Below are positions 1 to 64,000 of a DNA stretch of 64,000 nt, piece after piece. Every line of letters begins with the position of its first letter. Position 1 is the first letter of the stretch. The position numbers were made by a program, and so were the translations under genes. This DNA comes from Bacteroidota bacterium (GTDB lineage Bacteria; Bacteroidota; Bacteroidia; 2-12-FULL-35-15), in NCBI GenBank assembly GCA_029237775.1, contig JAQZBR010000005.1, forward strand, positions 186,001 through 250,000, read 5' to 3'. The notes beneath the pieces are model-generated. The model saw nothing but the letters and a program-made list of their open reading frames with translations. It ran no database searches and was not told the origin of the DNA.

Positions 1-2
1 AT

Positions 3-953
3 TTACTTATTTACATTCAGATTTTTTATAAAATGCCCAAGAGAATCGGTAAATATTCTTGAACCTTTAAGATTCGTGTTCAGTGTTGACATATAATATT
101 CACGTGACTCCGCTATTTTCATACCCTCAAACTGAACAAAGTTTATTTTATAATCATCAGCTACCTGTCTGATCTTTCTAATTATCTCCTTACGGTTAGG
201 CTGATATGGTAAAGCTTCTTTTAAAACAGGTGATTCGAAGAGCCATACCTCAGTGCCCTTCTGCTGAGCAAGCTCAATTAACTTCCTGAAATACTTTTCC
301 CTCAAAGCATTCCATTCAAATAAATATCCATGAGGATAAAGATCAATAAATTCTTCCAGGTGGTTATCCCATTTCACTTCGAAGGGAGGCTCGTAACCAT
401 CTGCAAAATGAGGCAGTTTGCGGCCCGCGATAAAATGTTTCATCCCCTGGAGAGCTTCAAAATTGATCTTATTGCTGTAATATGCATACTTCATAAATGG
501 CAAGCGAACCCACTTGTAATAAGCGGGATCACATTCATTTAATACAGTGTCGACAACGGGATCACCCACAAAAGCTGCAAAATGATACGTATTGAAAACA
601 TTATACTGAGGATCCATTGACTCCGGGGTAACGTAATAGAAGAGATATTTGGGCGCTTTATTATTTTTCAGATAGAAATATAAATGAAGATAGTTATCAG
701 CGAAATCGGAATGACTGAGGGCGAGGTTATAAGATTTCATTCCGGTAATTTTGTCCAATGCCGCAGGTGCAATCATCCAGAAAGGTTCGCAGGGCCCGTG
801 AATAAGAACATCAGCATCAATTTTTGCTTTTTGCACATATGCCGCCTTCAGATTACAGTTCTGACGTAAAGCAAAGTCGTAAAGCTTCTCAAGGCCAAAC
901 AGGACCATGAAAATTATGATTATTGAAACTATTATTTTACCAATCAATTTCAC
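3..953 (-). CDS. Membrane-anchored SGNH/DltD-like protein with altered catalytic residues
   Basis: This is the last gene of a four-gene dlt-like operon. Residues 5-24 form one N-terminal membrane anchor and the rest should be periplasmic. The pattern (VLIHGPCEP, then SYNLALS about 20 residues later, then a C-terminal NLKG) resembles SGNH/DltD-like proteins that accompany MBOAT acyltransferases. In active members the first block is G-S-S and the last is D-x-x-H before N-x-x-G. Here they read G53-P54-C55 and, by alignment to N294-L-K-G297, S289-x-x-N292. The protein may therefore be a non-catalytic partner, or use Cys55. The alignment was done by eye. The gene is complete, ending in TAA three bases from the window edge. 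Confidence 0.6.
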   Translation of the reverse strand: MKLIGKIIVSIIIIFMVLFGLEKLYDFALRQNCNLKAAYVQKAKIDADVLIHGPCEPFWMIAPAALDKITGMKSYNLALSHSDFADNYLHLYFYLKNNKAPKYLFYYVTPESMDPQYNVFNTYHFAAFVGDPVVDTVLNECDPAYYKWVRLPFMKYAYYSNKINFEALQGMKHFIAGRKLPHFADGYEPPFEVKWDNHLEEFIDLYPHGYLFEWNALREKYFRKLIELAQQKGTEVWLFESPVLKEALPYQPNRKEIIRKIRQVADDYKINFVQFEGMKIAESREYYMSTLNTNLKGSRIFTDSLGHFIKNLNVNK

Positions 954-995
954 ACCAATCCTAATTAACTATTTAACAATTGCCTATTTACTAAA

Positions 996-2411
996 TTAGA
1001 ATTGCATATAAATAAAGCGCGTACCGCTATCGAATATTCCAAAGGTCATTATCAGCAGAATACATGCAACAACATATTTAACATTAAAACTCACACTCTC
1101 TGAGATCCTGTTGATCTTCCTTTCAAAAAGCAAAAACACCAATAACAAAATGATAGTTGAAAAAAAATTGAACTTATCGAGTTGGTGCCCACCAACAGCA
1201 AGCGGAGCTATAAAATCGCGAAGCCAGTCACCCGGAATAAAATCGGAGAATTCGTTTTTTATTAGCTCGAAAGCCCTTCCGATTGAATCGGAGCGGAAGA
1301 ATATATTACTGAAGCAGACCGCATTAAAAACGATAAATACGCCTACACATTTAAAAAGCTTATCATTTATTTTTTCGGATAGATCTTGTCTGTATCTTTT
1401 TGTAAAGACCTCAATGCTCAAATAAATAGCGTGACAGATCGCCCATGCAAAAAATGTTATCCCTATTCCATGCCAGATCACAGAGACAAAAAAAGTAAGA
1501 GAAAGTCCAATGACTGCAGCCATCTTCTTCAAGGATCGCAAACGATAAGCAACCGGATAAAAGACATAGGTGGTGAACCAGGAGATCAGCGAAATATGCC
1601 ATCTGCGCCAGTAATCTGAAACCGAAGCAGAGCGAAACGGCAAATTAAAATTTTCCTTCAATTCATATCCGAGCATCCTGCCTATCCCTAAAGCCATATC
1701 GGTATAACCGGAAAAATCAAAATAAAGCTGTATGGTAAAAAGATAGCTTGCGACTAAAGTCGTTAAGCCGCTGTACTCATTCGAGTGGTCAAAGATGGAA
1801 CTGACAGCCGGAGCAAGCCTATCGGCTATCACCATTTTCTTCAAAAGGCCAAGAAGCAGCCTTTGAAATCCTGAAACCAGTTTTTCTTTTGTAACAACTG
1901 TATTGTCGATCTGCGGAAGAAATTCCTTTGGAAACATAACTGGACCGCTGATGATCTTTGGAAAGAAGCTATTGTATAGAGTGAACCTGAAAATATTCTT
2001 TTCCGGCCGCATTCTCTTGTAATAAACTTCGGTCAGATAAGAAATATTCTGCAGTGAGTAAAAAGACAATCCCAATGCGATTATAAATTTCTCAACATGG
2101 AAGCTTACCGATGAAACAGAAAAGATAAAACCGAAGATACTCTCAGAAAAAAAATTAAAAAGAAGGATGGCCGCTGCATTAATACTTACAGAAGATATAT
2201 ACAAAGCGCGTTTCCCGCTAACTCTCTTCGCAATGAAATAATTAAACAGAGAAAAAAGAATAACAGCAAAAAAAGATTCAATGTTATGCCATCCGATAAA
2301 AAATAAACTTGCACCTGCGAGAAACCAGAAACGTGATCGCTGCGGTAAAAGCCAATTGACTAAAACCACAATAAATAAAAAAAGAAAGAAAACGGAAGAA
2401 TTAAAATTCAT
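996..2411 (-). CDS. MBOAT family O-acyltransferase (DltB/AlgI-like)
   Basis: A polytopic inner-membrane acyltransferase that would move an activated acyl or aminoacyl group from the cytoplasm to an extracytoplasmic acceptor. The 471 residues are mostly hydrophobic helices. The family block YFDFSGYTDMA lies at 230-240, YWRRWHISL at 267-275 and the presumed catalytic histidine H314 in IWHG. The length fits DltB/AlgI proteins. It starts 10 nt after the carrier-protein gene and is followed 42 nt later by the SGNH-like gene, so it is part of one transcript. The adenylation enzyme and carrier upstream argue for a DltB-like role over alginate acetylation; the acceptor polymer cannot be told from sequence. 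Confidence 0.88.
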   Translation of the reverse strand: MNFNSSVFFLFLFIVVLVNWLLPQRSRFWFLAGASLFFIGWHNIESFFAVILFSLFNYFIAKRVSGKRALYISSVSINAAAILLFNFFSESIFGFIFSVSSVSFHVEKFIIALGLSFYSLQNISYLTEVYYKRMRPEKNIFRFTLYNSFFPKIISGPVMFPKEFLPQIDNTVVTKEKLVSGFQRLLLGLLKKMVIADRLAPAVSSIFDHSNEYSGLTTLVASYLFTIQLYFDFSGYTDMALGIGRMLGYELKENFNLPFRSASVSDYWRRWHISLISWFTTYVFYPVAYRLRSLKKMAAVIGLSLTFFVSVIWHGIGITFFAWAICHAIYLSIEVFTKRYRQDLSEKINDKLFKCVGVFIVFNAVCFSNIFFRSDSIGRAFELIKNEFSDFIPGDWLRDFIAPLAVGGHQLDKFNFFSTIILLLVFLLFERKINRISESVSFNVKYVVACILLIMTFGIFDSGTRFIYMQF

Positions 2412-2421
2412 CTTGTTATAA

Positions 2422-2646
2422 TTAAATCTTCTCCCTGATCGCGTGCATCATATCTCCAACAGTATTGAACTCCATTACTTCAGTGAAAGAAAACCTGATG
2501 TTAAATTCGGTTTCCACTGCAGTTATCAATTCAAGATGCGTAAGTGAATCCCACATTTTGATATCCTTTGCAGAAGTCGATTCTGTGATAACAAGCTTAT
2601 CATTTCCAAAAACCTTTCTAAAAACCTCTTGTAATCTTTCCTGCAT
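2422..2646 (-). CDS. Acyl carrier protein, DltC-like
   Basis: A 74-residue carrier protein. The WDSLTHLEL block contains Ser34, the expected 4'-phosphopantetheine attachment site, and the second half (ITAVETEFNIRFSFTEV) is the usual helix II-III region of acyl/peptidyl carriers. It begins one nucleotide after the stop of the adenylation gene and precedes the MBOAT gene by 10 nt, so it most likely accepts the acyl group activated by the ligase and presents it to the MBOAT protein, as DltC does for D-alanine. The position inside this operon distinguishes it from the fatty-acid ACP. Confidence 0.9.
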   Translation of the reverse strand: MQERLQEVFRKVFGNDKLVITESTSAKDIKMWDSLTHLELITAVETEFNIRFSFTEVMEFNTVGDMMHAIREKI

Positions 2647-2647
2647 A

Positions 2648-4147
2648 TTAATTCAGTAATTTACTTTTATCAATTTTACCATTCATGCTTAAAGCGAATT
2701 TCCTGACAGCAACAAAATCTTTTGGGATCATATGCGGAGGCAATTCTTTTCGCAGATCATCTCTGAGCACGTTTTCATCAATTTCCTCTGATTCAACATA
2801 AGCATTGAGCTGATTAATATTATTAGTGTCTTTTGAGCATAAAACAATACATTGTTTCCCCGTAATTTTATTTATTACATGTTCAACTTCACCTAATTCA
2901 ATTCGAAAGCCATTCACCTTCACCTGGCTGTCAGACCGGCCAATGAAATAAAATCCATCATTTGAATTTCCGGAGACTACATCCCCCGGCTTGTAATATT
3001 TTTTTCCGTTATAGGAAAAAAACTTCTTATCATTCCCCATTCCTAAATAATTCTCAATCACCTGAGGACCGCTGATTGCAAGTTCGCCTTTTTCAACCGC
3101 AGCGCCATCTTCATCAACCACGATCATATCAAGGTGTCCAAAAGGCTTTCCTAAAGGCACAATCCCGTTCGGGGGCTCGGCTGAATTCTTATCGAACAGA
3201 TGATCCGTGCAAACAATCGTAGTTTCCGTTGTGCCGTAACAATTATGAATTTGTCCGTTCGGCATGCACTCACTCCAGTTCACTGCAAGATCATGATATA
3301 AAGCGTCACCGGAGAGAAAACAATATCTTAAGTAAGGCAAATGAATCTCATTCATGTAATTTTCAATATACCTTAGAATACTTGGAACCATACTAAGGAT
3401 AGTGATATGATGGTCCTTCAGCATTTGAACGATCTTCATGAATTTTATCTTATTATCCCCCGGAAGCACATAACAACATGCACCTAGCGTTAACGGCATA
3501 AAAAACGAGAAGACTGAAAAATCAAAGGTTAATTCGGAGGCCTGTAAAAACCGATCATTTGAATTGAAATCATAGTTTCTTAAAAAATAATCGAAACAAT
3601 GGTTTACGTTTTCATTAGTAATTGCAACTCCTTTCGGTTCACCTGTTGAACCCGAAGTAAAAAGAATGTAGGCCTCTGTTTGTTTGGCTTTTTTGTAATC
3701 GCAAGTAATAGGTTGCTGGTTATGTACTTCGCCTTCTTCTAAGGTTAGAACAAGTTTACACTGAGAGGCGATTTCCTGTACATCAGCATTATCAACTGAA
3801 CAGAGGATGAGCAGGCATTCACTCAGCGTAACAATCTTCTTATTTTTTAAAACCGGATATTTATTATTAAGCGGGACATATGCAGCGCCATACAAATTCA
3901 CTGCAAGTATTGAAGCGTAAGTTTGCAAATCATCGTTGCAATAAATTCCGATCCGTTCGTAAATTTTATCCTTGGGGATCTTTTCATAAACTAAAATCAC
4001 ATGATCCCATAATTCAGCGTATGTATAATATTTACCATCAACCCACAATGCATTATTCTGTGGGAACAATGAAACATTCCTTATAAAACCGGAAACAAGT
4101 GGAGCCTTCAGATCTATAGGATTTATGGCAGAATTATTAATGCTCAT
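2648..4147 (-). CDS. Amino-acid/acyl adenylating enzyme, DltA-like
   Basis: A stand-alone ANL-superfamily adenylation enzyme of 499 residues, the usual size of DltA. Core motifs are present: A3 LFTSGSTGEPKG (162-173), YGTTETT for A5, KPGD for A7, GRSDSQVKVNGFRIELGEVE for A8 and the C-terminal NGKIDK (489-494) with the catalytic Lys491 of A10. It should activate a small carboxylic substrate with ATP and load it on the adjacent carrier protein. No condensation or thioesterase domain is attached, so this is not a peptide synthetase. D-alanine is the family precedent but the substrate is inferred, not read. It is the first gene of the operon, divergent from the subtilase gene across 103 bp. Confidence 0.85.
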   Translation of the reverse strand: MSINNSAINPIDLKAPLVSGFIRNVSLFPQNNALWVDGKYYTYAELWDHVILVYEKIPKDKIYERIGIYCNDDLQTYASILAVNLYGAAYVPLNNKYPVLKNKKIVTLSECLLILCSVDNADVQEIASQCKLVLTLEEGEVHNQQPITCDYKKAKQTEAYILFTSGSTGEPKGVAITNENVNHCFDYFLRNYDFNSNDRFLQASELTFDFSVFSFFMPLTLGACCYVLPGDNKIKFMKIVQMLKDHHITILSMVPSILRYIENYMNEIHLPYLRYCFLSGDALYHDLAVNWSECMPNGQIHNCYGTTETTIVCTDHLFDKNSAEPPNGIVPLGKPFGHLDMIVVDEDGAAVEKGELAISGPQVIENYLGMGNDKKFFSYNGKKYYKPGDVVSGNSNDGFYFIGRSDSQVKVNGFRIELGEVEHVINKITGKQCIVLCSKDTNNINQLNAYVESEEIDENVLRDDLRKELPPHMIPKDFVAVRKFALSMNGKIDKSKLLN

Positions 4148-4250
4148 ATACTTGTAAAAGTAAGGATTATGTAGTAATTTTAATGCTACACAGGCATTTA
4201 ATTATCATCCGTTTTTTAGCTTTTAACGCAAGGTCTATTCTAATCATAAA

Positions 4251-6377
4251 ATGAAAAATATTTTTACATTTTTATTTGTTGTAATACCAGTCTCTTTAAT
4301 TTTTTCTCAAAGTAAGGTCAACTTCGACCTCGCCAGGAAACTGAAAGAAAATCCATCATCAACGGCTCTCACCGATGCTTTTGTGAAAGGAAACACATTA
4401 ACAGTAAAGCAGCTGTGTGAATCATCTGGCGGAGCTTTACGTTATTCTTCAGGTGATATTTCCGTTATCCGTATTCCTCTTTGCTCATTGAAACACGTTA
4501 TTGACACCAAGTCCATTATCCGTGTTGAAGCCTATAATCAACGGATGCAGCCGCTTAATGACACGATGGCCATTCAGACCAATGTAGTTCAGGTGCAAAA
4601 TGGAGCTGCACCATTGACCCAGGGTTACGATGGCAGCGGAGTGATCGTTGGAATAATAGACACAGGCATTGATTTCACACATCCCGATTTTAAAGACAGT
4701 ACAGGCAAGAGCAGGATCATCAACCTCTGGGATCAAACCCTTCCGGTGGCGTCAAATACTCCTTCGCTTTATAGTTACGGACAGGAATGGACAAATATTC
4801 AGATCGACAGCGGACTGGCTTCTGCGCACAACGATCTGGCATTTGCGGGACATGGCACACATGTAGCCGGAATTGCAGTAGGAAATGGCTTGGCAACAGG
4901 CAACTATAAAGGTGTTGCGCCTAAAGCAGATATAATTGTTGTCGCCTTTGATTTTAATAACGGGGGCCCGACCAATATGATTGATGCAGTAAATTATATC
5001 TATGACAAAGCACTTGCTTTAGGCAAACCTTGCGTGATCAATGCAAGTCTTGGTGATTATTACGGCTCTCATGACGGGCGCGACTTGCAGGCACAGATGA
5101 TCAATTCAATCCTAAATACACAAAGCGGAAGAGCATTTGTGTCAGCGGCCGGGAATGCCGGCAATTATCCATATCATTTAGGTTACAATGTTACCACTGA
5201 TACCAATTTTACATTCTTATCCGGACAACCAGCTTACATCCAGATCTGGGCTGATACAGCGGATCTAAAATATGTGGATTTTTCTATAGGAGCAGATCAG
5301 CTTAGCCCCTATTCTTTCCGTGGCAGGCTTCCTTTTTCCGATATCAGCACCCATTTGGGTGTTTTAAAAGAAGATACCCTATATAATAACGGTAACAGAA
5401 TCGGAAGAATTTTAAGCTATGGAGACAGTATAGCCGGGACTTATTCGATGGAGTTTATGATTTATCCTGACTCAACAAATTATAAATGGCGACTGATGAC
5501 TACCGGCAATGGAAAATTCGATGCGTGGAGCTTTGACCTTTACAGCGGAACACTTCCACCGGCAACTTTTATGACTGACAGTATCTTTTATAAAAAGCCA
5601 GATACAGATAAGACAGTGGTAAGCAGCTTTAATTGTCTGGATAACGTTGTCAGCGTTGCTAATTACACAAACCGACATCATTACGTTGATTACAATGGCA
5701 ATTTAGCGATTAACACATCAACGATCGCAGGCGCACGTCATATTACTTCAAGTCTGGGGCCGACACGTGACGGGCGCATCAAGCCTGATATTTCCGCTCC
5801 TGGCGATAATACAGTTGCTGCGGTAGTACTTTCCATGGCGCCCGGGATTATCGCTAACTATCCCGATGCGCTTGCTCAGGGAGGATATCACGTTCGTGAC
5901 GGAGGAACATCACATGCGAGCCCATGTGTTGCAGGAGTGGCAGCATTGTACTTGCAAAAAAATCCGACAGCTTTTGCAATGCAGGTTAAAGATGCGATCA
6001 TCAATTGTCCTAAAATAGATTCATTCACGGGCAGCGCTTTACCGGATAATGCCTGGGGATATGGAAAAGTGGACGCCTTTGGAGCATTGTTATGTTCATT
6101 GACAGGTGTTGACGAAAACAATTTCTCTGCTCAGGAGTTTAAAATATATCCAAATCCTTCAGCTTCCGGAACACAATTGTATATTAATCTTTCGGGGGTC
6201 GACCTGAAAAATAAAAACTTGATCAAGGTCTATGATTCCATCGGAAAACTAGTGAAAACAATTAGTATTAACACACATGAATCAAATGTGTCGGTGGACC
6301 TTTTACCCGGGCTTTATATCTGTCAGCTGATTGTAAACGGAAAGACCTCATCCTCGCAAAAATTGATAATTTTGTAA
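4251..6377 (+). CDS. Secreted S8 subtilisin-like protease with T9SS sorting domain
   Basis: A 708-residue extracellular serine protease. Residues 1-19 are a signal peptide ending near FSQ. The catalytic triad is clear: Asp137 in GIIDTGIDFTHPDF, His201 in HGTHVAGIA and Ser554 in GGTSHASPCVAG. A long insertion between His and Ser (about 320-480) is beta-rich and resembles the insert of S8 proteases of the C5a-peptidase/fervidolysin type. The last ~80 residues (IYPNPSASG ... LPGLYICQLIVNG ... KLIIL) form a type A T9SS C-terminal domain, so the protein should cross the outer membrane by the Por/Gld system. It is transcribed away from the dlt-like operon. Substrate unknown; nutritional proteolysis is likely. 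Confidence 0.93.
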   Translation: MKNIFTFLFVVIPVSLIFSQSKVNFDLARKLKENPSSTALTDAFVKGNTLTVKQLCESSGGALRYSSGDISVIRIPLCSLKHVIDTKSIIRVEAYNQRMQPLNDTMAIQTNVVQVQNGAAPLTQGYDGSGVIVGIIDTGIDFTHPDFKDSTGKSRIINLWDQTLPVASNTPSLYSYGQEWTNIQIDSGLASAHNDLAFAGHGTHVAGIAVGNGLATGNYKGVAPKADIIVVAFDFNNGGPTNMIDAVNYIYDKALALGKPCVINASLGDYYGSHDGRDLQAQMINSILNTQSGRAFVSAAGNAGNYPYHLGYNVTTDTNFTFLSGQPAYIQIWADTADLKYVDFSIGADQLSPYSFRGRLPFSDISTHLGVLKEDTLYNNGNRIGRILSYGDSIAGTYSMEFMIYPDSTNYKWRLMTTGNGKFDAWSFDLYSGTLPPATFMTDSIFYKKPDTDKTVVSSFNCLDNVVSVANYTNRHHYVDYNGNLAINTSTIAGARHITSSLGPTRDGRIKPDISAPGDNTVAAVVLSMAPGIIANYPDALAQGGYHVRDGGTSHASPCVAGVAALYLQKNPTAFAMQVKDAIINCPKIDSFTGSALPDNAWGYGKVDAFGALLCSLTGVDENNFSAQEFKIYPNPSASGTQLYINLSGVDLKNKNLIKVYDSIGKLVKTISINTHESNVSVDLLPGLYICQLIVNGKTSSSQKLIIL

Positions 6378-6432
6378 CGCAAAAAGAACGGAGATTGGAG
6401 AACGGAGGTTGGTGAATCGAGAGCGTAAGGTT

Positions 6433-6726
6433 ATGATTTTGAAATTTAGACCATTGGAAAGAAGATTGAAAATTTTAGGTTATGTCTGCATAGGCTTCGG
6501 CTTACTTGCAGCTCTGCTTTGTATAACTCCGATAAAGTTCGCTGTGTTTTATGCGATCCTTGCCGGTTTCATCGGCATGGTTACCTCCTCAATATATGTG
6601 TTCATTGATACAAGAAATGAGATCAACAAAAAGAAATTCACGCCTGGTGTGATCGGAATGATCTTGAGCTCTATTCCAATTTTATTTATGCTGGCGATCA
6701 TCGTCATGACAAAAATGAATCATTAA
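6433..6726 (+). CDS. Small membrane protein, function unknown
   Basis: A 97-residue protein with three predicted membrane helices (about residues 12-34, 36-55 and 73-92) and a charged loop RNEINKKK between helices two and three. I do not recognise a family. The ATG at 6433 was chosen; an in-frame TTG at 6409 exists but would start inside a purine-rich repeat (GGAGATTGGAGAACGGAGG) of the kind seen between genes elsewhere in this window. The prenyltransferase gene follows after 10 nt, so the two are probably co-transcribed. Confidence 0.65.
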   Translation: MILKFRPLERRLKILGYVCIGFGLLAALLCITPIKFAVFYAILAGFIGMVTSSIYVFIDTRNEINKKKFTPGVIGMILSSIPILFMLAIIVMTKMNH

Positions 6727-6736
6727 TTTTATTACT

Positions 6737-7600
6737 GTGCCGACAAAAACAATAAATAACTACCTCTCTCTCGTTACATTCAGTCACACAATCTTCGCAT
6801 TGCCATTTGCCATAATAGGATATTTTCTTGCACTTACTGTCACAGGCAAAACTTTTGATCCGAAATTGCTCGGACTGGTCATTCTTTGCATGGTCTTCGC
6901 CAGAAGCGCGGCTATGGCTTTTAACAGATATATTGACCGTTACATTGATATTGAGAATGAAAGGACTGCTATCCGTGAAATTCCGGCCGGCATTGTTAAA
7001 CCGGGATCAGCACTATTGTTTGTGATTCTGAATTGCATACTTTTTGTCAGCACCACCTTTTTTATTAATACACTCTGTTTCTATTTATCTCCCATCGCCT
7101 TGCTGGTGATCCTCGGCTATAGCCTTACAAAAAGATTCACAGCTTTTTGCCACATGGTGCTGGGAGTAGGTTTGGCACTTGCCCCTATTGGTGCGTATCT
7201 TGCGGTTACGGGTGAATTTGCAATGCTGCCATTATTCTTTTCATTTGCAGTTTTATTCTGGGTGAGTGGTTTTGATATTATATATGCTTTGCAGGATGAA
7301 GAATTCGATCGTTCTAAACGACTACACTCGATACCGGTATGGCTGGGCAGGAAAGGTGCTTTGATCCTGTCTACGGTGCTGCATGTTTTCAGTGCGGTAT
7401 TTGTTGTTTATGCCGGATACTATGCACACTTTAACGTATGGTATTGGCTGGGGGTATGTGTTTTCACCGGCCTTCTCATTTACCAGCATCTCCTTGTAAA
7501 ACCTGATGACCTGAGCAAAGTGAACAGGGCTTTTTTCACAACAAACGGAATCGCCAGTGTGGTATTCTCGATCTTCGTATTGATGGAATTACTGTTTTAA
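6737..7600 (+). CDS. UbiA-family prenyltransferase (MqnP/4-hydroxybenzoate polyprenyltransferase-like)
   Basis: An integral membrane aromatic prenyltransferase of 287 residues with eight or nine helices. The first aspartate-rich motif is N63RYID67RYID71 and the second lies in FDIIYALQDEEFDRS (about 178-192), the two Mg-diphosphate sites of the UbiA family. The sequence looks like the group annotated as 4-hydroxybenzoate polyprenyltransferase in Bacteroidota, which in organisms using the futalosine route is MqnP of menaquinone synthesis; which of the two applies here is inference. Translation appears to begin at a GTG (6737); no upstream ATG is available in frame. Confidence 0.85.
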   Translation: MPTKTINNYLSLVTFSHTIFALPFAIIGYFLALTVTGKTFDPKLLGLVILCMVFARSAAMAFNRYIDRYIDIENERTAIREIPAGIVKPGSALLFVILNCILFVSTTFFINTLCFYLSPIALLVILGYSLTKRFTAFCHMVLGVGLALAPIGAYLAVTGEFAMLPLFFSFAVLFWVSGFDIIYALQDEEFDRSKRLHSIPVWLGRKGALILSTVLHVFSAVFVVYAGYYAHFNVWYWLGVCVFTGLLIYQHLLVKPDDLSKVNRAFFTTNGIASVVFSIFVLMELLF

Positions 7601-7632
7601 TTTTGTAAATTTCACGCTGATATAAGCTGGTT

Positions 7633-8697
7633 ATGAACTTACATGAGTTGCTTTTCTTTGGCGGATTCCTGATTTTCATCGGGATAATGCTTGCTCTTGA
7701 CCTGGATATTTTTCACAAGCGCGAGCATATTGTTTCTACAAGAGAAGCAACAGCCTGGACAATTGTATGGATCATGTTGTCAATAGGCTTTTATGCTCAG
7801 TTAAACTATTTCGGAGATAAGATCCATGGAATAGATAACCTTGAAGACCTTAAATCAATTGCTCTCAAATACAACCAGCCATTTGAAATAATCTCCGAAA
7901 ATTTAGAAGCGAGTATCGATAACTATCAGAAAGTTCTTTCTCTGGAATATCTTACGGGTTATTTGATAGAATTGTCCCTTTCCGTGGATAACATCTTTGT
8001 TATGATTCTTATCCTGTCTGCTTTCAAAGTGGAAAAACGTTACTATCACCGGGTGCTTTTCTGGGGGATCATAGGTGCTATCGTCTTCAGATTTCTTTTT
8101 ATTTTTATCGGTGCAGTATTGATAGCCAAGTTTCATTGGATCATTTATATTTTTGCAGCCTTTCTTATTTACACCTCCATCAGGATGTTCCTTACACGTG
8201 AAGAAAAAGATGAGATGAACCCTGAACAGCATGCCATAGTTAAGCTGGCTTCAAAATATTTTGCAGTACATCACCGGTTTGAGGGCAATAAATTCTTCAT
8301 AAAGCTCAATGGCAGAAGAATGATCACTCCATTATTCGTTGTATTGCTTATAATTGAATTTACCGATCTGGTTTTTGCTGTTGATTCTATTCCCGCGATT
8401 TTTGCAGTGACACGAGATCCCTATATCGTATTTTTTTCTAATGTCTTTGCTATTCTCGGCTTAAGATCCATGTTCTTTTTGCTTTTAGGAAGCATCAATA
8501 AATTCCACTATTTTAAAGTGGGCTTATCCGCTCTTTTATTATTTATTGGTCTGAAAATGTTGCTCACCAACTACTTAAAATCTATCGGATTTACAACAAT
8601 ACATTCACTGATAATTATTGCATCCATTATCTTTATCAGCATTGTTGCATCACTTCTCTTTCCTAAGAAAAAGAACATCGAAGACGCATCACACTAA
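7633..8697 (+). CDS. TerC/Alx family integral membrane protein
   Basis: A 354-residue polytopic protein of the TerC family, linked to metal (Mn2+/Ca2+) export and co-translocational metalation in other bacteria. Conserved acidic segments are visible: LALDLDIFHKRE near the N-terminus, ELSLSVDNIFV after the first loop, and EFTDLVFAVDSIPAIFAV in the second half. The 70-residue soluble segment between helix two and the SVDN helix (YFGDKIHGIDNL ... LEYLTGY) is longer than in short TerC proteins. A TAATTTTG box, matching the Bacteroidota -7 consensus, lies at 7598-7605, overlapping the stop of the previous gene, so it may have its own promoter. Confidence 0.9.
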   Translation: MNLHELLFFGGFLIFIGIMLALDLDIFHKREHIVSTREATAWTIVWIMLSIGFYAQLNYFGDKIHGIDNLEDLKSIALKYNQPFEIISENLEASIDNYQKVLSLEYLTGYLIELSLSVDNIFVMILILSAFKVEKRYYHRVLFWGIIGAIVFRFLFIFIGAVLIAKFHWIIYIFAAFLIYTSIRMFLTREEKDEMNPEQHAIVKLASKYFAVHHRFEGNKFFIKLNGRRMITPLFVVLLIIEFTDLVFAVDSIPAIFAVTRDPYIVFFSNVFAILGLRSMFFLLLGSINKFHYFKVGLSALLLFIGLKMLLTNYLKSIGFTTIHSLIIIASIIFISIVASLLFPKKKNIEDASH

Positions 8698-8708
8698 TAA
8701 ATTTCAAT

Positions 8709-9374
8709 ATGCTAAAAAAGGTCGCAACACTTCCAGTTCGGAGAATTTTAAGCTGGTTCTTGATTTTGCTGTTGATGACGGTTTCTGTAGCGGTTATTTG
8801 TAACCTCTGGGTTATAAAAAGCACCGAACTACAGATCTTTAATGATCCGGCCAAAATTGAATCCAGAACTGTGGGCCTTTTATTGGGCACAAGCAAACTT
8901 AACCGATACGGCGAGCCCAATCTTTTCTTCAGATACAGAATTGAAGCAGCAGCCACGCTTTATAAAGCAGGGAAAATAAAGCACATTATTGTGAGTGGTG
9001 ATAATTCAAAAACAGAGTACGATGAAACAACCGACATGCACGATGCACTTGTCGAAGCGGGTGTACCCGACACTTGCATTACATTAGATTATGCTGGTTT
9101 CCGGACGCTTGATTCCGTTGTAAGATGTTTAAAGATCTTCGGTCAGAACGATATAATAATCATCTCTCAGGAGTTTCACAACGAGCGTGCGCTATTCATA
9201 GCTAATCATTATAAAATGAATGCACTTGCTTTTTCGGCTCAGGATGTTCCTGCCAGCTATAGCTTAAGAACCACAGCGAGAGAATACCTCGCTAAATGCA
9301 AAGCGGTTCTTGATCTGTATATCCTGAAAAAGGAGCCACATTTCTTAGGCGAAACAATTAAGATCAGGATCTGA
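8709..9374 (+). CDS. SanA/YdcF-like (DUF218) membrane-anchored protein
   Basis: A 221-residue protein with one N-terminal membrane helix (about 14-34) followed by a periplasmic DUF218 domain. Visible conserved elements are GLLLGTSK at the domain start, FRYRIEAAATLYKAGKIKHIIVSGD, the TLDSVVR segment, IIISQEFHNERALFIA and ARE near the end. This matches SanA, the vancomycin high-temperature exclusion protein of enterobacteria, whose biochemical activity is still uncertain but which affects envelope barrier function. It starts 11 nt after terC and ends 13 nt before the next gene, so a terC-sanA-hydrolase transcript is likely. Confidence 0.88.
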   Translation: MLKKVATLPVRRILSWFLILLLMTVSVAVICNLWVIKSTELQIFNDPAKIESRTVGLLLGTSKLNRYGEPNLFFRYRIEAAATLYKAGKIKHIIVSGDNSKTEYDETTDMHDALVEAGVPDTCITLDYAGFRTLDSVVRCLKIFGQNDIIIISQEFHNERALFIANHYKMNALAFSAQDVPASYSLRTTAREYLAKCKAVLDLYILKKEPHFLGETIKIRI

Positions 9375-9387
9375 TCTATAGAAAGGA

Positions 9388-10107
9388 ATGAATAAAAAAT
9401 GCCGGATAATAATTTTTCTACTTTTCATGTCAACACTTGGCTTTAGCCAAAACAGAACAACGGTCTACCTTTTCCATGGCCAGGGCTCAGATGACCGTAT
9501 ATTTTCCAAACTGCACTTTGGGAATGATTATAAAGTAGTGAATATTGATTTTCCACTTCCCGATAAACACGAAACAATCAAAAGCTATGCACTTAAACTA
9601 AGCTCTCAAATTGATACAACAAGTAAATTCATTCTGATTGGTATGTCGCTTGGAGGAATGATCTGCAGTGAATTATCGGACGTTCTCAAACCCGAACATA
9701 CTATTATTATCTCAAGTGCAAAGTGCAGAAAAGAGCTTCCATTTCGATACAGATTTCAAAAAGACATTCCGTTGAACCGTATAGTTCCTGCAGGACTGAT
9801 TAAAGCAGGCGCATTATTCCTTCAACCGATTGTAGAGCCCGACAGGGATAAAGAGGAAGACACATTCAAAAGTATGCTAAAGGCGAAAGATCCCAGATAT
9901 CTTAAAAGAACGATCAATATGATCGTAAACTGGGATAAAGTGAATTACAGCAAGGACATCACTCATATTCACGGCAACAAAGATCATACAATTCCAGTCG
10001 AAAATGTGAAGGCGGACCATATTATTAAAGATGGATCACACATGATGACGCTGACACGCGCGGAAGAGCTCAACGCAATACTGCAAACTATTCTGGGAAG
10101 TAATTAA
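9388..10107 (+). CDS. Secreted alpha/beta hydrolase
   Basis: A 239-residue alpha/beta-hydrolase-fold protein. Residues 1-20 form a signal peptide ending at GFS/QN. The oxyanion segment FHGQGSDDR lies at 29-37, the nucleophile elbow GMSLGG puts Ser87 in a G-x-S-x-G context, the acid is probably the aspartate of GNKDHTIP near 199, and His218 in KDGSHMM completes the triad. This looks like a periplasmic esterase or lipase-like enzyme with no recognisable specific substrate. Its stop codon shares the palindrome TTAA with the stop of the convergent NlpC/P60 gene. Confidence 0.82.
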   Translation: MNKKCRIIIFLLFMSTLGFSQNRTTVYLFHGQGSDDRIFSKLHFGNDYKVVNIDFPLPDKHETIKSYALKLSSQIDTTSKFILIGMSLGGMICSELSDVLKPEHTIIISSAKCRKELPFRYRFQKDIPLNRIVPAGLIKAGALFLQPIVEPDRDKEEDTFKSMLKAKDPRYLKRTINMIVNWDKVNYSKDITHIHGNKDHTIPVENVKADHIIKDGSHMMTLTRAEELNAILQTILGSN

Positions 10108-10880
10108 ACGATACGCTTCAACAAACGCAAACGGTGGGAGTAATCTTTCTTTTCATTATTAAAGATGCCCTGATGATCGAAGCCATCGATGCGGACTTTG
10201 CCTGAAGCATGAATGATCTTATTATGATCCATTACGATTCCAACGTGGACAATTCTACCTTCGTCATTATCGAAGAAAGCAAGATCACCCGCTTCAGCCT
10301 CTTCAACAAAGCTTAAGGTCTCCCCCTGCTCTGCCTGCTGGTATGCATCACGTTTCAATTTGATGCCATTAAGCTTGTAAACCATCTGAGTGAACCCGCT
10401 GCAATCGATTCCGAAAGGAGTTTTTCCTCCCCAGAGATAGGGTGCATTCAGATACATCATCGCGGTTTCCATGATGCCCGCTTTTGTGAAAGGTAATCGT
10501 CCGTTAATGAAAGCCCCTTCATACAAATAACTTTGATTCTCAACGGCACACTCACCATTATCAAAATTTGGCAGTGTTGAACCGATCGGTACAGGAAATA
10601 ATTGTTTGGTATTGTTATGAGTGATGATCCCGATCAGCTCATTAATAGAATAGATCTCAGTAGAATTAAAAATATCGAATGTTGGCTGAGCAATCGGGAG
10701 AAACTGTTTTTTATCTATCCAGCATTCGTAATTATCGTAGCTGATCTTGATCCGGCACCAGCTCCCCAAAGTTTCAAGCACCTCGAAATGATCACCAAAA
10801 AGAAGCTGTGTTACCATCTCGCTTCGATCGGAGGCTTCCTTTCGGCAGGGGATTATACTTAAATTACAAATACCAAACAT
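10104..10880 (-). CDS. C40 (NlpC/P60) peptidase with N-terminal SH3-like domains
   Basis: A 258-residue cell-wall peptidase of the YkfC type. Residues 1-130 form SH3-like beta domains (LLFGDHFEVLETLGSWCRIKISYD; WIDKKQF). The NlpC/P60 domain follows, with the catalytic Cys160 in GIDCSGFTQMVY, His212 in IVHVGIVMD and His224 in IIHASG. No signal peptide is visible, so like cytoplasmic YkfC-type enzymes it may recycle muropeptide stems (gamma-D-Glu-diamino acid bonds) rather than cut intact wall. Its start lies just upstream of an inverted-repeat-framed gene that separates it from thiolase. Confidence 0.88.
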   Translation of the reverse strand: MFGICNLSIIPCRKEASDRSEMVTQLLFGDHFEVLETLGSWCRIKISYDNYECWIDKKQFLPIAQPTFDIFNSTEIYSINELIGIITHNNTKQLFPVPIGSTLPNFDNGECAVENQSYLYEGAFINGRLPFTKAGIMETAMMYLNAPYLWGGKTPFGIDCSGFTQMVYKLNGIKLKRDAYQQAEQGETLSFVEEAEAGDLAFFDNDEGRIVHVGIVMDHNKIIHASGKVRIDGFDHQGIFNNEKKDYSHRLRLLKRIV

Positions 10881-10889
10881 TGATTTCAG

Positions 10890-10908
10890 GTTCCAGGTTT
10901 AAAGTTTC
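10890..10908. repeat. Left inverted repeat framing the four-helix-bundle gene
   Basis: The 19-mer GTTCCAGGTTTAAAGTTTC matches the reverse complement of positions 11346-11364 at 17 of 19 bases. It sits in a slightly longer run of TTTCAGGTT-type units (10884-10913). Together the two copies frame the gene between them. Confidence 0.6.
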
Positions 10909-10926
10909 AGGTTGACGAACTAGTAA

Positions 10927-11334
10927 CTACGACTTCTGAAAAGTTTCCTTAAATTTTGTTCCTTTTACTTCAGTGGAATTAAGATATCTGATAAAGCTTT
11001 TTAGCTGTTTACTAATATCCTCAGCTTGCTTCCTCAATAATTGAAATTGTTCTTCTGTGATATGTTTACGATCCAGAGCACGGTATAATTGCGATCTCAC
11101 TTCACCGCATGAACCTTTAGCAATGCTTAAGAATTGTCGGAACTCAATTTTTCCATCACGTTCAAACCCTTCAGAAATATTGTCCATAACAGATCCGCTT
11201 GAACCATTTATCTGATCTCGAAGCTTAAAATCCCGTTCAAACGTTCCTGAGTTTGTAAGCGGATAAATAGCATTACATAAAGCTCGGGCATTCTTCCAAA
11301 CTTCAAGATCCTCAAACTTTTCTATTGTAGCCAT
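10927..11334 (-). CDS. Four-helix-bundle protein, 23S rRNA intervening-sequence (S23) type
   Basis: A 135-residue, mostly helical protein. The opening FEDLEVWKNARALCNAIY, the block LRDQINGSSGSVMDNISEGFER and the later GSCGEVRSQLYRALD are signatures of the IVS-encoded four-helix-bundle family first found in spirochaete 23S rRNA insertions, and related to the Avd accessory protein of diversity-generating retroelements. Function of the chromosomal, non-rRNA members is unknown. It stands alone between the NlpC and thiolase genes, framed 18 nt downstream of its stop and 11 nt upstream of its start by imperfect 19-bp inverted repeats, which suggests it arrived as a discrete unit. No reverse transcriptase is nearby. 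Confidence 0.88.
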   Translation of the reverse strand: MATIEKFEDLEVWKNARALCNAIYPLTNSGTFERDFKLRDQINGSSGSVMDNISEGFERDGKIEFRQFLSIAKGSCGEVRSQLYRALDRKHITEEQFQLLRKQAEDISKQLKSFIRYLNSTEVKGTKFKETFQKS

Positions 11335-11345
11335 ACACAGAACAT

Positions 11346-11364
11346 GAAACTTAAAACCTGAAAC
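11346..11364. repeat. Right inverted repeat framing the four-helix-bundle gene
   Basis: GAAACTTAAAACCTGAAAC is the inverted partner of 10890-10908 (17/19 matches). It ends 7 nt short of the thiolase stop codon. Confidence 0.6.
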
Positions 11365-11371
11365 TAAAAAA

Positions 11372-12550
11372 CTATACTAATTCCAAAACAACAGCGCTCG
11401 CACCGCCACCACCATTACAGATCCCGGCAGCACCGAATTTACCTTTGTTTTGTTTTAATACATTGATAAGAGTTACTATAATACGTGCTCCTGAACAACC
11501 AAGCGGATGTCCTAAAGAAACCGCACCACCGTTAACATTAACTTTTGAAGGGTCTAATTTCATTTTCTGCATGTTTACCAAACCTACAGTTGAGAATGCC
11601 TCATTAAGTTCGAAGTACTGCATGTCTTCCATTTTCATACCTGCTTTTGCAACAGCTTTCGGAACTGCGATGGAAGGAGTAGTTGTAAACCATTCAGGAG
11701 CCTGTTCTGCATCAGCGTAACCGCGAAGGATCGCGATTGGCTTTACACCAAGCTTTTCTGCCTTTTCTTTGCTCATCAAAACAACAGCTGCAGCGCCATC
11801 GTTCATAGTCGAAGAGTTTGCAGCAGTCGCTGTTCCTTCTTTAGAAAATGCTCCTTTTAATTCAGGGATCTTATCGAAACGCACATTTTTATACTCTTCA
11901 TCTTCTTTCATTAGGATCGGATCGCCTTTACGCTGAGGAATCTCCACAGGTACGATCTCGTCATTGAATTTTCCGGCAGCCCAGGCAGCCTGTGAACGCT
12001 TGTACGATTCGATAGCAAATTTATCCTGGTCTTCACGGGAGATATTGCACTCTTTCGCACACATATCAGCAGCATTTCCCATCGCGTAATTATTGTACAC
12101 ATCGGTCAAACCGTCTTTCGCAAGTCCATCGATCATAGTAACATTGCCATATTTGCTTCCCCAACGAAGGTTCTCACTATAAAAAGGAACCGCGCTCATG
12201 TTCTCCATTCCTCCTGCAACAACAACATCAGCATCACCACACATAATGCTTTGTGCACCGATCGTGATCGCTTTCATTCCTGAAGCACAAACCTTATTGA
12301 TCGTAGTCGCCTGAACAGTGTCGGGTAAACCTGCGAACTTAGCTGCCTGACGTGCAGGAGCTTGTCCGAGGTTAGCCTGTAATACACTTCCCATATAAAC
12401 TTCCTGAACTTCTTTAGCATCAACACCTGCTTTTTCCAAAGCACCTTTGATTGCTGCAGCGCCTAATTTAGTTGCAGAAACACCTGCCAGTGCACCGCCA
12501 AAACTTCCCATTGGCGTACGTACTGCCGAAATGATATAAACTTCTTTCAT
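11372..12550 (-). CDS. Acetyl-CoA C-acetyltransferase (thiolase)
   Basis: A 392-residue biosynthetic-type thiolase that condenses or cleaves acetoacetyl-CoA. The acylated nucleophile is Cys88 in INKVCASGM, the general-base histidine is His348 in GHPLGCSG, and Cys378 in ICNGGGGAS is the second active-site cysteine. Length and motifs fit AtoB/PhaA-type enzymes throughout, with no insertions. It is monocistronic as far as can be seen: a good Bacteroidota-type promoter lies 53-84 nt upstream, and downstream comes the framed four-helix-bundle gene. Roles in ketone-body or amino-acid catabolism cannot be separated from sequence. Confidence 0.95.
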   Translation of the reverse strand: MKEVYIISAVRTPMGSFGGALAGVSATKLGAAAIKGALEKAGVDAKEVQEVYMGSVLQANLGQAPARQAAKFAGLPDTVQATTINKVCASGMKAITIGAQSIMCGDADVVVAGGMENMSAVPFYSENLRWGSKYGNVTMIDGLAKDGLTDVYNNYAMGNAADMCAKECNISREDQDKFAIESYKRSQAAWAAGKFNDEIVPVEIPQRKGDPILMKEDEEYKNVRFDKIPELKGAFSKEGTATAANSSTMNDGAAAVVLMSKEKAEKLGVKPIAILRGYADAEQAPEWFTTTPSIAVPKAVAKAGMKMEDMQYFELNEAFSTVGLVNMQKMKLDPSKVNVNGGAVSLGHPLGCSGARIIVTLINVLKQNKGKFGAAGICNGGGGASAVVLELV

Positions 12551-12602
12551 AATAAATAATATTGATTTGTTTAGATAGATTTTCGAATTGGAAACTGAGG
12601 TG

Positions 12603-12634
12603 CAAATTTACGCATAATTCGGGCTTTTAACAAA
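12603..12634 (-). promoter_or_regulatory. Bacteroidota-type promoter of the thiolase gene
   Basis: Reading the minus strand, TTTG (12631-12634) is followed after a 20-nt spacer by TAAATTTG (12603-12610), matching the -33 TTTG / -7 TAnnTTTG consensus of Bacteroidota sigma-ABfr. The -7 box is 53 nt from the ATG. Confidence 0.6.
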
Positions 12635-12701
12635 TCCGGAAAACGTAGGGTTAACCATCAATCTTAAGCAAAAATCGTTAAGTTGTGATTTCTGCTAACC
12701 G

Positions 12702-12738
12702 AATGAAGATCCCGTGTCAAGCACGGGATGACTTCATT
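12702..12738. repeat. REP-like palindrome
   Basis: ATCCCGTG-TCAAG-CACGGGAT forms a perfect 8-bp stem, extended by AATGAAG/CTTCATT across a 2-nt bulge. The same core palindrome recurs at 58802-58823. It lies between two divergent genes, so it is not a simple terminator here. Confidence 0.6.
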
Positions 12739-12834
12739 AAGTTTAATTGCTTTAACCTGAGACAGCATGGAGATTAGCAAATTCGTACAGAATCCTCGTT
12801 TTTTTGGTTATTTTCGCATAGCAAAAGACCCATT

Positions 12835-14898
12835 TTGAAAAAGATAATTTCATTCATTCGTCACAGTCACCCAGAAATTTACAAAGGGATACTCTTCCTG
12901 ATTGCGCTTGCTGTTATTGTTTATATTTTTCCAAAGCAGGGAAAGTTTAAATATGAATTTCAGAATTTAAAGGGAAAACCCTGGTTCCACGAAGATCTTA
13001 TCGCACCATTCGATTTCGCCATACAGAAAACTAAAGATGAACTTGAAAAAGAGAAGTCGGAAGTTATTAAGAATGCCAAGCCTTATTTAAAGTATGATGC
13101 GAATATCGCTAAAGAAAAAAAAGCGGCATTTGAAAAAGCATTAAAGGAAAACTGGAATAAAAAAAGTTCAGATTACCTGAAGCAGCGCACGCTTGAATTT
13201 GGACATTCCCTTATTGACAGCATTTATTCCAAAGGAATCATTCAACCTGTAGATGCGCTTGACAACAAGCCTCTGGACTTTTCGGTTTATGTACTAAAAG
13301 ATAATGTTGCAGAGGAGCACGACCTGAACGATTTCTATACAGCAAAATCTGCATACGAATATATTGAAGACAGGCTTTTTGAATCAAAGATCGCTGACAT
13401 TGACAAGATCCTCCCTCTTCTTGAAAACTCAATCGCGCATAACATCTTTTATGATAAGGAAACTACCGATAAGGTTCTAAAGCAATCTATTGCCGATATT
13501 GCTCCTTCACGTGATATAATTTTAAAAGACCAGAGCATTGTTTCCAAGGGTGAAATAATTGATGCGGAAAAATATCAGGTTCTCGAATCCTTGAAGCTCG
13601 AGTATGAAGAACAGTCGAACGGGACAGGAAATTATCTTTTTATTATTCTCGGACAGATCATCATCATTGGGATTTGCCTCGGGGTGCTTGCCGCGTTTCT
13701 TATGTTCTTCCGCAGGGATATTTATTCTGATAATGGTAAAGTAACCTTCATTTTACTTCTCGTTCTGTTGCAGGTGGTTATGGCCCATTTCTCCATCAAC
13801 TCTCAATCGTTCAGTATATACATTCTGCCATTTTGTGTTTTGCCGATCATCGTGCGCTCGTTTTATGATACACGTGTGGCTTTATTCGTGCACATTGTGG
13901 CGGTTCTGATCATTTCTTTCATGGCGCCAAACCGTTTTGAATTTGCTTTCATTCAGCTTCTTGGCGGGATGGTAGCGATCTTCAGCATTGTGAACATGCG
14001 GAACAGGTCTCAGATCTTTGTTTCCGCGGTCCTGATATTTTTAACATACAGTATTTCTTATATCGGCATTACGATCATCCAGGAAGGAAACAACGATGTG
14101 ATCACCTGGTTCGATTTCGCCTGGTTTGGTGTAAGCGCTTTATTGACTTTATTCTCTTATCCTTTGATCTTTGTTTTTGAAAAGATCTTTGGTTTTACAT
14201 CCGATGTCTCCCTTCTTGAATTATCAGATACTAACGGAAAGCTGCTACGTGAGCTGGCTTCCCGTGCTCCGGGAACATTCCAGCATTCACTTCAGGTTGC
14301 TAATCTTGCAGAAGAGGCGATCTACACGATTGGCGGAAACTCGCTATTGGTAAGGACAGGAGCATTGTATCATGATATCGGGAAAATGGAAATGCCAATG
14401 TATTTCATCGAGAATCAGGCTAACGGAATGAATCCTCATGAAGACTTAAGCTATGATGAAAGCGCAGGGATCATTATTTCACACGTGATAAAGGGAATTG
14501 AGATCGCCAAGAAAAACAACTTGCCGGAACAGATCATTGATTTTATCCGTACTCACCACGGAACAACGATGACAGCTTATTTTTACCGTTCATTCAAAAA
14601 AGCATTTCCTGAAGAAGAGATCGATGAGAATAAATTTCATTACCCGGGACCAATTCCTTTTTCCAAAGAAACCGCGGTTTTAATGATGGCCGACTCTGTA
14701 GAGGCTGCATCCCGTAGTTTAAGGAAATACGATTTTGAATCGATCGATATGCTGGTTGAAAAGATAATCGATTCACAGATCGAACAGAATCAATTCATCA
14801 ATGCTGATATTACTTTCAAAGATATTGCCCGCCTAAAAAAGATCTTCAAGAAGAAGCTGATGAATATGTATCACGTGAGGGTTGAGTACCCCAGGTAG
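12835..14898 (+). CDS. 7TM-HD family cyclic-dinucleotide phosphodiesterase (PgpH-like)
   Basis: A 687-residue membrane signalling protein. One N-terminal helix (about 17-32) leads to an extracytoplasmic domain of some 230 residues, then seven helices (about 265-455) and a cytoplasmic HD domain. The HD domain has FQHSLQVANLAEEA, the metal-binding pair His513-Asp514 in YHDIGKMEMPMYFIENQ and a later HHGT. This architecture is that of PgpH, which hydrolyses c-di-AMP in Firmicutes; the same activity is likely but inferred. No ATG is available, so translation should begin at TTG 12835 (LKKIISFIRH). Its 3' end overlaps a dispersed intergenic repeat. Confidence 0.92.
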   Translation: MKKIISFIRHSHPEIYKGILFLIALAVIVYIFPKQGKFKYEFQNLKGKPWFHEDLIAPFDFAIQKTKDELEKEKSEVIKNAKPYLKYDANIAKEKKAAFEKALKENWNKKSSDYLKQRTLEFGHSLIDSIYSKGIIQPVDALDNKPLDFSVYVLKDNVAEEHDLNDFYTAKSAYEYIEDRLFESKIADIDKILPLLENSIAHNIFYDKETTDKVLKQSIADIAPSRDIILKDQSIVSKGEIIDAEKYQVLESLKLEYEEQSNGTGNYLFIILGQIIIIGICLGVLAAFLMFFRRDIYSDNGKVTFILLLVLLQVVMAHFSINSQSFSIYILPFCVLPIIVRSFYDTRVALFVHIVAVLIISFMAPNRFEFAFIQLLGGMVAIFSIVNMRNRSQIFVSAVLIFLTYSISYIGITIIQEGNNDVITWFDFAWFGVSALLTLFSYPLIFVFEKIFGFTSDVSLLELSDTNGKLLRELASRAPGTFQHSLQVANLAEEAIYTIGGNSLLVRTGALYHDIGKMEMPMYFIENQANGMNPHEDLSYDESAGIIISHVIKGIEIAKKNNLPEQIIDFIRTHHGTTMTAYFYRSFKKAFPEEEIDENKFHYPGPIPFSKETAVLMMADSVEAASRSLRKYDFESIDMLVEKIIDSQIEQNQFINADITFKDIARLKKIFKKKLMNMYHVRVEYPR

Positions 14899-14992
14899 TA
14901 CGGATAACGAATCTAAACTAATTTACGAATCGGTGTGCGCGCGTGTCAGTTCGAGTGTTGTTCTATTTCAGAAAACATATCGAGAACGTGTG
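14894..14992 (-). repeat. Dispersed intergenic repeat, copy 1
   Basis: Read on the minus strand this stretch matches 62215-62359. The block 14894-14931 (reverse complement) agrees with 62322-62359 at 32 of 38 positions. A second block shares ACACTCGAACTGACA and GTTCTCGATA in the same order. It runs into the last codons of the 7TM-HD gene and is followed by CTAAG-type direct repeats and a 19-nt palindrome (15014-15032). Confidence 0.6.
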
Positions 14993-15013
14993 AAGCTCGC
15001 TTCTTTTCACCAC

Positions 15014-15032
15014 TCCATAGGAGTCCTATGGA
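15014..15032. terminator. Palindrome, possible terminator between convergent genes
   Basis: TCCATAGGA-G-TCCTATGGA is a perfect 9-bp inverted repeat around one base. It lies in the 227-bp space between the convergent 7TM-HD and T9SS genes. No strong T-tract follows, so it may equally be part of the dispersed repeat. Confidence 0.35.
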
Positions 15033-15125
15033 CTAAGTCACTAAGGCCACTAAGCTTTTGTTGAATGTGCCGCGGAAAGTGTGAAGACTTTAAGCTTCGA
15101 TTTGCCTCACTGAAATTATCTTCGC

Positions 15126-16631
15126 TTATTTTACGATTACAACCTTCTTAGTCACACTACTCCCGAGCTTAAAATAATAAAACCCATTGGAGAATTCATC
15201 AAGGGCAACAGTGAGTTCGTTTACACCATGCTCTATTGCAATCTCTTTTATCAAACAGCCTCGGACATCAAAAATCTCTAGGCTTTTTCCAAGTTGCCCG
15301 ATGCCCGGAGAATAAGTAAGTGTTATAATATTTTGGGCAGGATTCGGAAATAACTTTAACTCTTTCACATCAGATTCATTAATACCAAGTCCACTTGGAA
15401 ACTGCGGGTATTGACCTAAAATAACTACGCCATTCTTTTTAATATAACCTAAATTACCGTTGCATTCGCTCTGAGGCAAACTGGTATGGTCAACGGATCT
15501 TAACATGTAACATCCACATCCCGATATGCATTGATAAATCGAATTATTCTGCTCCATGGGATGCTCATAGCAGGAATCACCCAAATAATATACATCTGAG
15601 GGTATCGAATAACTGAACAGTCCGGCATAATAGGAACTATCATCCATGACAATCTCAAAGGAGCCTATTGAAAGATCATGAACAAGAACCTCTGCAGGCA
15701 TTTCAGTGTAAACTTCGCTCAACAAATCAGTAACCCACCAATGAAGAGTTGTATCTAAAGAAGAAATAAAATCTAAATGAGGGGTAGGATTCCAATTCAT
15801 CTGGTAATGCCAATTTAATTGCTGTGCGTGGTAAAAGACTGTATCACCATTCATGGAATATGTTTTACCGAGTATGGTCCTTACATAACCATAAGGCGGG
15901 TTGGATCCGCCTGTTGGTCCTCCATTACAGCTGCCACTGTAACCGAATTCATCTCCTATATTAAAATCGTTTAATTCACCATTCGTCATAACGTGAATGG
16001 GGTGTATATAAAAAGAAGTAGTATCGTTTGGGAAACTATAAATATCAAACAAGCTTACTATACCATTTAATTTTGAAATTGAAATCGTTTTCGCGTTGAA
16101 CGCATCAAAAACAGAATTTCCATTTTGATCTTTACATTGAAGGGTTATGGTTTTAACTGAGTCTGGTATACCTAATAAATTTTGAAGGGATATAGATGTA
16201 ACTGCCCCTTCAAGATAATTACCATTTGGGTACCTGTATAAAGTCCATTGATTGCCTAAGACTGCATGAGTGCGGATGATAATGGAGTCGTTAAGAGAAT
16301 TAAAAAAGATGTTTTCTCCTGAAGATGTGATTAAAACATGTTTGCCAAGCCAGGATGATCCTTCCTCGTTCATACAAATAGGAAAATTCCAGGTGGTTGA
16401 TGTATCGCGAACAGTATAAAAATTAAATAATAAAGAATCAATTCCGTTGTAATATGAGGAATCAATTCTGATTGCATTGATATTCGTTAATGGATAATCA
16501 TATCCTCCCTGAACAATAGTAGACTTGTAGAAATTTTTCTGGTGTGTTTTGATCGTTTGCCAATCCTGCGAGTTAACAATCACACTGAACAAAAGAAATA
16601 ACGATGAAGTAAGAAGTATTTTTTTTACCAT
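15126..16631 (-). CDS. Secreted T9SS cargo protein, function unknown
   Basis: A 501-residue secreted protein. The ATG at 16631 was chosen because it begins a clean signal peptide (VKKILLTSSLFLLFSVIVNS); a TTG-initiated extension up to 16667 would abut the upstream stop. The middle part is beta-rich with no domain I recognise and contains a CxCY cysteine-rich bend (YQCISGCGCYML, about 384-395). The final ~80 residues (KLFPNPAQN ... SLEIFDVRGCLIKEIAIEHG ... FSNGFYYFKLGS ... KKVVIVK) are a type A T9SS sorting domain. The upstream gene also carries one; the two may be co-transcribed. Confidence 0.8.
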   Translation of the reverse strand: MVKKILLTSSLFLLFSVIVNSQDWQTIKTHQKNFYKSTIVQGGYDYPLTNINAIRIDSSYYNGIDSLLFNFYTVRDTSTTWNFPICMNEEGSSWLGKHVLITSSGENIFFNSLNDSIIIRTHAVLGNQWTLYRYPNGNYLEGAVTSISLQNLLGIPDSVKTITLQCKDQNGNSVFDAFNAKTISISKLNGIVSLFDIYSFPNDTTSFYIHPIHVMTNGELNDFNIGDEFGYSGSCNGGPTGGSNPPYGYVRTILGKTYSMNGDTVFYHAQQLNWHYQMNWNPTPHLDFISSLDTTLHWWVTDLLSEVYTEMPAEVLVHDLSIGSFEIVMDDSSYYAGLFSYSIPSDVYYLGDSCYEHPMEQNNSIYQCISGCGCYMLRSVDHTSLPQSECNGNLGYIKKNGVVILGQYPQFPSGLGINESDVKELKLFPNPAQNIITLTYSPGIGQLGKSLEIFDVRGCLIKEIAIEHGVNELTVALDEFSNGFYYFKLGSSVTKKVVIVK

Positions 16632-16667
16632 TTGTTCAGTTTTAATTAAAGATAGAAAAATATTCAA

Positions 16668-18251
16668 CTATCTCATCACCTTCAACATAGTGGTAGCTAT
16701 CACGCGATCCACGCCAGACTGCACCCGCACCAGATATGATCCTGCACTCAAGCCGCTCGTTTCGATATAGATCGAAGGCTCCTGTCCGTTAAAGTGTTGC
16801 GATGTAACGGACTTCACAACATTACCATTCATATCAGCAATATCGATCGTCAGATATTGAGGTGCCCGCAGGAACAATTGCAAAGTAGCGTTCCCATTTG
16901 TTGGATTAGGATAAAGCGTCATCTTCACATCTTCGTTTACAATATCTTCTGCGATGCCTGTGAAAACTGACATCGGTGTTCTGTTCACAAAAATATCTGT
17001 GTTCCCGGACCGAAGATCGCACCAGTTACTGTAAACATAATTATCCGTTAAGCACACTCCTATAAAATCATTGCCTTTCTGAATATTGATGAATGGCGAT
17101 TGAGCAGAACTTAGATTCTGATCAGGTTTGAAGGTTGTTCCTCCATCCGTTGAAACGCTGGCATACACTTCAAATGGAGATGAAGATGTTCCTCCGGTGT
17201 TTCTTCTGTCGCGCCATGCTACAGAATATTTTCCTGTCGAAGAAAATCCCGTCCAGCACATGTCTTGTCCTACTCCATTTCCTATAGCATCCTGATTAAT
17301 TCTGACAGGCGTTACATTCCAGGTATTACCACCATTATTTGATCTTACACTTAATATATCCGGATCACCATTACGCTGATCAGTGAATGTGTAAACGAGA
17401 TTATTAGCATTCATCGGATTAGCACTCAACACATAACTCCCCTGATAAAGTGTATCGCTGATCGCGGATCCCGAAACGGGATAACCAATGATCTTGGGTA
17501 TAAAGTTAGCGCCTCCGTCAGTAGACTTCATGCATATCATTCTTGGAAATGGACTTTGAGGCGGGTTATAAGAGATATAAGCTACGTATACATTTCCATC
17601 AGCGCCAACAGCAGGGACTCCCATTGAATTAGTTATGAGATTACTAGGAATGCTATCATCCATCATCTTCAGACCACTCCAGGTATTTCCACCATCGGAA
17701 GAGGATTTCATCCAGATATGATGTGGCAAGGCACCTGCTTCAACGCTTTTACTCACAATGTATAATCTGCCGTTGTAGGTTCCGCCACTGTTATCAATGG
17801 CGATCCAGGGACGGTCAACAGGAAAATCCGGTGATTCATTACTGTTGATCACTTTAACAGGTGTACTCCAGCTTGCTCCTCCGTTAATTGATTTCGTTAC
17901 CATCACAAAACCGGAATCCTGTGAAGGATGAGAATCGATATAACTCATGTATGCTATACCGCCACTACTGAATGTTAAGGATACGTCTGCCATCGTAAAT
18001 CCCGGATGTAAATGGGGAATCACGGAAGGTGTGCTCCAGTTTGATCCACCGTCCATAGAATAACTTGTCCCTATCGACAAAGTAAATCCAGAAAGCTTCA
18101 TCCAGCCGGCAATTAAATTATCCGGATTGCTTGGATTTACAGAAATACTAGGTTCGGTATCCCAACCCGCAAGATTGGAAACATTAATGTTTGTTTGTGC
18201 AAAAGAGAACTTCAGACAAGCTACAAATAAAAACAATAATGATCTTTTCAT
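16668..18251 (-). CDS. Secreted BNR/Asp-box repeat protein with T9SS sorting domain
   Basis: A 527-residue secreted beta-propeller protein. Signal peptide at 1-18 (FSFAQ). At least six Asp-box-like motifs occur: SMDGGSNWS, SINGGASWS, SSDGGNTWS, STDGGANF, SNNGGNTW and STDGGTTF, each followed by about 40-60 residues, as in sialidase/exo-alpha-sialidase-fold propellers. The FRIP and catalytic arginines of true sialidases were not recognised, so enzymatic activity is not claimed. The C-terminus (TLYPNPTNGNATL ... LSAGSYLVRVQSG) is a type A T9SS domain. It lies 62 nt downstream of porP/sprF, separated by a hairpin. Confidence 0.85.
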   Translation of the reverse strand: MKRSLLFLFVACLKFSFAQTNINVSNLAGWDTEPSISVNPSNPDNLIAGWMKLSGFTLSIGTSYSMDGGSNWSTPSVIPHLHPGFTMADVSLTFSSGGIAYMSYIDSHPSQDSGFVMVTKSINGGASWSTPVKVINSNESPDFPVDRPWIAIDNSGGTYNGRLYIVSKSVEAGALPHHIWMKSSSDGGNTWSGLKMMDDSIPSNLITNSMGVPAVGADGNVYVAYISYNPPQSPFPRMICMKSTDGGANFIPKIIGYPVSGSAISDTLYQGSYVLSANPMNANNLVYTFTDQRNGDPDILSVRSNNGGNTWNVTPVRINQDAIGNGVGQDMCWTGFSSTGKYSVAWRDRRNTGGTSSSPFEVYASVSTDGGTTFKPDQNLSSAQSPFINIQKGNDFIGVCLTDNYVYSNWCDLRSGNTDIFVNRTPMSVFTGIAEDIVNEDVKMTLYPNPTNGNATLQLFLRAPQYLTIDIADMNGNVVKSVTSQHFNGQEPSIYIETSGLSAGSYLVRVQSGVDRVIATTMLKVMR

Positions 18252-18261
18252 ATCAAATTAT

Positions 18262-18293
18262 AAAGCCCCTTGTATAAAGATACAAAAGGCTTT
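18262..18293 (-). terminator. Hairpin downstream of the PorP/SprF gene
   Basis: AAAGCC-cc-TTGTAT / ATACAA-aa-GGCTTT pairs across a 4-nt loop with a 2x2 internal mismatch. It lies 21 nt past the porP stop and before the BNR gene, consistent with a terminator or attenuator. Confidence 0.5.
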
Positions 18294-18313
18294 AATTAAA
18301 TTAATTTAAATTC

Positions 18314-19690
18314 TTACTCCAGCTTCTGCAGCCACACATCAGGATACTCATTCTTGAATTTTGCCTGTTCCGCTTCAGCATCTTTCTGAGAATCCTTTTT
18401 ATCAACGAATACATAATATACTTTTGTTTTGTGATTCTGGATCAAGCCTGCTTTTGTATAACCTTTGATCACATTCGCCTCCTTGAATTTATTTGCATTA
18501 TCCTTGCTGCTGAAAGAACCGATCACTACATAAAAACCTGTTCCCATACTCATTCCATTATCGTCAACGAAATCGTTGCTTGAAGCGGTACGCATTAAGT
18601 TTTCAGTTAAATTTTCAGTGTGCTCTCCTGCTCCTCCACCTGCTTTCAACTTTGTTAATTCTGCTTTTAAACGATCTAGTTGAGCTGCATTTGAGTCTGC
18701 CTGAGTCTTTAATTTAGCAAACATCATATCATTTACCGAATCCTTCGACTCGCTTTTTGTAGCAATTAAAGGTTCGTCCATTGACCTCCTGTTTCCACCG
18801 CCAAATGTATAGCTCAATAAAAATTCTGAAGATGCTCCTGTGTACTTGCTCACGCTGCTGATCCCGAAATCATATGCATATCCTACAGCAAGATTCTTAT
18901 AACGAACACCAATACTCGCAGCAACAGCATAATCACTGTGATACGTTACCCCTACCCAACCCATTTTCTTCCAGTCTAAAACAGCATTCACATCATACTG
19001 GAAAGGCTGCCCTTTTGCACCGCTGACAAAGATCAAGGGATAAGCAGTGATCTCTTTATCCTTCACTACATCGAATACATATTTTACAGAACCCTGGTAC
19101 TGACGGTTAAGATTGTAATAGCTGTTCTCGCCAAGATTATTTTTGTATTTGATCTTGTTGCCCAATACCTGTGGCATAGCGAAGCCAACCTCAAGCTTCT
19201 TCCACTGGTAACCTACGCCAAAATCTGCACTGAATACTGATCTGCTTTGTGGTTCTGAATATAAGAACGGGTCATCTGTATTTTGTACGACTGCTTTTGA
19301 AAAGTCGATCCGGTTGTTCAATATACCAAGAGCAACTCCGAACAAAGCATTCATGTCATCATTGATCTTAAGCTTGTAAGAATAATTTCCGAATGCGCCC
19401 ATTCTCGATGTGATGTCTGTAACATCGGAATAAAGTTTCAAACCTAATCCGATATTTTTATCTTCGATCGGGCCATCAATAGTAAGGTAGCTTGTTTGCG
19501 GGCCTCCTGCAACACCGATCCACTGGGAGCGGTGTGTGATGAAAGCACGTGTATGTTCGTCAGTTGTTCCTGTAAATGCAGGATTCGTCACAAACATATT
19601 TGTATAATACTGGCTGCTGAATGGCAACTGCTGAGCAAATGCTGAAGCAGTCATCAAAATTAACGCGGCTGATATTTTTATTGTCCTCAT
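18314..19690 (-). CDS. PorP/SprF family outer-membrane protein with C-terminal SPOR-like domain
   Basis: A 458-residue protein. Signal peptide at 1-19, then the family opening QLPFSSQYYTNMFVTNPAFTGT and HRSQWIGVAGGPQT, then alternating beta strands to about residue 300, as in PorP/SprF outer-membrane barrels. A linker with a short coiled coil (DSNAAQLDRLKAELTKLKAG) leads to a final ~75-residue SPOR-like domain (FYVVIGSFSSKDNANKFKEA ... YYVFVDKKDS). SprF is needed to secrete the SprB adhesin in Flavobacterium. Here the gene starts 34 nt after a CHU_C adhesin, the usual adhesin-partner pairing, so it probably exports or anchors that adhesin. The SPOR fusion could bind peptidoglycan. Confidence 0.92.
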   Translation of the reverse strand: MRTIKISAALILMTASAFAQQLPFSSQYYTNMFVTNPAFTGTTDEHTRAFITHRSQWIGVAGGPQTSYLTIDGPIEDKNIGLGLKLYSDVTDITSRMGAFGNYSYKLKINDDMNALFGVALGILNNRIDFSKAVVQNTDDPFLYSEPQSRSVFSADFGVGYQWKKLEVGFAMPQVLGNKIKYKNNLGENSYYNLNRQYQGSVKYVFDVVKDKEITAYPLIFVSGAKGQPFQYDVNAVLDWKKMGWVGVTYHSDYAVAASIGVRYKNLAVGYAYDFGISSVSKYTGASSEFLLSYTFGGGNRRSMDEPLIATKSESKDSVNDMMFAKLKTQADSNAAQLDRLKAELTKLKAGGGAGEHTENLTENLMRTASSNDFVDDNGMSMGTGFYVVIGSFSSKDNANKFKEANVIKGYTKAGLIQNHKTKVYYVFVDKKDSQKDAEAEQAKFKNEYPDVWLQKLE

Positions 19691-19724
19691 AGGATGTTGT
19701 TTTTCTAAATGAATGAATTAGATC

Positions 19725-22700
19725 TTATTTAGTACCCTCTTTCAACACTGTGATCGCTCCTTTGTAAACTTTATCGCTGCCTTCCATTGTGATGAAGTAG
19801 TAATAAGTACCGTCAGCGATCGTGCTTCCGCTACCATTAAGCTTTGCATCCCATGTGTTATCATAATTATCAGATTTGAACACTACCTGACCCGTGCGGC
19901 TCACAACAGTCACTTTTGTATTCGGATAATTCTCTACATTCTGTACAATGAACATATCATTATACCCATCTCCATTTGGTGTCATCAGGTTGCTGATCAC
20001 AATGTTGTAATCTATGATCACGGTCACTGTAATTGAATCCTTATCAGTACAACCATTCACATCAGTTCCAACCAATTGATAAGTTGTTGTTTCGGTCGGA
20101 CTTGCTTCCGGATTTGGAATTGAAGCACTGTTTAAGGAAGTGCTTGGAGTCCAGCTCCAGCTTACCACGCCTGCACCTAATGCATTCAATCCTACCGCGC
20201 TTCCAAGGCTTACACTAGTATCATTTCCTGCAAAGACTACCGGTGAAGGAAGGACATTGATCATTTCCATATTGTTTGCAGAACATCCGGTTATTGAATC
20301 AGTAATGATCACTACATAAGTTCCTGAAGTTAATACAGTAATGCTTTGTGTTGTATCTGCTGTGCTCCACATGTAGGTGTATGTTCCTGTAGCAGCAGAA
20401 AGAATTACGCTGTCACCCGAACAGAATTCCAGTGGACCGCTTGCAGTGATCGCATTTGAAGGTAATGCATTAACCACAGCAGTTAAAGAAGCTGTATCAC
20501 GGCAACCTAAATTTGATGTAAGCATCAATGAAACATTGTACATTCCTGCTGCAGCATACGTGTGAACCGGGTTTGCAGCTAATGAATTGTTGTTGTCACC
20601 CAGATCCCACTGACTGAATTGAATAAATCCTGAGGAGATAGTTGAAGTACTCGTGAAATGTGTTGGACTTCCGAAACAAACTGTATCAGCAGTTACAACT
20701 GCATCAGGCTTAGGATATACAATCACAGTTGCTGCCGAAGATGTATCTGCAGAACAAACACCGCTCTGAACAATTACCCTGTACCATGTCGTATCGGTAA
20801 GGTTAGAGTATGTCTGAGAAGAAGTTGTATTCGCAATCGCAGTCCATGTTAATCCTCCATCAATTGATGATTCCCAGTTTTGCACAGCTCCAACATTTCC
20901 TGCCAAAGTTAAAGTACCTCCGTTAGCGCTTTCACATCCCGGCATTGCACCGCTGATTGTTCCGGCCACAGAAACAGGAGTTACTGTAATCGTAACGTTA
21001 TTTGAAATCATTGAATTACAAATTCCACTTTTCACAATCGCATGATACATGGTTGTGCCTGTGAGATTGTTGTAAGACAATGAATCTGTTGTGTTCGTCA
21101 AAGCCATCCAGTTAAAGCCGCCATCGGTTGAAATCTCCCATCCCTGGATCATTCCTGTGTAATCTGTTAAATGAAGAACACCATTATTTGTTGATGAACA
21201 AACTGTGTCATCCATTGAAAGTGTTCCGGCAACAGTAGCCGGATTAACATAGATCACAGCAGTTGTAGAAGTATCATTACCGCAAACTCCACTGGCAACG
21301 ATAACACGGAACCAGGTAGTGTCTGTTAAATTTGTGTAGGTATAAGTTGTTGTCGTGTTAGCGATCATCGACCAGGTCGCTCCTGCATCCGTTGATGATT
21401 CCCAATTCTGGACAGTTCCTACTGAACCTATTAAGTTCAATGTTCCGGCATTGATGGTATCACAAACAGTTGTAGTTCCGTTCAATGAACCGCCAGCAAC
21501 CTGTGGATTTACTGTTATTGTCGCTCTTCCAGATGTATCTGAATTACAGATTCCCGATTTAACTATAACATGATAGCTTGTAGTGATACTTAAGTTATTA
21601 TAAACAAGTGAATCAGTTGTATTCGTTACAGGTGTCCAGTTGAAACCTCCATCTGTTGAATATTCCCATCCCATAACGCTTCCGGTCTGTCCGGTCAAAT
21701 GCAACACTCCGCTTCCGGAAGCACAAACAGTATCGCTAGCGGTTACCATTCCTCCTACTGTTCTTGGATTAACATTGATAACAGCAGTTGTTGAAGTATC
21801 ATTTCCGCAAGCACCACTCATAACGATTACGCGATACCAGGTAGTATCTGTAAGGTTCGTATAGTTATATGATGTTGTTGTATTTGCGATCATTGTCCAG
21901 GTAGCTCCGCCATCTGTTGAAGACTCCCAATTCTGGATACTTCCGACTGAACCTGTAAGATTAAGTGTTCCTGAGTTCAGCGTATCACAAACAGTTGCAG
22001 TTCCATTCAATGTCCCGCCAACTACCTGCGGATTTACTGTGATCGTTGCTCTTGCAGACGTGTCTGAACTGCAGACACCGCTTTTCACTATCGCATGGTA
22101 GCTCGTAGTCATGCTAACATTATTATAGATCAAAGAATCAGTGGCATTTGTAACCGGTGTCCAGTTGAAACCTCCGTCAGTTGATAATTCCCATCCGGTG
22201 ATCATTCCTGTGTGGCCTGTCAGGTGCAGAACTCCGCTTCCTGAAGCACAAACTGTATCATTGCTGCTTACTGTTCCGCCTACCGTTGAAGGATTTACAT
22301 AGATCACTGCAACTGATGACGTATCACTACCGCAGAGCCCGCTCATCACAATGGCTCGATACCATGTAGTGTCAGTTAAATTTGTATAAGATTGAGAAGT
22401 AGTGGTGTTTGCAATACTTGTCCATGTTGCACCTCCGTCAGTAGAAGACTCCCATCCTGTGATCGTACCAACAGATCCTGAAAGGGTAAGTGTTCCTGAA
22501 TTCGTGCTTCCACACACACTTGTTCCTCCATTTATTGTTCCGCCATTCGCGACAGGATCAACAGTAATAGTTATTGTATTCGAAGTTGCAGGATTACAAA
22601 CTCCGCTCTTAACAAGAACACGGTATGAAGTTGTAGTAGTAAGATTAGTGTACGCCTGGGTAGCTGTGATATTTGCTAAAGTGACCCATGTGCTGCCGCC

Positions 22701-25067
22701 ATCAGTTGATGATTCCCAATGTTGAATAGCACCGGTATAACCTGCAAGCGTAAGTGTTCCGGCATTTGCTCCGGCACAAACCGTGTCATCAATAGATAAT
22801 GTTCCGCCAACTGTTGGTGGATCAACTGTGATTGTTGCAACCGCAGAAGTATCCTGTGAACAAACTCCGCTTCTTACGATAGCGCGATAAATAGTCGTTG
22901 TTACAATGTTCAGATAATTTTCAGTTGCTGTTGTATTTGCAATGCTCGTCCAGGTAGCTCCTCCATCTGTTGAAGACTCCCAGTTCTGAACAGTTCCCAC
23001 ATAACCAATGAGGTCAAGTGATCCGCTGTTTGAACCACCGCAGGCTGTAATGCTTCCGCTGATAGTACCACCAACAGAAACCGGATCAATCGTAAGTGTA
23101 GCCGCTGCTGAATTTACCGGTGGACAAGTTCCATTCTGGATTACCGCACGGTATTGAGTTGTTAAAGTGAGGTTCGTGTAAACGTATGAGTTTGTTGTGT
23201 TCACGATCGGATTCCAGTTGATGCCTCCGTCAATTGAATACTCCCATCTCAATACAGCTCCTGTATTACCTGTAAGAACAAGTGTATCCGAGTTATTCCC
23301 ATAACAGATATTTCCGCTTGAATTTACTGTTCCTCCAAGTGAAGGGCTGTTAACTGTTATAGTATCAACAGAAGATGTTGTAGCTGAACACACCCCACTT
23401 TTAACGTCTGCCCTGTAATACGTTGTTGCCGTTAAATTTGTGTAAGACTGAGAAGCTGTTGTATTAGCGATTGGACTCCATGAAAGGCCATCAGTTGACG
23501 ATTCCCATCCTGTGATTGATCCCGTATTTCCCGCAAGTGTGATCGTTCCGCTGTTAGATCCACTGCAGACAGTTGCATTAGGAGTGGTGCTTCCACCAAC
23601 GGAAACAGGATTTACAGTGATGGTAACGGTTCCTGAATTCACGGCAGTACATGAACCGTTCCTAACATTTGCTCTATAGATCGTGGTTGCTGTTAAATTG
23701 GTATACGTTTGAGTGGTTGTTGTGTTTGCAATATTAGTATAAGTTGTACCACCATTAGTGGAGAACTGCCAGAACTGAACTGTTCCTGCATTTCCTGAAA
23801 GAGTTAATGTACCGCTGTTAGTCCCGCTACAGACTGTTGCAGCAGAAGTGATCGTTCCTCCAACAGACGCAGGAGCAACGGTCACATCAGCAACCGCTGA
23901 ATATACAGCTGCGCAGGGTGAGTTTTGAATTCTCGCTCTGTATTGAGTGGATGCTGTAAGATTCGTATATGATTGTGAGGTTGTAGTGTTCGTAATATTC
24001 GTCCAGGTTGTACCTCCATCGGTTGAAAACTCCCAGCGAGTGATAGAACCTGTATGTCCCGCTAAAGTTATCGTGCCGCTGTTTGCACCGCTACATACAG
24101 TAGTCGCTGCCGGACTGGTAGTTCCGCCAACTGAAGTCGGATTAACTGTGATGACTGCCGCAGAAGAAAATGCCGGATTACATGAACCGCTTTGCACCTG
24201 CACTCTGTAGCGCGTGGAAGTTGTAAGATTACTGTATGTTAATGAAGTTGTTGTAATCGCTGAGTCATTCCAGGTTACACCTCCATCAGTAGAATACTGC
24301 CATTTAAGAATATTTCCAACCCTGCCTGTTGAGGTCATTGTAGCTCCATTAACACCCGAGCATACGGTTGTTGTTCCTGAAACAGAACCACCAGCAGTCA
24401 CGGGATCGACAGTCACGGTAGCAATTGCTGAATATACAGAAGTACAACCCGCGTTCTGAACAAGTGCCCTGTATTTGGTGGCAACCGTAATGTTATTGTA
24501 GGATTGTGATGTTGAAGTGTTAGCGATACTGATCCAGGTTCCGCCACCATCCGTGGAATATTCCCAACCAAGCACATTGCCTGTTTGTCCACTAAGTGTC
24601 AAGGTGCCGGTGTTTCCACTAAAGCAAACACTTGATGGAGCTGTAATTGTTCCACCTACAGAGGGCGAAATGGCATTCACCACGTATCCGGTGTAGGTAT
24701 TATTGCCGGGAGTAGGATCACCGGGCAATGTTACGGTCGCATCGAATGAATAAGAGCCGGGAACTGAAAGATCAGCCTGCGTTGTGAAGGTATAAAAGAA
24801 GGAGGTGTTTGCCGGAATATTCGGGGCGGCAACCATTTCAGTTACCGCAGCACCGCCATTTATCGAATACGATACATTAAAAGGCGTTACAATTGTACCG
24901 GGTCCGAAATTGAAGATCCGTACTGTTACATTTTCGGTGGAGGTAAGTGCACATCCGGAAACAGGTGCAGTGAAACTTCCGCTGGGTGGTGCTAATGCAG
25001 CATCCTGCTGAGCGGTTGCAATTTTGCCAATAAGAAGAATGGAAAAAAGCGTAAGAATTTTTCTCAT
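19725..25067 (-). CDS. Giant repeat adhesin with gliding-motility-type (CHU_C) T9SS domain
   Basis: A 1,780-residue surface protein from the ATG at 25067 (RKILTLFSILLIGKIATA signal peptide; an upstream in-frame ATG at 25094 only adds a non-signal leader). An N-terminal CARDB-like domain (about 22-130) is followed by 15 Ig-like repeats of about 88 residues (consensus TVCSG..SGTLTL.G..G, W..STDGG..W, NTT..Q.YTNLT.TT.YR..V.SG.C), then a PKD-like domain (DLGDNNNSLAANPVHTYAAAG), two more beta domains, and a terminal type B domain starting NLMTPNGDGYNDMF and ending GAITVLKEG. Paired Cys in each repeat could form disulfides. The adjacent porP/sprF gene suggests SprB-like adhesion or gliding. Confidence 0.93.
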   Translation of the reverse strand: MRKILTLFSILLIGKIATAQQDAALAPPSGSFTAPVSGCALTSTENVTVRIFNFGPGTIVTPFNVSYSINGGAAVTEMVAAPNIPANTSFFYTFTTQADLSVPGSYSFDATVTLPGDPTPGNNTYTGYVVNAISPSVGGTITAPSSVCFSGNTGTLTLSGQTGNVLGWEYSTDGGGTWISIANTSTSQSYNNITVATKYRALVQNAGCTSVYSAIATVTVDPVTAGGSVSGTTTVCSGVNGATMTSTGRVGNILKWQYSTDGGVTWNDSAITTTSLTYSNLTTSTRYRVQVQSGSCNPAFSSAAVITVNPTSVGGTTSPAATTVCSGANSGTITLAGHTGSITRWEFSTDGGTTWTNITNTTTSQSYTNLTASTQYRARIQNSPCAAVYSAVADVTVAPASVGGTITSAATVCSGTNSGTLTLSGNAGTVQFWQFSTNGGTTYTNIANTTTTQTYTNLTATTIYRANVRNGSCTAVNSGTVTITVNPVSVGGSTTPNATVCSGSNSGTITLAGNTGSITGWESSTDGLSWSPIANTTASQSYTNLTATTYYRADVKSGVCSATTSSVDTITVNSPSLGGTVNSSGNICYGNNSDTLVLTGNTGAVLRWEYSIDGGINWNPIVNTTNSYVYTNLTLTTQYRAVIQNGTCPPVNSAAATLTIDPVSVGGTISGSITACGGSNSGSLDLIGYVGTVQNWESSTDGGATWTSIANTTATENYLNIVTTTIYRAIVRSGVCSQDTSAVATITVDPPTVGGTLSIDDTVCAGANAGTLTLAGYTGAIQHWESSTDGGSTWVTLANITATQAYTNLTTTTSYRVLVKSGVCNPATSNTITITVDPVANGGTINGGTSVCGSTNSGTLTLSGSVGTITGWESSTDGGATWTSIANTTTSQSYTNLTDTTWYRAIVMSGLCGSDTSSVAVIYVNPSTVGGTVSSNDTVCASGSGVLHLTGHTGMITGWELSTDGGFNWTPVTNATDSLIYNNVSMTTSYHAIVKSGVCSSDTSARATITVNPQVVGGTLNGTATVCDTLNSGTLNLTGSVGSIQNWESSTDGGATWTMIANTTTSYNYTNLTDTTWYRVIVMSGACGNDTSTTAVINVNPRTVGGMVTASDTVCASGSGVLHLTGQTGSVMGWEYSTDGGFNWTPVTNTTDSLVYNNLSITTSYHVIVKSGICNSDTSGRATITVNPQVAGGSLNGTTTVCDTINAGTLNLIGSVGTVQNWESSTDAGATWSMIANTTTTYTYTNLTDTTWFRVIVASGVCGNDTSTTAVIYVNPATVAGTLSMDDTVCSSTNNGVLHLTDYTGMIQGWEISTDGGFNWMALTNTTDSLSYNNLTGTTMYHAIVKSGICNSMISNNVTITVTPVSVAGTISGAMPGCESANGGTLTLAGNVGAVQNWESSIDGGLTWTAIANTTSSQTYSNLTDTTWYRVIVQSGVCSADTSSAATVIVYPKPDAVVTADTVCFGSPTHFTSTSTISSGFIQFSQWDLGDNNNSLAANPVHTYAAAGMYNVSLMLTSNLGCRDTASLTAVVNALPSNAITASGPLEFCSGDSVILSAATGTYTYMWSTADTTQSITVLTSGTYVVIITDSITGCSANNMEMINVLPSPVVFAGNDTSVSLGSAVGLNALGAGVVSWSWTPSTSLNSASIPNPEASPTETTTYQLVGTDVNGCTDKDSITVTVIIDYNIVISNLMTPNGDGYNDMFIVQNVENYPNTKVTVVSRTGQVVFKSDNYDNTWDAKLNGSGSTIADGTYYYFITMEGSDKVYKGAITVLKEGTK
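20712..24668 (-). repeat. Fifteen tandem Ig-like coding repeats of about 264 bp
   Basis: The array covers about 1,319 codons, giving a mean of 88 residues per repeat. Repeats 9-15 (20712-about 22557) alternate between two subtypes, forming a 525-bp dimer: equivalent landmarks lie at 21196, 21721 and 22246, exactly 525 bp apart. Confidence 0.9.
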
Positions 25068-25165
25068 ATAAAAGGATTTTGTTGTGTAGTACAAAGGCTC
25101 TGTGAAACCCGAAGCGTTCTACGAATAAATATAAGTTTGGTTACGAATATACGGTTTTAATCTGC

Positions 25166-25867
25166 TTAAGGTGTGCTCATAGAAACGGGAATCACTTTGC
25201 CATTCATAAAGTGATGCGAGTTCAAAGCAAAATTTGCAATGAAACCGGCCATTTCAGATGCGGACAATGGGGCTTTATAGCCAGGGAACGCTTCTTCCAG
25301 CATTTCAGTTTGGGCAGCCCCAAGGGCAAGACAATTAAACGCGATATTACTATTTTTGAATTCTTCCGCCAGGCATTCTGTGATGCATGCCAGTGCCGCT
25401 TTTGAGGAACTATAGCCCGAAAGCCCGGCAAATTTCGAACTTCCCTGAAATCCTCCCATGCTGCCGATATTTACAACATGTCCGCGTTGCGAATCTTTCA
25501 TCATCGGCAGGACTTTTTGAATCAGCCCGACTATCGCGAACACATTTACATTATATACATATAAAAGATCCTCTTTACTAATCTCTGTAAAGGGTTTGTT
25601 AATGATGGCCCCCGCATTATTTACAAGGATATCGACTGAAGAAGAGTATTCCGTGATTTTACCCGGTAACTTATCGAGCTCGGCTTCATTATTCAGGTCA
25701 CAAATCACAGGCTGTACCACACCAGACAATCCTTCACATTCCTTTTTTAGCCTCTCCAGCTTTTCCATTGTCCGGGCAATTGCGATCACTTTATGGCCGG
25801 CATTAACAAACTGTTTAACCAATTCATAACCAATACCTCTGCTTGCTCCTGTTACTATTATATTCAT
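25166..25867 (-). CDS. Short-chain dehydrogenase/reductase
   Basis: A 233-residue classical SDR oxidoreductase. The cofactor motif TGASRGIG is at 6-13, NNAG at 83-86, the catalytic Ser136 in NIGSMGG, and Tyr152-x3-Lys156 in GYSSSKAAL. An arginine (AIARTMEKL) after the second strand suggests NADP(H). Substrate cannot be told from sequence. It is divergent from the outer-membrane-protein-like gene at 25928, with only 60 bp between the starts. Confidence 0.92.
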   Translation of the reverse strand: MNIIVTGASRGIGYELVKQFVNAGHKVIAIARTMEKLERLKKECEGLSGVVQPVICDLNNEAELDKLPGKITEYSSSVDILVNNAGAIINKPFTEISKEDLLYVYNVNVFAIVGLIQKVLPMMKDSQRGHVVNIGSMGGFQGSSKFAGLSGYSSSKAALACITECLAEEFKNSNIAFNCLALGAAQTEMLEEAFPGYKAPLSASEMAGFIANFALNSHHFMNGKVIPVSMSTP

Positions 25868-25927
25868 GTGCTATTCTGTCTCGTTTGGAAACAAAAGAAA
25901 GGATTTTTTTTGTTAATTTTACATTGC

Positions 25928-26476
25928 ATGAAAACAAAACTGATTCTGAATTTATTGTTAATTGCCTTTTTAGGTGCAGACCTCGATATGTCGGCACAGG
26001 ACAGCACAATGCTTCCGCGTCATCCCCCAAAAGAAAGGATCATCGACAGGATGTTTACGGGCGGGAATCTCGGTGCGCAATTCGGAACCGTTACTTTTAT
26101 TGAAATTTCACCTTTGGTCGGCTACAGATTCACCGATAAGATCTCTGCCGGAATTGGTGCCACATATCAATATTATCATTACAACGATAAGATCTACAAC
26201 CTTGAAACAAACGTTTATGGCGGCCGTCTTTTCGGCAGATATCTTTTTACAGATTACCTTTTCGGACATGCAGAGTATGAATACCTGAACCTTGAAGCTT
26301 TCGATTTTCAAAGAAGAAGAGTGGATGTGGAAAGTGTTCTGGTCGGTGGTGGGTATATCCAGAGGATCAGTGACCGCATCGGCATTGTTGCAATGATCTT
26401 GTTCAATTTAACAGAAACCGCGTACACTCCTTATACAAATCCAATTATCCGTGTTGGAGTGAATTTTGGAATTTGA
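25928..26476 (+). CDS. Secreted outer-membrane beta-barrel-like protein
   Basis: A 182-residue protein from the ATG at 25928; the longer in-frame ORF runs back into the divergent SDR gene and was rejected. It has a signal peptide (KTKLILNLLLIAFLGADLDMSAQ) and then alternating amphipathic strands with aromatic ends (ISPLVGYRFTDKISAGIGATYQYY, YGGRLFGRYLFTDYLFGHAEYEYL, GIVAMILFNLTETAYTPYTNPIIRVGVNFGI) typical of an eight-strand barrel, ending in the usual terminal aromatic-hydrophobic strand. Specific function unknown. Its TGA stop abuts the convergent TGA of the next gene in a TGATCA palindrome. Confidence 0.78.
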   Translation: MKTKLILNLLLIAFLGADLDMSAQDSTMLPRHPPKERIIDRMFTGGNLGAQFGTVTFIEISPLVGYRFTDKISAGIGATYQYYHYNDKIYNLETNVYGGRLFGRYLFTDYLFGHAEYEYLNLEAFDFQRRRVDVESVLVGGGYIQRISDRIGIVAMILFNLTETAYTPYTNPIIRVGVNFGI

Positions 26477-28012
26477 TCAGTTAAACACCGGGAGCACGCG
26501 TTGATTAGGATCTGCGTTAAAACCTCCTATTGCAAGCATTCTCCATTTTTTCGCGGCATCAGCATTTAGAATATCCAGTACCGGATACTCATCCTTAAGG
26601 ACCAATGCATCGTCCAGCTTTATTTTTTCCTCAGGGACAAAGCCTTCCATTGGTTTTACAGGGCCTAAAGAAGCATAAAATAAAAGGTTTCTCTGATTCG
26701 GATTCGGATCTGTGGGCAGGATCTCAACATTGAAGCCCGAAGCTTTAAATGTTTTGTAGATCGATCGCATCGACCTGCCGGCTTTTCCTTCGAGGTAGCC
26801 CAGACTGTTTACAAACATATGACCGCCCGGATTTAAAAGCTTCTTTGTCTCTTCAAGCGATTCGATCGTGAAAACATGATTTGGAGGATCTTCCCCTTTA
26901 AAAGTATCGAATATAACGAGGTCGTATTTTTTGTCGCAGGTTTTAATATAATGCCGCGCGTCATCTACGGTAATATTCACTTTATCGCTGAGGTAAAAAT
27001 AATTCCGTGCAACCATTGCGATCCGTTTATCAAGCTCACAAACATCCACAGAATAGCCGCGTTCAGTTAATCGTTTGGCAATACTCCCTCCACCAAGACC
27101 CAACAGCAATATTTTAGACCCTTTTGGCATCGAATCGCAGAAGTCGGAGATGCGATAAACATAAGTAAAGTATTTCTCCTCATGCATATTTTCATCTGCC
27201 AGCGAATCATACATGGTTTGAGAGATTCTGTTTACGAAGAGCCATCTGCTGTGCCCATCGATCTTTTGCTCCGTGTTGTAATGAGGATAATCAAGCACCA
27301 TGAGCTGGCCAAGCAAACCTTCAGAACTGTAAACAACTTTTATATTGGAAGAGCCGGGATTAAACGAAGAAGCTGATAAGGCCCAGCAACAAAGCAAAAA
27401 AAAACCTAATGCCTTGCCCATCTGCTTTGCTTTTAGCAGAATAAACATAGGAATGACCCCAAGAATAATTCCGGTTATTATGGAAGGCAACGTTAAACCG
27501 AATGATGGTATAATATAGAAACCAAACAGGAAAGTAGCAATGATCCCACCCAGTGTAGATATTGCATATATCGCTCCTGCAGCCTTTCCGGATTGTTCAA
27601 TGTCAGTGGTGATGGCTCTGATGATCAGCGGTGAAACCATTCCCATCATAAAAACAGGCGGGAATAAAATAAAAATGGAACAAACGATGACAGAGGGAAT
27701 AAGACTATGCATTCCGATCATCCACAAGATCAGCTTTGAAGAAAATGGCATCAGGATGGTAAATATAGCTGCGGCAAGAAGCACATAAAACAAGGACAAG
27801 TAGTTCTTGCTTTTATAAGAAAGAATACCTCCCGCAAAATATCCGGCTGCAAGTCCGCCTAGAGTTATTGCAAGGACGCTGGCCCACACATACAACGAAG
27901 AGCCAAAATAAGGTGAGAGCATTTTAGCGCCCAACAGCTCAGCGGCCATCACTGAACCTCCTTCAATAAATGAGAGTAAAAAATAGATCCTTTTGTTCTT
28001 AAGAAATTCCAT
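26477..28012 (-). CDS. Fused membrane transporter-like / spermidine synthase-like protein
   Basis: A 511-residue protein. The first ~210 residues hold about seven membrane helices, beginning with EGGSVMAAELLGAKMLSPYFGSSLYVWAS, the usual opening of fused MFS/spermidine-synthase-like proteins. The cytoplasmic C-terminal half is a Rossmann methyltransferase-like domain: LLLGLGGGSIAKRL (glycine loop), VDVCELDKRI (acidic ribose-binding residue), VDDARHYI, and LVIFDTFKGEDPPNHVFT. True aminopropyltransferase activity has seldom been shown for the membrane-fused group, so polyamine synthesis is only a suggestion. Confidence 0.85.
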   Translation of the reverse strand: MEFLKNKRIYFLLSFIEGGSVMAAELLGAKMLSPYFGSSLYVWASVLAITLGGLAAGYFAGGILSYKSKNYLSLFYVLLAAAIFTILMPFSSKLILWMIGMHSLIPSVIVCSIFILFPPVFMMGMVSPLIIRAITTDIEQSGKAAGAIYAISTLGGIIATFLFGFYIIPSFGLTLPSIITGIILGVIPMFILLKAKQMGKALGFFLLCCWALSASSFNPGSSNIKVVYSSEGLLGQLMVLDYPHYNTEQKIDGHSRWLFVNRISQTMYDSLADENMHEEKYFTYVYRISDFCDSMPKGSKILLLGLGGGSIAKRLTERGYSVDVCELDKRIAMVARNYFYLSDKVNITVDDARHYIKTCDKKYDLVIFDTFKGEDPPNHVFTIESLEETKKLLNPGGHMFVNSLGYLEGKAGRSMRSIYKTFKASGFNVEILPTDPNPNQRNLLFYASLGPVKPMEGFVPEEKIKLDDALVLKDEYPVLDILNADAAKKWRMLAIGGFNADPNQRVLPVFN

Positions 28013-28056
28013 GATAATTGTTAAGCGAATAAAGATAGAAAAAATCTGCTATCGGC

Positions 28057-28620
28057 TTAATCAAGGAATGGTTCTGAGGAAAAATATACAGTTATCACAC
28101 CTGTGGTCTCATAATCTGTTTTTACCGGCCTGATTACGGTTGTGCCTTTAAATTTGCCAACCTCCTGCTCAATAAAATAGGCAGGATACCATTTTTTAAC
28201 GGTTGACAAAGCAATGAAACAATGCTGATACAGCTTACTGAGTTCTTTTTTTCGTTGATCAGAAAGATTTTTCAGTCGCAGAGATGTTCCGTCTTTTATA
28301 ACCGCTTTTCCCTTTTTGGTAATTCTTATTTCAACATAAATGGTATCCAGATTGCCTTCAGGCTCAATAGTCTTCCCTTTCATGTTATCATAGAAAAAAC
28401 GGCTATAATTAAATGGGAATGCATGGCCCTCAACGATGGGATAAGGCTGAAAATGATCCTTTCTTCTTAAATCGAAACGCGCTTCTGACTTAACATAGAA
28501 GTCCTTTTTCTTATTTCTGACGATCTTAATTGTTCCCTGTTTCGAGCTGTCGGTCTGCGCAAGCATAGGAAAGCAGCCAATCGCCAATACTAACAACAGA
28601 AACAAGCGTAAGGACCGCAT
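28057..28620 (-). CDS. Secreted protein of unknown function in sigma-factor operon
   Basis: A 187-residue protein with a signal peptide (residues 1-21, ending MLAQ) and then a charged, beta-rich body. The segment DTIYVEIRITKKGKAVIKD followed by a helix (LSDQRKKELSKLYQHCFIAL) and FKGTTVIRPVKTDY recalls the fold order of TonB C-terminal-like domains but the similarity is weak. It starts 4 nt after the stop of the membrane-anchored gene and is the third gene of a sigma-factor transcript. Confidence 0.7.
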   Translation of the reverse strand: MRSLRLFLLLVLAIGCFPMLAQTDSSKQGTIKIVRNKKKDFYVKSEARFDLRRKDHFQPYPIVEGHAFPFNYSRFFYDNMKGKTIEPEGNLDTIYVEIRITKKGKAVIKDGTSLRLKNLSDQRKKELSKLYQHCFIALSTVKKWYPAYFIEQEVGKFKGTTVIRPVKTDYETTGVITVYFSSEPFLD

Positions 28621-28624
28621 GCAA

Positions 28625-30340
28625 TTATAAATTAAAGAACTTTTTCAATTCATCAACCGATGCAAATTGCTGCTGTTTTAAATGAATGATCCCGGTAGTA
28701 TTTTGAATAGCATTAAAATCTTCCGGCTTCAGATAATAAAGCTTACCATCTTCAACTGTCCATAAAATATTAGTGGAGCGAGGATCAAAGGAAAATGTAT
28801 TCAAAGGATTTTTGTAATATGTGAAAAGCCCGTTCCTGTTTCTGTCGGCCAGATAGATGTTATAGCACTTCAACTTTACATCATTTTCGTTTACAAAAGC
28901 CGGACTGCACTTTATTCCTTTGGGATATACGCTCGGATTATCGCAATTAAATACACCAAAGCTACTGATAGCAAAGACACGCATAACTTTTTCCTCTGTC
29001 GACATTCTTGCCATCATGAGCTTCTGCTCTCTTTCCATTCTCGCCACCAAGTCCGCCTGTGCCTTATTATATTTTTCAAGATCAGCCTGGTATTTAGCTT
29101 CAATTTTGATCTCTTCTTCTTTACGTTTTTCTAAAACTGTCGAATATTTTTCAAACTTTTCCTGAAACTTTTTTAAGGCTGCTTCATAGTTGTTCCCTTC
29201 AAAAACAGGGTAAACAACCAGATCATTTACTTTACGCGAGCCTTTTTTCAGACTCAGATAATAGTTCTCGCCTTTTTTATTCCCCTCTTTTAAAACCGCA
29301 TCTTCCCAAACCGTTTTATTCAGATCGGCAAACAATGCATTATTCATGTTTTTGTTTTCCGGCCCCAACTCCCATTGCACATTCTTATAAACCGTAAACT
29401 CCGGAAACTCATTCAGGTCGAGATCCAGATTGAAAGTAAATTTATCCCTGTTGAGCTTAGCCGGTTTTTTAGGCTCAGGCAAGGGCTTAGGCAAAGCGGC
29501 TATTTTCACTTCTTTCTCTTCTGCAGCTTCTTCTTTTTTTATCTCAAGCTCTTTATATTCAGGCACCTGCTGAACCTGCTTTATTACTTCCGGTATTGCC
29601 GTAGCCTTTACCAAAGGGTTTGCAACAACCTTATCCTTGCCTAAACATGCCCAGTTATTTTTTAAAGTGTCGAGCTTATACAGATTGTATTCTGTTCCTT
29701 TGTATTCAGATGCCAGCTCAACATTGATCGTTTTTTGCGGTGCCATATTTACCGGCTCACCATCTTTATATGCAAGCATTTCCATCATTCCGGCAGACTC
29801 AAACTGATATCTTACCCCGGCACTGTCATATGTCATTGGTATACCGCTCACAAAAAAATCGGCTACATCATGAAATTCCCTGTAACGTAATTCCACTTCG
29901 CCTTTAACAGGCTTACCGGATTGATCAACGAAAGCATTTTTAGGAATATTTAGCTTTGAACCTGTTTTAAAATCCAACGAAGCTCCTTTTTCAGCATCAA
30001 CTTTATAAACGGTGTAAGGTACATTTATACCCTTTAATGGTGGTGCAATGCAGGGCTTTGCTGCTTCCGCTTTGTAAAATTCGAGAAGTGCAAGACTATC
30101 GGCATTGAACTCCTGCTGAACTATCGGATTCTTATTTACATCTTCTTTTTTATTAAGGATAACAACTGTGGCAATAACAACAGCAGCTGTTACTACAACT
30201 CCCGAAAGAAACCAGGGCTTTTTAAACAATGGTTTAGATCCGGCAGCAGGAGTATTTTTTAAAACCGAATCAAAATTCTTGCGCTGATTAATCTCATCAG
30301 GACTCACATTTGGACGGTTCATGTTTACTTTTCGTTTCAT
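28625..30340 (-). CDS. Single-pass membrane protein, probable partner/anti-sigma of the upstream ECF sigma factor
   Basis: A 571-residue protein with a short cytoplasmic N-terminus (1-42), one membrane helix (about 43-62) and a large outer region. The outer region has a beta segment (GSKLNIPKNAFVDQSGKPVKGEVELRYREFHDVADFF is its core, 130-170 approx.), a Glu/Lys-rich helical linker near 265-290, and a coiled coil near 390-435 (KFQEKFEKYSTVLEKRKEEE and following). Order after the sigma gene (24 nt) and topology suggest a sensing anti-sigma factor, but no zinc-binding ZAS or FecR motif was found, so this is inference from context. Envelope-stress sensing through the periplasmic part is the simplest model. 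Confidence 0.65.
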   Translation of the reverse strand: MKRKVNMNRPNVSPDEINQRKNFDSVLKNTPAAGSKPLFKKPWFLSGVVVTAAVVIATVVILNKKEDVNKNPIVQQEFNADSLALLEFYKAEAAKPCIAPPLKGINVPYTVYKVDAEKGASLDFKTGSKLNIPKNAFVDQSGKPVKGEVELRYREFHDVADFFVSGIPMTYDSAGVRYQFESAGMMEMLAYKDGEPVNMAPQKTINVELASEYKGTEYNLYKLDTLKNNWACLGKDKVVANPLVKATAIPEVIKQVQQVPEYKELEIKKEEAAEEKEVKIAALPKPLPEPKKPAKLNRDKFTFNLDLDLNEFPEFTVYKNVQWELGPENKNMNNALFADLNKTVWEDAVLKEGNKKGENYYLSLKKGSRKVNDLVVYPVFEGNNYEAALKKFQEKFEKYSTVLEKRKEEEIKIEAKYQADLEKYNKAQADLVARMEREQKLMMARMSTEEKVMRVFAISSFGVFNCDNPSVYPKGIKCSPAFVNENDVKLKCYNIYLADRNRNGLFTYYKNPLNTFSFDPRSTNILWTVEDGKLYYLKPEDFNAIQNTTGIIHLKQQQFASVDELKKFFNL

Positions 30341-30364
30341 TTGAGTATAAGTATATTCATATAA

Positions 30365-30952
30365 TTATTTTTCTGCTTGTCCGTTATTCGAAGCAATCAT
30401 TCTTTTCAACTTATCAAGTATCCTGTAAGTTTTTACCTTCGCATTATTCTCAGTAAGACCAAGGATCTCAGCGATCTCCTTAAAAGCCCTTTTTTCAAAG
30501 AACCTCATCTCTATCAGCTGCAGCTCTTCTTCAGGAAGCTCACTTATAATATCAACTATCTTATCATGGTATTTATCGATCTTGCTTTCCTGGATCTCTT
30601 CAATGATATGATAAATACTTACGGATTCGATATTCACTGTACGCTGAGCCTTTTCAGCCCTGAAAAGATTATTCACTTCACTTGAAGCGATCCTGTATAA
30701 CCATGATGCAAACGGAACGCCCCTGAATTCATATTTAGGAAGGTTATTGATCGCCTTCATAAATGTTTGCTGCGTAGCATCAAAAGCTTGCTCTTTATCA
30801 TCCACACGCTGATAAATAAAGCGAAATATCTGCTCATAGTATTTGTTGTAAAGCGGAGCAAACTTTTCAGGGTTCTTTTTTGCGGCCTCAACTATTACCT
30901 GCTCATTCGCAAGGTCAGTTTCAGTAGCATGGTATTTAGAAGTTTGCTGCAT
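30365..30952 (-). CDS. ECF-type RNA polymerase sigma factor
   Basis: A 195-residue sigma-70 family factor from the ATG at 30952. Region 2 runs from FAPLYNKYYEQIFRFIYQRVDDKEQAFD through TFMKAINNLPKYEF and FASWLYRIASSEVNNLFR, and region 4 from LPEEELQLIEMRFFEKRAFKEIAEILGLTENNAKVKTYRILDKLK, the usual helix-turn-helix. Two domains joined by a short acidic linker are typical of ECF factors. It is the first gene of a three-gene unit with a membrane protein and a secreted protein, the usual organisation for trans-envelope signalling. Confidence 0.93.
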   Translation of the reverse strand: MQQTSKYHATETDLANEQVIVEAAKKNPEKFAPLYNKYYEQIFRFIYQRVDDKEQAFDATQQTFMKAINNLPKYEFRGVPFASWLYRIASSEVNNLFRAEKAQRTVNIESVSIYHIIEEIQESKIDKYHDKIVDIISELPEEELQLIEMRFFEKRAFKEIAEILGLTENNAKVKTYRILDKLKRMIASNNGQAEK

Positions 30953-31059
30953 ATAATTCAAAGCTTATTTTGAGCATTGCCAGGGCATTGTTCCCTTTAT
31001 TTGATTCTATAACGTAATCGCTGAAAAAAGATACAGACCAATTAAAATTTCTGAAAAAA

Positions 31060-31464
31060 TTATGATAACCTAAATTTGACGGGAATATGAAAGGTTGCCC
31101 TAACAGGAATTCCATCTTTGATAGCGGGATTAAATTTAAGCATTTTCACCACTCTGACTGCCTCCTGTTCAAATTCGGGACAACCGGTGTTATTGACAAC
31201 TTTTAAGTCTGTTATACTTCCGTCTGTTTCGACAATAAATTCTAAGTAAACATTACCCTGACAACCCTTTTCTTTCGCTTCTTGTGGATATTGAAGATTG
31301 GAAACTACATACCGCATCGTTGCCTCATCAGGGTATTCAGGGGATTGATCAACAACTGCAACCGGAGGAATTTCTTTATCGACTTTTCTCTCCTTAATTG
31401 TAGTGTGTGACTGCGCAAAGATACAAGAGCACGATAGGCATAAATACATCACCAATAATTTCAT
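31060..31464 (-). CDS. Secreted TonB C-terminal-domain protein
   Basis: A 134-residue protein from the ATG at 31464 (a TTG at 31476 is also in frame). A signal peptide (KLLVMYLCLSCSCIFAQ) precedes a TonB C-terminal domain: YVVSNLQYPQEAKEKGCQGNVYLEFIVETDG, SITDLKVVNNTG, FEQEAVRVVKMLKFNPAIKDGIPVRATFHIPVKF. It lacks the N-terminal membrane anchor with ExbB-binding His and the Pro-rich spacer of TonB itself, so it is one of the many Bacteroidota proteins carrying this fold without an energy-transducing role established. Confidence 0.85.
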   Translation of the reverse strand: MKLLVMYLCLSCSCIFAQSHTTIKERKVDKEIPPVAVVDQSPEYPDEATMRYVVSNLQYPQEAKEKGCQGNVYLEFIVETDGSITDLKVVNNTGCPEFEQEAVRVVKMLKFNPAIKDGIPVRATFHIPVKFRLS

Positions 31465-31557
31465 TTTGTAAAACAATTAATTTTCGGGGATGTTAATGCT
31501 ATAACGCTTCAGTAAATAAAAAGATACAGCAGTAGAAAGAACGGAATTGCAAGTAAA

Positions 31558-34500
31558 TTATTTTACGGCCAACACTTCCAGCTCTTCTATATAAACAAGC
31601 AACTTTTCAGTAACGTTGTAGCCCATTTGCTGAAGCAGATCTCCATATCCGATAATTTGCTGCTGATGCTTTTTCTGTTTAGCTCCTGTTTTGTAATCAA
31701 TGATCACCGCGTTTTTATTATTTAACACTACCCGGTCGGGACGGAAAGGCTCACCACTTAATGCGATCACTTCTGCTTCATTTTTTATCACACTTCCTTC
31801 CTGGAAATGCTTTTTCAATTCCGGCAATAAGAGAATTTTGCCGATCGTCTCAGCAAGATGTTCTTTCTCTTCCTTATTGATCAGACCTTCTTCCAGCATA
31901 CTGTTCAATGCTTTTGATACGTCTTTCGAATATTTGATCCTTGCGAGGGCCGTATGCACCATTACACCATAATCCTTTTTGGTTTCCGCCATATTGGTAT
32001 TCCAAATACTTGGTGCTGCAGAACGCATTTTAATACTTTCTCGCCATTGATTGGAGTTAAAAGTCTGCAGTTTAAAATTTGGAGTTTCTTTTTCTGTCCT
32101 GTGTTTTGCAGGTTTACATTCACCAAACGTATACACCGACTTTCCTTCCTCCCACTCTCCTTTTTCCTGGTAATAAAAAGCGAGAATGTCACTCGTCTTG
32201 CCCATGTTCGAAGGATTTTTTGATGGCTTATCAGCGATTATATACATTCTTTCCTCCGGCCGCGTGAAGGCTACGTACATAACATTCAGGCTGTCAAGCA
32301 ATGATTTCCCCTTTTCCTCTTCGTACAACTCGGCATAAGGCGTTTCCATCAAACTTTCACTTGTCGGGACAAGGGCAGAAGGAAAGCCCGGCAGCTTTTC
32401 ATCTTCCAGATCTATCCACAAATTATCTTTTCCGTTTTTCACTTTACCATTTGAAAACGGCAGGATCACAACCGGAAACTCCAGCCCTTTGGAACGGTGG
32501 ATCGTCATGATCGTCACAGCATCCATGCCTTGGGGTGTGACGAGTGAAGCCTTATCTTTTTTCTCTTCCCAGTATTCTATAAAATCATTCAGGTTATTAT
32601 TTTTCTTAATGCTGTAATTCAGAACCTCATCCAGATAGAATTGAATATAAGCATCCGGCTGGCCGTTCAGTCCAAACAACCGGATGAGCTCTTCAATAAG
32701 CTCGTATAAGGCCATTTTCGATAAAGCAATGACGTTAAAGCCGGCAGAAACCGAACGAAGGATATTCGCAAGGCTGTCTCCTTTTTTCTGACGGATCAAT
32801 TCATCTATCTTGCCATCTTTGATCAGGCCTGAAGCACTTAAATATTCAAGGATCTCCGCATGCACAATTTCATTATTCGTATTCGAAAGAAATTTTAAGA
32901 TGGCATGCAAAAAGTTTACATCCCTTGAATTGCTTAATAATAATGAATCGGAGGAGATGACCGGAATATTTTCTTTTGTCAGATAATTCGCAATGTCGCT
33001 TCCATCTGTGTTTTTTCTTACAAGTACAGCAATGTCCTTCAGCCTGTAATTTTCTGAAAGAAGTTGCATCACGATCTCGTAAGTACGTTCAAAATTTCGC
33101 TCACGCCATGCATCCTGTTGCTCATCAAGAAACTCAACTTGCACATAACCTCCGGTATTTTCGGGGTTAAATTCCTGTTCGAGGTTATCGTAGATATTCC
33201 TGTATTTTTCATTCAGCTTTCCCGAAACCGATCGGAATAACTCATTGTTAAACTCAATGATCTCACGCTTGCTTCTGAAATTACTTTTCAGTACACGCGG
33301 ATCATGATTCCTTTTAAGAGCATCCTCGCGTTCGAGCACGAGCGGATTATCTTTATGTGAAAAGATCTCTGGCAACATCGCGAACTGCTCTACCTCACCT
33401 CCGCGCCATCTGTAAATCGCCTGCTTACCGTCACCTACAAGCATTGTAAAATAACCATGCGCGAGTGAATTATCTATAAGCGGTAATAGATTCTGGAACT
33501 GCAAAACAGAGGTATCCTGAAATTCATCGATCAGGTAATTGTTATACTTCTCCCCCAATCGCTCATAAATAAAAGGAATTGGTTCGTTCAGAACGATCTT
33601 CGCAATCATTTTATTGAACTCGGAAATATGAAGAATGTTATTATCCGTCTTGTAATCGTTTAGCAGCTTCTCTATCTCGTTCAGTACTGCCAGCGAATAA
33701 ATATTTCTGTTGATCAACTGAAAAAGAATATAATCGGAATATTCAGCCTCTTTAAGAATAGAGATCTTGTTGAACAGGTCAAGCAGTGAAGGTTTTATTG
33801 TATCAATTGCTGCCTGCTCATCGCGTGAAACTTTACCGGCAGCCCATTTATCATCCCCCACAGTGGCAGCAACATAATTATTCGGATTGATATAATCCAT
33901 TCTCCCTGCTGCCAGCTTCTCAAAATAGCCGGCTATTCCTCTGTCGCCCTGATAAAACTGCTTTGCTCCCAGACCATTATTTTTAATAAGCTCGTGTGCT
34001 TTCTTAGATAAAGCAATGACTTCATTTTCAAACTTCTTTATTCCGGATGATAAAGTCTCCTTGATCTTAAAAAAGTCATCGACAGTGAGATCCTTTAGTT
34101 TATCAATGTAGATCGCCCCCTCTTCATTCAACAAATTCTTTGCAAACCTCATCAGGTCCGTTTCAATGTGCCAGCTCTTTTCATCATCGGTCTTGCTTTC
34201 CGTAAACTCAACAAGAGCTTTTGTAAGCTTCTCATCGTTTCCGATCTGAGCAATCAAAAGATCAATGGCCTGAGTCAGCAGCTTTTGGTCATCCATCTCA
34301 ATATCAAAGCTCATCGGGATCTTCAGGTCGAATGCGAACGTGCGAACCACCTTATGTACAAACGCATCAATGGTTCCTATTGCGAAATCACTATAATTAT
34401 GAAGAATAGCTGTAAGGATATTTTTCGCGCGTAACCTGATCACTTCATCATCAAGCTGTTTATCCGCATTCAATTTTTCGTGGCTCTTAAGAATATTCAG

Positions 34501-34746
34501 GAGCGTTGCAGATCCGCCCGACATATTACTATAATCATCCGAAGCAAGATCTTTTAAAGCGCGAACGATCCGTTCTTTCATTTCCGCGGCAGCCTTATTT
34601 GTAAACGTAATGGCAAGAATATGCTTATAAGCCTGAGGAGGAACTGCGGCATCATTTAATGCAAGGGCAAGATATTCTTTTACCAGAGTAAAAGTTTTTC
34701 CGGAACCCGCGGAAGACTTATAAATAGTGAAATTCTTGTCGGACAT
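31558..34746 (-). CDS. AddA/RecB-like UvrD-family helicase-nuclease
   Basis: A 1,062-residue double-strand-break processing enzyme. Walker A is SSAGSGKT (11-18), followed by AITFTNKAAAEMKERI (motif Ia), LIDEFQDTSVLQF (motif II), GDGKQAIYRWRGG (motif III), SNFRSKREIIEFNN (IV), MTIHRSKGLEFPVVILPF (V) and LNVMYVAFTRPEERMYI (VI), in the order of UvrD/RecB helicases. The C-terminal PD-(D/E)XK nuclease is seen in MVHTALARI, RPDRVVLNNKNAVIIDYKTGAKQKKHQQQI. It is likely to resect broken ends before RecA loading. No AddB-type partner is next to it, unlike many genomes. Divergent from the subtilase gene over 91 bp. Confidence 0.92.
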   Translation of the reverse strand: MSDKNFTIYKSSAGSGKTFTLVKEYLALALNDAAVPPQAYKHILAITFTNKAAAEMKERIVRALKDLASDDYSNMSGGSATLLNILKSHEKLNADKQLDDEVIRLRAKNILTAILHNYSDFAIGTIDAFVHKVVRTFAFDLKIPMSFDIEMDDQKLLTQAIDLLIAQIGNDEKLTKALVEFTESKTDDEKSWHIETDLMRFAKNLLNEEGAIYIDKLKDLTVDDFFKIKETLSSGIKKFENEVIALSKKAHELIKNNGLGAKQFYQGDRGIAGYFEKLAAGRMDYINPNNYVAATVGDDKWAAGKVSRDEQAAIDTIKPSLLDLFNKISILKEAEYSDYILFQLINRNIYSLAVLNEIEKLLNDYKTDNNILHISEFNKMIAKIVLNEPIPFIYERLGEKYNNYLIDEFQDTSVLQFQNLLPLIDNSLAHGYFTMLVGDGKQAIYRWRGGEVEQFAMLPEIFSHKDNPLVLEREDALKRNHDPRVLKSNFRSKREIIEFNNELFRSVSGKLNEKYRNIYDNLEQEFNPENTGGYVQVEFLDEQQDAWRERNFERTYEIVMQLLSENYRLKDIAVLVRKNTDGSDIANYLTKENIPVISSDSLLLSNSRDVNFLHAILKFLSNTNNEIVHAEILEYLSASGLIKDGKIDELIRQKKGDSLANILRSVSAGFNVIALSKMALYELIEELIRLFGLNGQPDAYIQFYLDEVLNYSIKKNNNLNDFIEYWEEKKDKASLVTPQGMDAVTIMTIHRSKGLEFPVVILPFSNGKVKNGKDNLWIDLEDEKLPGFPSALVPTSESLMETPYAELYEEEKGKSLLDSLNVMYVAFTRPEERMYIIADKPSKNPSNMGKTSDILAFYYQEKGEWEEGKSVYTFGECKPAKHRTEKETPNFKLQTFNSNQWRESIKMRSAAPSIWNTNMAETKKDYGVMVHTALARIKYSKDVSKALNSMLEEGLINKEEKEHLAETIGKILLLPELKKHFQEGSVIKNEAEVIALSGEPFRPDRVVLNNKNAVIIDYKTGAKQKKHQQQIIGYGDLLQQMGYNVTEKLLVYIEELEVLAVK

Positions 34747-34837
34747 AGTTTGCGAATGGGAATTGCAAATTACATATTAATTCGCTATTATTGTTAGATA
34801 GAAATTACAAGTTTTCCCCCGTAATAACAGAATACAG

Positions 34838-36529
34838 ATGAAAAAAAACAGATCATTTTTAACAGTCCTTTTTTGCGGGATGCTTTTCAGCGGATACTCT
34901 CAGGACAAAGATCATGTTCCGGGAAATTTGTTGGTAATGCTTCAATCGGACAGTGATGTTGCCGCACTTGAAAAAGAATTTTCCCGGGTTGATGATTTGA
35001 CCACTATGCTTTCGGCAGAAAAAGCAATTTCTTCCAGCATGCATATTTACTTATTCTCTTTTGATCCAACAATCAATGAAGAGAGGCTTTTGCTTAAGAT
35101 CAGAAATCATCCGGGTGTTAGAATTGCACAATACAATCATTATGTGAATGAACGGAATACTGTTCCAAATGACCCGCAATTCGGAGTTATGTGGGATATG
35201 AATAACACAGGAACCAATGGAGGTTCCGGTGCTATTGCAGATGCTGATATTGATGCACCCGAAGCATGGGACATCACCACCGGAGGGTTAACCTCGCTGG
35301 GTGATACCATTGTAGTCGCTGTGATTGACGGAGGTTTTTCACTCACCCATCCCGATCTTAATTTCTGGAAGAATTATGATGAGATCCCCAACAATGGAAT
35401 CGATGATGATAATAACGGCTACATTGATGATTTTGATGGATGGAATTCTTCGGCTAATAATGACAACATGCCTGTTCAGAGTCATGGAACCCACGTTGCA
35501 GGAACTATAGGTGCAAGAGGAAATAACGGCATCGGGGTTACCGGTGTGAACTGGGATGTTAAAGTAATGCCGATAAGCTATGGCAGCGGTGGTTCTTTTG
35601 AAGCGAATGTGGTGGAGGCTTATGCTTATGCACGCGACCAGCGTAGAGAATATAACCAGACGAATGGTGCCAAAGGAGCTTTTGTAGTTGCAACAAATTC
35701 TTCTTTCGGTGTTGATCTGGCTTCACCGGCATCTTATCCTTTGTGGTGTGCTATGTATGATTCGTTAGGAGCCGTAGGGATACTCAGTGCGGGTGCTACT
35801 GCCAATGCAAATTACAATGTGGATACTCAGGGTGACATTCCTACTGCCTGTCCAAGCGATTGGCTGATCACCGTTACCAATACAAAAAGTAACGACACAA
35901 AAACTACATCGGCCGGTTATGGTGCAACGACCATAGATCTTGGATCTCCCGGAACGAACATCACCTCCACTTATTGGTCAGGCTCTGCCAATAACTATTC
36001 ATCTATTTCCGGAACATCAATGGCAACGCCCCACGTGGCAGGCACGATAGCTTTGCTTTATTCTATACCGTGTGCACATTTTATAACGAATTATAAAAAC
36101 GATCCATCCGGAGTCGCTTTGATTGTGAAAGATTCTATATTAGGAGCCGTGGACCAGGTTTCTAATTTAAATGGTATCACTGTAACCGGTGGTAGATTAA
36201 ATCTGTTCAAAGCTGTTAAAGCGTTGCAGAATTATTGCACCGAAACAGGGATCGCAGAAAAGGATGTGAAATCAGATCTGTTCGGCATCAGTAGCGTATA
36301 TCCAAATCCTGCAACACATGATCTTAATTTGATCATCAATTCTTCTGAAGAAACTGATATTGTCATATCAAATGTTCTGGGACAGGAACTTAAAAGGATT
36401 CATAACAATGGTTTGAACGGCAAACAGCATATAAACGTTAACGTGAGTGACCTTTCAAAAGGCGTTTATTTTATAGCAATGCAGAATAAAAACAAACGTT
36501 CTTCAAATGTTAAAGTAGTAATTCAATAA
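34838..36529 (+). CDS. Secreted S8 subtilisin-like protease with T9SS sorting domain (second copy)
   Basis: A 563-residue extracellular protease. Signal peptide 1-21 (GYSQ), an inhibitor I9-like prodomain (PGNLLVMLQSDSDVAALEKEF ... GVRIAQYNHYV, about 29-104), then the S8 domain with Asp164 in AVIDGGFSLTHPDL, His216 in QSHGTHVAG and Ser394 in SGTSMATPHVAG. The Asp motif is D-G-G rather than the usual D-T/S-G. An Asp/Asn-rich loop (GIDDDNNGYIDDFDG) likely binds Ca2+. The C-terminus (SVYPNPATHDLNL ... DLSKGVYFIAMQN) is a type A T9SS domain. It shares only ordinary family similarity with the subtilase at 4251. A small secreted gene follows after 22 nt. Confidence 0.93.
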   Translation: MKKNRSFLTVLFCGMLFSGYSQDKDHVPGNLLVMLQSDSDVAALEKEFSRVDDLTTMLSAEKAISSSMHIYLFSFDPTINEERLLLKIRNHPGVRIAQYNHYVNERNTVPNDPQFGVMWDMNNTGTNGGSGAIADADIDAPEAWDITTGGLTSLGDTIVVAVIDGGFSLTHPDLNFWKNYDEIPNNGIDDDNNGYIDDFDGWNSSANNDNMPVQSHGTHVAGTIGARGNNGIGVTGVNWDVKVMPISYGSGGSFEANVVEAYAYARDQRREYNQTNGAKGAFVVATNSSFGVDLASPASYPLWCAMYDSLGAVGILSAGATANANYNVDTQGDIPTACPSDWLITVTNTKSNDTKTTSAGYGATTIDLGSPGTNITSTYWSGSANNYSSISGTSMATPHVAGTIALLYSIPCAHFITNYKNDPSGVALIVKDSILGAVDQVSNLNGITVTGGRLNLFKAVKALQNYCTETGIAEKDVKSDLFGISSVYPNPATHDLNLIINSSEETDIVISNVLGQELKRIHNNGLNGKQHINVNVSDLSKGVYFIAMQNKNKRSSNVKVVIQ

Positions 36530-36551
36530 TATTCACTAAACCCTTAACACC

Positions 36552-36941
36552 ATGAACAAAGTAACATTGTCAATTTTTGCCTTTTGCATTTCTTCAACAT
36601 TTGGGATTGCACAAAATTCTAAAAGTCCGGAAGTGACTATTTGCAAATCCACATCAAGCACGTTTAGCGTTGCTGAGCTTGAAAAATGCCACATGGTTGT
36701 GCCAGCTGATGAAAAATTAAAAGTTAAATCCTTTCTTCTTAACTATCTCGTTGCTGGTTCAAACGGAGATGTATTTATTGACATTCCGGTACAGGGAAAT
36801 AATTTCAGTCCAAAAGCTTTAGCCACACTGAAAGAAAAAGCAGGTAGCATAAAAAAGATTGTTGTTGAGCAGGTTGTTGTCGTTGATGCCACACACACAG
36901 AAAAAAAAATCTCCGGTATGGAGATTCTTATTCAAAAGTAA
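36552..36941 (+). CDS. Small secreted protein, GldM C-terminal-like, downstream of the protease
   Basis: A 129-residue protein with a signal peptide (residues 1-20, GIAQ). The remainder, with two cysteines (CKSTSSTFSVAELEKC), VKSFLLNYLVAGSNGDVFIDIPVQGNNFS, GSIKKIVVEQVVVVDA and ISGMEILIQK, follows the strand pattern of the C-terminal domain of GldM, the periplasmic T9SS motor-arm protein. This resemblance is by eye and modest. Lying 22 nt after a T9SS protease and ending at a strong terminator, it is probably co-transcribed with the protease. A role in handling T9SS cargo, or as an inhibitor of the protease, is only a guess. Confidence 0.7.
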   Translation: MNKVTLSIFAFCISSTFGIAQNSKSPEVTICKSTSSTFSVAELEKCHMVVPADEKLKVKSFLLNYLVAGSNGDVFIDIPVQGNNFSPKALATLKEKAGSIKKIVVEQVVVVDATHTEKKISGMEILIQK

Positions 36942-36947
36942 TAAAAC

Positions 36948-36977
36948 AAAAAACGTGTTCTGCGGAACACGTTTTTT
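36948..36977. terminator. Bidirectional Rho-independent terminator
   Basis: AAAAAACGTGTTC-TGCG-GAACACGTTTTTT: eight GC-mixed base pairs extended by A/T tracts on both sides. It ends both the plus-strand protease unit and the convergent lipoprotein gene at 36982. Confidence 0.9.
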
Positions 36978-36981
36978 ATTA

Positions 36982-37506
36982 CTATTTTTCCTGAGGACTT
37001 TCTTTACCTTCAACTACTTTAACGAAAGCAAGCTGACCATCCATTTCGTTATACATATCAAGATATTGAGCCGATAACTGTTTAATTTTCCAATGGCTGT
37101 TCATTACAATGAACGGGTTTTTACCAAAGTCAAGGACAACAACCGAGCTACCATCCTTCGTTTTCACCAGGTTCCATTTACCACTTATTGCGCCACTAGG
37201 GTGTTTCGCGATAACTACATCATATTTATTGAATTCGAAGATGTAATCTTTTAAAGGCGTATTCTCCTTACTCATCATCACTTTTTGATTAGGATTGAAG
37301 TTGCTGATTTTCCAGTGACTCTTTACGATTTCATCTTCCGTTTCCACATCGTTAGCCACCATTGTTTTTTGAGGCGGCTGAACAGTTTGAGATTTGTCAG
37401 AAATATCCTTTGACAATAAAGGACGTATTTCCTCTTTTTTACATGCTCCGAAGATTGTTGCGATAGTTAATAAAGCTATAGAAAGCTTTGTTCCGTTAGT
37501 TTCCAT
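36982..37506 (-). CDS. Lipoprotein, function unknown (paralogue of the next gene)
   Basis: A 174-residue lipoprotein. The lipobox is IFGAC with the acylated Cys22, followed by KKEE, which matches the K-(D/E)2 lipoprotein export signal described in Bacteroidota, so surface exposure is likely. The body has a W-containing motif twice (SHWKISNFN near 84 and SHWKIKQLS near 145) around a central GKWNLVKTKDGSSVVVLDFG strand pair, as in small lipocalin-like beta proteins. It shares layout with the neighbouring gene at 37559 (TWKV...GKWS...NWRI), suggesting duplication. Confidence 0.75.
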   Translation of the reverse strand: METNGTKLSIALLTIATIFGACKKEEIRPLLSKDISDKSQTVQPPQKTMVANDVETEDEIVKSHWKISNFNPNQKVMMSKENTPLKDYIFEFNKYDVVIAKHPSGAISGKWNLVKTKDGSSVVVLDFGKNPFIVMNSHWKIKQLSAQYLDMYNEMDGQLAFVKVVEGKESPQEK

Positions 37507-37558
37507 TTTGTTTAAAATTTATTGGTTAATTTTCTTTCTTTAATTGTGCTCTCTGCAC

Positions 37559-38026
37559 TTAAACCTTTTCCATTTGCATTTTGACAACACCGTCTTTTTT
37601 GTCTGTTTCTAAAAACAGCATCGTGTCACTTTGTTTTACTATTCTCCAGTTCCCTGAAAGATTATTGTAAAAACTTGATTCCGGAAATTCAAGGGTTAGG
37701 CTGCTTTTCAGTCCATACACAGCTGACCACTTCCCCTTTTCCATAGCATCTTCTTCAAGCATTACGACAAGAAGGTTGTTAGAGTATAAAGCAAAAGTAT
37801 TCCGGTTATAATAATCTGTTTCCACACTGCCCGCATTATCAAAATATGTGACCTTCCAGGTTGTATTCACAAGGTCATATTTAGGTGAAACAGGTTTTGG
37901 TTTAATTGGAGTTTGCTCAGCCGGAGTCATTGGCTGAAGCGGCTTGAATTCTTCTTTACGGCACGCGAAAAAAGTAGTAGTGACTGTCAACAGTCCGAGT
38001 GCGATGTGTTTGATGTTCGTTTTCAT
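37559..38026 (-). CDS. Lipoprotein, function unknown (paralogue of the previous gene)
   Basis: A 155-residue lipoprotein with lipobox TFFAC, acylated Cys22 and the following RKEE, again a K-(D/E)2-type surface export signal. A Pro-rich linker (TPAEQTPIKPKPVSPKYD) leads to a lipocalin-like region with NTTWKVTYFD, EKGKWSAVYGLKSSLTLEFP and SGNWRIVKQSDTMLFLETD. Same organisation and cysteine position as the gene downstream, 52 nt away. A minus-strand TAACTTTG box (38056-38063) lies 30 nt upstream and may be its -7 element. Confidence 0.75.
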   Translation of the reverse strand: MKTNIKHIALGLLTVTTTFFACRKEEFKPLQPMTPAEQTPIKPKPVSPKYDLVNTTWKVTYFDNAGSVETDYYNRNTFALYSNNLLVVMLEEDAMEKGKWSAVYGLKSSLTLEFPESSFYNNLSGNWRIVKQSDTMLFLETDKKDGVVKMQMEKV

Positions 38027-38155
38027 TGGTTATGCTTTTAGTAGTTAATCTGAATCAAAGTTAGTACGGCAAAAATGGATTGAGGCCGTATTATCGACAA
38101 GCAGATTTTAAGTAGAGCCGATACAATAAAAACAAAAGCCATAAAACTAAAAACG

Positions 38156-38181
38156 AAAGCCCCCGCAAATGCGGGGGCTTT
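38156..38181 (-). terminator. Rho-independent terminator of the pyrophosphatase gene
   Basis: AAAGCCCCCGC-AAAT-GCGGGGGCTTT, an 11-bp perfect stem rich in GC, 26 nt past the stop codon of the pyrophosphatase gene and followed by T-rich sequence on the minus strand. Confidence 0.9.
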
Positions 38182-38206
38182 TACAAACCATATAAGATAA
38201 AACTAT

Positions 38207-40723
38207 TTATTCGTGATCGTGGTGCTCTTCTGTTTTTGCACCGTCTTTGCAACATTCTTTTCCATGACCTTCGGTAGCTCCGGCATGTTTAACACACATC
38301 GCTTTTTGTTCAGGGGTACAACCCATTGAATCACAATAAGCAGCACACTCTTCTTTTGTCATGCTCATGCACTTCGCCATATCACACTTGGAACCAATAT
38401 ATTTCCCATCAGCGCCATACATACTCATGCAATGTGCTTTTTCTTCAGGAGTACACCCTTTTTCATCACACATCTTAGCGCACTCTTCTTTGGTCATAGA
38501 AGCACATTTAGTCATATCGCATTTTGTTGCCATATCTCCATGACAGCACTTGTCAGTGGTTCCCATTCTGCATTCTGTACTCATTGTGCAGCTTTCTGCA
38601 TTTGCTTCGCTGTTAACTGCAATGTAGGGAGCAATTACCAAAGAAACGATTGACATCAACTTGATAAGAATGTTCATCGAAGGCCCTGAAGTATCTTTGA
38701 AAGGATCTCCAACTGTATCACCTGTCACAGAAGCCTTATGTGGTTCTGATTTTTTGTAGAACATTTCGCCATTGATAAGAACACCTTTTTCGAAAGACTT
38801 CTTTGCATTATCCCATGCACCACCTGCATTGCTCTGGAAAATTCCCATAAGCACACCGGAAACAGTAACACCTGCAAGTAAACCACCTAATACTTCCGGC
38901 CCGAAAATGAAACCAACGATAAGCGGAGTGATCAATGCGATCGCACCCGGCATCATCATTTCACGAATCGATGCTTTAGTAGAGATTGCCACACACTTTT
39001 CATATTCCGGCTTTGCTTTGTATTCCATGATTCCCGGAATTTCGCGGAACTGGCGTCTCACTTCCTGAACCATGTCCATCGCTGCTTTACCAACAGCCTG
39101 AATACAAAGTGCAGAGAAAATGAATGGGATCATACCACCCACAAATAAACCTGCAAGTACAGGCGCCTTGTAAATATCGATCGCATTGATACCTGCAATA
39201 CCTACGAATGCCGCAAATAATGCAAGAGATGTCAATGCTGCAGAAGCGATCGCGAATCCTTTTCCGGTAGCAGCAGTAGTATTACCAACTGCATCTAAAT
39301 TGTCAGTACGTTCACGAACTTCCGGAGGAAGCTGGCTCATTTCAGCAATACCACCTGCGTTATCCGCGATAGGCCCAAAAGCATCGATTGCAAGTTGCAT
39401 GGCAGTTGTCGCCATCATTCCCGCTGCTGCAATTGCTACTCCATAAAGACCGGCAAAATAATAAGAAGCCATTATACCACCTGCAAGTGTAAGGATTGGA
39501 ATAACGGTTGATTTCATCCCTACCGATAAACCACCGATGATATTGGTTGCATGACCGGTAGAAGATTGCTGAATGATAGACAATACAGGGGCTTTACCCA
39601 TCGCAGTGTAATATTCTGTGACAATACTCATGATCGCTCCAACAACAGTACCTACAACAATAGCAAGGAACACATTCAGCCTTGAAAACTCATATCCGCG
39701 TAAGCTAAGTGTTTCAGGAAGCATCCACATTACTACAAAGTAAGATGCACCAACAGTCAAAAGCATTGAAGCCCAGTTACCCATGTTAAGGGCGTTCTGA
39801 ACATTTGATTTTTCATCTTTGATACGAACGAACCAGGTACCAACGATTGAAAATACGATACCTAAACCGCAGATCACCATTGGCAATAAAATTGGCGACA
39901 TTCCATGGAAATGATCAGCTGATGCATCGATCTCCTGCCCTAACACCATTGTTGCAAGGATAGTCGCAACATAAGAACCGAAAAGATCGGCACCCATACC
40001 TGCTACGTCACCTACGTTATCACCTACGTTATCCGCAATAGTTGCCGGATTACGAACATCATCCTCAGGAATTCCTGCTTCAACCTTACCAACAAGATCA
40101 GCTCCTACGTCAGCCGCTTTAGTGTAAATACCGCCACCAACACGTGCAAATAATGCGATAGATTCAGCACCTAAAGAAAAGCCTGTTAAAACTTCGATTG
40201 CAGTTTTAACCTGATCAACCCCAAGATCTGAAAATATATTAAGGAATATTATGAATAATCCACCTAAACCTAACACAGCTAAACCTGCAACCCCAAGGCC
40301 CATAACAGTTCCACCCGTGAAAGATACTTTTAACGCTTGCGCAAGAGAAGTACGTGCAGCCTGTGTTGTACGAACGTTAGCTTTAGTAGCCACTTTCATA
40401 CCTATATAACCTGCCGTTGCTGAGAACACAGCTCCTATGATAAATGCGATACAAATGATCCAGCTTGAGTGGATCGGCTTGCCATTGATCTCATGAATAG
40501 TTCCGGAATATGCTAAAAGAGCAGCTGCAAACACAACGAAAATGCTTAATACCTTCCATTCTGCTTTCAAAAATGCCATCGCTCCATCTGCAATATAACC
40601 TGCAAGCTCCTGCATGTTTTTGTCTCCGGCATCCTGCTTGCTTACCCAAGCACTCTTAATTGCCATCACCAGCAATCCTAAAACCCCTAAAGCGGGTACT
40701 AAATAAATTACGTAATCGTTCAT
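38207..40723 (-). CDS. hppA: K+-dependent proton-translocating membrane pyrophosphatase with Cys-rich C-terminal tail
   Basis: A 838-residue membrane ion pump driven by pyrophosphate. The catalytic loop has [11 protein letters not shown] (206-215) and DNVGDNVGD (231-239). [10 protein letters not shown] (480-489) has Ala484 where K+-independent enzymes have Lys, so K+-dependence is predicted. The Na+-pump glutamate of helix 6 is absent (LFGSYV, Gly249), while helix 5 has Glu187 in LGAESIAL, the arrangement I recall for flavobacterial H+-pumping enzymes. The core ends near 706. The remaining 132 residues carry 18 cysteines in two modules plus a His-rich end (EEHHDHE). Both termini of this family face the periplasm, so the tail should too. 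Monocistronic, with its own promoter and terminator. Confidence 0.93.
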
Positions 40724-40793
40724 AGTGTTAATTAATGGTTAATATTTAGCTTTTCATGCCTTAAAAAACGAATTGCACCGTTCAAAAGGGCTG

Positions 40794-40825
40794 CAAACTT
40801 AGGCAAATTTATCCTAAATATCAAA
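40794..40825 (-). promoter_or_regulatory. Bacteroidota-type promoter of hppA
   Basis: On the minus strand TTTG (40822-40825), a 20-nt spacer and TAAGTTTG (40794-40801) match the -33/-7 consensus. A second TAAATTTG lies at 40804-40811. The 5' leader would be about 65 nt. Confidence 0.6.
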
Positions 40826-40886
40826 ATTTAATATCACCTTGTAAATCAGCGAATTGCGAAAGAAAATACGCACAAAGTAAATGGTG

Positions 40887-43187
40887 CTAATCCAAGGCTC
40901 GTTTATTGAAAAGAATATAGCCAAAGTGAAAAAGGAGAGAAAAGGGATCTTTCTCCTTATCGTAATAATTTACGCTTAAGCACATCGGTCCTACAGGGGT
41001 ATGCCATACGATAGCTCCTGTCCCGATATAATGCTGAAGGGAAAACGGAACACCGTATTCAACTTTCAGATCTTTTGTCTTTAAGAGAACCTGGTAAGGC
41101 TGATATATATATGCTTCGGCACGGAATTCAATGTTCTTTCTGACATTCACAACAAACTTTAATCCCCCTGCAAGATATTTATGAGTGCGGTAATTTTCCA
41201 GAAACAGGGTTTTGCTGTCAGGAGTTGGTTGAAAAGCCGGTGCCGACAAAATACTGGAAGTATAATTATTGAAAAGGGTTTGTGTGGAATAAGCCCCTTC
41301 CCCGAAAACTCCTATTTTAAAAGCACCACGCCTATTAAAGTATCTTTCCCCCGTCATTTTCAAAACCACCCACTCATGGTAATTATTATACTTTGTAAGG
41401 GTATCAATTACTGTGGTTGATCCGGGTTTGTTAGTCTCAAGCCCATTAACATACCTTAGTTTTACATTCAGATACTCACCTTTGTTAGCATATTGCTTCC
41501 TGTTCAAAGAATTGATCTCATAATAGATCTGACCACTTGCCACTTTAAAATCTGTACGGTCTGCGGTATCCTTTTGTGAAAAATTCGGAGTCTGATAATA
41601 GTTGTCAGTGATTTCCGCAAGTGAGCCTCCGGTCACAATCCTTCCTTTCTTCCCGGTAGGAAACCCTGTGTTAAGCTCACCGAAAGTTTCTCTTCTGATC
41701 AGGTAGGCCGGTTTGATATCCTCGAGGAATGCATTGCTGCTTTTATAGTAATCCCATTTGCTCCAGACAAACAACGGTTCGATATAAAGAGGGGTTTTAA
41801 AAGGGAAATCCAGCCGGGTTTTAACCATCACCGAGTTATACAGCTTCCCGAAATAGGCATTGGCCATAAATCCCGCTGCGAACCGCCCCAAGTAGTTGTA
41901 TTGAACGCCCAGAAAACCTTCACTTATTGGCCTGTTTGAGAAGTTACCACCAAAATACGTTACAATGTTTCTCTCTTTTTTGATCTTTAAATATAAATCG
42001 TAAAAACCGGTACGGGGATTATACCTCGCTTTCGGATAAATACTTTTGATCTTATTATCAGAAGCAAGCCTGAAATATCCTTCCTTAATATCTTCAAAGT
42101 TCACTAGTTTGTTTTTGTGTCTCAAGACCTTTCGTGCATATTCCGATTGCTTACGGTTAAGTCCTTCGATGTAAATCTGGTCGAACACGATCTTTGGCTG
42201 TTTCTCCTTGAAATAATTCCGTTTTGCAGCTATTTCCATTGGCTCTACCCGCCTGTCGATGTAATGAAGAATAAATTCCATCTGCCTCATCGCAGCTGAG
42301 TAACCACTATCAATAATCGGCTCCACATTGTTAAAATTAAAGAGGCCTACATCGGTTTTAGGTTCTATAATAACACCTGCTTCACACTGGATGGTATAAT
42401 CCGATTTGCTTTGAAGCATGCTTTTGATCTGGGAAAAAACATCATCCTCGTTGGGAGGAGGATTGTTGCCTGTGACATTGCTGCCAATAATAAAATCGGG
42501 AAAGAAATCTTCATACATAATATTCGAAGGAAAGTTATTATATAACCCTCCGTCATACAACAGCTTTCCGTCAACAGTAATAGGTTTTATATAAAACGGG
42601 TACGACATAGATGCTCTAACCGCTTCAGCGAGATCGCCTTTACGAAACACCACAGATTTTTTCAATTCAATATCCGAAGCAACACAGCGAAAAGGGATAA
42701 ACAAACTGTCGAAATTATAATTAGCAGCCGCTGCTGCTCCACCAGCAAGCTCCATAGTGCCGAAATCCATTGCAATCGGAGATATCAGGTTGGTTGGCAA
42801 AAGCGAGGTCAGGCTCGAGTCTGAAAGCTTAAAGGAGATCCAGGATGCATTGTTATCATCGCGCTTAAAGTAATAGGCGAACTTCTGATCAACAATTCCT
42901 TCCGACCAGTTTTTAAACTGTTCGCTTTTCACCATTTCTTCAATCTGCTCAGGCGAATAACCAATTGCATAAAGGGAGCCGATCAAAGCGCCCATTGAAG
43001 TGCCTGTGATATAATCAATTGGAACGTGGTTGGCTTCAAGAGCTTTAAGGACGCCTATATGAGCTATGCCACTGGCTGCACCTCCGCTTAACACCAAACC
43101 TACTTTTTGTGCTTTTAAAGTAGAAGGTAAACTGAACTGCAAGACAGTAAGCAGGAATAAATAGAAAGTTTTTTTGAAAAAGGTCAT
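40887..43187 (-). CDS. Patatin-like phospholipase with POTRA and outer-membrane barrel (PlpD/BamA-like)
   Basis: A 766-residue type Vd-like protein. Signal peptide 1-26, then a patatin domain with oxyanion GGAASG (35-40), nucleophile Ser64 in GTSMG and catalytic Asp212 in YDGGLYNNFP. A POTRA-like segment follows (IVFDQIYIEGLNRKQSEYARKVL, from about 335) and the last ~370 residues are beta-rich strands ending in a terminal aromatic strand (LLFHFGYILF), typical of a BamA/surface-antigen barrel. The lipase domain could be exported through its own barrel or act on periplasmic lipids. A TAGCTTTG box at 43203-43210 on the minus strand is a possible -7 element. Confidence 0.9.
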   Translation of the reverse strand: MTFFKKTFYLFLLTVLQFSLPSTLKAQKVGLVLSGGAASGIAHIGVLKALEANHVPIDYITGTSMGALIGSLYAIGYSPEQIEEMVKSEQFKNWSEGIVDQKFAYYFKRDDNNASWISFKLSDSSLTSLLPTNLISPIAMDFGTMELAGGAAAAANYNFDSLFIPFRCVASDIELKKSVVFRKGDLAEAVRASMSYPFYIKPITVDGKLLYDGGLYNNFPSNIMYEDFFPDFIIGSNVTGNNPPPNEDDVFSQIKSMLQSKSDYTIQCEAGVIIEPKTDVGLFNFNNVEPIIDSGYSAAMRQMEFILHYIDRRVEPMEIAAKRNYFKEKQPKIVFDQIYIEGLNRKQSEYARKVLRHKNKLVNFEDIKEGYFRLASDNKIKSIYPKARYNPRTGFYDLYLKIKKERNIVTYFGGNFSNRPISEGFLGVQYNYLGRFAAGFMANAYFGKLYNSVMVKTRLDFPFKTPLYIEPLFVWSKWDYYKSSNAFLEDIKPAYLIRRETFGELNTGFPTGKKGRIVTGGSLAEITDNYYQTPNFSQKDTADRTDFKVASGQIYYEINSLNRKQYANKGEYLNVKLRYVNGLETNKPGSTTVIDTLTKYNNYHEWVVLKMTGERYFNRRGAFKIGVFGEGAYSTQTLFNNYTSSILSAPAFQPTPDSKTLFLENYRTHKYLAGGLKFVVNVRKNIEFRAEAYIYQPYQVLLKTKDLKVEYGVPFSLQHYIGTGAIVWHTPVGPMCLSVNYYDKEKDPFSLLFHFGYILFNKRALD

Positions 43188-43282
43188 AGCTTGTCTGCAT
43201 TACAAAGCTACTAAGAATTAGCGGAGGAAAAAAACTTTGGGAAGGGAGAAAGTTTCCTATGGATTTCCAGACTAAACCAAAA

Positions 43283-44197
43283 TTACAAATCAGATCGAAG
43301 TTCTTTCACCAGTTCAGAAAAATAGCCCGGTGCTTTTAGCAATCGTGACCCATACCAGGAAAATATCTCTCCGTCAACTATCTTTATCTTTGCATCAGGA
43401 AGCATTTCGGAGAACTCTTTTACGTGCTGTTCTTTGAATGGATATGGCTCTGATGAAAGCAGGATCACTTCAGGCTTTTTCTCAATGATCTCCGCAATAC
43501 TCACTTCAGGATATCTGGACGTCTTTTCTGTAAATACATTTTCCATCCCGCATAAATTCAGCATTTCGTTTATGAAGGTATCGTGACCGGCAACCATGTA
43601 AGGCTTACGCCAGATGAAATAGGCTGTTGTCAAGTCCGGAGTTTGGAGTCGGGTGTTCGGAGATGAAGTACTATACGTATTAACATTTGCAGATTGAACT
43701 TCCTTTTTTCCAAACTCATCATCAAACGATTTTACATCTGATTTGAAATCTGGAATTTGAAATTGCTTAAATTTATTAAAGCGCGATTCGATGTCAAGTT
43801 TCAGATTTATTGCTTCTGCGGACTTACCCGTGAGCGACCCAATCGAAACGATCATTGCCAGGGCATCTTTCAAAGTATATATATCACTCATCCAAACAGG
43901 ATACAACTTCATCAGTTCTTCGATCTGCTCTTTTTCATTCTCTTCCTTGTTTCCGATTATTAAATCCGGTTGAAGTGCTTTTATCTTATCAAAGTCATAT
44001 TTTTTTGTACCGCCCACCCTGGCTTTTGATCTGAACCATTCTTCGGGATGCACACAGAACTTTGTAATTCCAACCACTTCATCCCTCAACCCGAGATCGT
44101 AAAGTAATTCAGTTTGGGATGGCACAAGTGAGATGATCCGTTTTGGCGGAAAAGGAATTTCAATTTTACGTTTTAACTGATCAATGAATGCAGGCAT
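43283..44197 (-). CDS. BtuF-like helical-backbone metal receptor with internal insertion
   Basis: A 304-residue class III substrate-binding-protein fold, related to cobalamin/iron-siderophore receptors: RIISLVPSQTELLYDLGLRDEVVGIT, VGGTKKYDFDKIKALQPDLIIG, a long backbone helix near 108-145, and the second lobe from TAYFIWRKPYMVAGHDTFINEML. No signal peptide or lipobox is seen, so it may be cytoplasmic or the true N-terminus may be longer. Residues ~146-189 (IPDFKSDVKSF ... NTRLQTPDLT) interrupt the join between helix and second lobe and are encoded by repeat-like DNA (43634-43770) resembling intergenic repeats elsewhere here. Ligand unknown. Confidence 0.82.
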   Translation of the reverse strand: MPAFIDQLKRKIEIPFPPKRIISLVPSQTELLYDLGLRDEVVGITKFCVHPEEWFRSKARVGGTKKYDFDKIKALQPDLIIGNKEENEKEQIEELMKLYPVWMSDIYTLKDALAMIVSIGSLTGKSAEAINLKLDIESRFNKFKQFQIPDFKSDVKSFDDEFGKKEVQSANVNTYSTSSPNTRLQTPDLTTAYFIWRKPYMVAGHDTFINEMLNLCGMENVFTEKTSRYPEVSIAEIIEKKPEVILLSSEPYPFKEQHVKEFSEMLPDAKIKIVDGEIFSWYGSRLLKAPGYFSELVKELRSDL

Positions 44198-44341
44198 GTA
44201 GAGAATTAAGAAGTCCGAAGATACATTGTTTAAAACTAAAAAAAATATTTAGCCGTGCCTAGATGAACATTTCGAGGCATGTTAATTTATCAGAATATAG
44301 AGCAATAATTTTTATCAATTAATTAAACCAAAACATAAAAA

Positions 44342-44569
44342 ATGGAACAACTTATCAAAATGGTAACAGAAAAAGCCGGTATTTCAGAAGCTCAGGCAAA
44401 AAAAGCAGTAGATGCGGTAGTAAATTTTTTAAAAGATAAAATGCCAGCCGGAGTAGGATCGCAGGTGGAATCTTTTGTGAAAGGATCAGGAACTACAGGT
44501 GCCTCGGGGACTCTGGATAGCATTAAAAACGGCATCTCCGGAAAATTGGGCGGTGTAGCCGGATTGTAG
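44342..44569 (+). CDS. Small helical protein, function unknown
   Basis: A 75-residue protein. The first half is helical and amphipathic (KMVTEKAGISEAQAKKAVDAVVNFLKDKMP), the second is Gly/Ser/Thr-rich (GSGTTGASGTLDSIKNGISGKLGGVAGL). It resembles short DUF2267/DUF937-like proteins found in many bacteria, but the match is weak. It stands alone between convergent and divergent neighbours with a 144-bp upstream region, and a leader without any ribosome-binding sequence beyond A-rich DNA, as usual in Bacteroidota. Confidence 0.72.
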   Translation: MEQLIKMVTEKAGISEAQAKKAVDAVVNFLKDKMPAGVGSQVESFVKGSGTTGASGTLDSIKNGISGKLGGVAGL

Positions 44570-44647
44570 GTTAGTCATTCGGGATTAGTTAAATGGTATA
44601 TTAGGCTTAGCCCAATTTACTGTTTAACCAATCCCTATTTAATATGA

Positions 44648-46024
44648 CTATTTAGTCAACGCATTTATCACATCATGTCTTGTGATAATGTATGTTTTAT
44701 CCAGCTTAAAATCTTTTACAAGAACTGCCGGGTTGTTATCAGTGATCATCGCTGATAAGGAATCCACCGGTGAAGAAATATCCACGAATGGGAATGCGGG
44801 CTGCATGATGGTTTCCACCATGTGACTCTTTATTTCAGGGTTAGCGACTATCTTAGCATACATCAGACTCTCATTCAAGGATCCGATGAATCGACCGCCA
44901 TTGGTAACAGGAACCTGGGAGATATTCATCTTGTTCATCAATTTTACCGCATTGCCTATTGTGTCGTTGCTTTCAACTGTGATAAGCTTGCCGTTGGTAT
45001 TGTTATTAACAAGGTCTTTTGCGACCAAACCTTTTTTATCGAAGAATCCTTTTTCCAGCATCCACTCGTCATTGAACATTTTTCCAAGGTAGCGTGTCCC
45101 GTGATCATGAAAAATAACAACAACAACATCTCCTTCTTTCAATTCATCCTTCAGCTGAAGCAAACCTGCAATTGCGGAACCTGCGGAATTTCCCGCAAAG
45201 ATCCCTTCCATTTTCGTGATCTTCGGGGTCATCATAGCTGCATCCTTATCGGTCACTTTTTCGAAACGATCGATCACGCTGAAATCAACATTAGCAGGTA
45301 AAAAATCCTCACCGATCCCTTCCGTTATGTATGGGTAAATTTCATTCTTATCAAAGATCCCTGTCTCTTTGTATTTTTTAAATACCGATCCGTATGTATC
45401 AATTCCCCACACTTTAATGTTTGGGTTTTTCTCTTTCAGGTATTTCCCTGTTCCTGTTATGGTTCCTCCGGTACCAACACCAACAACCAAATGAGTGATC
45501 TTGCCTTCTGTCTGCTCCCAGATCTCCGGGCCTGTCTGTTCATAATGCGCCTGCATATTGCTCAGATTATCATACTGATTGGGCTTCCATGCATTCGGCA
45601 CTTCATTCACCAAACGAGATGAAACAGAATAATATGAACGTGGATCTTCAGGATCAACATCGGTCGGACAAACGATCACATCCGCTCCGAAAGCGCGTAA
45701 GGCGTCAACCTTTTCCTTTGATTGTTTATCTGTTGTTGTGAAGATACATTTGTATCCTTTAATAATTGCTGCGATCGCCAGGCCCATTCCGGTATTTCCG
45801 CTGGTACCTTCAATGATAGTTCCGCCCGGCTTTAATCTTCCGTCTTTCTCAGCATCCTCGATCATCTTCAAAGCCATACGGTCTTTGATAGAGTTACCGG
45901 GATTAAAGGTTTCCACTTTCGCGTAAACTGTTGCTTTTACGTCTTTTGTAACATTATTAAGTCGAACCAAAGGAGTATTTCCAATTGTTTCCAATATGTT
46001 GTTGCACGCTTTTCTGAAGGCCAT
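44648..46024 (-). CDS. Cystathionine beta-synthase-type PLP enzyme with CBS domains
   Basis: A 458-residue pyridoxal-phosphate enzyme of transsulfuration. The fold-type II domain has Lys47 in NPGNSIKDRMA (PLP Schiff base), the phosphate/substrate loop GTSGNTGMG at 73-81, and GVGTGGTITGTGKYLKE. GIFAGNSAGSAI follows at about 280. Two CBS motifs fill the last ~120 residues (ITVESNDTIGNAVKLMNKMNISQVPVTNGGRFIGSLNE; MQPAFPFVDISSPVDSLSAMI), as in eukaryotic-type CBS. It could work as cystathionine beta-synthase or O-acetylserine-using cysteine synthase; the CBS pair favours the former. Confidence 0.92.
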   Translation of the reverse strand: MAFRKACNNILETIGNTPLVRLNNVTKDVKATVYAKVETFNPGNSIKDRMALKMIEDAEKDGRLKPGGTIIEGTSGNTGMGLAIAAIIKGYKCIFTTTDKQSKEKVDALRAFGADVIVCPTDVDPEDPRSYYSVSSRLVNEVPNAWKPNQYDNLSNMQAHYEQTGPEIWEQTEGKITHLVVGVGTGGTITGTGKYLKEKNPNIKVWGIDTYGSVFKKYKETGIFDKNEIYPYITEGIGEDFLPANVDFSVIDRFEKVTDKDAAMMTPKITKMEGIFAGNSAGSAIAGLLQLKDELKEGDVVVVIFHDHGTRYLGKMFNDEWMLEKGFFDKKGLVAKDLVNNNTNGKLITVESNDTIGNAVKLMNKMNISQVPVTNGGRFIGSLNESLMYAKIVANPEIKSHMVETIMQPAFPFVDISSPVDSLSAMITDNNPAVLVKDFKLDKTYIITRHDVINALTK

Positions 46025-46104
46025 GATGTTTTCTGTGTGTAATTTGAGGCTGCGAAAATACGAAAAATATGGCAGGCAAATCAGAAAGGATATCAGAATC
46101 AGGA

Positions 46105-47355
46105 TCAGCTAAACCGTATCGCTTTCACAGGAGTGATCTTAGAAACGATAAAGCTTGGGATAAGGAGCATCAGGAGACAGGAAACGAGGCTTCCGGCATT
46201 GAGCAAAAGTATATTTAAAAGGTCCAGGCGGACTGGGATGACGGACACATAATAATTTTTAGGATCAAGTGTGAACCAGCCAAACTTTTGCTGACAAAGT
46301 GCAATCCCGATTCCGAGAATATTTCCCCAAAGCAATCCTTTACCGATGAGGTAAAATGCATTGTATAAAAAGATCTTCTGAATACTTCCGTTTCTTGCAC
46401 CCAGCGCTTTTAAGATCCCGATCATGTTTGTTCTTTCAAGAATGAGGATAAGAAGCGCGGAGATCATGTTTATTCCCCCGACAAGCAGCATTAAGGTTAT
46501 TACTATGATCGCATTCACATCCGTGAGATCCAGCCAGGAAAAAACAGAAGGGTTTGTTTCTTTGATCGTCTGCGCGATGAATCCTTGCCCCACAATTACA
46601 TTCACCTCATCTCCCACTTCATCGATCTTTCTATAATCATTGATAGCGATCTCATATCCACCCACCTGATCATCATCCCAGTAATTTAATTTCCTGATCT
46701 GTCCGATATCAACGAGCACCAATCTCTTATCAATGTCTTCGTAACCCGAATCATATATTCCCGAAATGAAAAACGTTTTTACTCTTTGTTCATAGGTGAC
46801 ATTTTCAAGGCTATCGGATCTTCTGGTAAGAAAATAAATGATCATTTTATCATCCACCTTCAGCTCGAGTCTATCGGCAAGGATCTTTGAGATCACAATA
46901 CTTTTAGTGAGACCGGTGTCGCTGACAGAAAATATTTTTCCTTGGATTAAACTTTTACTAATGAAGTTCCAATCATAATCAGCACCTATTCCCTTCAGCA
47001 TCACACCTTCATTATCATTCTTTGTTTTTATGATCCCGCTTTTGGTTGCGTACGTTTGCACATGGCTGATCTCGCGGATGCTCTTCAGATCATCAACAAA
47101 ATCTTCATGATCGAGGATTGGCTGAGGTTCATCACTGACGTTATTATCATAATTTGTGATGGTGATGTGTGATCCGAAACCTATTAATTTATTCCTGATC
47201 TCAGCCTGAAAACCGGTAACTACAGAAACAGTAAGGATCATCAAAGCAATGCCCAGCGCGATGCCGATTACAGACACTTTCATTATCGGGCGCGATAGTT
47301 GATTACGGTCAGATCCGAAAATGATACGCTTTGCTATGAAAGTTTCGATGCCCAA
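46105..47355 (-). CDS. LolC/LolE-type FtsX-like ABC transporter permease
   Basis: A 416-residue permease of the lipoprotein-releasing family. It has one N-terminal helix (about 26-48, VSVIGIALGIALMILTVSVVTGFQ), a large periplasmic domain (about 50-270) and three C-terminal helices. The segment ILERTNMIGILKALGARNGSIQKIFLYNAFYLIGKGLLWG is the FtsX-family coupling region. The length and topology match LolC/E, which move lipoproteins from the inner membrane to LolA. The matching ATPase (LolD) is not in the window. Upstream is a 300-bp AT-rich spacer. Confidence 0.88.
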   Translation of the reverse strand: MGIETFIAKRIIFGSDRNQLSRPIMKVSVIGIALGIALMILTVSVVTGFQAEIRNKLIGFGSHITITNYDNNVSDEPQPILDHEDFVDDLKSIREISHVQTYATKSGIIKTKNDNEGVMLKGIGADYDWNFISKSLIQGKIFSVSDTGLTKSIVISKILADRLELKVDDKMIIYFLTRRSDSLENVTYEQRVKTFFISGIYDSGYEDIDKRLVLVDIGQIRKLNYWDDDQVGGYEIAINDYRKIDEVGDEVNVIVGQGFIAQTIKETNPSVFSWLDLTDVNAIIVITLMLLVGGINMISALLILILERTNMIGILKALGARNGSIQKIFLYNAFYLIGKGLLWGNILGIGIALCQQKFGWFTLDPKNYYVSVIPVRLDLLNILLLNAGSLVSCLLMLLIPSFIVSKITPVKAIRFS

Positions 47356-47655
47356 ATTTTATTAGCTTTGATGCTTGTTACAAGGACAAAAGTACTATTT
47401 AATATCTCAAACTTGGGTATCTAAAGAATGTAGCGTTGTCTATTTTTATTGAAAATCATTGTTCGAAGTCGCGGGCGGGTATGCTGGTCGCGATGCCGAC
47501 AAGAGGTGAACGTAATTTTTAAAAAAAATCTTGACAAAAACTTCAGTTTTTTTGCTTTAGATTTTTTGAAAATTATTAGAGGCGGGCAGGAATCGGCCAG
47601 CTATGTTTTTTTGATTACTTTTTCAACAAGGAAAAAGTAAAGACTTTCTAAAAAT
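47356..47655. other. 300-bp divergent intergenic region without a supported gene
   Basis: Lies between the divergent Lol-type permease and NamZ genes. A minus-strand TACTTTTG box at 47387-47394 could serve the permease. A short GC-richer patch (about 47465-47510) and the inverted-looking T/A tracts at 47518-47570 stand out. A 63-codon ORF here (47449-47640) has no recognisable features and was not accepted. Confidence 0.5.
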
Positions 47656-48861
47656 ATGAAGAATATAATCTTAGCGTTTCTAGTACTCACTACTACCAAC
47701 GGCATTACAGCACAGGGACTCATTGCAGTTGATAACAATATCAAAGCTCCCGGCCAGATAAAAATGGGCGCGGAACGCATATCAGAATATCTGCCTTTAC
47801 TGAAAGGAAACACAGTGGCAGTCGTTGCGAATCAATCCTCCAATATCAACAAGACTCATCTCGTTGACTCACTTTTAAGTCTCGGAGTAAACATTAAAAA
47901 AGTCTTTTCCCCTGAACATGGATTTCGTGGTTTAGTTGATGCCGGAGAAAAAGTAAAATCGGAAAAAGACAGCAAGACAGGCTTACCGATCATTTCGCTT
48001 TATGGAAAAAATAAAAAGCCGTCTGCGGAATTTTTGAAAGACGTTGATGTGGTGATCTTCGACATTCAGGACGTGGGTGTTCGCTTCTATACGTACCTGT
48101 CTACCATGCATTATGTGATGGAGGCATGTGCTGAGAATAAAAAGAAAATGATCGTTCTCGACAGGCCAAACCCAAATGGCTATTATGTTGACGGACCGGT
48201 GATGGAAGATAGCTGGAGATCATTCCTGGGGCTTCACCCTGTCCCGATCGTGTATGGAATGACCATAGGTGAATATGCGAAAATGATCAATGGCGAAGGA
48301 TGGTTAAAAGGCGGAGTAAAATGTGACCTGGCTGTTGTTGAACTGGAGGGTTATACCCATAAAGATCTTTATGAATTGCCCGTGAAACCTTCTCCAAACT
48401 TACCGAACATGGCTTCTGTGTATTTGTATCCAAGCCTTGGACTTTTTGAAGGAACGGTCGTATCGCTGGGCCGTGGAACAGATTTACCTTTCCAGGTGAT
48501 CGGACATCCTTCATTGCAAAAAAGCAATTATACATTCACCCCACAGCCAAAGCCGGGAGCGATGGAACCTAAATACAAAGGTCAGGAATGTAAAGGTTTT
48601 AACCTTACGGAATTCGGTAATGAATATATGAAGGATGTAAAGAAAATATATTTATTCTGGCTGATCGGTACTTACGAAAACACTCCGGATAAATCTGTGT
48701 TCTTTGATGAGAATTTTAATTACCATGCCGGGAACGCGACTTTGCAGCAGCAAATAAAAGAGGGCAAATCAGAAAGCGAGATCCGAGCAAGCTGGGGGAA
48801 TGGTTTGAATAAATTTAAAGTAGTCAGGAAGAAGTATTTGTTGTATAAGGACTTTGAATAG
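47656..48861 (+). CDS. Exo-beta-N-acetylmuramidase NamZ (DUF1343)
   Basis: A 401-residue secreted peptidoglycan-recycling enzyme. Signal peptide 1-19 (NGITAQ), then the DUF1343 domain with the conserved segments VAVVANQSSNINKTHLVDSL, KKVFSPEHGFRGLVDAGEKV, VVIFDIQDVGVRFYTYLSTMHYVME, VLDRPNPNGYYVDGPVMED and SLGRGTDLPFQVIGHP. The family prototype, NamZ of Bacillus and Tannerella, removes terminal MurNAc from peptidoglycan fragments. The Glu in FSPEHGFRG is one of the residues expected in the active site. No MurNAc transporter or kinase gene is adjacent. Confidence 0.9.
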   Translation: MKNIILAFLVLTTTNGITAQGLIAVDNNIKAPGQIKMGAERISEYLPLLKGNTVAVVANQSSNINKTHLVDSLLSLGVNIKKVFSPEHGFRGLVDAGEKVKSEKDSKTGLPIISLYGKNKKPSAEFLKDVDVVIFDIQDVGVRFYTYLSTMHYVMEACAENKKKMIVLDRPNPNGYYVDGPVMEDSWRSFLGLHPVPIVYGMTIGEYAKMINGEGWLKGGVKCDLAVVELEGYTHKDLYELPVKPSPNLPNMASVYLYPSLGLFEGTVVSLGRGTDLPFQVIGHPSLQKSNYTFTPQPKPGAMEPKYKGQECKGFNLTEFGNEYMKDVKKIYLFWLIGTYENTPDKSVFFDENFNYHAGNATLQQQIKEGKSESEIRASWGNGLNKFKVVRKKYLLYKDFE

Positions 48862-48965
48862 TTAGTTTGGAGTTCGGAGACCAGCCGATTCCAGATTTTT
48901 GAGATGTTTCTTACTCACTTTTAACTTATAACTATTACACCTTTTAACGTTTATAAAAAACAAAA

Positions 48966-48985
48966 GAGGAACCCGAAAGTTCCTC
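48966..48985. terminator. Hairpin between convergent genes
   Basis: GAGGAAC-CCGAAA-GTTCCTC, a 7-bp stem, about 105 nt past the namZ stop and 70 nt past the response-regulator-like stop. No strong T-tract; likely a shared terminator. Confidence 0.5.
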
Positions 48986-49054
48986 CCTTGGTTGAGATAA
49001 AGCGTTCCCGCGATCTCTCAATATCAATTATTTGTTCAAGAATAATTTTCAGTA

Positions 49055-49495
49055 TTAACACATAGATGGTGTGAGACATTTCTCAACTGCCGCTCGGATG
49101 TGTGAAAATGCAAAACGATCTTTCATAACATAATCATACGCACCATATCGCAATGCTTTGATAGCAGAAGGCATGTCCTCCTCGTTTGACATCATGATCA
49201 CAATAGTATCAGGACTCATTTCTTTAATTTTATCTACCGTATAAGTACTATTAGTGTCTGTTGTTTTTTTGTTCAGCTTGTAATCAAGGACCACAATTCC
49301 CGGTTTATTTTCTTTTCCGATTCTGCTGATGCATTCTTCCTTTGAAACAACCGCTTCAACCTTAATATGCTTATCTAATGATGTTTCCAGAGATTGCTTC
49401 AGTGATTCAGCATAGAGCTGATTATCTGCAGCAACATATAAATTATAGTAATTTTCTAAATTCTGCATCTGAGTTACGTTTATGTTTGTCTTCAT
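49055..49495 (-). CDS. Single-domain response-regulator-like receiver protein
   Basis: A 146-residue stand-alone receiver domain. The phosphoacceptor Asp71 in IVVLDYKLN, Ser103 in MMSNEED (T/S switch position) and Lys125 in YVMKD are present. The acidic pair normally found at the end of strand one is A23-D24 (LYVAADNQ), so one of the two Mg2+-binding acids is missing. No DNA-binding domain is attached and no histidine kinase lies nearby. It may work as a phosphorylation-dependent or pseudo-receiver adaptor. Transcribed divergently from the VOC gene. Confidence 0.85.
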   Translation of the reverse strand: MKTNINVTQMQNLENYYNLYVAADNQLYAESLKQSLETSLDKHIKVEAVVSKEECISRIGKENKPGIVVLDYKLNKKTTDTNSTYTVDKIKEMSPDTIVIMMSNEEDMPSAIKALRYGAYDYVMKDRFAFSHIRAAVEKCLTPSMC

Positions 49496-49626
49496 ATTTT
49501 ATTTCTAGTGGTGTTTACATACTAAAAACTTCATGCCAGCCCGGTTCGGATTTCCATTGCGGAAAGTGCTCCCCAACTCGGTTAATGCCACAATATTTCA
49601 TATTTTTAACCACTCAAACTCATAAC

Positions 49627-50109
49627 ATGAAAAAATCATTCCTGATAGCTTGCGCGATTTGCCTTTCATTCGGATTAGGCTTTGCCTTTAATTCACTTGT
49701 TTCTGAAAAAACGGAAGGAAAAGCCGGAAAGGTGACCGGCATTGGTGGGGTATTCTTTAAGTGCAAGGATCCCAAGGCCCTTAAACAATGGTATTCGGAC
49801 CATTTGGGAATGAAAGTTGACCAGTACGGAACTAATTTTGAATGGTTTACCGCTCCTGACAGCACAAAAAAAGGAACCACACAATGGGGGCCGTTCAAAG
49901 AAACAACTAAGTACTTTTTACCATCCACTAAAGAATTTATGATCAATTACCGTATTGATGATATGAATGCTATGGCAAAAAGATTGAAGGAAGAAGGAGT
50001 CACCATTACTGACACTGTGGAAACTTTTGATTACGGAAAATTTTTGCACATAATGGACCTCGAAGGAAATAAAATCGAACTGTGGGAACCAATAGATAAA
50101 AAATTATAG
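49627..50109 (+). CDS. Secreted VOC/glyoxalase-fold protein
   Basis: A 160-residue protein from the ATG at 49627; the longer frame back to 49378 overlaps the divergent receiver gene and was rejected. An N-terminal hydrophobic segment (about 4-22, FLIACAICLSFGLGFAFN) is followed by a vicinal-oxygen-chelate domain: IGGVFFKCKDPKALKQWYSDHLGM, a loop with EWFTAP and WGPF, then FMINYRIDDMNAMAKRLKEEGVTI and FLHIMDLEGNKIELWEP, with the usual Glu near the end. It resembles glyoxalase/bleomycin-resistance proteins; substrate unknown. Confidence 0.85.
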   Translation: MKKSFLIACAICLSFGLGFAFNSLVSEKTEGKAGKVTGIGGVFFKCKDPKALKQWYSDHLGMKVDQYGTNFEWFTAPDSTKKGTTQWGPFKETTKYFLPSTKEFMINYRIDDMNAMAKRLKEEGVTITDTVETFDYGKFLHIMDLEGNKIELWEPIDKKL

Positions 50110-50153
50110 TCTGCGAATAGTAATTACTCCCCAGAGTTGTAAGAATAAACTTT

Positions 50154-50573
50154 ATGAAATCACTCAAAATCACTCATTTATTCAAAACAAAACCGGAGGT
50201 TATTTTCCCTCATTTCCTTGAATTTGAGAAGTTTGGGGCGTTTCATCCTTATTTTAAAAAAGTAACTAAAACAGGTTTGAACGTTTTCCATGTAAATGAA
50301 CAAGTGCTGCTCCTTGGCTTCATCCCGATGAAACCTGAGTATAAAGTGGAAGTTGAGGAGTCGAACGGATGTGTGATCTACAAATCAAAAGTCAGAACCG
50401 GTGTTGATCTCACTATTAAATTCAGCTTTGAACCGAAGGGGGATCATACTTTGCTTACTGAAACAGTGGATGTTGAGGCAAACCCGATCATCGCCTATAT
50501 TCTTCTCAAAACCATCCAAAAAGCCCACCTTGACCTTTTTAAAAGGCTTGAAAGCTCTGTTAATATTAAATAA
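50154..50573 (+). CDS. SRPBCC-fold protein, function unknown
   Basis: A 139-residue START/Bet v1-like protein: an N-terminal strand (KITHLFKTKPEVIFPHFLEFEKFGAFHPYFKKVTKTG), central strands (GCVIYKSKVRTGVDLTIKFSFEPKGDHTLLTETVDVEANP) and a long C-terminal helix. No signal peptide. It lies 44 nt after the VOC gene and may share its transcript. A hairpin (CTCTGCAA/TTGCAGAG, 50598-50630) follows and may end it. Confidence 0.78.
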   Translation: MKSLKITHLFKTKPEVIFPHFLEFEKFGAFHPYFKKVTKTGLNVFHVNEQVLLLGFIPMKPEYKVEVEESNGCVIYKSKVRTGVDLTIKFSFEPKGDHTLLTETVDVEANPIIAYILLKTIQKAHLDLFKRLESSVNIK

Positions 50574-50597
50574 TTAGTTAAAGTTCATTCCGCGGGG

Positions 50598-50630
50598 CTC
50601 TGCAAGTCTCTTCTACAATGTGTTGCAGAG
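50598..50630 (+). terminator. Hairpin downstream of the SRPBCC gene
   Basis: An 8-bp perfect inverted repeat CTCTGCAA ... TTGCAGAG around a 17-nt loop, 24 nt past the stop. It lacks a T-tract, so the terminator call is weak. Confidence 0.35.
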
Positions 50631-50782
50631 TTATTAACAGTATTAACAATTTGGGACCACCTGTAATCTTAGATTCCACAGCGGATATTAACATGGATAT
50701 GTTAATTAAATAAATTTATAACAGTCGGTCCACATAACCACTGCTCTACTTTTGCTCTGTTAAAAAAGTAAATATAACACAC

Positions 50783-51427
50783 ATGAAGCGAGCACGTTAT
50801 GCCCTTTTACTTTCATTAGTTATTTTTTCGCTGGCATTTACCAGGACCGAAGGCGGTGGAACGGACACAAAGTCTGATAAGATCATCTCCACGTTTGAGG
50901 TGAGGTCATTTAAGATCAGCAACAGCATGGTAAGCTGGACCTCAGTAAACGAACATGGTTCGCTCCCCTATATCGTTGAACAATACATATTTGATAAATG
51001 GGTAAAAGTTGGCGAAGTTAGTGGTGTAGGGAACCCGGCTCCGAATTCATATTCAGTTCCGGTTATTTTGAGCAGCGGGGAAAATAAGTTTCGTGTGCGA
51101 CAAAAAGGTTACGATAAGATCAGCCGCTTTTCAGATGCTGTCACCTATTATTCAAAAAAAGAACCTGTATCCTATGAAGTGAAAGACCATAATCAAACAA
51201 TCTCTTTTTCTTCTGATACTTACTTTATTATTTATAACCCATACGGTGCAATTGTAAAACAAGGCTATGGTAATTCAGTTAACATTTCAGAATATGCTAA
51301 GGGATACTATTGTCTCATCTATGATAATAAGCTGGGCGGCTTCGACAAAAAGAAAGTGCTTTTCAAAAACAGCTTTTGTCCGGTTGTGATAGATCCACCG
51401 AACTGGATGAAAAAGAAAAGTTCGTAG
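50783..51427 (+). CDS. Secreted protein of unknown function
   Basis: A 214-residue protein with a signal peptide (residues 1-20, ending near AFTRTEGG). The body is beta-rich and contains a fibronectin III-like segment (TFEVRSFKISNSMVSWTSVNEHGSLPYIVEQYIFDKWVKVGEV is its core, about 38-82; GENKFRVRQKGYD about 98-110), then a second small beta domain. The end is not a recognised T9SS type A or B domain. A TACTTTTG box (50747-50754) matching the -7 consensus lies 29 nt upstream. Confidence 0.75.
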   Translation: MKRARYALLLSLVIFSLAFTRTEGGGTDTKSDKIISTFEVRSFKISNSMVSWTSVNEHGSLPYIVEQYIFDKWVKVGEVSGVGNPAPNSYSVPVILSSGENKFRVRQKGYDKISRFSDAVTYYSKKEPVSYEVKDHNQTISFSSDTYFIIYNPYGAIVKQGYGNSVNISEYAKGYYCLIYDNKLGGFDKKKVLFKNSFCPVVIDPPNWMKKKSS

Positions 51428-51484
51428 TTTTTAGTTCATAGTTCGTAGACGATGCATCTTGAGATTGAAATTTTAATACAAGTT

Positions 51485-53224
51485 CTACCTCTCACCTATC
51501 TGCTGCCTCCACATCGCATAATACAGACCTTTGTATTGGATCAGATCCTCATGTTTGCCATCTTCAATGATCTTTCCTTTTTCAAGAACATAAATTCTAT
51601 CTGCATGCATGATCGTACTAAGTCGATGCGCAATTATAATAGTGATATGATTCTCATTCCTCGAAAGCTCACGGATCGTTTTTCCGATCTCCTCTTCCGT
51701 TAATGAATCAAGCGCTGATGTTGCTTCATCAAATACCAGCAATGAAGGTTTACGCAACAATGCGCGTGCAATAGATAACCTTTGCTTCTCACCACCCGAA
51801 ACTTTAACTCCGCCCTCTCCTATCATAGTATCGATTCCCTGATCGGCACGCGCTAGCAATGATTGACAGGCAGCTTTATTTAACACACTCAGACATTCCG
51901 CATCTGTAGCATTGGGTGCGACAAACTTTAAATTTTCCTTTATGGTCCCAGAGAACAACTGTGTATCCTGGGTAACAAAACCGATCTGGGAACGCAGCTG
52001 ATCCAGATCGACCACCTTACTGCTATTGTTATTATAAAGAATCTCACCTTCGTGTGGCTGATACAACCCGACAAGCAATTTGACAAGCGTTGTTTTACCT
52101 GATCCTGACGGCCCTACAAATGCGATTGTTTCACCCTTGCGAACATTAAATGCGATCTTCTCCAATGCATTGTTTGTGGCAGTCTGGTGCTTGAACGTTA
52201 CGCCTTCAAACTTCAGCGCTTCCATTCCGTGAATATTTACAGGATTTTTCGGTTTGACTTCTTTAGGGGTGTTTAATATTCCCTGAAAATTATCAAGCGA
52301 AACTTCTGCCTCTCGATAAATATTTATGATGTTCCCTAATTCCTGCAACGGCCCGAAAATAAAGAAGGAATAGATCTGTAAAGAAAACAAGTCACCGATA
52401 GTCAGCTTATCGCGAAAGATAAGGAACAGCAATAAAAATAAAATGCAGCTCCGTAGAAAATTAACGAAGGTACCCTGAATAAAACTAATGCTTCTGATAT
52501 AGCGCACTTTCTTAAGTTCAAGCCCAAGGATCTTCAAGGTTGTGCTGTTTAATCGTTTGATCTCCTGATCGGCAAGGCCGAGCGACTTCACCAGTTCAAT
52601 ATTTCTTAAGGACTCCGTTGTTGATCCGGCAAGAGCAGTGGTTTCACCCACAATTTTCTTCTGGATCGTTTTTATTCGTTTACTTAAAATAGATGTAATG
52701 AATCCCAGAATGGGAACAGCTGCAAAGTAGACAACTGCTATCAGCCAGTCGATACGGATAGCGTACACCATTACAAATACAACACCGACTAATGACGTGA
52801 ATAAGATACTCACAAAAGCCATTATCAGTTTTTCAACATCGGTACGGACCTTTTGTAATTTTCCCAATGTTTCACCACTGCGCTGATCTTCGAATACCTG
52901 ATAAGGTAATTCAAGAGAATGTTGTAATCCATCCGAATAGATCTGCGCTCCAAGTTTTTGTGTGATCACATTTACATAATAATCCTGAAAGTTTTTTGCA
53001 ATACGTGAGACCATCGCAAAGCCCATTGATAAAAGGATCAATCCGCCCACCCCTTTCATATATTCTGTCTTTGTATAATCGTGCGGGTTAGCAGCGTAAT
53101 TATCAACCAGATGTTTGAATACAAGAGGATCTAATAAGGAAAACACCTGGTTTATGGCAGCCAGGACCAATGCGAGCAACACCAGCCAACGGTATCTTTT
53201 CAGATAATTAAAAAGCAGCTTCAT
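51485..53224 (-). CDS. MsbA-like ABC exporter (fused permease and ATPase)
   Basis: A 579-residue half-transporter. Six membrane helices occupy 1-310 (opening LFNYLKRYRWLVLLALVLAAINQVFSLLDP) and the ATPase the rest: Walker A GPSGSGKTT, Q-loop FVTQDTQLFSGTI, signature VSGGEKQR, Walker B LLVFDEATSALD, and H-loop IIIAHRLST. Such homodimers flip lipid A or lipids, or extrude drugs. No neighbouring gene fixes the substrate. A TAACTTTG box (53239-53246, minus strand) 15 nt upstream is a possible -7 element. Confidence 0.92.
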   Translation of the reverse strand: MKLLFNYLKRYRWLVLLALVLAAINQVFSLLDPLVFKHLVDNYAANPHDYTKTEYMKGVGGLILLSMGFAMVSRIAKNFQDYYVNVITQKLGAQIYSDGLQHSLELPYQVFEDQRSGETLGKLQKVRTDVEKLIMAFVSILFTSLVGVVFVMVYAIRIDWLIAVVYFAAVPILGFITSILSKRIKTIQKKIVGETTALAGSTTESLRNIELVKSLGLADQEIKRLNSTTLKILGLELKKVRYIRSISFIQGTFVNFLRSCILFLLLFLIFRDKLTIGDLFSLQIYSFFIFGPLQELGNIINIYREAEVSLDNFQGILNTPKEVKPKNPVNIHGMEALKFEGVTFKHQTATNNALEKIAFNVRKGETIAFVGPSGSGKTTLVKLLVGLYQPHEGEILYNNNSSKVVDLDQLRSQIGFVTQDTQLFSGTIKENLKFVAPNATDAECLSVLNKAACQSLLARADQGIDTMIGEGGVKVSGGEKQRLSIARALLRKPSLLVFDEATSALDSLTEEEIGKTIRELSRNENHITIIIAHRLSTIMHADRIYVLEKGKIIEDGKHEDLIQYKGLYYAMWRQQIGER

Positions 53225-53351
53225 ACTTCATTTTTTCCCAAAGTTACATATTCAGTTTGCATGTAGATACATTTAATATTTTTTATAATTACAAGATCAG
53301 CTAATGGAATTTTTCTATATTCGTTTGACAAAACACATACAGAAAAACTAT

Positions 53352-53363
53352 TTCTGTACAGAA
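53352..53363. promoter_or_regulatory. 12-bp palindrome in the leader of the SRPBCC/GyrI gene
   Basis: TTCTGTACAGAA is a perfect palindrome, 22 nt before the ATG at 53386, and an overlapping CAGAAA/TTTCTG pair lies at 53340-53356. Could be an operator for a dimeric regulator; no candidate regulator is adjacent. Confidence 0.35.
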
Positions 53364-53385
53364 CGATTTAACCAAAATATACATC

Positions 53386-54390
53386 ATGAAAATTTTAAAA
53401 AAAGTTGGAATTGTCCTTCTGATCCTTGTAGGATTATATATTATCATTTCATTGTTTCTGCCTTCGATAGTCAGAGTTGAGAGGTCTACAGTGATCAAGG
53501 CTCCCGTACAAGTTGTTTTTGAGCAAGTGAATAACTTCCAGAACTGGCCTAAATGGTCGTATTGGGACAACATCGATCCTCAGATGAAATCAACTTATGA
53601 AGGTCCGGAGAGCGGTGTTGGTGCTAAACACCTTTGGACAAGCAATCATAAAGATGTTGGAACCGGCAGTATTGTAATAGTTGACAGTAAACCCTATTCC
53701 ACTATCCTGACTGATCTTGAGTTTGAAGGCATGGGTACAAGTCATGGCGGATGGTTCTTTAAAGAAGTTGAGGGAGGAACCGAAACGACCACTTACATGG
53801 AAATGGACATGGGCTTCTTTGGAAGAATCATGGGTTTAATGATGGAAGGAATGCTTGGAGGGGATTTCGAAAAAACGCTTGCCGGTTTAAAAAAACATTG
53901 TGAGTCCTTACCTGCAAACCCTGCTGCAGCGCCAATCGTTATTGAACCTACAACCACACAGGAACAATGGCTGGCCACATACAAAACTACCACTGACATG
54001 AAAAGTATTTCTGAGGATATAGGAAAGAGCTTCCAAAAGATCGGTGAGTTCATGGGTAAGCACAAACTGGAGATCGCAGGTCCTGTGCTTGCTATTTATC
54101 ATGGTTTTTCTCATGACAAAATTGAAATGGAGTGTGGGATTCCTATCGGTAAAGAAATCAAAGGTGAAGGAGAGGTCAACGTAATCAAAATGCCGGCAGG
54201 TAATGCTGTTGTTGCTCATTATTATGGTCCCTACAAGGGCACTGAATCTGCACATGCATCGATCGATAAATTCATCAAAGAGAATAATAAAAAGGTGACC
54301 GGATCTCCATGGGAAGTGTATGTTACTGATCCGGGCGTTGAAAAAGATACAGCGAAATGGCTTACAGAAATCTATTATCCTGTTGAGTAA
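53386..54390 (+). CDS. SRPBCC domain fused to GyrI-like effector-binding domain
   Basis: A 334-residue protein with an N-terminal membrane helix (about 8-26), then an SRPBCC domain (about 30-165: VERSTVIKAPVQVVFEQVNNFQNWPKWSYWDN, GGWFFKEVEGGTETTTYMEMDMGFFGRIMGLM) and a C-terminal GyrI-like small-molecule-binding domain (about 195-334: SISEDIGKSFQKIGEFMGKHKLEIAGPVLAIYHGF, ECGIPIGKE, AHYYGPYKGTESAHASIDKFIKENNKKV, PWEVYVTDPGVEKDTAKWLTEIYYPV). Both halves are ligand-pocket folds. The small gene at 54435 follows after 44 nt. Confidence 0.85.
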   Translation: MKILKKVGIVLLILVGLYIIISLFLPSIVRVERSTVIKAPVQVVFEQVNNFQNWPKWSYWDNIDPQMKSTYEGPESGVGAKHLWTSNHKDVGTGSIVIVDSKPYSTILTDLEFEGMGTSHGGWFFKEVEGGTETTTYMEMDMGFFGRIMGLMMEGMLGGDFEKTLAGLKKHCESLPANPAAAPIVIEPTTTQEQWLATYKTTTDMKSISEDIGKSFQKIGEFMGKHKLEIAGPVLAIYHGFSHDKIEMECGIPIGKEIKGEGEVNVIKMPAGNAVVAHYYGPYKGTESAHASIDKFIKENNKKVTGSPWEVYVTDPGVEKDTAKWLTEIYYPVE

Positions 54391-54434
54391 TTCGAAATCT
54401 ATATGTTCAGTATAGCGGGAACGGAAAGAATAAA

Positions 54435-54845
54435 GTGATGAGCAAACAACATGAACCGGTTGGTATTCTTGATGAAAAAGAATCAGAATCACATATTCTT
54501 TCTATAAGGGAAGATGGTATAGCACGTATTCGCATCAAGGAAAATATAGAAGTTGATGTGATCCATGTGAGGGAGATAGTAAATGCTCTTGAGATACTGG
54601 GAAACAGAAAAAAATTTCCATTACTGATCCTTTCTTCAGAATATACCTTGCCAACTGCTGACGCACGAACTTATATCGCAAGCGCAGCTTCAAATCCCTA
54701 TGCAAGTGCAGAAGCCTACATGATCCGCTCTCTTCCGCAAAAGCTTGTTGGAAATGTCTATCTGAGTTTTAATAAACCCGCACGACCTACCCGTTTGTTC
54801 ACTGAGGAAGCAAAGGCCGTTGAATGGCTTCGTACTTTTCTTTGA
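54435..54845 (+). CDS. Small protein of unknown function, STAS/SpoIIAA-like
   Basis: A 136-residue soluble protein. The strand-helix order (ILSIREDGIARIRIKENIEVDVIHVREIVNALEILGNRKKFPLLILSSEY, then TYIASAASNPYASAEAYMIRSLPQKLVGNVYLSF and FTEEAKAVEWLRTF) resembles STAS/SpoIIAA-like domains such as the DUF7793 group, where a serine or substrate pocket sits at helix two. The function is unknown. Its TGA stop abuts the convergent stop of the esterase-like gene in TGATCA. Confidence 0.7.
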   Translation: MMSKQHEPVGILDEKESESHILSIREDGIARIRIKENIEVDVIHVREIVNALEILGNRKKFPLLILSSEYTLPTADARTYIASAASNPYASAEAYMIRSLPQKLVGNVYLSFNKPARPTRLFTEEAKAVEWLRTFL

Positions 54846-55493
54846 TCAGATCTTTGACGCCAGTTCAGCGAGTGTTTCAGGATCTATTACATGCTTACCG
54901 CTAAACCTGATCATGTTATAGCGTATGCCATTTTTATGAAGGTGATCTGAATAATTGGTAATTTGATCTTCCTTAATAAATTCATCCTGATCACCTATCA
55001 CGAGATGAGTATTCATCTTATCAAAAAGCTTTTTATTGAGCTGTAGATCCATATCATCCGGAAAGGCTCCTGCCCAAAGGACAAGGTTATTTGCTTTAAT
55101 ATTCCCGGCTGCTATCCAGCGACAAACGGTAGCTGTGCCTTGCGAAAAGCCCAATAAATTTACTTTGACCTCAGCACCCGCCTTTGAGATAACTTCGTGA
55201 TAAACGGAATTAAGATAGTTCACGTAATCATTAATATCGTCCTCTCTCGCTTCTTTAGTCATCCAGGACGCTACTACCCGTCCGGAAAAGCCATTCCAAT
55301 AAAAGCGATGCAACCCTTCAGGTGCAACGATCACCGTTTTATCATTCTGTAACACTTCAAAATTGCGGATGAAATAACTGGCAAGCTGCCCGTACCCATG
55401 ACAAACAAACCAGATCTCCTCTGTTTTTTGATCAACTTCCGAAGAAAGGAAATAACGGGCTGTTTTAGTAATTGTAATTTTTCTGCCGATCAT
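54846..55493 (-). CDS. Alpha/beta hydrolase, esterase-like
   Basis: A 215-residue hydrolase. The ATG at 55493 was chosen; the ATG at 55541 would make the first 16 codons read through the terminator hairpin of the upstream gene. It has WFVCHGYGQLA for the oxyanion hole, the nucleophile in LLGFSQGTATVCRW, VIGDQDEFI for the acid and SGKHVID for the histidine, as in the phospholipase/carboxylesterase group. It is in the minus orientation directly after the terminator at 55508. Confidence 0.85.
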   Translation of the reverse strand: MIGRKITITKTARYFLSSEVDQKTEEIWFVCHGYGQLASYFIRNFEVLQNDKTVIVAPEGLHRFYWNGFSGRVVASWMTKEAREDDINDYVNYLNSVYHEVISKAGAEVKVNLLGFSQGTATVCRWIAAGNIKANNLVLWAGAFPDDMDLQLNKKLFDKMNTHLVIGDQDEFIKEDQITNYSDHLHKNGIRYNMIRFSGKHVIDPETLAELASKI

Positions 55494-55507
55494 AAGACTG
55501 CAAACAA

Positions 55508-55538
55508 AAAGCCCCCCCGAGATCATCGGGGGGGCTTT
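55508..55538 (-). terminator. Rho-independent terminator of the coiled-coil lipoprotein gene
   Basis: AAAGCCCCCCCGA-gatca-TCGGGGGGGCTTT, a perfect 13-bp stem ending 12 nt from the stop at 55550, followed by TTTTTG on the minus strand. Confidence 0.93.
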
Positions 55539-55549
55539 CATGATTTTAT

Positions 55550-56404
55550 TTATTGTTCAATTACAACCACTAAATATTTGGATGCGCTCCAGAAATCTTC
55601 TGCGTTTGTAATGGTCAGCTTCTCTGCTTTACCCTCAGCACCTTCGATCTTATAAGAACCTGCAGGGTGTGTGGTTACAAGCTTAGCTTTTTTCGCTCCC
55701 AATGGAATTACATTAACTGAAGTAACATCGATCTTTGTGAAGTATTCCTTATTGAAATCTTCTTTCACCTTTTGAGATTTACCTAATCCGATAAATCCGC
55801 CTTCTTTGGTCAACACATTATTCTTGATAAGCTCTTTCGCTGTTCCGTAAGCATAATAAGCAGTGTTAAGTCTTTCTGTCTTCACCTGTCCCGACTGGAT
55901 CTCTTCCTGGTAAGTAGTGTTAAGGTTTGTCATTTCGATATTCATACGCTCAAGCTGGCCTTTAAGATCGTTGATCTCTGCATCCTTTGCTTCGATATCA
56001 GCAGTTAAACGTGTGATGAACTTTTCAAGTTCTTCATTCTTCTTATTAGATGCTTTAAGCTTAGAACGCATAGTTTCCAAACGCTGCTTGTTCTTATTCA
56101 TTACATCATAGATGGATTGAATATCAGCTACGATCTGATCTTCTTTGCTTTTACGTGTTTCTGCATCTTTGCTGTTTGCAGTAACGATCTTTTCTTTTTC
56201 TTTGATTATATCAAGATTATCCTGGATCTCATTGAATCCGCGGATAAATGACTGAATGCTTGAATCCTGATTGTGGATCAGAACTTTCTGACCGCCATTC
56301 ACAGCTGTTAAGCTGTCTTCTGCAGATAAACCTCCTTCGTTATTGTGATTCTCACAACTGAAAGCGAAAGGCATAAAAGCGATCAAATAAAATAATTTTT
56401 TCAT
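55550..56404 (-). CDS. Coiled-coil lipoprotein, function unknown
   Basis: A 284-residue lipoprotein. The lipobox FAFSC gives acylated Cys17. Residues about 45-190 are nearly all helix and heptad-like coiled coil (DAETRKSKEDQIVADIQ, ETMRSKLKASNKKNEELEKF, AEINDLKGQLERMNIEM). A compact C-terminal domain (about 200-284) has GFIGLGKSQKVKEDF, TKIDVTSVNVIPL and LTITNAEDFWSASKYLVVVIEQ. The Cys is followed by ENHNN, which does not fit the K-(D/E)2 surface signal, so a periplasmic location is likelier. No function is recognised. Confidence 0.8.
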   Translation of the reverse strand: MKKLFYLIAFMPFAFSCENHNNEGGLSAEDSLTAVNGGQKVLIHNQDSSIQSFIRGFNEIQDNLDIIKEKEKIVTANSKDAETRKSKEDQIVADIQSIYDVMNKNKQRLETMRSKLKASNKKNEELEKFITRLTADIEAKDAEINDLKGQLERMNIEMTNLNTTYQEEIQSGQVKTERLNTAYYAYGTAKELIKNNVLTKEGGFIGLGKSQKVKEDFNKEYFTKIDVTSVNVIPLGAKKAKLVTTHPAGSYKIEGAEGKAEKLTITNAEDFWSASKYLVVVIEQ

Positions 56405-56570
56405 AGTCGATTGTTTTGGGTTAATTAAAAGTTTAAAAATTTACAATGCAAAGGTTCGTAATAAAAACTTATGCCAACGTAAAATTCGATACTCTGTAAC
56501 TATTTTTCGATTGTTAGCGGAAACAAAGATATATTAAAACCTAACATTGGGAAGCGGAAGTAAAAAATGC

Positions 56571-57755
56571 TTAATCTTCCCCGCTCAGATCGGTTCCGGA
56601 TCCGTTTTCACTCAGGATCTTTAAGACACCTTCAACATGGTAAGTTGAGCGGTTAAACCTGTTGGAAAGCACAATAATGGTAGCTTTGTCGGCCGGCCTC
56701 CGCATAAACAGTGTGCTGTAACCATGCCACCAGCCGTTATGATAAATGATCTTCGGATTTTTTCCATCATCGATGGTTCTCCAGCCATAACCGTAATTCC
56801 GTTTTCCTTTGTGCTCGTTAGAATAACCCTGAAAAGCTTCTTCGATCGTGTTTGACTTTAGCAGCTTGTCAGAATACAAAGCCTGGTCCCATTTGAACAT
56901 GTCATCAATGGTCGAGTAAACACCTTTATCGCCATAAACATCATCGGCATAGGTATCCTCTTCAGGCTTGCTTGAACCATTGTACCCAATCGTTTTATTC
57001 TTGTACTGCTGATCTGTCTTTGTATCGTGGATCCATGTATTGGTCATGCCGAGCGGAATGAAAATATTCTCACGCATAAACTCCGGAAAAGTTTCTCCTG
57101 AAGCTTTCTCCACAATCATAGCCAGCAAGGCGTAATTCGTGTTGCAATATTCGAATTTCTTTCCGGGCTTTGCATACACTTCGGGCTTATGCGCCTTCAT
57201 GATCTCGAACATGGCAGCATTGTTAAAGCAGTTGCCGTTATAATTATTCGGCCTATCGCAATACGGCTCGCAGAAATAAACATAATTCCCAAGACCTGAG
57301 CGGTGCGTTAGCAGCATTTGAATCGTAATGCCGGAATAAGGAAAACCGGGAAGATATTTTTGAACCGAGTCGCTTAGTTTAATCAGGCCTTTATCTTTCA
57401 ATAACAATACGGCAGCAGCGGTTAGGGTTTTGGATGCGGATGCCAGCTGAAATGCAGAATTCAATTGTAGTGAATCCTTTGTTTTAAAATTAGAATATCC
57501 GAAGGCCTTTTTGAAGATCACCACTCCGTGCTGAGCAACCAGAACGCAGCCATTGAAGCCGGCATGCTTCACTTTATTTTTGAAGAGCGTATCGATCTGG
57601 TACGCTTTTTCCTTTGCGTGAATTTTAAGCAAGAGCTTATTGATGCTGTCCTGATTGACACGTGGTGCTTCAGCCTTAGCATTCTCTGTCGGAGAAGATC
57701 CGCACGCAAATAGTAGAACAAAAAGAGAAAATGATAGAAATAATTTCACTCGCAT
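56571..57755 (-). CDS. Beta-lactamase-family serine hydrolase lipoprotein
   Basis: A 394-residue class C beta-lactamase/DD-peptidase-fold protein. Lipobox LFACGS with Cys18. The catalytic Ser106-x-x-Lys109 occurs in LASASKTLT, the Tyr-x-Asn motif in FEYCNTNYAL, and a later His-x-Gly-type motif in IIYHNGWWHGYSTLF. The family includes D-aminopeptidases and esterases as well as penicillin-binding proteins, and function here is open. It starts 3 nt after the RRM gene stop, so the two are probably co-transcribed. Confidence 0.88.
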   Translation of the reverse strand: MRVKLFLSFSLFVLLFACGSSPTENAKAEAPRVNQDSINKLLLKIHAKEKAYQIDTLFKNKVKHAGFNGCVLVAQHGVVIFKKAFGYSNFKTKDSLQLNSAFQLASASKTLTAAAVLLLKDKGLIKLSDSVQKYLPGFPYSGITIQMLLTHRSGLGNYVYFCEPYCDRPNNYNGNCFNNAAMFEIMKAHKPEVYAKPGKKFEYCNTNYALLAMIVEKASGETFPEFMRENIFIPLGMTNTWIHDTKTDQQYKNKTIGYNGSSKPEEDTYADDVYGDKGVYSTIDDMFKWDQALYSDKLLKSNTIEEAFQGYSNEHKGKRNYGYGWRTIDDGKNPKIIYHNGWWHGYSTLFMRRPADKATIIVLSNRFNRSTYHVEGVLKILSENGSGTDLSGED

Positions 57756-57758
57756 CTG

Positions 57759-58016
57759 CTAAAACCTTCTCCTCTCCTCTGCTTCAGAAACCTCAAGCAC
57801 TCTTCCACGAATCTCTTTTCCATTAAGAGCTTCAATGGCTTTAAGTCCGTCTTCTTTTTTTGCCATTTCCAAAAAGGCATATCCTTTGGATTCCCATGTG
57901 ATCTTATCGTACACAATCTTTGTATCCACCACTTTGCCATACTGAGCAAAAAGTCCTTCTAACTGCATCTCATTTATATCTCTGTCGAGATTCTTTACAA
58001 AAAGTTTCATCATCAA
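57759..58016 (-). CDS. Small RNA-binding protein with one RRM domain
   Basis: A 85-residue protein that is almost entirely one RNA-recognition motif: RNP2 KLFVKNL, RNP1 KGYAFLEM, then IEALNGKEIRGRVLEVSEA. The aromatic positions for RNA stacking (Phe in RNP2 and Tyr/Phe in RNP1) are present. Such RRM proteins are common in Bacteroidota and cyanobacteria, where they bind mRNA or act in cold adaptation. A TAAATTTG box (58053-58060, minus strand) lies 37 nt upstream. Three start ATGs are clustered; the first was kept. Confidence 0.9.
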   Translation of the reverse strand: MMMKLFVKNLDRDINEMQLEGLFAQYGKVVDTKIVYDKITWESKGYAFLEMAKKEDGLKAIEALNGKEIRGRVLEVSEAEERRRF

Positions 58017-58073
58017 AAATTTATTACCGCGCCTTCATTGGTGGATATGCCGCAAATTTAAGAATCTCATTGA

Positions 58074-58105
58074 ATTGTTGGTCTGATATTTTATAGCTAA
58101 ATTTG
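58074..58105 (+). promoter_or_regulatory. Bacteroidota-type promoter of the barrel-like gene
   Basis: ATTG (58074-58077), 20-nt spacer, then TAAATTTG (58098-58105), a full match to TAnnTTTG, 21 nt before the ATG at 58126. Confidence 0.6.
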
Positions 58106-58125
58106 AAATATTATCATTTTTGAGT

Positions 58126-58761
58126 ATGAAAACTTTTTTTACTTCTTTTCTGATTTTAATTGCAGTCCTTGATCTTTCTGCACAGGAAGATGATTATAAT
58201 CGACCAAAATCAAAGCTTAAGCCGGCTGACAGGATCAGCGCGAGTGTATCTGCGGGAACATCTGTAAGCTTTTCCCGAAATACAACAGGAAGTTCCTTCT
58301 CCACTTTTATCGCTCCAACTCTTAAATACAAACTGACAGAAAGATTTTCTGTCACCGGAGGATTATTCCATTATAATTTAGCGCCAAACAGTATTTACTC
58401 GAACCGGACTGAATCGATTATGAATAACACCCGGGTTAATTCTTCCGGAAATCTTGTGTTTGCAGGTGCTGAATACAAGTTAAATAAAAAGCTATTGCTT
58501 TCAGGAGCTATGATGGTGGATGCTCAGAACAAGACATTGAACAGAAACAATTATAAAGCGCTTTCTTTGGGAATGGATTACAAACTTTCGGAACATTCCT
58601 CGATCGGTTTCAGAGCAACCGTTTCAGAAGGCTCAACCGACTATATGTTTGATCCTGCTAGGGGAACTTATAATTACAATCCCGTTTTAGGAAATTCATT
58701 TGGGAATGCTATCGGTGGGTTCGGGCAGTGGGGTGCGGATGAGCTGAATCGGATCAGATAG
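58126..58761 (+). CDS. Secreted beta-barrel-like protein, function unknown
   Basis: A 211-residue protein from the ATG at 58126 (a TTG two codons earlier is weaker). Signal peptide (KTFFTSFLILIAVLDLSAQ), then a Lys-rich stretch and a run of alternating strands (ISASVSAGTSVSFSRN, FIAPTLKYKLTERFSVTGGLFHYNL, LVFAGAEYKLNKKLLLSGAMMVD, LSLGMDYKLSEHSSIGFRATVSEG) typical of small outer-membrane barrels. Not assigned to a family. Transcribed divergently from the RRM gene; a palindromic region separates it from the convergent topoisomerase gene. Confidence 0.78.
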   Translation: MKTFFTSFLILIAVLDLSAQEDDYNRPKSKLKPADRISASVSAGTSVSFSRNTTGSSFSTFIAPTLKYKLTERFSVTGGLFHYNLAPNSIYSNRTESIMNNTRVNSSGNLVFAGAEYKLNKKLLLSGAMMVDAQNKTLNRNNYKALSLGMDYKLSEHSSIGFRATVSEGSTDYMFDPARGTYNYNPVLGNSFGNAIGGFGQWGADELNRIR

Positions 58762-58772
58762 GCATCGTTTTA

Positions 58773-58834
58773 GTTTATCGATAGCCTGAAGATTCTCAGA
58801 GATCCCGTGTCGTGGCACGGGATGACCGATAAAC
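58773..58834. repeat. REP-like palindrome between convergent genes
   Basis: Contains the core ATCCCGTG-(6 nt)-CACGGGAT at 58802-58823, as at 12709-12729, enclosed by an outer inverted pair GTTTATCG (58773-58780) / CGATAAAC (58827-58834). It may also serve as terminator for both genes. Confidence 0.6.
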
Positions 58835-58843
58835 CCGTTCGAA

Positions 58844-61213
58844 TCAGGACAACATCAACTCCGCGTTCTCATTCAGTTTTAGTTTCCCGTTCAGCTTCTT
58901 TCCATCAACCACAAATCCTTTAATCTCAGCAGTTTCACCTTTTTTGATCAGTGACTGGATCTGGCTTTCATTTAATTGTTTGCCCATGAACTCAAACGGC
59001 AACCTCATCTTGCAACCATTTTTCCAGTCGCTGCAGCCATAAGCTGAATTTCCTTTTAAAATACTTCCCGTTTTACATTTAGGGCAAACAAGCGGAGGAG
59101 CTTCCTTTTTAGCCTTAGGTGCAGCCACTTCCTTCTCCTCAAATTCGATATTGAATGAAGATGTTAATTTTAAAAGTCCGTCCTTCTTTTCAGAACCCAT
59201 TGAAAACCCTTTGATCACTGGTGTTTTACCCTTGTCGGCCAAGGCATTTATTTGTGCATCTGAAAGCTTTTTGCCCATCAGCTCAAAGGGGATCTTGAAA
59301 TCGCAGCCATTTTTGAAATTGCTGCAACCGAAGGCAGATTTGCCTTTCAGCATATTTCCGCTTTTACATTTCGGACAAGTCGTTTTCGTTTCAGACTTCT
59401 GTTTTGTTTTTGTTTCAGCGCTTTCCACCGCAATGCGCTTGCCCGATTCACTCTTTACCTGCACCACCAGATCACTTACCATCTGCTTCATCTCCTGCAA
59501 AAATGCATCCGCCTGGTACTCACCTTTTTCGATCTGGCGTAATTTAAACTCCCAGTTACCGGTCATTTCAGCTGACTTTAAAAGCTCGTTATTGATTGTC
59601 TGGATGAGCTCCATTCCAGTGATAGTTGGAACAATATTTTTTCTTTCCCTGCGGATATAATTTCTTCTGAAAAGAGTTTCAATGATCGCGGCTCGCGTGG
59701 AAGGCCTTCCAATTCCGTTGTCTTTCATCAGGTCGCGCAATTCCTCGTCCTCTACCTGCTTACCTGCAGTCTCCATAGCGCGCAGTAATGTTGCCTCTGT
59801 GTATGGTTTGGGTGCTGACGTTTTACCTTCCGCTAAATAAGCTTCATGTTTTCCTTTTTCACCGGCTACAAATTCCGGCAGCAATTGAACTTCATCCTTT
59901 TCATCTTCATCCAGCTTTTCTTTGCTGTACACAACTCTCCAGCCTTCATCCAGGATCTGCTTTCCATTTGCCTTGAACTCTACTTCCTTTACTTTACCTA
60001 AAACCACAGTGTTCGACACTTCACAATCAGGATAAAAAGCGGCAATAAAACGCTTCGCGATCACATCGTACACCTGCGCTTCTGCTCCACCCAGCCCTTG
60101 CGCACGCACATCAGTCGGAATGATCGCATGGTGATCTGTTACTTTTTTATCATCAAACACTTTCGTTGATTTTCTTATCGGCTCTTTAAGTAATGGCGAA
60201 ACGAGATTGCTGTAATTCACCATTTGCTGCATGATCCCGGATATTTTCGGATACATGTCTTCAGGAAGGTAAGTCGTATCTACGCGCGGATAGGTGACGA
60301 GCTTTCTCTCGTAAAGATTTTGAATAGTTTTCAGCGTATCATCCGCAGAATATCCGAATTTTTTGTTGCATTCAACCTGCAATGATGTAAGGTCAAACAA
60401 TCGTGGCGATGATTCTTTTCCTTTTTTTGTTTCTACCGAGGTGATCTCGAAGTCTCCATCTTTTATTGATGCGAGAAGCTCTTCGGCTTTGTTCTTTTCA
60501 TCACCGTTGAATCTATCGAGCTGAGCGTTAAAAACAACATCACGATATTTTGTTTTTAATTCAAAGAATACTGCCGAACGAAAATTATTTATTTCGATCT
60601 GCCTGTTCACGATCATTGCTAAAGTTGGTGTCTGCACCCTCCCAACCGATAAAACCTGCCGGTTACCATTACCATATTTAATCGTGTATAAACGTGTTGC
60701 GTTCATCCCAAGCAGCCAATCAGCGGCAGCACGAGAATATCCGGCATGGTAAAGACTGTCATAATCTTTAGCATCTTTCAATTTCTTAAACCCCTCACGA
60801 ATCGCTTCCTCTGTCAGTGAAGAGATCCATAAGCGTTTCATTGGTTTTCGACAATTCGATTTTGCAAGTACCCATCTTTGAATGAGCTCTCCTTCCTGTC
60901 CGGCATCACCGCAGTTTATGATCTCAGCGGCATTTTCAAATAATGTTGATATGGTATTGAATTGCTTTTCTATTCCTTTATCATTCTTCAGCTTGATCCC
61001 GAATTTCATGGGAAGGATCGGAAGCATGTTCAGGTTCCATTCGCGGTATGCGCTGTCGTATTCGTGAGGTTCCTTTAGCTCGCAAAGATGTCCGAACGTC
61101 CAGGTCACTTGATATCCATTCCCTTCCCAATAGCCATCCTTGCGCTGTTTAGCGCCCACGATATCGGCAATCTCTTTAGCTACACTTGGTTTTTCGGCAA
61201 TACAAACTTTCAT
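58844..61213 (-). CDS. topB: DNA topoisomerase III with tandem zinc-finger C-terminal domains
   Basis: A 789-residue type IA topoisomerase. The Toprim domain opens CIAEKPSVAKEIADIVGA and includes NCGDAGQEGELI. The catalytic tyrosine is Tyr308 in KLVTYPRVDTTYLPEDM. HAIIPTD and NGIGRPSTRAAIIETLFRRNYI are also family blocks. The C-terminal ~180 residues hold two near-identical modules (CPKCKSGNMLKGKSAFGCSNFKNGCDFKIPFELMGKKL and its partner), each a four-Cys zinc ribbon followed by a LSDAQI-IKGF domain. It should resolve catenanes and recombination intermediates. The promoter may be the TAACTTTG box at 61292-61299 on the minus strand. Confidence 0.93.
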   Translation of the reverse strand: MKVCIAEKPSVAKEIADIVGAKQRKDGYWEGNGYQVTWTFGHLCELKEPHEYDSAYREWNLNMLPILPMKFGIKLKNDKGIEKQFNTISTLFENAAEIINCGDAGQEGELIQRWVLAKSNCRKPMKRLWISSLTEEAIREGFKKLKDAKDYDSLYHAGYSRAAADWLLGMNATRLYTIKYGNGNRQVLSVGRVQTPTLAMIVNRQIEINNFRSAVFFELKTKYRDVVFNAQLDRFNGDEKNKAEELLASIKDGDFEITSVETKKGKESSPRLFDLTSLQVECNKKFGYSADDTLKTIQNLYERKLVTYPRVDTTYLPEDMYPKISGIMQQMVNYSNLVSPLLKEPIRKSTKVFDDKKVTDHHAIIPTDVRAQGLGGAEAQVYDVIAKRFIAAFYPDCEVSNTVVLGKVKEVEFKANGKQILDEGWRVVYSKEKLDEDEKDEVQLLPEFVAGEKGKHEAYLAEGKTSAPKPYTEATLLRAMETAGKQVEDEELRDLMKDNGIGRPSTRAAIIETLFRRNYIRRERKNIVPTITGMELIQTINNELLKSAEMTGNWEFKLRQIEKGEYQADAFLQEMKQMVSDLVVQVKSESGKRIAVESAETKTKQKSETKTTCPKCKSGNMLKGKSAFGCSNFKNGCDFKIPFELMGKKLSDAQINALADKGKTPVIKGFSMGSEKKDGLLKLTSSFNIEFEEKEVAAPKAKKEAPPLVCPKCKTGSILKGNSAYGCSDWKNGCKMRLPFEFMGKQLNESQIQSLIKKGETAEIKGFVVDGKKLNGKLKLNENAELMLS

Positions 61214-61356
61214 TCGACAAGTATTTTTTTGGCTTTTGAAACATCATTTGTCCATTCCGGCACTATTCCAGGACAATTTTGTTTCGTCTCCCAAAGTTAG
61301 CAATGCCATTAGTTTTCAGCGGAAAATGATTTAAAGTTTTATCAACATATTTTATT

Positions 61357-61364
61357 TAAATTTG
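61357..61364 (+). promoter_or_regulatory. -7 promoter box upstream of the 51-residue gene
   Basis: TAAATTTG, an exact TAnnTTTG match, 17 nt before the ATG at 61381. No clear -33 TTTG at the expected spacing, so only the -7 element is called. Confidence 0.45.
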
Positions 61365-61380
61365 GGGAGAATAAAAAAAA

Positions 61381-61536
61381 ATGGCACAGAAGAAAAAAGG
61401 CATCATAAATAAAGAAGAGTGTGAGCAGATCATCCTGAACAGGACACACACTGAACGTTTTGAAATGCTTATGAAGCTTATACGTATCGGCAGGATGCTA
61501 AAAACAGCGAAGATTATTAAATCAAACAGAGATTAA
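61381..61536 (+). CDS. Conserved-looking small basic protein, 51 residues
   Basis: An ATG-to-TAA ORF of 51 codons, below usual length cut-offs. The protein starts [20 protein letters not shown] and ends [17 protein letters not shown]; it is strongly basic at the C-terminus and mostly helical, with one Cys. A good -7 promoter box lies just upstream and the cyclophilin gene begins 14 nt after its stop, so both are likely on one transcript. No family recognised. The codon use (AAA, GAA, ATC, CTT) looks like its neighbours. Confidence 0.65.
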
Positions 61537-61549
61537 ATTAATTTCAAAA

Positions 61550-62152
61550 ATGAAAAAAACACTATTTACGATTTTCTTATCGCTTCTTACACTTTCATCT
61601 TTTGCAAAAGAGAAAAAACCAAAACTTGAAAAAGGACTTTATGCTGAAATGACAACCTCGAAAGGTGTAATACTCCTTAAGCTGGAATTTGAAAAAGTTC
61701 CTTTAACGACCGCAAACTTTGTCGCTCTTGCTGAAGGAAAAATGAAGAACAGTGCTAAGAAAGAAGGTAAGCCATTTTATGACAGTCTGAAATTTCATCG
61801 CGTGATCCCGAATTTCATGATTCAGGGCGGTGACCCGGCAGGTAATGGTTCTGGCGGTCCTGGCTATAAATTCAAAGATGAATTCGTTGCTGATCTAAAA
61901 CACACTGGCCCGGGAATTCTTTCTATGGCCAACGCGGGTCCCGGAACGAATGGCTCCCAATTTTTTATCACACACGTTGCAACTCCATGGCTTGACAATC
62001 GTCATACGGTTTTCGGACATGTTGTAACCGGACAGGAGGTTGTGAATGCAATACAACAAAATGATACAATCATCAAAGTAAAGATCATCCGTAAAGGAAA
62101 AGCCGCTAAAAAATTCAAAGCGGATAAGGTTTTTACGGAGCTGAATAAGTAG
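61550..62152 (+). CDS. Secreted cyclophilin-type peptidyl-prolyl isomerase
   Basis: A 200-residue prolyl isomerase for folding of exported proteins. A signal peptide ([18 protein letters not shown]) is followed by the cyclophilin domain: [37 protein letters not shown] (catalytic Arg in FHRV), [19 protein letters not shown] and [19 protein letters not shown]. The domain lacks the long loop of some bacterial PpiA proteins. It follows the 51-residue gene by 14 nt. A 245-bp repeat-bearing spacer lies downstream. Confidence 0.94.
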
Positions 62153-62160
62153 TACTGCGT

Positions 62161-62397
62161 TAGGAGTCGGAAGAGCGGAGTTGGGAGTTAGTAGTTTGGG
62201 AGTTCGAAGACAAACGCACGTTCTCGATACATTTTTTCTGAAAAGGAAAAAACACTCGAACTGACATTCGCACACATCGATCAGAAGATCATTATTCGCT
62301 GATTCGGTTTCGCAAAACACAGATTCGTAAATTCGTATCAATTCGGTATCCGTACCACCTCTTCGTAGATTCGTAAAGATTAGTAAATTCGTAGATA
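62161..62397. repeat. Intergenic repeat cluster with dispersed element copy 2
   Basis: A purine-rich run (62161-62209; units like GGAGTTGGGAGTT) is followed by the dispersed element (62215-62359; opposite orientation to 14894-14992) and by further ATTCGTA-type units up to the ATG at 62398. No ORF here is supported. Confidence 0.6.
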
Positions 62398-62667
62398 ATG
62401 CAAGCAACAGTAGAAATATCCATGTACGCCCTTGAAGATGGCTACGAACAAAAAGTGATTGATTTCATTCAGCGCGTGAAGCGCAATAAAAATATACGTG
62501 TTGAAGTTAACGGACTTAGCACTCAGCTTTTCGGAGAGTATGATGAACTGATGGATCTATTAAAAAATGAAATGAGGTCATCCTTTGAAAACGGAAAAGC
62601 TGTATTTCTGGTAAAGCTGGCGGGAAGCGAGCTGACAAAAGAAAAGCTACCCGATGTGTTGAAATAA
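62398..62667 (+). CDS. YkoF/MTH1187-like thiamine-binding-family protein
   Basis: A 89-residue protein with a ferredoxin-like strand-helix order: ATVEISMYALEDGYEQKVIDFIQRVKRN, IRVEVNGLSTQLFGEYDELMDLLKNEM and KAVFLVKLAGSEL. The opening and the STQLFGEYDEL block resemble the MTH1187/YkoF thiamine-binding group, but the match is by eye. Its start is directly after the repeat cluster; the neighbour at 62710 starts 42 nt later. Confidence 0.65.
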   Translation: MQATVEISMYALEDGYEQKVIDFIQRVKRNKNIRVEVNGLSTQLFGEYDELMDLLKNEMRSSFENGKAVFLVKLAGSELTKEKLPDVLK

Positions 62668-62709
62668 AAACGGCACGATTATTTACCTCTTTGTTACAAA
62701 CAAAAACCT

Positions 62710-63276
62710 ATGAAAAAGATCATTCTTTCACTTTTTTTAATAGCAACAGTGATATTCCTTTCTTTTAAAACTCCGGGAGCCGTTGGCAAAATGTTTCCTG
62801 ATATAAGCTGTGAAAACTATGAAGGAAAAATGGTAAATATCCCAACGGATACCAAAGGGAAATACACTTTAATAGCAATGGCTTTCAGTACTGCCGCGGA
62901 AGATGATTTAAAAACCTGGATCAATCCTGTCTATAATAAATTCATTGGAAAACTGGATGCTTCGCAGGCTGATGTTTTTGACGTGAGCTACGATTACGAC
63001 ATCAATCTATATTTCATCCCAATGTTTACAGGTGCGAACCAGCTTGCAAGCAAATCCTCAAAGGAAAAGATCAAGGAGAAGACTGATAAAGAACTATACC
63101 CTTATTTGCTGTTTTATGACGGAGGCAAAACATATAAAGAAGAACTTGATTTTCAGAAAAGAGATATTCCTTATTTCTTCGTTCTGGATAAAACCGGAAA
63201 GGTTGCTTACACTACCTCAGGGAAATACGATGATAAGAAAATGGAAAAGATCCTTGATATTATCGAGGAAAATTAA
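62710..63276 (+). CDS. Secreted thioredoxin-fold-like protein without redox cysteines
   Basis: A 188-residue protein with a signal peptide (KKIILSLFLIATVIFLSF). The rest has the strand-helix order of a peroxiredoxin/thioredoxin domain (MFPDISCENYEGKMVNIPTDTKGKYTLIAMAFSTAAEDDL, IPYFFVLDKTGKVAYTTSGKYDDKKMEKI) but only one cysteine and no CxxC, so it is unlikely to be a redox enzyme. Function unknown. Its TAA stop shares TTAA with the convergent gene. Confidence 0.72.
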   Translation: MKKIILSLFLIATVIFLSFKTPGAVGKMFPDISCENYEGKMVNIPTDTKGKYTLIAMAFSTAAEDDLKTWINPVYNKFIGKLDASQADVFDVSYDYDINLYFIPMFTGANQLASKSSKEKIKEKTDKELYPYLLFYDGGKTYKEELDFQKRDIPYFFVLDKTGKVAYTTSGKYDDKKMEKILDIIEEN

Positions 63277-63740
63277 GCCATTGAGCTTAGTAATCTAAAA
63301 AGCTTATCATCGGTGATCAGGCAGCCCGTCTGGAGCAATTCAAAAACTTCAAGCTGTTTTTCTTTTTCATATTTTCGTTCGGAGCGGATAATATTTACTG
63401 AAGCATTGTCGGCTTCATTCCATTGCTTCATAACCGCATCTGAAGTAAGATCCAGATGACTATTATCTTTTACACGTAAACCGATTAACTGTACATTCTC
63501 TGCTGCGAAATGAAACAGATTCAGAGACTTGGCATCGCGGTATTCAAGATAATTTATTTTACTCAACACCTTATCGTACACCACGTCACTGAACACATCT
63601 ATCAGTTCATTTGCTTTATCATTTTCATTCTGCTTCATTTTCTCCCAATCCGGCCCGGTAATTTGTGCCGATGCAAGAAAGTTGATAAAGTCAGCCTCCA
63701 GGGCTTTCAACTCTTCAGGTGTAAGTCTTTTGTATTTCAT
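63273..63740 (-). CDS. DUF6495-like protein, function unknown
   Basis: A 155-residue soluble protein from the ATG at 63740; the longer frame to 63803 has no advantage. Opening KYKRLTPEELKALEADFINFLASAQITGPDWEKMK matches a Bacteroidota-only family I recall as DUF6495. It includes LEYRDAKSLNLFHFAAENVQLIGL and ends QTGCLITDDKLFRLLSSM. The helical composition gives no functional clue. Divergent from the peptidase T start across about 200 bp. Confidence 0.75.
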   Translation of the reverse strand: MKYKRLTPEELKALEADFINFLASAQITGPDWEKMKQNENDKANELIDVFSDVVYDKVLSKINYLEYRDAKSLNLFHFAAENVQLIGLRVKDNSHLDLTSDAVMKQWNEADNASVNIIRSERKYEKEKQLEVFELLQTGCLITDDKLFRLLSSMA

Positions 63741-63937
63741 GATTGATTTTTTTAAACCTATCTCTGCCGTCTGCGAGAATAAATCATTTTGATAATTGCA
63801 CAAAATTACGGTAATTCGTGTTTGGTTGATTGGTTAATTAGGGATTAGTTATTTAGACTTCTCCTAAATCATCTACCTATAGATTTTTTTGCTCTGGTGC
63901 CTCATTTAACCCATTTAACTTATTTAACTATTAACCA

Positions 63938-64000
63938 ATGACCATCAATCACACCGTTACCGAACGCTTCCTTAAATACGTTAAAATAGACACTCAAAGC
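63938..64000 (+). CDS. pepT: Peptidase T (tripeptidase), N-terminal fragment cut by the window end
   Basis: Only the first 21 codons are visible (TINHTVTERFLKYVKIDTQS after the start Met). ERFLKYVKIDTQS is the characteristic opening of PepT-type M20 metallopeptidases, which release N-terminal residues from tripeptides. The remainder lies beyond the window. Confidence 0.8.
   Translation, partial: MTINHTVTERFLKYVKIDTQS

Follow-up and report, generated by a model that had tools for sequence, protein, structure and literature searches.

Inverted arrays of heptamer words frame an IVP family gene between two protein-coding genes of a Bacteroidota bacterium

Results

The window analyzed here is a stretch of 64,000 nucleotides from the genome of a Bacteroidota bacterium (4.08 Mb in 12 contigs). 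Within it, a small gene lies between an NlpC/P60 endopeptidase-like gene and a thiolase gene, and all three are read from the minus strand (Table 1). A preliminary description of the locus, made from the letters alone, had proposed a 136-codon IVS-type gene enclosed by inverted repeats and set between two housekeeping genes. Both points are borne out by the ORF, which comprises 135 amino acids plus a stop codon, by its same-strand neighbors, and by profile searches of its product, which scored 116.1 bits against PF05635 (23S rRNA IVP; curated cutoff, 33.8; E = 1e-33) and 107.5 bits against TIGR02436 (curated cutoff, 24; E = 4e-31). The distance to the NlpC start codon is 9 nt for one arm, and 7 nt separate the end of the second arm from the thiolase stop codon. 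Besides the IVP gene, no further ORF was found in the unit, which contains no transposase, and a search against Rfam gave no match within the window. In a structure search, the AlphaFold2 model of the protein (pLDDT, 91.1) had 2gsc and 2rld as its nearest solved structures, followed by Avd (4dwl_D; TM, 0.71 over the query; probability, 1.00; E = 0.019).

Table 1. Features of the IVP locus and gene-less arrays in the window
Feature	Position	Strand	Basis or remark
NlpC/P60 endopeptidase-like gene, downstream neighbor, outside the unit	10104-10880	minus	ORF list, profile search
Arm 3' of the IVP gene, inverted; plus strand GTTCCAG GTTTAAA GTTTCAG GTT	10890-10913	plus	
IVP gene, 135 aa, predicted four-helix bundle, PF05635 / TIGR02436	10927-11334	minus	ORF list, profile search, AlphaFold2
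Arm 5' of the IVP gene; gene sense GTTTCAG GTTTTAA GTTTCAT GTT, 7-nt words	11341-11364	minus	
Acetyl-CoA acyltransferase (thiolase) gene, upstream neighbor, outside the unit	11372-12550	minus	ORF list, profile search
Gene-less array, lag 14	6385-6421		
Gene-less array, lag 14	32052-32087		
Gene-less heptamer array AGTTCGTAG...	51419-51448	plus	best match among the six own arms L005, score 15.5

Reverse-complement comparison reproduced the pairing given for the repeats in the preliminary description (17/19 bases between 10890-10908 and 11346-11364), and over the full arms the match extends to 21 of 24 nt. A feature that had gone unnoticed is that the repeats are inverted arrays of 7-nt words of the GTTTCAG type, with a lag of 7 or 14, and that the periodic stretch of the 3' arm starts already at 10884. 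Local alignment of the 150 nt on each side of the ORF gave a score of 16.5, which was reached by 0/1000 dinucleotide shuffles of these flanks (mean, 7.7; maximum, 14.5). The host genome carries six IVP genes at unrelated sites, each with inverted arms of a different word. Framing by inverted repeats is thus confirmed at this locus, and the locus exemplifies a more general pattern.

The breadth of that pattern was assessed with an inverted flank score, which was at least 13 at 131/173 IVP loci and at 14/587 control genes, these being ordinary genes of 90 to 300 codons. The top-scoring control gene was itself an IVP gene, with 31/31 bases paired. By sample, arms scoring at least 13 were found at 32/34 loci of the genus, 14/19 extra copies, and 17/17 loci of genome G026, as well as at 17/30 loci of the phylum sample and 51/73 of the named sample, both of which consist of best-scoring matches and not of random draws. 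The 42/173 IVP loci under the threshold include 13 of the 30 in the phylum sample. The named-contig set used 72 of 74 loci, from 80 returned. A few rows of the whole data set are near-copies (L032/L033, L107/L109, L120/L122, and L333/L334), and one place was counted twice (L015 = L278). A lag of 7 was best in 174/346 IVP flanks versus 101/1174 control flanks, and the only lags raised around IVP genes were 7, 8, and their multiples. In the genus (34/35 loci used; 68 flanks), the best lag was 7 in 48 flanks and 14 in 11, and the inverted match between a locus's own arms averaged 19.0, compared with 10.2 between loci and 11.4 in direct orientation.

PF05635 was present in 35/36 genus genomes, with up to 19 copies in a single genome, and in 157/198 phylum genomes. 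Arms recur at IVP loci drawn across the phylum and were also seen in named contigs, examples being Ignavibacteriae, Clostridia, Acidobacteria, Desulfosarcina, Parcubacteria, and Uhrbacteria. At cyanobacterial plasmid IVP loci (12 loci, two of them near-copies, out of 37 plasmid records matched), arms were found in 12/12, with words that include TAGGGAG, GGGAACA, and AGGGTGT. One query returned no phage records matching IVP, and Rfam detected no rRNA at 20 IVP loci from other phyla or contig edges. Three IVP elements lay inside CRISPR-cas gene clusters (L326 1189-1548, L331 1183-1551, and L332 1183-1539), the sites being cas6/cas4 in Pseudanabaena and Anabaena plasmids and cas10/Cmr3-family gene in Picosynechococcus. 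At another locus (L289; G026:C9), the IVP frame is interrupted by stops, and the arms still match with a score of 18.0.

Words and phases were analyzed in the 100 loci with clear arms (score of at least 13), where the period was 7 on both sides in 75, 8 in 14, and 9 in 3; example words are AGATTTG at period 7 (L017) and AGGCACAG at period 8 (L116). Aligned by phase, the words approximate AGWTNTN, with A at 0.78, G at 0.86-0.91, and C almost absent. The AG core carried 2.75 bits in the left arm and 3.01 bits in the right arm, versus at most 2.06 and 2.18 bits, respectively, when columns were permuted within each arm. Mismatches between the two arms depended on word phase, occurring in 17/382 cases at the G and in 98/352 at phase 4 (P = 7e-19). 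Since mismatches avoid the AG core, the pattern is the one expected of a recognized word and not of base pairing alone. Agreement in word order between arms was weak (1/58 loci at P of at most 0.05). The number of words per arm was about 4.4 at period 7 and 4.7 at both period 8 and period 9; arms become longer as the period increases (P = 1e-4), and their word number shows no clear change (P = 0.12).

Period and word go with the type of protein rather than with the host genome. Period-8 rows cluster on the protein tree, requiring 5 changes, and an enlarged tree of 114 loci with period 7, 8, or 9 requires 11; in both cases 0/500 shuffles needed as few. The period tree is poorly resolved, the nearest neighbor being of period 8 for just 12/22 period-8 proteins. 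IVPs of differing period coexist inside five single genomes, each with its own arms, and the 17 IVP copies fetched from G026, all framed, span periods 7, 8, and 9. Across 89 period-7 loci, word similarity climbed with protein identity (3.14 at 25-35%, 3.84 at 55-70%, and 5.16 above 70%; 0/500 permutations), a trend that could be due to plain descent and not to recognition. Within a site, an element's own arms matched each other better than they matched arms from other genomes in 6/6 cases at each of two sites; at one of these, fadA|acd, the two protein groups may represent two separate insertions. No such coupling appeared at fadB|fadA (own arms, 21.3; other genomes' arms, 21.1; 5/9). In L300 (G011) and L318 (G026), fadA is flanked on both sides by IVP elements within a single operon, the words of the two elements being of the AGATTTG and GTATCAG types. 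Very long direct arrays of a single heptamer, a sign of recent slippage, were seen downstream of a dehydrogenase gene (L350; G026) and as the left arm of L303 (G015), with the words GTTGTTG and GATGTGA.

IVP genes are mostly placed in the sense of their surroundings. Both neighbors were found for 61 of 64 loci, and the IVP gene was in sense with both at 48/61 and antisense to both at 3/61, compared with proportions of 0.46 co-directional and 0.13 with the middle gene antisense to both among ordinary gene triples. By annotation, 3/12 cyanobacterial units are antisense to both neighbors.

The unit also comes and goes at given sites, as seen at two junctions whose states (hairpin, empty, or other) were sorted by eye in 30 relatives each. 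The thiolase|NlpC junction holds an IVP unit in 6 relatives, a gene-less heptamer hairpin in 10, and another hairpin in 12, the remaining relatives having one 21-nt gap and one half array. At fadB|fadA, the corresponding states are a unit in 9, a 3-6 nt gap in 6, a gene-less heptamer hairpin in 5, and others in 9, and in G033 a remnant comprises the apparent 3' end of an IVP gene and one arm. On a tree built from four flanking proteins, the nine fadB|fadA carriers need 9 changes and the six thiolase|NlpC carriers need 5. The view of a discrete, cassette-like unit put forward in the preliminary description agrees with this presence and absence at two junctions and with dispersal over six sites of the genome, and the fixation in all relatives that would have spoken against it is not seen, with carriers at 6/30 and 9/30. 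In 8/9 filled fadB|fadA junctions, the fadB stop codon is TAG, its AG being the first one in the array, versus 2/21 elsewhere (P = 6e-5); a larger set of loci shows a mild excess of TAG stops (34/87 versus 84/341; P = 0.01). Other elements are found at the same junctions. At fadB|fadA, L316 (G034) carries a different small cassette, with an ORF in which a nucleotidyltransferase-like GSRA motif was noted by eye, and in L306 (G012) another ORF ends on its right side in a heptamer array. Other intergenic hairpins (for example, CCTCCCC..GGGGAGG), which belong to a different palindrome family, occur at these junctions in L298, L324, L078, and others.

Arrays are also found without a gene, in the window (Table 1) and beyond it. 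Twenty gene-less heptamer arrays were listed in the host genome, one of them found by its word and the others in 464 kb of sequence. Their likeness to the six words of this genome exceeds that to random six-word sets from other genera (0/2000 as good), whereas sets taken from sister species are not clearly worse (191/2000 as good). Some genomes have heptamer hairpins downstream (3') of a 3-hydroxyacyl-CoA dehydrogenase-like gene, a site at which an IVP gene was found in 0/30, so not every gene-less array is the relic of a local IVP gene. A heptamer hairpin is kept in G023, a genome without IVP. In 100 kb from each of five IVP-less genomes, 0 arrays with an inverted partner were found, a result that is at most suggestive because three of these genomes are GC-rich (0.64-0.65) and 2/6 other IVP-bearing genomes also gave 0. 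Repeats occurring singly without the gene had been named in the preliminary description as evidence against a unit. This is partly the situation, in that the word is found elsewhere in the genome and gene-less arrays are common; we read these arrays as dispersal or decay of arms, not as proof against the unit.

The further claim that the unit is mobile fared less well. Among the 17 copies fetched from copy-rich G026, none were near-identical, the best long match being ~75% over 254 nt, which speaks against recent transposition. No target duplication was seen between filled and empty fadB|fadA junctions, and with no transposase either, the unit does not qualify as a transposon or IS element. 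Divergence of the unit tracks that of the flanking genes in 35/36 genome pairs. The single outlier is G026/G027 (element, 0.931; flanks, 0.853; z = 4.9), in which the similar tract starts ~110-130 nt inside fadB and therefore looks like ordinary recombination, not transposition; horizontal transfer was rejected on the basis of this one pair in 36 and its appearance. Inheritance of the unit thus looks mostly vertical, to judge from these sequence comparisons. The IVP gene is under purifying selection, with pN/pS of 0.14 (21 pairs) and 0.18 (3 pairs). Values of pN of 0.3-0.6 for fadA (pairs with G006, G017, and G013) were discarded, as they came from ungapped codon comparison across indels. Selection, divergence that follows the flanks, and scattered presence together suggest that the unit is old, kept intact as something useful, and often lost.

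Discussion

We know of no function assigned to IVP proteins since they were first noticed in rRNA insertions. The Coxiella burnetii 23S IVS resembles the window unit in holding a PF05635-type ORF within terminal inverted repeats, and tandem heptamers (GACAGAT), which vary in number between strains, lie beside that ORF (PMC4990558). By its letters, GACAGAT rotates to AGATGAC. The two differ in location, in that the Coxiella IVS sits in helix 45 of the 23S rRNA and is excised by RNase III, whereas the window unit lies between two protein genes. In the sections of PMC4990558 drawn on here, the heptamers are not generalized to IVP genes elsewhere. IVP ORFs also occur in rRNA insertions of CPR bacteria (PMC11270868). 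Intergenic heptamer arrays in the same bacterial groups are known as the TAACTGA direct repeats, which in Beggiatoaceae, Cyanobacteria, and Bacteroidetes lie near start codons, were described without a mechanism, and had their origin left open (PMC4679880); the words "intervening" and "S23" are absent from that text. The complement of TAACTGA, TCAGTTA, rotates to AGTTATC, which would fit AGWTNTN. A general link between heptamer arms and IVP genes was not found in the open-access journal literature searched.

On balance, we favor the interpretation that the window unit is an intergenic relative of the rRNA IVS, whose ends are probably cognate binding arrays for a ring-shaped IVP, the unit being kept or moved by that binding. 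Both 2gsc and 2rld have five chains, and 2gsc, a Xanthomonas protein, is a homopentameric torus (PMC4990558). The encoded IVP would likewise form a pentameric ring and bind the arrays with about one word per subunit, and the same protein would grip both ends of the element. Through this end binding, the unit would be maintained or moved as a whole, any strand cutting or copying coming from host functions. The element would mostly be inherited in place, frequently be lost with gene-less hairpins left behind, and rarely move between lineages. A role of this binding in movement, over and above regulation, is in our estimate doubtful.

A bolder version of this proposal, which we offer tentatively, is that IVPs are ring readers, in which each of the five subunits takes one AG-anchored 7-9-mer. 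Each type of protein would have a private word, with about five copies per end, by which it keeps or spreads both the element and its hairpins. A ring of comparable habit is TRAP, which takes NAG triplets. The TAACTGA repeats and the STRR, the long-known heptamers of cyanobacteria, would then be footprints of such proteins, and the arrangement would amount to a REPIN/RAYT-like system built on a nonenzymatic protein.

The main rival to binding by the IVP acts at the level of RNA. The arms would pair in the transcript, RNase III would cut the resulting stem, and the unit would leave the operon mRNA, which would render the insertion harmless and leave the arms to be kept for pairing. The Coxiella 23S IVS is excised in this manner, with a 28-bp terminal stem and the ORF in the loop (PMC4990558). 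The sense orientation at 48/61 loci is in accord with such a process, as is the fold of the window unit's RNA, in which the arms are paired (z = -2.33). However, G.U mismatches are not in excess in the sense RNA (74 versus 93 in the antisense; P = 0.16), and the 3/12 cyanobacterial units antisense to both neighbors do not suit excision from an operon transcript. Moreover, mismatches depend on phase, and period and word are tied to the protein, neither of which pairing alone demands. We therefore regard this explanation as rather unlikely.

Regulation alone appears similarly improbable to us. The arrays would be operators at which IVP regulates the operon that contains it, and the gene would be an ordinary, nonmobile regulatory gene that is often lost. 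Purifying selection, mostly vertical inheritance, and the arrangement of one protein with two arrays around its own gene are what such a regulator would present. It would account poorly, however, for nine carriers that need 9 changes and stand beside empty sites with 3-6 nt gaps, for up to 19 copies per genome, and for insertions in plasmid, CRISPR-cas, and rRNA contexts.

Binding of the arrays by IVP can also be set against REPIN- or MITE-like repeats moved in trans by a Y1 transposase or a reverse transcriptase, with the framing of IVP genes a coincidence. REPIN/RAYT systems are similar in consisting of short palindromic intergenic units, with or without a partner gene, and in having a gene-specific word. 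They differ in that the RAYT is a Y1 transposase, while the partner in the window is a PF05635 four-helix bundle without a known catalytic site, no Y1 (HUH) transposase being part of the unit, and in that the window-type word is a tandem 7-9-mer, unlike a REPIN. The host genome does have one Y1_Tnp gene and one RVT_1 gene, and gene-less heptamer hairpins exist, including at the junction that is free of IVP in 30 relatives. Against this, Y1_Tnp is found in 29/36 and RVT_1 in 17/36 genus genomes, compared with 35/36 for IVP; no RVT_1 match was obtained in G026, the genome with the most IVP genes; the Y1_Tnp gene of the host lacks heptamer arms; and ordinary genes are unframed (14/587). These observations make a trans-acting enzyme of this kind a poor candidate. 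Chance framing by AT-rich slippage repeats and hairpins around any small gene, for which the other kinds of intergenic hairpin common at the same junctions might be cited, is refuted by the contrast between 131/173 IVP loci and 14/587 controls and by the restriction of raised lags to 7, 8, and their multiples.

Intergenic heptamers have been noted separately in cyanobacteria, Beggiatoaceae, and Bacteroidetes, in each case without a partner protein. Joining the arrays to IVP gives a candidate protein for each repeat and a candidate ligand for each protein, readable from the protein's own flanks, and makes repeat and protein both testable by one binding assay. The arms around IVP genes may thereby explain short repeats that have been puzzling for decades.

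The predicted fold of the window IVP is shared with Avd (4dwl), the accessory protein of diversity-generating retroelements (DGRs), to which PF05635 is homologous (PMC10053308). Unlike a DGR with its Avd, the window gene has no reverse transcriptase beside it, the genome's sole RVT_1 gene being on contig C5 and the window on C4. A DGR-like cluster was encountered in L037 (560-1180 onward; G001:C95), where a protein end with the look of a variable repeat, an Avd-like protein, an IVP, and a reverse transcriptase occur together; the roles were judged by eye, and the IVP, which has arms of 9-nt period, seems to be inserted into the DGR.
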